A stretch of 13,787 nt of DNA from Candidatus Woesearchaeota archaeon (GTDB lineage: Archaea; Nanobdellota; Nanobdellia; Woesearchaeales; UBA525): contig DUGD01000049.1 of assembly GCA_013331575.1 (NCBI GenBank), positions 610 through 14,396 on the forward strand. The letters run 5' to 3'. Positions 1 through 13,787 of this stretch are shown one piece after another. The notes beneath the pieces are model-generated. The model did no database searches, was not told the origin of the DNA, and worked only from the letters and a program-made list of their open reading frames with translations. How positions within the stretch are numbered: position 1 is the stretch's first letter; each line of letters opens with the position of its first letter. A program made the translations under genes and the position numbers.

Positions 1-5
1 CCGCG

Positions 6-49
6 TTGCCGTCGGGACCCCCGGCTCATTAGCCGGACCCGACACGGCA
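6..49 (+). ncRNA. Nested stem-loop, possibly the 3' part of a structured RNA
   Basis: TGCC at 7-10 pairs with GGCA at 45-48. GTCGGG at 11-16 pairs with CCCGAC at 38-43. CCGGCT at 21-26 pairs with AGCCGG at 31-36 around a CATT loop. Together they form one long GC-rich hairpin with small bulges. Short stems may follow at 56-65 (GGA/TCC) and 68-82 (GGCA/TGCC), and then a T-rich tract. This fits the 3' end of a + strand RNA whose 5' part lies outside the window. I found none of the conserved motifs of SRP RNA, RNase P RNA or 5S rRNA, so the family is unknown. It could also be an intergenic terminator structure. Confidence 0.35.
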
Positions 50-90
50 CCCTCAGGACAACTCCAAGGCAGCAACCATGCCCTCTCCTG

Positions 91-124
91 TACGTTGTTT
101 CTCTCTGCATGCCCTGTCTTTTCC
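91..124 (+). terminator. Possible T-rich terminator after the 5'-edge hairpins
   Basis: By hand count about half of these 34 bases are T, and most of the rest are C. It lies just after the structured stretch at 6-82. Archaeal RNA polymerase terminates at T-rich tracts, so this would end a + strand transcript coming in from the left. It faces the convergent gene ending at 189. Confidence 0.35.
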
Positions 125-162
125 TAAGAAGTTTCTACGTGATATGGACTGGTAATGGTTGG

Positions 163-178
163 AAAAATAGCCTGAAAA
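163..178 (-). terminator. Possible T-run terminator for the 189-890 gene
   Basis: A5 at 163-167 and A4 at 175-178 on the + strand read as two T runs on the - strand. They lie 10 to 26 bases past the stop codon of the - strand gene. This resembles a simple archaeal T-run terminator. Confidence 0.35.
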
Positions 179-188
179 TGGGATCGTA

Positions 189-890
189 TCATTGTGTTGT
201 CGCTATAGTTTGTGTGCCGCGCGCGGTGTTTACGACGGACAAAGGCCTAGGCGTTCCTGCCGCCTTCGGTTCGTTGTTGTTGGTAGTATTGTTGTGCGAT
301 CCCAGTATCTCATCCAATCGTTTCGGAGGGGCGACGGGCGCCGGTGGTGAGGGTTTTGAGGGGGTATACTTCGCAAAAATGGCCTTTCGCAGTCCGTACT
401 CTTGCACGTTGGGGTAGACAACATTCATCCAGTACCGCACCGTGCTCACGCTCAAGAAACTGATCAATAATCCTATGGCGGTCTTCTTCATTATGCCACC
501 AACGGAGTACTGCGGTCGTTGCAGCGTTCGGACAACCGTCTCAGCTTCGTCATCAGCGAGCGATTTCTCGATAGTGGTCACGTCAGTCTTGATGATGTTC
601 GCTTGTTCGTAGAGATTGGGCGCTTCATGCTGTACGACATGATCAAGGACGGTGGTAAGGTCTTGTTTTGCTTGATAGAGCGATGGCAGGGTTTGTTGTG
701 TCCATATGGTGTTGTAGATGGTCCGGCGGATCGTCATCACTCGCATGTACGCGTCGATGCAACAATACCCTTCTGGCGCGACGGATGGCTTGAATCGTAT
801 GGCGAAATCCTCCGTTGGACGGTTCACCGCCGGAGTCCCACTGAGGCTGTAGCGTTGCTGTCGTCGTGCTATGAACTCTTGGATTCCCAT
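189..890 (-). CDS. Unknown protein with one membrane helix and Pro/Asn/Thr-rich tail (233 aa)
   Basis: I do not recognise this protein. Residues 1-130 are soluble-looking, with a helical, charged stretch around 75-125. One probable membrane helix follows at about 136-158, flanked by KK at 135-136. Residues 175-195 are Pro/Lys-rich and about 199-233 are Asn/Thr/Ala-rich and probably disordered. The order suggests a membrane-tethered protein with a low-complexity tail, but no function follows from this. The ATG at 890 is the first available start. No convincing TATA box or Shine-Dalgarno sequence precedes it, unlike most genes here, so the true start is uncertain. The gene is divergent from the exonuclease gene at 1097. 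An overlapping + strand frame (519-1166) is rejected because its composition is less protein-like and it runs through the 1097 promoter and start. Confidence 0.6.
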   Translation of the reverse strand: MGIQEFIARRQQRYSLSGTPAVNRPTEDFAIRFKPSVAPEGYCCIDAYMRVMTIRRTIYNTIWTQQTLPSLYQAKQDLTTVLDHVVQHEAPNLYEQANIIKTDVTTIEKSLADDEAETVVRTLQRPQYSVGGIMKKTAIGLLISFLSVSTVRYWMNVVYPNVQEYGLRKAIFAKYTPSKPSPPAPVAPPKRLDEILGSHNNTTNNNEPKAAGTPRPLSVVNTARGTQTIATTQ

Positions 891-1066
891 GGTATGCAGT
901 TGGTGCGTCCGCCATCAAGAACCTTCTGTACGGACTATCGGAAAGTCTTCGACGTACAAGGAGATTCTCCGGTCTGCAGCGGGAGATCCGGAACAAAAAG
1001 AGCTATTCACAAGACCTCGTTCTTACTTCAACGACACCGCAGCGCACTGGACAGCTACGCCAAGCG

Positions 1067-1076
1067 TTTAAGAATA
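1067..1076 (+). promoter_or_regulatory. TATA box for the exonuclease gene
   Basis: TTTAAGAATA begins 30 bases before the ATG at 1097. This is the same spacing as at the other leaderless promoters in the window, so transcription should start at or next to the ATG. Confidence 0.6.
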
Positions 1077-1096
1077 AAACCTCCAGCATCAATGCT

Positions 1097-1891
1097 ATGT
1101 TGCAAGAGAGCTTCCTGTTCCTGCCTGGCGTGCAAGAGCGCACCGAACGACGATTCTGGGAGCTAGGCATCAACACGTGGGATGATCTTCTTGCGGCAAC
1201 ACATATCCCCGGCATCAGCAAAGAACGGCTCATCTTCTGGAAAGGTCGTATACGCCTCGCGCGCCACATCCTCGATAGTGAAGATGGCACGCGCTCGATG
1301 GGGCGAATGCTCGGCACGAGGAACTCGTGGCGGCTCTATCGGCAACTGCTCGAGAACCCGCGCTTTCTCGATATCGAGACCACGGAGTACTGCAACCAAG
1401 TCACGGTCGTAGGTATCAGCGATGGAGAGTTCTACCAGGCATTCGTGCGCGGCCGCAACCTCGATATAGCGCGTCTTCGCAGAGCGCTCGCTGGTGCGAC
1501 ATGCATCATCACCTTCAACGGCAGCAGTTTCGACCTCCCTATCATCGATCGTAACTTCCCCGGCGTCTTGCCGGACGTGCCGCATATCGACTTGCGCCAC
1601 GTCTGTGCTCAAGCGAATCTACGCGGCGGGCTCAAAGCGATAGAACGCCATCTTTCTATCCGCCGCGCCGACAACATCCGTGAGACTGATGGTACTGACG
1701 CAATCATGCTATGGTATCGCCATGCCTTAGGAGATGAGCATGCGCTCCAATCGCTTATCGACTATAACGCTGCAGATGTCCTCAATCTCAAACCGCTCGC
1801 TGATATGGTCATCCCGGCGCTCTGGAATCACGTACGCCACGAGAAACCATTGCCATTCCTACCTAGCGCTCCGCGAAGCATATTCTCTTAA
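1097..1891 (+). CDS. RNase H-like DEDD exonuclease, YprB family (264 aa)
   Basis: This is probably a 3'-5' exonuclease of the ribonuclease H-like (DnaQ/DEDD) superfamily, closest in layout to the YprB/RNase H-like 2 group. The sequence shows the three Exo motifs: LDIETT with D92 and E94, then FNGSSFD ending in D146, then YNAAD with D227 as the last acidic ligand. A GTDAIMLW segment at 199-206 is also typical of this group. Residues 5-55 resemble a helix-hairpin-helix-like module (LPGVQERTERRFWELGI, then IPGISKERL), which would contact nucleic acid. The substrate is unknown: DNA repair or RNA processing are both possible. The start is set by the TATA box 30 bases upstream, which implies a leaderless message. 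It is followed after 24 bases by an unknown gene and then NMD3 on the same strand. The family call is firm; the substrate is not known. Confidence 0.85.
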   Translation: MLQESFLFLPGVQERTERRFWELGINTWDDLLAATHIPGISKERLIFWKGRIRLARHILDSEDGTRSMGRMLGTRNSWRLYRQLLENPRFLDIETTEYCNQVTVVGISDGEFYQAFVRGRNLDIARLRRALAGATCIITFNGSSFDLPIIDRNFPGVLPDVPHIDLRHVCAQANLRGGLKAIERHLSIRRADNIRETDGTDAIMLWYRHALGDEHALQSLIDYNAADVLNLKPLADMVIPALWNHVRHEKPLPFLPSAPRSIFS

Positions 1892-1894
1892 ACG
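1887..1894 (+). promoter_or_regulatory. Possible TATA box overlapping the exonuclease stop codon
   Basis: CTTAAACG starts 29 bases before the ATG at 1916 and contains the TAA stop codon (1889-1891) of the exonuclease gene. Position and A/T core fit the leaderless pattern of this window, although the box is weaker than the others. Confidence 0.35.
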
Positions 1895-1915
1895 CGCGGA
1901 TATTCCTGTTGTTGC

Positions 1916-2344
1916 ATGGCCGCAAAGAAACCACGACATCCCAATGCACTAACCCTCGATCAAGCGCTCGATCTCTCTCGCATAGCAACGCCGGTTGGCG
2001 AGTTTGTCCACCAGACCGCACCTACGCGCTATCGCGCCGCTATAATCTCCACTGTTCTCACGCCCGGTTCCACGATGAGCGTAGAACACTCCATGCTCTA
2101 TCATGATGGAGACATCACGTACACGCTTTGCACGACTGCCGCCGGACATCGCACCGGCACATACCATTTCTTCACGGACGACCGCGGGCGTCACTACCAC
2201 GGATCGCCCACAAGCGATGTGCGTGTGCGCGACGCGTATGAACATGCAAAGGCGGCATGGCAGGCCCGCTGCAAGAACGCAGAGTTATCCTCCGGGAATG
2301 ATACCGTGCTTGAGTACCTTGATGATGTGCTTCTGCGCGGATAA
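1916..2344 (+). CDS. Unknown small soluble protein (142 aa)
   Basis: I do not recognise this protein. It has no membrane helix or signal peptide. The N terminus is basic (AAKKPRHP). The middle (about 40-95) alternates polar and hydrophobic residues as expected for beta strands. The C-terminal third is helical. It is rich in His (10 or more), notably around 83-95, with two Cys at 72 and 119, but they form no known metal motif. It starts 24 bases after the exonuclease stop with no clear Shine-Dalgarno sequence. A weak TATA-like CTTAAACG lies at the right distance, so it may be transcribed both from the exonuclease promoter and from its own. The codon pattern and tight linkage support a real gene. 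Confidence 0.7.
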   Translation: MAAKKPRHPNALTLDQALDLSRIATPVGEFVHQTAPTRYRAAIISTVLTPGSTMSVEHSMLYHDGDITYTLCTTAAGHRTGTYHFFTDDRGRHYHGSPTSDVRVRDAYEHAKAAWQARCKNAELSSGNDTVLEYLDDVLLRG

Positions 2345-2448
2345 ACCGTCGGTCTCGTAACCTCTCGGTTGTCCCGCGGTTCTGCAATCCCCGTTTAGCG
2401 CTCATCTTTCGCCCGCGAGTGGTAGGTCCGATGACGGACGACGAAAGA
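2344..2448. other. Two stem-loops in the gap before NMD3
   Basis: First stem: AACCG at 2344-2348 with CGGTT at 2366-2370, and GGT/ACC inside. Second stem: TCTTTCG at 2405-2411 with CGAAAGA at 2442-2448 (7 pairs), enclosing GTCCG-ATGA-CGGAC at 2426-2439. They fill most of the space between the stop of the 142-aa gene and the NMD3 TATA box. A terminator structure or a small RNA is possible. No family is recognised. Confidence 0.35.
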
Positions 2449-2452
2449 ATGC

Positions 2453-2460
2453 TTTATAAG
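2453..2460 (+). promoter_or_regulatory. TATA box for NMD3
   Basis: TTTATAAG begins 31 bases before the ATG at 2484. This predicts a leaderless NMD3 transcript independent of the upstream genes. Confidence 0.75.
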
Positions 2461-2483
2461 TATCGTCGGATTACGCGGGGATA

Positions 2484-3671
2484 ATGGCAAAGATAGCAAG
2501 TACTGACCCGAAGGGGATGGCGAAAGGCACGAAAGGTGCGAATGGCGCCAGTGATACTAGTGATACTCGTAAGAGATTGCCCTGCCCCCGATGCGGCCAA
2601 CCTGCCACGCACGGCAGCTTCTGCAAGGAATGCCTGCAAGCGGTCCATCCGCTCGTTGTAGGGATACGCGAGGGCAGCGTCACGATGTGCGCATCATGCC
2701 CGCGCGTCAAAGTGCACAGTGATTGGAAAGATTACGATCTCGAAGATGCGCTTCCGCGCATATTGGGTCCGTGCTTGCAATTCGCGAGCGACGCCATCAT
2801 CGACTGCGTCGATTTCGACGTGCCGGAAGGCATCCTGCGAAATCCCGGGATTACCCGCAAGATAGAGACGCTCGCGGTCGTGACGGGACACCATGAGGAT
2901 GCTCGTGCCGATTACGAAGAGGAGTACGATGTCCCGTTCGAGTACCAAGTGACGCTCTGCCCGCTGTGCAAGAAGCGAGGTACCGCCTATTACGAAGGCA
3001 TCTTGCAAGTACGTAACATCGTTCCTGCGGTGCGTAAGGAGATACGTGAATACCTTGCGGCGCACCGCGCCAAAGGATTGCGCTTGGCAAAAGAGGTCCC
3101 GGTATCGACGGGCAGCGATTATTACCTCTCGGATCAGCGATCAGTCCATCACCTTGCGAAACACCTCCACGCGCATTATGGCGGCGAGCTCAAGATAGCA
3201 GCTCAGCATTTCAGCCATGACGCTAGCGCAGGCAAGAATCTCTATCGCGTCAACGCGTACCTTGAGATACCTGAGTACACCAAAGGAGATGTCATCTTCC
3301 GCGATGACAAGTACTACTTCATACTAGGCGTCAGCACAGCGGTCAAAGCAGAGAATCTCATCACCGGGGAGCAAGAGAGCTTCCCATACCGCAAAAACGA
3401 CGCTGTGCGCCTGCCGGTCAAGACGACGCGCGTGGTGAGCACCGACCCTGTCGAAGTACTCCACCCCGCCACGTACCAGGCGGTGATGCCCACGAGCAGC
3501 AAATACGCACCTGCAGAACTCGATATCGACCAAGAGGTGAGTGTTGCGCTCGACACCAACCACCTCTTCCTCATTCCCAATACTGAAGAACGCGCTGAGA
3601 CAAAACGGAAGAAACAGCGCCATAGCCAGAAACGAAAGCGCAAAGATGACGACTTGGTCAATCCCGATTAG
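2484..3671 (+). CDS. nmd3: NMD3 family protein, large-subunit assembly factor (395 aa)
   Basis: This is the archaeal homologue of NMD3, which in eukaryotes binds the 60S subunit as export adaptor. In archaea it is thought to act in late large-subunit assembly or quality control in the cytoplasm. Three Cys pairs of the zinc-binding N domain are visible: C34/C37 and C47/C50 (CPRC...CKEC), C69/C72 (CASC) and C159/C162 (CPLC). The family block KKRGTAYYEGILQVR follows at 163-177. The central region (about 180-260) and the beta-rich C-terminal half (about 262-360) complete the NMD3 layout. Residues 1-32 form a Gly/Thr/Lys-rich extension. The last 25 residues are a strongly basic tail (KRKKQRH, KRKRK) that may contact rRNA. 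The ATG is fixed by the TATA box 31 bases upstream. The methyltransferase gene follows on the same strand after 159 bases. Confidence 0.93.
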   Translation: MAKIASTDPKGMAKGTKGANGASDTSDTRKRLPCPRCGQPATHGSFCKECLQAVHPLVVGIREGSVTMCASCPRVKVHSDWKDYDLEDALPRILGPCLQFASDAIIDCVDFDVPEGILRNPGITRKIETLAVVTGHHEDARADYEEEYDVPFEYQVTLCPLCKKRGTAYYEGILQVRNIVPAVRKEIREYLAAHRAKGLRLAKEVPVSTGSDYYLSDQRSVHHLAKHLHAHYGGELKIAAQHFSHDASAGKNLYRVNAYLEIPEYTKGDVIFRDDKYYFILGVSTAVKAENLITGEQESFPYRKNDAVRLPVKTTRVVSTDPVEVLHPATYQAVMPTSSKYAPAELDIDQEVSVALDTNHLFLIPNTEERAETKRKKQRHSQKRKRKDDDLVNPD

Positions 3672-3830
3672 ACTGGCATACAGTCATTCAGCAAGCATTC
3701 AGTTGCACGTACTCAGCGCCGCCTTGGCGGGGAAGAGAGTTCGTGGACGCAAAATCGCAATAGGGAGTACGGTGCCGAACCATGTGCGCTCTCACGCCGC
3801 GGCGCGAAGACAAGAGTCTCAAGAGGAACT

Positions 3831-4421
3831 ATGTCCCATTACTACGATGCGAAACAGGATGGCGAGCTCAAGCCCAAGAAGATAGCGGTCTCCGCACGCG
3901 GCACGCGCATCGAGCTCTGGAGCGGCGCAGGCGTCTTCTCCAAAGATTACCTCGATGATGGCACAAAACTCCTGATCGATACCGCAGTCATCCCGCAGGG
4001 TGCGAAGGTCCACGATCTCGGCTGCGGCATCGGGGTCGTGGCGGTCATCATCAAGCTCGCGCACCCGGATGCTACTGTCATCGCAAGCGATGTGAGCGAG
4101 CGCGCTATCGAGCTTGCGAAGATGAACATGAGACTCCATAAGACTGATGTCCATGTGCGGCTCTCTGATGGATATGCTAGCATTCCGGAGATGTTCGATG
4201 TTATCTTGTTCAACCCCCCGTACGTCGCAGGGAGAGAGACTATCTATCGCTTGATGCAGGAGGCGTACGATCATCTTGCCCCTGGCGGCACCTTGCAGCT
4301 TGTCGCGCGCCATAACAAAGGCGGCGAGACCTTGGGCAAGCGCATCATGGAGCTCTTCGGCAACACGGATGATTCACGGCGCGCACGCGGCTATCGGGTG
4401 TATGTGGGGACGAAGGAGTAG
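3831..4421 (+). CDS. Class I SAM-dependent methyltransferase, MJ0882/RsmC-like (196 aa)
   Basis: This is a small-domain (MTS/COG2813) methyltransferase. The layout matches the archaeal MJ0882 type: an N-terminal HYYDAKQDG stretch, then SGAGVFSKDYLDDGT at 31-45, the SAM-binding motif I DLGCGIG at 62-68, and D87 at the end of the second strand as the probable ribose-binding acid. The catalytic NPPY lies at 128-131. The C-terminal VARHNKGGETLGKRIMELFG segment resembles RsmC. NPPY methyltransferases act on exocyclic or ring nitrogens, often guanine N2 in RNA. The substrate here is probably rRNA or tRNA but is not shown. GAGG about 5 bases before the ATG can serve as ribosome binding site. No TATA box lies 30 bases upstream, so co-transcription with NMD3 is likely, linking it to ribosome maturation by inference. 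The 159-base gap upstream holds only a short CCGC/GCGG hairpin (3719-3730). Confidence 0.88.
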   Translation: MSHYYDAKQDGELKPKKIAVSARGTRIELWSGAGVFSKDYLDDGTKLLIDTAVIPQGAKVHDLGCGIGVVAVIIKLAHPDATVIASDVSERAIELAKMNMRLHKTDVHVRLSDGYASIPEMFDVILFNPPYVAGRETIYRLMQEAYDHLAPGGTLQLVARHNKGGETLGKRIMELFGNTDDSRRARGYRVYVGTKE

Positions 4422-4447
4422 ACAAAAGAGGAACAGACGAACGAAGA

Positions 4448-4966
4448 TTACTTTTTTAGCCTGGCACTCACTTTTTGCTCCATCTCTTGTTCAACGCTCT
4501 TCTCCGCCGCTTTGTAGAAGTCGTCAATCTGCTTCAGAAGACCGTTGAGTTGTGGTGCCAATGCATCGAACACTGCCTTCTCGAGATCTTCAGTCATGCG
4601 GATGCCCTGTCTCTCCGCGACGCCATTTAGTGCATTCCAATAACCGCCTTCGATACGAGGGGCTCCTCCTGATACAGTGTATTGCACCGATGCTATCTTG
4701 ATCTGTTCAGGTGTAAAGATGCGCCAGCCCGGTGGGAGGATGACGGGTTGGTTATCATAGAACTTATGCGCAACGCCTACGTTGCCATGCAGCGAGAAGT
4801 CCCTGCTTGTATTCCCGCTCAAGCCCAGATTGAAGACTGCACTCTCATACACCCTATTGGGCGCGACGTGAACTAGTGCGGAAAGAATACTGGGGAATTC
4901 TGTCTTGGCGTGCGTACTCTCCAAGTACAATGGTTCTTGTCTAGTAAAGGGACTGAAGATGGACAT
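4448..4966 (-). CDS. Unknown soluble protein with helical C-terminal tail (172 aa)
   Basis: I do not recognise this protein. It has no signal peptide or membrane helix. Residues 25-110 look beta-rich with many Gly/Asn. Residues 124-172 are strongly helical and charged (EDLEKAVFDALAPQL, then DDFYKAAEKSVEQEMEQKV) and may form a coiled coil for oligomerisation. The ATG at 4966 is preceded by GGTGAT ending 6 bases upstream, a strong Shine-Dalgarno match. This gene therefore has a short leader, unlike most genes here. A TATA-like element at 5006-5013 predicts a transcription start near 4983, and an inverted repeat sits exactly there. It is convergent with the methyltransferase gene: the stop codons are 26 bases apart. 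Confidence 0.72.
   Translation of the reverse strand: MSIFSPFTRQEPLYLESTHAKTEFPSILSALVHVAPNRVYESAVFNLGLSGNTSRDFSLHGNVGVAHKFYDNQPVILPPGWRIFTPEQIKIASVQYTVSGGAPRIEGGYWNALNGVAERQGIRMTEDLEKAVFDALAPQLNGLLKQIDDFYKAAEKSVEQEMEQKVSARLKK
4452..4457 (+). terminator. T6 terminator inside the 3' end of the convergent gene
   Basis: A run of six T on the + strand lies 31 bases past the methyltransferase stop. It is a plausible archaeal terminator. On the other strand the same bases encode the final Lys codons of the 172-aa protein. Confidence 0.45.
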
Positions 4967-4971
4967 GTGTA

Positions 4972-4987
4972 ATCACCTTTAAGTGAT
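4972..4987. promoter_or_regulatory. Inverted repeat at the predicted start of the 4966 transcript
   Basis: ATCAC at 4972-4976 and GTGAT at 4983-4987 form a perfect dyad with a 6-base spacer. On the - strand one arm is the Shine-Dalgarno sequence GGTGAT of the 172-aa gene. The dyad may be a repressor operator at the transcription start. In RNA it may be a hairpin masking the ribosome binding site, but then transcription must start at 4987 or earlier. Confidence 0.4.
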
Positions 4988-5005
4988 CATGGAAGTCTGT
5001 GGTAC

Positions 5006-5013
5006 GTTATATC
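5006..5013 (-). promoter_or_regulatory. TATA-like box for the 172-aa gene
   Basis: On the - strand this reads GATATAAC, preceded by an A-rich stretch. With the window's usual spacing, transcription would begin near 4983. That leaves a leader of about 17 bases, which contains the Shine-Dalgarno sequence. Confidence 0.45.
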
Positions 5014-5032
5014 TTTTTCCGTGTAGTCCACC

Positions 5033-5165
5033 ATCGATTCTGCGAAGCACGATCGATTTTTCCGCGAAAAGCGAGTATCTCGTTGTTCGCATAAAAATCC
5101 CTCTACCGTCGCATAGTCGTCGGTACAGCCTCTGCGCTCCACGAATTCTGCAGTGTGGAATTCTG
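5033..5165. repeat. Two short direct-repeat pairs in the divergent intergenic region
   Basis: ATCGATT occurs at 5033-5039 and 5052-5058 (19-base period). GAATTCTG occurs at 5143-5150 and 5158-5165 (15-base period), just before the TATA box at 5183. They may be paired regulator sites in the 376-base gap between the divergent genes at 4966 and 5343. Chance is possible for such short words. Apart from these, a TACCG/CGGTA dyad (about 5104-5125), the two promoters and the leader hairpin, I see nothing in this gap. Confidence 0.3.
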
Positions 5166-5182
5166 TATACTGATTCGCTACA

Positions 5183-5190
5183 TTTATATA
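5183..5190 (+). promoter_or_regulatory. TATA box for the + strand unit with the T-poor tail
   Basis: TTTATATA is a good archaeal TATA box. The usual spacing puts the transcription start near 5213, about 130 bases before the first ATG in the open frame (5343). This unit therefore has a long leader, unusual for this window. Confidence 0.55.
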
Positions 5191-5221
5191 CCTGTGTAAC
5201 CATAGTAGTATTACCAAACAA

Positions 5222-5247
5222 CGACGGCGCATCCACAGCGCCCGTCG
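5222..5247 (+). promoter_or_regulatory. Strong hairpin at the 5' end of the predicted leader RNA
   Basis: CGACGG at 5222-5227 pairs with CCGTCG at 5242-5247. CGC at 5228-5230 pairs with GCG at 5238-5240, with one bulged C (5241) and a 7-base loop. These nine pairs begin about 9 bases after the predicted transcription start. It could protect the 5' end, regulate the downstream gene or start a separate RNA. The + strand is already T-poor from here on, about 12% T by hand count over 5213-5342. Confidence 0.45.
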
Positions 5248-5342
5248 AGAAATCCATCAACAGAGCATCACCCGAGACGCGCAGCGCTCCACCACGAGCT
5301 GCAAAGATTCTCGCGACGCTTTGTTCCACCGAAGTGAAACCA

Positions 5343-5642
5343 ATGGTCGTCATCCGAAAAGTATCGCCCGAGCAATGGGCCTATGAGATCAACCGCTCCA
5401 TACAGCTGCGGATGACCCAGAAGCAGAAAGCACGACAGCTAAAATTCCGCTACTACGACAAGTTCCTCAGCCAATTCATGCCCCTCCCCATACTCATCGG
5501 CTTGACAGCCATCATCCTCATCGTGTACTTTTACGGTTGGCAGGACCTCGGCAAGCTAGCGCTCTCCTGGCTCGTAAGCGTCACACTCATCAGCACATTC
5601 GTATATCACATGTTCAAACGGTTCGAGGCAGAGCTGGGATGA
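5343..5642 (+). CDS. Small membrane protein with two helices (99 aa)
   Basis: I do not recognise this protein. An amphipathic, basic N-terminal half (residues 1-42, rich in Arg, Lys and Gln) precedes two probable membrane helices at about 46-64 and 70-88, joined by a short FYGWQDLGK turn. The protein ends with a charged tail (KRFEAELG). By charge it should be a hairpin membrane protein with both ends in the cytoplasm. The ATG at 5343 is the first in the frame after the promoter. A GTG at 5334 is an alternative. GTGA at about 5334 is only a weak ribosome binding site. The reading frame stays open upstream as far as the TATA box, but no standard start codon lies there except the GTG. The gene is followed by the T-poor tail. 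Confidence 0.7.
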   Translation: MVVIRKVSPEQWAYEINRSIQLRMTQKQKARQLKFRYYDKFLSQFMPLPILIGLTAIILIVYFYGWQDLGKLALSWLVSVTLISTFVYHMFKRFEAELG

Positions 5643-6320
5643 AACCCTTTGCACCACCTAACGCAAAAACAACCCATACGACGCCGAAAACCGCTTGCTC
5701 ACAAGAGAACGAAACAAAAACGGAACGAGATACCGCATATCACACACGAACAACAGCGGGCATGAATTCCGTACAACAAGGAGAAGAACCCGAAACGACC
5801 TCCAACGACACAAGGACGAGATATCGGAACCAACCGCGACAACATACGGTTGCCAGCTGCAAGGCGAAACGACGCAAAGGAAAAAACACACCCGAACGGT
5901 GACGCGACAAACGCCCTACGACAGAACACGAACATCGTCCAGAATGCGAACGCATACAAGAGCCGAAGCGACACCCGTGCACAACGAAACGCAAAGCCGA
6001 AGATGCCCCTGCAGCGTCGAAAACAAACGGGAAAAAGAGGACAAACAGCGCGACAGCGAACATAGGTCGCCGGAGAAGTAAGGAAGAAAGCCCCAAAAGC
6101 AAACACCCGAACGCCGGCACATCCAACACCCTAGGAGCCCCTCAGACGGGAATGGGACGGATGGGCGCAATCGCAACAGCGAACTAGGTTGCGAACAACA
6201 ACAAAACAAAAAGAGACAACACAAACAGAGGCGACAACATGAACAGACGACAACACAGCCTCATCGCCAGCGCGCATAAAAGTGCGTCCCTAATAGCTGA
6301 ACGTGAGCGCAAACAGTAGG
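5643..6320 (+). other. Long non-coding stretch almost devoid of T on the + strand
   Basis: By hand count only 37 of the 540 bases from 5701 to 6240 are T (about 7%), while A is by far the commonest base. T-free runs reach 45 bases (6018-6062), 42 bases (6080-6121) and 49 bases (6191-6239). Reading frames stay open in several frames on both strands, but this is expected: every stop codon needs T on one strand or A on the other. None of those frames looks like a protein. The stretch follows the 99-aa gene directly and ends at a T-rich tract. It may be a long U-poor 3' untranslated region or a separate RNA. Few stems are possible; TCGCAAC/GTTGCGA at 6171-6194 and CGCA/TGCG at 6273-6286 are the clearest. 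Confidence 0.6.
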
Positions 6321-6328
6321 GCTTGTAC

Positions 6329-6360
6329 CTTACTCTTCCTTCTTTTCATTCATTTTTTCT
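6329..6360 (+). terminator. T-rich terminator at the end of the T-poor stretch
   Basis: By hand count 24 of the 40 bases 6321-6360 are T, including T4 at 6343-6346 and T6 at 6353-6358. This is an abrupt reversal from the T-poor region before it. It fits an archaeal U-tract terminator for a + strand transcript, 8 bases before the end of the convergent gene at 6369. Confidence 0.55.
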
Positions 6361-6368
6361 AGACGACT

Positions 6369-6734
6369 TCATTGCCGGATCTTCAGCCCGAATTGGAGGC
6401 AGTTACCGTAGAATCCCATATGAACACGATATTCTTCGTCGATGCAACCACGGGATGAAACGCTCGTACTCAAGAAATTATGCTCCTTGCCAAGCCCTGC
6501 TTCAAGAAGGCGTTGACGCACTGCAGGGAAGAGATCGGGTGCGCGCATCGAATACTCGAGAAGCACTATGCCTTTAATCTGAGGGGTATTGGAGCGAAGA
6601 TTATGGGTGTGGTGTAAGCAGACCTCTGAGAAACCAGGAAACTCCTCTATGCGACGCACTTCAGGAACACGGTCGCGCAGATACGCGATGCCTCCGTGCT
6701 GGAATCCCTCTTGCCATGCGTCAATATCATCCAT
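6369..6734 (-). CDS. Unknown small soluble protein (121 aa)
   Basis: I do not recognise this protein. It is mixed alpha/beta by eye, with no signal peptide or membrane helix. It contains four Cys/His-bearing spots (CLHHTH at 39-44, C97 and C112), too scattered for a known zinc motif. The frame is open upstream to an ATG at 6773, but a strong TATA box (TTTATATA) lies between them, 30 bases before the ATG at 6734. The shorter start is therefore chosen, with a leaderless message. The promoter sits in the gap after the 6784-7521 gene, which suggests an independent unit although the strand is the same. Confidence 0.72.
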   Translation of the reverse strand: MDDIDAWQEGFQHGGIAYLRDRVPEVRRIEEFPGFSEVCLHHTHNLRSNTPQIKGIVLLEYSMRAPDLFPAVRQRLLEAGLGKEHNFLSTSVSSRGCIDEEYRVHMGFYGNCLQFGLKIRQ

Positions 6735-6756
6735 ACGACACGGAACACAAAAAGAA

Positions 6757-6764
6757 TATATAAA
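6757..6764 (-). promoter_or_regulatory. TATA box for the 121-aa gene
   Basis: On the - strand TTTATATA starts at 6764, exactly 30 bases before the ATG at 6734. Confidence 0.75.
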
Positions 6765-6783
6765 CATTACCACGGAGACGTAA

Positions 6784-7521
6784 CTACATTATCTTCAGCA
6801 GCATATATCCGAAACGGTCCGCCACACGGACGCTCTCATCGACATCAGTGTACTGCAAGACGATGCAGTTCGGGTTCTCCGTCCAACGAGCGACAGCGTT
6901 CTTTGAGCCCTCGACGAACTGGACTATGACGCGGTCCGGCGTAGCATCCTCGCAGCGATACACCGGAATATCGACTTTCGTATCGCTCGCGCTCGAGAGC
7001 GCGCTATGCACGTTGAGATTGAAAAGATTGTACTTCGTGCCGAGAAGACGCGCGACTTCGACACCAGCGACCACTATCTTGGATGGCGCATCGGGAGGAA
7101 CGCTGATGTACACTTCGGCAGGCTTGCTGTAGATGGGTGTTGTGGCCTCAGAGTCTACTGGGATATCCTCAGTCTCACGAGGATGGAAATAGAATGGGAT
7201 ATTATAGGGCTGGCCGCGCGCTTCGATACGCGTCACCCAAAGGCTGCCTTCCGCTTGCGCGAAATCAAATCCGTTATACCGGTTCTCATCGGCAGTGGTG
7301 CGGCGATCATACGCATTCCACGAGACGATGACGATGATGAGAAGGAGCACGATACCGAACGCTATGAAAAACGCCCATACGCCGCGAGGCCCGGCCTGCT
7401 CCGCATCGCCACCTGACGTGTCATCCTGCGACACGCAACCCTTCGACGTAACGCTCTTTCTCGCGCGCGTTCCGACGCCATCACGCGTGCGGGGGATCTT
7501 TGCTGCCGATGACGGCCTCAA
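6784..7521 (-). CDS. Membrane-anchored protein, second of two tandem paralogues (245 aa)
   Basis: The function is unknown. Residues 1-47 are basic, Ser/Thr/Gly-rich and probably cytoplasmic. A strong membrane helix lies at 48-68 (FFIAFGIVLLLIIVIV). The rest (about 75-245) is a beta-rich domain predicted outside the membrane. It starts with YNGFDF, then SLWVTRIEARGQPY, and contains two Cys (C190 and C219) that could form a disulfide. The upstream gene shares this plan, including the position of the Cys pair and the end (DR, then Y, then hydrophobic). I chose the TTG at 7521: it overlaps the upstream TGA stop as TTGA, and GGTGGT just before it fits the anti-Shine-Dalgarno sequence. No ATG is available in the N-terminal part. 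The pair is thus translationally coupled and probably makes a complex. I recall similar tandem pairs from DPANN archaea, but cannot name a family. Confidence 0.78.
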   Translation of the reverse strand: MRPSSAAKIPRTRDGVGTRARKSVTSKGCVSQDDTSGGDAEQAGPRGVWAFFIAFGIVLLLIIVIVSWNAYDRRTTADENRYNGFDFAQAEGSLWVTRIEARGQPYNIPFYFHPRETEDIPVDSEATTPIYSKPAEVYISVPPDAPSKIVVAGVEVARLLGTKYNLFNLNVHSALSSASDTKVDIPVYRCEDATPDRVIVQFVEGSKNAVARWTENPNCIVLQYTDVDESVRVADRFGYMLLKIM

Positions 7522-8192
7522 TCTACCACCACACCGTCTTTGAGGATGTCGTAGTACTCGAAGATGATGCGATCCTTGATCTTCATGAGGTCGCGCTGCT
7601 CCGCATTGATGATGATACACGAGCCGTCAACAACGACCGATGTCTCGTTCGTCGCATTGAAGATGACAACCGCGAGTTGCGGGCTTGCACGATCGCATCC
7701 GATGACGGGAAGCGTATAGCGTTCGTCATCGACCATCATGGAGTTGAACGCTTTCTCCGGGATGGCGAGGCCTAGTTGTAGCCGCGCGTAATCGATCATC
7801 GCTGCATTCTCGGCCCCATCCGCTAAATCGATGATACGAGGGTCGGCGCTAAGCGCTATCTGCGATGCACCTTTGAGAAGCGCCACGGCCGCAGGTGTGA
7901 CGTTCAAGTATGATACTTGGAACGGAAGATTCTGGAACTCGTTCTCCTGGCCCCCGATATCGGTCACGAGCACCCCTGCGCCATTGCCCAGATCGCGATA
8001 GACGAATTCGTATTCGCCATAGACCATCTGGTTGTCGCCTGAGGATCTGGTGTTATAGATGACGACTTCCATGATGGAGAAAAGCATGAGCCCGACCATG
8101 AAGATGCTGAAGATGAGCACGCGACGCTGTCGTCGTTTCTCTTGAGCCTGATGGTCGATTCGCTTTATGTTCCGTTTGGTTTGCTTCCCCAT
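7518..8192 (-). CDS. Membrane-anchored protein, first of two tandem paralogues (224 aa)
   Basis: The function is unknown. Residues 1-24 are strongly basic (KQTKRNIKR, EKRRQRR) and should stay in the cytoplasm. A membrane helix covers about 25-46. The remainder is probably extracytoplasmic: YGEYEFVYRDLGNGAGVLVTD at 58-78 matches YNGFDF...SLWVT of the next protein. C166 and C192 match its C190 and C219. Both end with a DR..YxxL-like segment. The TTG at 8207 is possible by frame, but the TATA box TTTAAAAG lies 30 bases before the ATG at 8192, which fixes the start. The stop overlaps the start of the next gene by two bases. The two proteins probably work together at the cell surface; that is inference from pairing and shared topology. 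Confidence 0.8.
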   Translation of the reverse strand: MGKQTKRNIKRIDHQAQEKRRQRRVLIFSIFMVGLMLFSIMEVVIYNTRSSGDNQMVYGEYEFVYRDLGNGAGVLVTDIGGQENEFQNLPFQVSYLNVTPAAVALLKGASQIALSADPRIIDLADGAENAAMIDYARLQLGLAIPEKAFNSMMVDDERYTLPVIGCDRASPQLAVVIFNATNETSVVVDGSCIIINAEQRDLMKIKDRIIFEYYDILKDGVVVD

Positions 8193-8214
8193 ACCAACTG
8201 TGCGCAAGCGTGCG

Positions 8215-8222
8215 CTTTTAAA
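8215..8222 (-). promoter_or_regulatory. TATA box for the tandem-paralogue operon
   Basis: TTTAAAAG on the - strand begins at 8222, 30 bases before the ATG at 8192. It argues for the ATG rather than the upstream TTG at 8207. Confidence 0.75.
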
Positions 8223-8223
8223 G

Positions 8224-8446
8224 ATTATGGCGTGAGAGGCTCTCAGACGACATGGAGATTCCTGTTTGATGTGGTGGCGCTTCTACGATACAGTCCATAG
8301 CGATGGCTGTCGGTTGCAACCACATGACGGCAGACTAATGCCACAACAATGCCATCTCTAAAAGACACCTATAGATTGATACTTATAGATTCAGAATCCA
8401 ACTCAGAACCTGTATGAGTCTCTAAACGACCGAATGAGCTGCATCG
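8224..8446. other. Gap between two - strand genes with short repeats
   Basis: I see no gene here. It holds a direct repeat TATAGATT (about 8371 and 8385), a repeat of TCTCTAAA (about 8355 and 8419), the palindrome GGTTGCAACC at 8312-8321 and small stems CCAT/ATGG (8295-8306) and ACTCA/TGAGT (8401-8419). The TATAGATT copies include weak TATA-like words on the - strand. No coherent RNA fold was found. Confidence 0.3.
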
Positions 8447-8716
8447 CTAGTCTGTAAAAAAACCGTATACGCGCACAGCACGATACATGCCGTCATGCTC
8501 CATCAAGATACGGTACTTGTCGATGGTAATAGGATACGTGTAGGACTCTACGCGGGTCATGATGGCCTTAGCCACATCGTTTCCTTGAAGGGCGTTGAGG
8601 CGTGCTAGCATCTGCTCGCGTTCCATAAGATGCCCATCCCGGTGGAAGAACCTCCGAAGCGGTCCTGCACCGAGCGCAGAAAGGACATCTGAGAGCTCTT
8701 TTCCTGCGCGTGACAT
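8447..8716 (-). CDS. Unknown small protein (89 aa)
   Basis: I do not recognise this protein. Residues 1-55 are helical and charged, with an Arg/His-rich patch (RRFFHRDGH at 21-29). The last third (YTYPITIDKYRILMEHDG, then YRAVRVYGFF) looks like two or three beta strands. No membrane helix or signal peptide is seen. It starts 6 bases after the stop of the secreted Cys-rich protein. GGTGA, formed partly by that stop codon, lies 7 bases before the ATG, so it is the second gene of a two-gene operon. A T7 run on the coding strand lies inside the last codons. Confidence 0.7.
   Translation of the reverse strand: MSRAGKELSDVLSALGAGPLRRFFHRDGHLMEREQMLARLNALQGNDVAKAIMTRVESYTYPITIDKYRILMEHDGMYRAVRVYGFFTD
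8456..8462 (-). terminator. T7 run inside the last codons of the 89-aa gene
   Basis: A7 on the + strand is T7 on the - strand, 7 bases before the TAG stop (8447-8449). It encodes the FF near the C terminus. It is the only good T run near the end of this operon, so termination may overlap coding. Alternatively it is simply a Phe-Phe codon pair. Confidence 0.35.
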
Positions 8717-8722
8717 ATAGTC

Positions 8723-9259
8723 TCACCAGTACGGATTATATGTTGGCGCCCACGGCGGATAGACTGGGTCAACAATCATGATGGGTTTAGCCGGGACAAA
8801 GACCGTTGTCTGTGGCAAGATGGTGAATGATACCTGTGCGCGCGCAGTGACTGGACGGATGAACGTATCGGGCACGTTCATAGCGCAACCAACCCCTGCT
8901 CTTCCGAAGCGCATGAGCATCGATGAGCATAACGCGTCCATATCGTTCCATGATCGTCCGTATGCGCTCATCGTTACCTCGTTAAGCTCCTCGAACGTCA
9001 GATCGCTGAACGCCACATTCTCATGCTCATCGGGGACAAAGACGTTGATTGCGGGATACACTGCCTCTTCGCGTCTATCTTTGTATCGGTCACAATCGTC
9101 ATCTCGCTCGCAATCGCAGCAACCGTGACGCATACAGAGAGTATCTTGGGAGTCATACCCGTACGACTCGTACGCATCTACACTGGATGCGAGCGATAGG
9201 AACACCAGCACGAATGCCGCTATTGTTATGATGAAAGATGCTCTTGTTGTAGCGCTCAT
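8723..9259 (-). CDS. Secreted or surface Cys-rich protein (178 aa)
   Basis: The function is unknown. An N-terminal signal peptide is clear: a short polar start, a hydrophobic core at about 8-25 and a likely cleavage after VDA at 27-29. If uncleaved, it is a membrane anchor. The mature part begins with Tyr-rich YESYGY, then a Cys cluster (C42, C47, C48, C50, C56) amid Asp/Arg, with C111 and C125 further on. The last 35 residues are hydrophobic and Pro/aromatic-rich (PPWAPTYNPYW). Odd Cys numbers and spacing match no metal motif I know; disulfides are likely for an exported protein. The frame opens at a GTG at 9283, but that overlaps the TATA box. The ATG at 9259 lies 31 bases from the box and is preferred. 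It heads an operon with the 89-aa gene. Confidence 0.75.
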   Translation of the reverse strand: MSATTRASFIITIAAFVLVFLSLASSVDAYESYGYDSQDTLCMRHGCCDCERDDDCDRYKDRREEAVYPAINVFVPDEHENVAFSDLTFEELNEVTMSAYGRSWNDMDALCSSMLMRFGRAGVGCAMNVPDTFIRPVTARAQVSFTILPQTTVFVPAKPIMIVDPVYPPWAPTYNPYW

Positions 9260-9282
9260 AACTGGAGGGTAATCGTCAATCA

Positions 9283-9290
9283 CTTTTAAA
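9283..9290 (-). promoter_or_regulatory. TATA box for the Cys-rich protein, possibly bidirectional
   Basis: TTTAAAAG on the - strand begins at 9290, 31 bases before the ATG at 9259. The core reads TTTTAAAC on the + strand, so it could also drive + strand transcription towards the short frame at 9311. Confidence 0.7.
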
Positions 9291-9310
9291 CATATCTTGG
9301 TTCAGTATTC

Positions 9311-9382
9311 ATGAGTAGTACTTTGTTGAATGATGCGCTGCCTCGCGTGGAAGAACTGCGAAAACATGCGATGCTACACTGA
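9311..9382 (+). CDS. Possible 23-aa small protein
   Basis: A short frame starts with ATG 27 bases after the first T of TTTTAAAC on the + strand, close to the leaderless spacing used in this window. It would encode a peptide with an amphipathic helical look (LLNDALPRVEELRKHAML). There is no homology to cite and the length allows chance, so this is a weak call. It lies just before the three-way-junction element. Confidence 0.2.
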   Translation: MSSTLLNDALPRVEELRKHAMLH

Positions 9383-9437
9383 CGAGTACAACAGGTTAAC
9401 ATACCTCTGATAGCTGATTGCTCATTATGGGCTACTT

Positions 9438-9593
9438 TGTAGAAATCATCTCGGCCGACCGCCGCAAGTGCCGGCTTCGACGATTCGTCTCGCCGGTGCG
9501 GCGGTCCGGACATCGACGCTCTGTATCTGCGTTCTTGATGCGTTGTTCTGCTGGAGGTCGATGTCCTTCAAGGCCGTGATGATGATTTCTACA
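9438..9593. ncRNA. Unrecognised structured element: closed three-way junction of about 156 bases
   Basis: Closing stem: 13 perfect pairs between 9438-9450 (TGTAGAAATCATC) and 9581-9593. It continues with TC/GA (9451-9452 with 9578-9579) and GGCC at 9453-9456 with GGCC at 9572-9575. Arm 2: 10 perfect pairs between 9457-9466 (GACCGCCGCA) and 9497-9506, then CCGGC at 9471-9475 with GCCGG at 9492-9496, then GACG/CGTC around an ATT loop. Arm 3: 10 perfect pairs between 9508-9517 (GGACATCGAC) and 9557-9566, with CTC/GAG inside. Nearly every helix abuts the next, as in a real RNA junction. The strand is unclear: a TATA palindrome at 9613-9620 could start a - strand RNA near 9589, and a weak GTTAACAT at 9393 a + strand RNA. 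No T-run terminator is obvious on either side. I know no matching family. A small inverted-repeat mobile element is an alternative, but no target-site duplication flanks it. Confidence 0.65.
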
Positions 9594-9612
9594 CTGCTTC
9601 TATGGACAAAAC

Positions 9613-9620
9613 TTTAAAAA
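9613..9620 (+). promoter_or_regulatory. TATA box for alaS
   Basis: TTTAAAAA begins 30 bases before the ATG at 9643, so the alaS message should be leaderless. The reverse strand reads TTTTTAAAG and might direct transcription into the structured element at 9438-9593. Confidence 0.75.
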
Positions 9621-9642
9621 CCGCCGACCGTGTCCTGCACTC

Positions 9643-12183
9643 ATGATCCGGCCCGACAAAGAAGTCAAACGCGAATTCAAAGGCATCGCTAGCGCACACC
9701 CCGACAAGTATTACGCTACGCGCGTGCTCAAACGCGAAGGCTTCGAACGTAAGCGCTGCGCATGCGGAACGGCATTCTGGACGGTCAACGAGAACCAGAT
9801 CGTCTGCGGCGATCCGACGTGCAGCGGCGGCTTCCGGCTTTTCGAGAACAACCCTGCTAAGCACCAGATGACCTACGTCCAGACATGGCAGGCGTTCGCG
9901 AAGATGTTCGAGCAGAAGGGTTACAAAGTCATGAATCGTTATCCTGTCGTCGCACGATGGAATCCGACCATGGAGTACACGATAGCGTCCATCGCAGCGT
10001 TCCAACCGCACGTCGTCAACGGCGATGTCGAAGCGCCGGCGAAACGCCTCGTGATCCCGCAGTTCTGCCTCAGGTTCGGTGATATCGACAACGTCGGGAT
10101 CACAGGGAGCCATTTGACGGGATTCATCATGATAGGACAGCACATGTTCGTCCCGCCGAATGAGTGGGACCAGGATGCCGCGTTCCAGGATCTCTACGAT
10201 TGGTTCACGCAAGGATTGGGCCTGCCCAAAGAAGAGATCACGCTCCACGAGGATGCGTGGGCGGGCGGCGGCAATTTCGGTCCCTGCATGGAGTTCTTCT
10301 CGCGTGGCGTGGAACTCGGTAACCAGGTCTATATGCTCTACGAGCAGACGCCCGACGGCGATAAGGACTTGAAGATCAAAGTGCTCGATATGGGTATGGG
10401 GATGGAGCGCAACGCGTGGTTCAGCCAGGGCAAAGGCACTGCGTACGATGCGACATTCCCGCTCGTCATATCGCGCATCCTCGAACGGACGCACCACACG
10501 CCCAATATCGAACTGCAGAAGAGATTCCTGCCCAAAGCGAGCTATCTCAACATCGACGAGACCGATGATATCCAATCCGCGTGGGAACGCGTCGCGAAAG
10601 AGCTGGGGGTCGATGCCTCTAGTTTACGCGCCGCGATCGAGCCGATGCAGGCAGTATACAGCATCGCCGAGCACGCGCGCAGCCTCCTCTTCGCGCTCAG
10701 CGACGGAGGATTGCCGTCCAACGTAGGCGGAGGGTACAACCTCCGCACCATATTCCGCCGTGCGCAAGGATTCATCGAACGGCACAATTGGGACCTCGAC
10801 ATGGGCGAAGTCGCCACGTGGCACGCTGAGGAGCTGCAAGCGATATTCCCCGAGCTCTTGGCGAACATCGCGGAGACAAGAGCGATCCTGGCCGTCGAGA
10901 AGGAGAAACACGTGGAAAGCCGCAAGAAGGCGCAGCAAGTGCTTGAGAACGAGCACAAGAAGTCCGGTGATGCAGGCATCAGTATCGGGAAGCTCATCGA
11001 GCTCTACGATTCCTGCGGCCTCCATCCTGATGCGGTGAGCGCGTTCGTAAAGAGCAGAGGGGGCAAACCGCTCGTGGTCCCGGACAACTTCTTCCAGCTC
11101 GTGAGCGAACGCCACGAGAAGCAAGAACAGAAGACCGCGACGCGCAAGAGCACGCACTTCCCGGTCGATGGGCTGGCCCGCACCGCGCCGCTCTACCTGA
11201 CATCGTACGACCTGCTTTCGTTCAACGCTAAGGTGATGAGGGTATTCGACGAGAAACACGTCGTGCTCGATCAGACCGCATTCTACCCGACAAGCGGCGG
11301 CCAGGAGCACGACACTGGCACCATCACAGGCAAAGACGGTATTGCGTATAACGTCGTCGATGTCATAAAGCAGGGCGGCATCATCATCCACGTCTTGGAG
11401 AACGAACCCGGGTTCGATGAAGGGGATGTTGTGGAAGGTAAAGTCGATTGGACGAGACGGCAACAGCTCGCGCAGCACCACACCGCGACGCATATCATCA
11501 ACGGAGCGGCACGCAAGGTGCTCGGCAACCATGTATGGCAGGCGGGCGCCGCCAAGACGACCGAGAAGGCACGCATCGATATCACGCACTACAACGCACT
11601 CTCCGATGATGAATTGCGCAGCATTGAGGAGGAGGCGAATCGCGTGATACGCGCCGACATCCACCTACATCACGGCCTCGTGCCGAAACGCGACGCGGAA
11701 GCGCAGCACGGATTCCGGCTCTATCAGGGCGGCGCGGTCCCTGGAAAGGAGATCCGTGTCGTGGACATACCGGGTTTCGACGTCGAAGCCTGCGGCGGCA
11801 CCCACCTGAACCACACCGGCGAAGCGGTCATGATCAAGATCCTCAAGGCGAGCAAGATACAGGACGGCATCGTCCGCATCGAGTACGTTGCCGGCGACCA
11901 GGCAAAATGGTATGTCGCCGAACGCGAAGCGCTCCTCGCGACCATTCGAGAGGCGCTCGATGTGGAAACCGACGCGATGATACCTTCCGCGACCGAGAAT
12001 CTGTTCGCGAAATGGAAAAAAGCGCGCAAAGGGCCGCTCACCGACTGGAAGGACAGCGCATTAATTGCGTATAACGGAGACCCGCTCACGAAGGCGGCCG
12101 AAATACTCCAGACGCAACCACAGACCATCATCCCGACCATCAAGCGATTCATCGCGGACATAGAGCGGGCGCAGAAAGACTAG
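9643..12183 (+). CDS. alaS: Alanyl-tRNA synthetase, archaeal type, without C-Ala domain (846 aa)
   Basis: It charges tRNA-Ala with alanine in the cytoplasm. The archaeal N-terminal extension is present, with a Cys set (C39, C41, C55, C60) resembling a zinc finger before the class II catalytic core. Class II core features include MTYVQTWQAF at 76-85, RWNPTMEYT at 105-113, QFCLRFGDIDN at 140-150 and the motif 3 region MGMGMERNAWF at 250-260. The helical tRNA-recognition region follows to about 500. The editing domain, which hydrolyses Ser-tRNA-Ala and Gly-tRNA-Ala, carries HHTATH with H613 and H617, and CGGTH with C717 and H721. After about residue 760 there is only a helical stretch and the protein stops at 846. 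The glycine-rich DHHA1/C-Ala domain usual for AlaRS is not seen; archaeal relatives are commonly about 900 residues. The leaderless ATG is set by the TATA box 30 bases upstream. Confidence 0.96.
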   Translation: MIRPDKEVKREFKGIASAHPDKYYATRVLKREGFERKRCACGTAFWTVNENQIVCGDPTCSGGFRLFENNPAKHQMTYVQTWQAFAKMFEQKGYKVMNRYPVVARWNPTMEYTIASIAAFQPHVVNGDVEAPAKRLVIPQFCLRFGDIDNVGITGSHLTGFIMIGQHMFVPPNEWDQDAAFQDLYDWFTQGLGLPKEEITLHEDAWAGGGNFGPCMEFFSRGVELGNQVYMLYEQTPDGDKDLKIKVLDMGMGMERNAWFSQGKGTAYDATFPLVISRILERTHHTPNIELQKRFLPKASYLNIDETDDIQSAWERVAKELGVDASSLRAAIEPMQAVYSIAEHARSLLFALSDGGLPSNVGGGYNLRTIFRRAQGFIERHNWDLDMGEVATWHAEELQAIFPELLANIAETRAILAVEKEKHVESRKKAQQVLENEHKKSGDAGISIGKLIELYDSCGLHPDAVSAFVKSRGGKPLVVPDNFFQLVSERHEKQEQKTATRKSTHFPVDGLARTAPLYLTSYDLLSFNAKVMRVFDEKHVVLDQTAFYPTSGGQEHDTGTITGKDGIAYNVVDVIKQGGIIIHVLENEPGFDEGDVVEGKVDWTRRQQLAQHHTATHIINGAARKVLGNHVWQAGAAKTTEKARIDITHYNALSDDELRSIEEEANRVIRADIHLHHGLVPKRDAEAQHGFRLYQGGAVPGKEIRVVDIPGFDVEACGGTHLNHTGEAVMIKILKASKIQDGIVRIEYVAGDQAKWYVAEREALLATIREALDVETDAMIPSATENLFAKWKKARKGPLTDWKDSALIAYNGDPLTKAAEILQTQPQTIIPTIKRFIADIERAQKD

Positions 12184-12322
12184 CGTCCGCGCGAAGCCCA
12201 CAGTGATTCAGGCTATGCTGTGCAGCCACAATGGCGCATACATCCCCCGCTCATACGTCTAGAACAGTCCTTCCCAAATACGATTGGTCATATGCGAGTG
12301 AGATTCTCCAGCACTCAGTCTC

Positions 12323-12385
12323 AATGATCAGATACTGCTCATCTACAGAACAATGCACGCAATCAGGTATCTTACCGCGATCATT
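12323..12385. other. Imperfect inverted repeat next to the 3' end of the 154-aa gene
   Basis: AATGATC at 12323-12329 pairs with GATCATT at 12379-12385. Inside it GATAC at 12331-12335 pairs with GTATC at 12367-12371. The stem touches the stop codon of the - strand gene and may be a 3' structure of its message. The rest of the 12184-12384 gap holds a GGCT/AGCC hairpin at 12211-12227 after alaS and nothing else I can name. No T-run terminator for alaS is visible. Confidence 0.3.
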
Positions 12386-12849
12386 CAGATTACCTTGCTT
12401 ATCTCCGCGAGCGCCTTGCGGGAATCCCGTTTCGGGCTCTTATGGTAGAGGGCCACGATATGCGTCATACATGCCTCCATGCGCTGGAGATGCATGCTTA
12501 TCTTCACCGAGAGCAGGAAGATGAGTATGAATGCTATGCCACCGCCGATGAATGCGCCGCCGAGTTCTATGAATGGGACGAGGAAACGCAATACGGGAAG
12601 TATCTTGAGGAGCGAAACGGCGAACGTCGCGTACAGAAATATGTACAAGATTGCGCGGTAGAACGCCAAGTGTTCTGCCTTACGGGCGTATCGCTCGAAT
12701 TCAGTCGTGAAGAATGAGAATTCCTCACGCTCTTTCGCTAAACGGGGCGTGGTTTCGGCCTTGAGGGCACGATAGTGCACAGTCAGAATCGCGATACGAT
12801 TGAATGAGAGCCACTTCACCATGCGTGTAAAAAAAGGCACTTCAATCAT
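12385..12849 (-). CDS. Membrane protein with two helices (154 aa)
   Basis: I do not recognise this protein. Residues 1-60 are amphipathic and charged (KAETTPRLAKEREEF, FERYARKAEH). Two hydrophobic segments follow at about 64-84 and 88-115, the second with a GGAFIGGG turn. The last 38 residues are basic and polar. By charge both ends should be cytoplasmic. The frame is open upstream to 12951, but the TATA box on the - strand (TTTAAAC from 12877) lies 28 bases before the ATG at 12849 and only 19 before the ATG at 12858. The shorter form is therefore preferred. It is divergent from secF with a separate promoter. Confidence 0.72.
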   Translation of the reverse strand: MIEVPFFTRMVKWLSFNRIAILTVHYRALKAETTPRLAKEREEFSFFTTEFERYARKAEHLAFYRAILYIFLYATFAVSLLKILPVLRFLVPFIELGGAFIGGGIAFILIFLLSVKISMHLQRMEACMTHIVALYHKSPKRDSRKALAEISKVI

Positions 12850-12870
12850 GCTATGCATACAAGACCTTGC

Positions 12871-12878
12871 GTTTAAAT
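12871..12878 (-). promoter_or_regulatory. TATA box for the 154-aa gene
   Basis: The - strand reads ATTTAAAC with its TTT starting at 12877, 28 bases from the ATG at 12849. Spacing is 2 to 3 bases shorter than elsewhere in the window. Confidence 0.55.
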
Positions 12879-12951
12879 GGTTTACGCATGCGGCAGAGAT
12901 TAGGCAACAAATTCCGAATGCGCCATCGACGTAATCCAGACGGTCAAACAT

Positions 12952-13033
12952 GGTTGCAACTACTCAAGCGCAAGCTCTTGGCACGCGAAGAATTCGCTCC
13001 CTATTGTGTATACGCGCCAAAGGTTCCAACTAC
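12952..13033. repeat. Two near-identical 12-base words upstream of secF
   Basis: GGTTGCAACTAC at 12952-12963 and GGTTCCAACTAC at 13022-13033 differ at one base and lie 70 bases apart in the divergent secF / 154-aa gap. They might be regulator sites. Chance is not excluded. The rest of the 12850-13124 gap holds the two TATA boxes and nothing else I recognise. Confidence 0.25.
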
Positions 13034-13093
13034 AAACAATGAGACTGCCGCAACAACAACCATTGACGTTGCACATCGAACGACTGCGCAACG

Positions 13094-13101
13094 TTTATAA
13101 A
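13094..13101 (+). promoter_or_regulatory. TATA box for secF
   Basis: TTTATAAA begins 31 bases before the ATG at 13125. This predicts a leaderless secF transcript. A GCAAC/GTTGC dyad flanks the box. Confidence 0.75.
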
Positions 13102-13124
13102 AGCGTCCGGTTGCCGCTACGAGA

Positions 13125-13787
13125 ATGGTGTCGGAGAAGCAGAAACGGATACTCCGTTTGCAACGAGAACGCAAAGAGAGTCGTCGACAGGACATCGGCG
13201 CAGGCAGTAACAATGCCGCGAGACCGAACCACGCATCGTGGGCACACCGCATCTACCACGATAAATACAAGCAGCTCCTCATCATCTCCGTCACGATACT
13301 CCTGCTCTCTATCGCAGTCATCGCTCACACATTCATGACCACTGGCGACATACTCTACAAAGGAGTATCGCTTGCGGGCGGCATCACCATCAGCGTGGGC
13401 ACTGAGGGCCTCGATCCCGTCGATATCGGCACGCTTGAAGAGACGTTGCACAGCGCATTCCCCGATAACGACCTCGCGGTACGTGAGATTAGCGAGTTTG
13501 GGACTCAAAAAGGATTCTCCGTCGAAGCGAGCACCAAGACCAACGCCCGCGAGAGCCTCGACACGCTCTCCGAGTCCATGCTTTCAATCATAGGCAAGAG
13601 TATCCCCGACGTGAGGGATCGCGCAAGCGTAGAGGTGACAGGTCCTGCGCTCGGAGCGTCATTCTTCCAGCAGACGCTCAAAGCGATACTCGTCGCGTTC
13701 GTCTTCATGGGACTTATTGTGTTCATGTATTTCGGCGAAGCACTCTGGCAAAAGGCGGTCGTGCTCATCGTGAGCACCGTAGAGGCC
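13125..13787 (+). CDS. secF: Protein translocase subunit SecF, 3' part outside the window (221 codons seen)
   Basis: SecF works with SecD beside the Sec61/SecYEG channel to drive protein export. The visible part has a charged, Arg/Lys-rich N-terminal extension of about 45 residues, a first membrane helix at about 50-68, then YKGVSLAGGITISV at 78-91, which matches the conserved [D/S]xxGG block after the first helix of SecD/SecF. A soluble P1-like domain spans about 95-172. The SecF block VEVTGPALGASFFQQ at 169-183 leads into the second helix at 184-203, and a third begins near 210. The frame runs in register to the last base, so the gene continues. A secD gene next to it is usual in archaea but cannot be seen. 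The start is fixed by the TATA box 31 bases upstream. Confidence 0.93.
   Translation, partial: MVSEKQKRILRLQRERKESRRQDIGAGSNNAARPNHASWAHRIYHDKYKQLLIISVTILLLSIAVIAHTFMTTGDILYKGVSLAGGITISVGTEGLDPVDIGTLEETLHSAFPDNDLAVREISEFGTQKGFSVEASTKTNARESLDTLSESMLSIIGKSIPDVRDRASVEVTGPALGASFFQQTLKAILVAFVFMGLIVFMYFGEALWQKAVVLIVSTVEA

Follow-up and report, generated by a model that had tools for sequence, protein, structure and literature searches.

Just upstream of alaS in a 13,787-nucleotide stretch of a Candidatus Woesearchaeota genome (the window), 156 bases form a set of nested and adjacent inverted repeats, which raises the question of whether they specify a structured RNA or are a piece of repetitive DNA. 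The original prediction, made from the sequence alone, left two possibilities, a new archaeal small RNA or a small inverted-repeat element.

Structure of the Element

The MFE fold of the element is a three-way junction in which two arms are enclosed by a closing stem (Table 1). The 13 perfect pairs predicted for the closing stem, 9438-9450 with 9581-9593, were all recovered, and together with the inner extension they make 18 pairs rather than the 19 first counted. Both arms had been expected to start with 10 perfect pairs, as arm 2 does, whereas arm 1 starts with 9; the arms, described as directly abutting, are set apart by a single base (9507). Folding of the two strands, proposed at the outset as a check, gave -84.9 kcal/mol (z -9.07) for the plus strand and -80.0 kcal/mol (z -8.34) for the minus strand, with 0 of 200 dinucleotide shuffles folding as well in either case. 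When a GC-corrected scan was made in 160-nt segments, the segment at 9441-9600 had a folding z of -4.48, and none of the 8215 segments in part of a same-genus genome fell below -4.

At the gathering threshold no Rfam family matched the window, and no tRNA or tmRNA was detected in it. A relaxed Rfam search of 9300-9700 (E up to 10) gave five sub-threshold matches only (snoRNAs, C4 target, and fluoride). The folded structure is real, but other copies of it exist in the genome.

Table 1. Coordinates of the element, its parts, and related features (window positions unless a locus is named)
Feature	Position	Strand	Basis or remark
Whole element, 156 bp	9438-9593	.	Folds of both strands and further copies in own genome
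Closing stem, left arm; 13 perfect pairs with 9581-9593	9438-9450	+	MFE fold
Closing stem, right arm	9581-9593	+	MFE fold
Inner extension CGGCC; pairs with 9572-9576	9452-9456	+	MFE fold
Inner extension, right arm GGCCG	9572-9576	+	MFE fold
Arm 1; first 9 pairs GACCGCCGC/GCGGCGGTC (9457-9465 with 9498-9506)	9457-9506	+	MFE fold
Arm 2; 10-pair perfect helix (9508-9517 with 9557-9566) closing a 39-nt loop	9508-9566	+	MFE fold
Most conserved stretch, GTTCTGCTGGAGG (reverse complement CCTCCAGCAGAAC)	9545-9557	+	Exact genome matches
Minus-strand reading TAGAAATCATCATC..GGCCTTGAAG, in register with C99 TAGAAATCATCATC..TGCCTTGGAG	9566-9591	-	blastn, 26 nt
Second, class-I element, partly decayed	8272-8357	-	R3, 35.8 bits, E 1e-7
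TATA-like TTTAAAA	9613-9619	+	Centre ~22 nt from element edge, 27 nt before alaS ATG; conserved in G002
alaS, neighbouring gene (PF01411, PF07973)	9643-12183	+	ORF
Class-II elements	L133 5441-5960; L141 7561-7760; L152 9561-9720; L134 1161-1320

Copies in the Same Genome

The assembly of the source genome (G000) comprises 1,625,642 bases in 99 contigs and is 74.6% complete; the window lies on contig C74, and the contigs on which copies were found (C19, C21, C52, C56, C61, and C65) all belong to it. G000 holds five further full copies of the element (C61, C65, C52, C21, and C19) and one gapped copy (C56). The C61 copy (78% identity, E 2e-22) and part of a third copy, on C56, were found by blastn. 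The conserved 13-mer of arm 2 has five exact matches in the genome, four of which lie in element copies (C74, the copy in the window, C61, C56, and C52), and the fifth, on C48, has no fold of the element type. A covariance model of arm 2 trained on three copies (R1) added C65 (46 bits, E 8e-11), C21 (28 bits, E 4e-5), and C19 (23 bits, E 0.002). A six-copy model scored its own training copies at 64-76 bits, as it does by construction, and the C56 copy, which contains an assembly gap, at 17 bits compared with 16.5 for the next match. Because the model barely separates the two, the assignment of C56 is based on blastn, the 13-mer, and the closing stem. Dispersed copies, originally proposed as a sign of a mobile element, are thus present as six full copies and one gapped copy in G000, in addition to many elements of the wider set described below.

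The full copies measure 138-192 nt, with folding z-scores from -3.2 to -9.2 that vary with copy and strand. All are closed by inverted repeats at their ends, the sequence of which is wholly different between subtypes, with none common to all. The order of the arms in the MFE fold is the same in five of the six full copies; C19 folds otherwise, with the closing stem and arm 1 formed and arm 2 absent, and is for this reason the least certain member. Outside the stems, four copies share an exact loop motif, which is near-exact in C65 and C21 and lost in C19.

Compensatory Changes in the Stems

Over six copies, 5 of the 10 pairs in the arm-2 helix have changed on both sides, with 95% of cells paired, and the covariation score was reached by 0 of 500 shuffles. 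Between the window and C61, the closing stem keeps 18/18 pairs with three double changes, and arm 2 keeps 15/18; the closing stem of C65 keeps just 10/18 as aligned. Arm 1 keeps 9/19 pairs in C61 and 6/19 in C65, in an alignment where MAFFT shifted this arm; by eye, its first helix shows one C-G to A-T exchange, GACCGCCGC/GCGGCGGTC in the window compared with GAACGCCGC/GCGGCGTTC in C61 and C65.

Covariation in the stems was what the RNA idea had predicted, and it was found among the copies within G000, in arm 2 and the closing stem. The copies could be structured small RNA genes of one family, each transcribed, with the three-way junction and its 39-nt loop as the putative working RNA. The covarying stems and the conserved loop motif argue for such genes, but embedded wobbles and A-C mismatches favour both strands in turn, with no consistent strand, and no Rfam family corresponds to them; we regard this explanation as possible, if rather unlikely. 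Compensatory change can also be mimicked by quasipalindrome correction, in which template switching would keep the arms of functionless inverted repeats alike. The wholly different outer stems of the subtypes would fit such a process; the persistence of the loop motif, which lies outside the stems, in all copies but C19 and the shared arm order of five of the six full copies speak against it, and we consider it very improbable.

A Wider Set of Modular Elements

The C52 copy carries two extra hairpins, and a search of the own genome with five copies showed that these recur on C63, C99, C54, C83, C59, C51, and C47 (E 7e-6 to 0.013), in sequence that is strongly folded and in several cases closed by long stems. 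With the window arrangement designated type A, two further classes were distinguished: class I, elements with TTGTGGCCTTGGCG and a 91-nt core, and class II, elements with GCCTTGGAG, some of which have a right-end hairpin like that of IS200/IS605 elements. A second element in the window itself, partly decayed, belongs to class I (Table 1).

An element on C99 contains both arms of the window closing stem, followed in register by GCCTTG (window minus strand). This 26-nt match has a blastn E of 0.055 in 476 kb, and the G002 control of that run reached an E of 0.14 at best. The tie of the window element to the wider set, through C99 and the hairpins shared with C52, is therefore weak, and sequence alone does not prove it. 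On C47, a 22-nt stretch (L133 6786-6807) matches the end of the window stem and the start of arm 1 (91%, E 0.016).

At the class-II loci of Table 1, an IS200/IS605-like right-end hairpin (CCCCGCCCTTTAGGGCGGGG..TTCA) is found beside a stem that nested hairpins have enlarged. Enrichment of the right-end word [CG]CCTTTAGG[CG] is only weak, with 6 occurrences in a sample of G000 compared with 1 in a sample of G002, the reversed word giving 2 and 2. Inspection by eye of L151 201-480 revealed three consecutive tRNA-like 3' ends (CCGGGTCTAGGCG), separated by hairpins, that may be remnants of attachment sites; at L139 511-770, strong hairpins come after a tRNA-like gene that probably contains an intron.

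Abundance Compared with a Same-genus Genome

Three sets of sequence were compared: the G000 sample of 20 contigs taken by number without regard to elements (261,353 bases), the sample of the same-genus genome G002 (334,745 bases), and a chosen part of G000 picked for known copies (214,262 bases). A model of class I (R3), with strong matches defined by E<=1e-7, gave 11 strong matches in the 261 kb of the G000 sample, two of them training sequences, and none in the 335 kb of G002, where one match had an E of 0.44. The chosen part likewise gave 11 at E<=1e-7, including four training sequences and the element at 8272-8357 of the window. By extrapolation, the whole of G000 would contain ~68 class-I elements.

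GC-corrected folding z-scores below -4 were found for 8 of the 6331 160-nt segments of the G000 sample, compared with 0 of the 8215 of G002. The eight represent seven loci, two of which (L139 and L151) hold tRNA-like genes by eye and are not clear elements. The pattern GCCTTGG.G.{3,7}CAG occurs 20 times in the sample, twice in G002, and 12 times in the chosen part (reversed, 0, 0, and 1). Long inverted repeats numbered 16 in G000 and 17 in G002 at the loosest threshold (14 and 14 in simulated sequence) and 3 and 0 at the next (4 and 2 in simulated sequence). This count did not separate the two genomes; the folding-energy scan did.

Short N gaps are located within some elements where a hairpin would be expected (L005/L008 on C56, L139 17124, and L154 6450), and of the 33 N runs in the sample, 4 are no more than 150 nt away from a motif. 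Because such gaps fall inside elements, copy counts may be low. The motif is not enriched at contig ends (2/34, compared with 1.9 expected).

Range outside the Own Genome

The sets of genomes searched (58, 352, 9, and 371) overlap, and each includes the own genome. Across 58 genomes, blastn of the element matched its own genome and a 31-nt stretch of G003 (E 0.008), the surroundings of which are not folded like the element, and R1 matched the own genome only. R2 searches of the order (352 genomes) and the phylum (371 genomes) scored at most 13-14 candidates per genome under stricter filters. In the order, R2 matched the own genome and gave four weak matches (E 0.0014-0.019), all of which were inspected; in the phylum it matched the own genome only. 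One of the weak matches, G246:C19:7907-7989 (L080, E 0.019), from another family of the order, is strongly folded and has a 13-pair enclosing stem; with G-U pairs allowed, similar stems enclose two further weak R2 matches, on C83 of the own genome and on G003:C57. Among nine genomes of the family, R2 searched to E 5 produced 33 rows from genomes other than the own, the best in G002 (E 0.003), and the nine inspected lacked the arrangement. On the G000 and G002 samples it gave four weak matches, two of which (L139, E 8e-4, and L147) lacked the arrangement by eye. Judged by these sequence searches, no credible type-A relative was found outside the own genome in the sets covered.

The exact 19-nt motif was found in 21 stretches among genome contigs, a collection that may omit records of the own genome; all are bacterial (12 from Pandoraea) and none archaeal. 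Motif scans of viral contigs gave 0 matches, and blastn of the element gave two short plasmid matches at E 0.4 and none in phages. Rfam at the gathering threshold identified only two tRNAs in nine loci. Among the literature matches listed, which cover the field in limited part, there was no description of such repeats in Woesearchaeota.

Position Relative to TATA-like Words and Genes

Among the matches listed for AlaS, the closest relative is 79% identical; of those that carry an organism name, the best belongs to Woesearchaeota (57%). Similarity to G002 in the block containing alaS sets in at 9605, 12 nt past the element edge; another similar block spans 7518-8145, and the sequence between them differs in length and content. 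Directly upstream of the alaS TATA-like word, G002 has no sequence matching the element. By this comparison G002 does not provide a clean empty site, as its neighbouring sequence differs too. The earlier view that the element is probably not the alaS leader agrees with the TATA-like word, which lies between element and gene and is kept in G002 without a matching sequence directly upstream.

In 5 of the 7 type-A copies, the centre of a TATA-like word is 19-29 nt away from one edge, and the searched words were found nowhere else within 70 nt of those copies. By our reading, each word points away from its element and would serve the neighbouring gene: alaS in the window, a small ORF on C56, a minus-strand ORF on C61, and tRNA-like genes, recognised by eye, on C21 and C52. 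ARAGORN reported no tRNA at L007, where the tRNA-like sequence holds an N gap. Class I was examined in 21 of its 22 strong R3 matches, one being cut by a contig end. Words at a distance of 46-57 nt from the inner stem were seen in ten elements in all (5' side, 5; 3' side, 6); others lie at 19, 40, 68-72, and >95 nt, and several elements have none.

These positions bear on two of the explanations. A cruder test, in which several stems were mis-assigned, had placed a TATA-like word 18-60 nt upstream of the 5' end (GCCTTGG orientation) in 10/35 elements compared with 2/35 mirrored, a result that leaned towards RNA genes. The refined tests put words at either end (5 versus 6 of 21 in class I), and among the five type-A copies the side varies as well; the word is therefore probably not the element's own promoter, the idea of an own promoter drawn from the cruder test was dropped, and the fixed-end promoter of a small RNA gene was not seen. 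Alternatively, the element could act at the DNA level as an upstream regulatory element, a cruciform or protein-binding palindrome at a fixed distance before core promoters that controls the adjacent gene. The similar spacing to the neighbour's word in 5/7 copies and the clustering in class I are consistent with such a role; the adjacent genes (alaS, tRNA-like genes, and small ORFs) look unrelated by eye, however, and G002 keeps the alaS TATA without a matching sequence directly upstream, which makes regulation of this kind improbable.

According to a mechanical ORF list, most type-A copies sit in gaps between longer ORFs; a 336-codon ORF runs through the C65 copy, and the copies in the window and on C21 and C19 share bases with shorter ORFs or with the ends of ORFs. 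No transposase was recognised by eye among the type-A neighbours. On C84 (L003 1501-1534), a stretch of a coding ORF is antisense to part of window arm 2 (85% over 34 nt, E 2e-4).

Search for Signs of Transposition

Target duplications, which the original prediction had named as a mark of a transposable element, were inconsistent: of 7 copies, 2 had 7-nt flank matches, each with a chance probability of about 0.02, and the distances were uneven. The TnpB profile PF07282 had no match in the 74.6%-complete assembly, and tblastn with plasmid TnpA and TnpB queries, TnpA with one bacterial query, found neither in 29% of the genome. Integron attC sites were also considered as a candidate, but the element ends TTAGGC..GCCTAA presumably read the wrong way round.

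A class-II stretch with a right-end-like hairpin had matches in 1129 plasmid records, none extending across 80% of the query. Among the best 25 of these 1129, eight fall under TnpB or transposase annotations, with E about 1 each; of three matches inspected, two abut TnpB or transposase genes, and the best (E 2e-4) is intergenic. The plasmid matches suggest that IS200/IS605-type transposition may act in trans. An omega-RNA would lie at the 3' end of a tnpB gene, a setting that was not seen, PF07282 being without a match in the assembly.

Discussion

Our preferred interpretation, held with somewhat better than even confidence, is that the element is a copy of a lineage-specific, dispersed, modular, hairpin-rich repeat family (MITE/BOX-like) situated just upstream of the alaS core promoter. 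The points in its favour are the diverged copies, the compensatory change, the shared modules, the TATA-adjacent sites in 5/7 copies, and the lack of a matching sequence at this spot in G002; the case is slightly weaker because of the G002 control match (E 0.14) and the caveats that apply to C19 and C65. With respect to the original pair of alternatives, the inverted-repeat side gains from the dispersed copies and not from target duplications, and the small RNA side gains from covariation.

The family resembles several known systems without coinciding with any of those compared. BOX elements of Streptococcus are described as short, interspersed, modular, and hairpin-forming, with a varying number of modules and with repeat families that insert into one another (PMC3049150). 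The repeats here are likewise short, interspersed, modular, and hairpin-forming, and modules were gained or lost between copies, as the C52 hairpins illustrate. The BOX elements are bacterial and are reported with terminal inverted repeats and target duplications (PMC3049150), whereas duplication is inconsistent here and the stem sequences differ between subtypes. Prokaryotic MITEs (reviewed in PMC10969869) are small, non-coding, and dispersed, with inverted-repeat ends, and G000 too holds several dispersed short copies of this kind; the differences are that no terminal inverted repeat is common to all copies, duplication is inconsistent, and no parent transposon was found in the searches made.

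REP/RAYT systems consist of dispersed palindromes with complementary stem changes that are thought to be moved by IS200/IS605-type transposases (PMC3733652), and dispersal and complementary change are features of the present family also. REPs measure 20-40 bp in that account (PMC3733652), compared with 138-192 bp for the full copies here and 156 bp for the three-way structure of the window, and no tyrosine transposase was found in the part of the genome searched. The right ends of IS200/IS605 elements and omega-RNAs offer a further likeness, in that some class-II relatives have a CCCCGCCC..GGGCGGGG hairpin like that of the 3' ends of tnpB (compare PMC12558985); the window element differs in having no right-end hairpin, and no TnpB was detected in the 74.6%-complete assembly.

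Most likely, we infer, folded DNA was, or still is, the form in which the elements move, and they were retained at or directed to sites just upstream of core promoters. As repeats, they would have spread as non-autonomous mobile DNA, probably via folded single-stranded DNA recognised in trans by an IS200/IS605-type transposase. A mover of this type is proposed on the ground that elements of one class in the wider set terminate in a hairpin like the right end of tnpB elements; the need for recognition of the folded form would have maintained the pairing. Elements would insert, or survive, preferentially ~20 nt upstream of TATA boxes, where the TBP/TFB site perhaps guides insertion or where the element is tolerated beside it. 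With copies as strongly diverged as these, any mobility need not be recent. It is also conceivable, if on balance doubtful, that these are a new archaeal element class, either RNA genes or mobile DNA, which docks via TBP/TFB at a fixed distance upstream of core promoters, captures hairpin modules, and has dozens of copies in one DPANN lineage.

Many repeats are not what one would expect in small-genome DPANN archaea. A strong fold and covariation within one genome are not by themselves proof of an RNA gene. Structured, modular repeats present by the dozen in one species, several of them promoter-adjacent, and undetected in the examined part of a same-genus relative would offer a useful means of studying the spread of palindromic repeats and the possible alteration of promoters by them.
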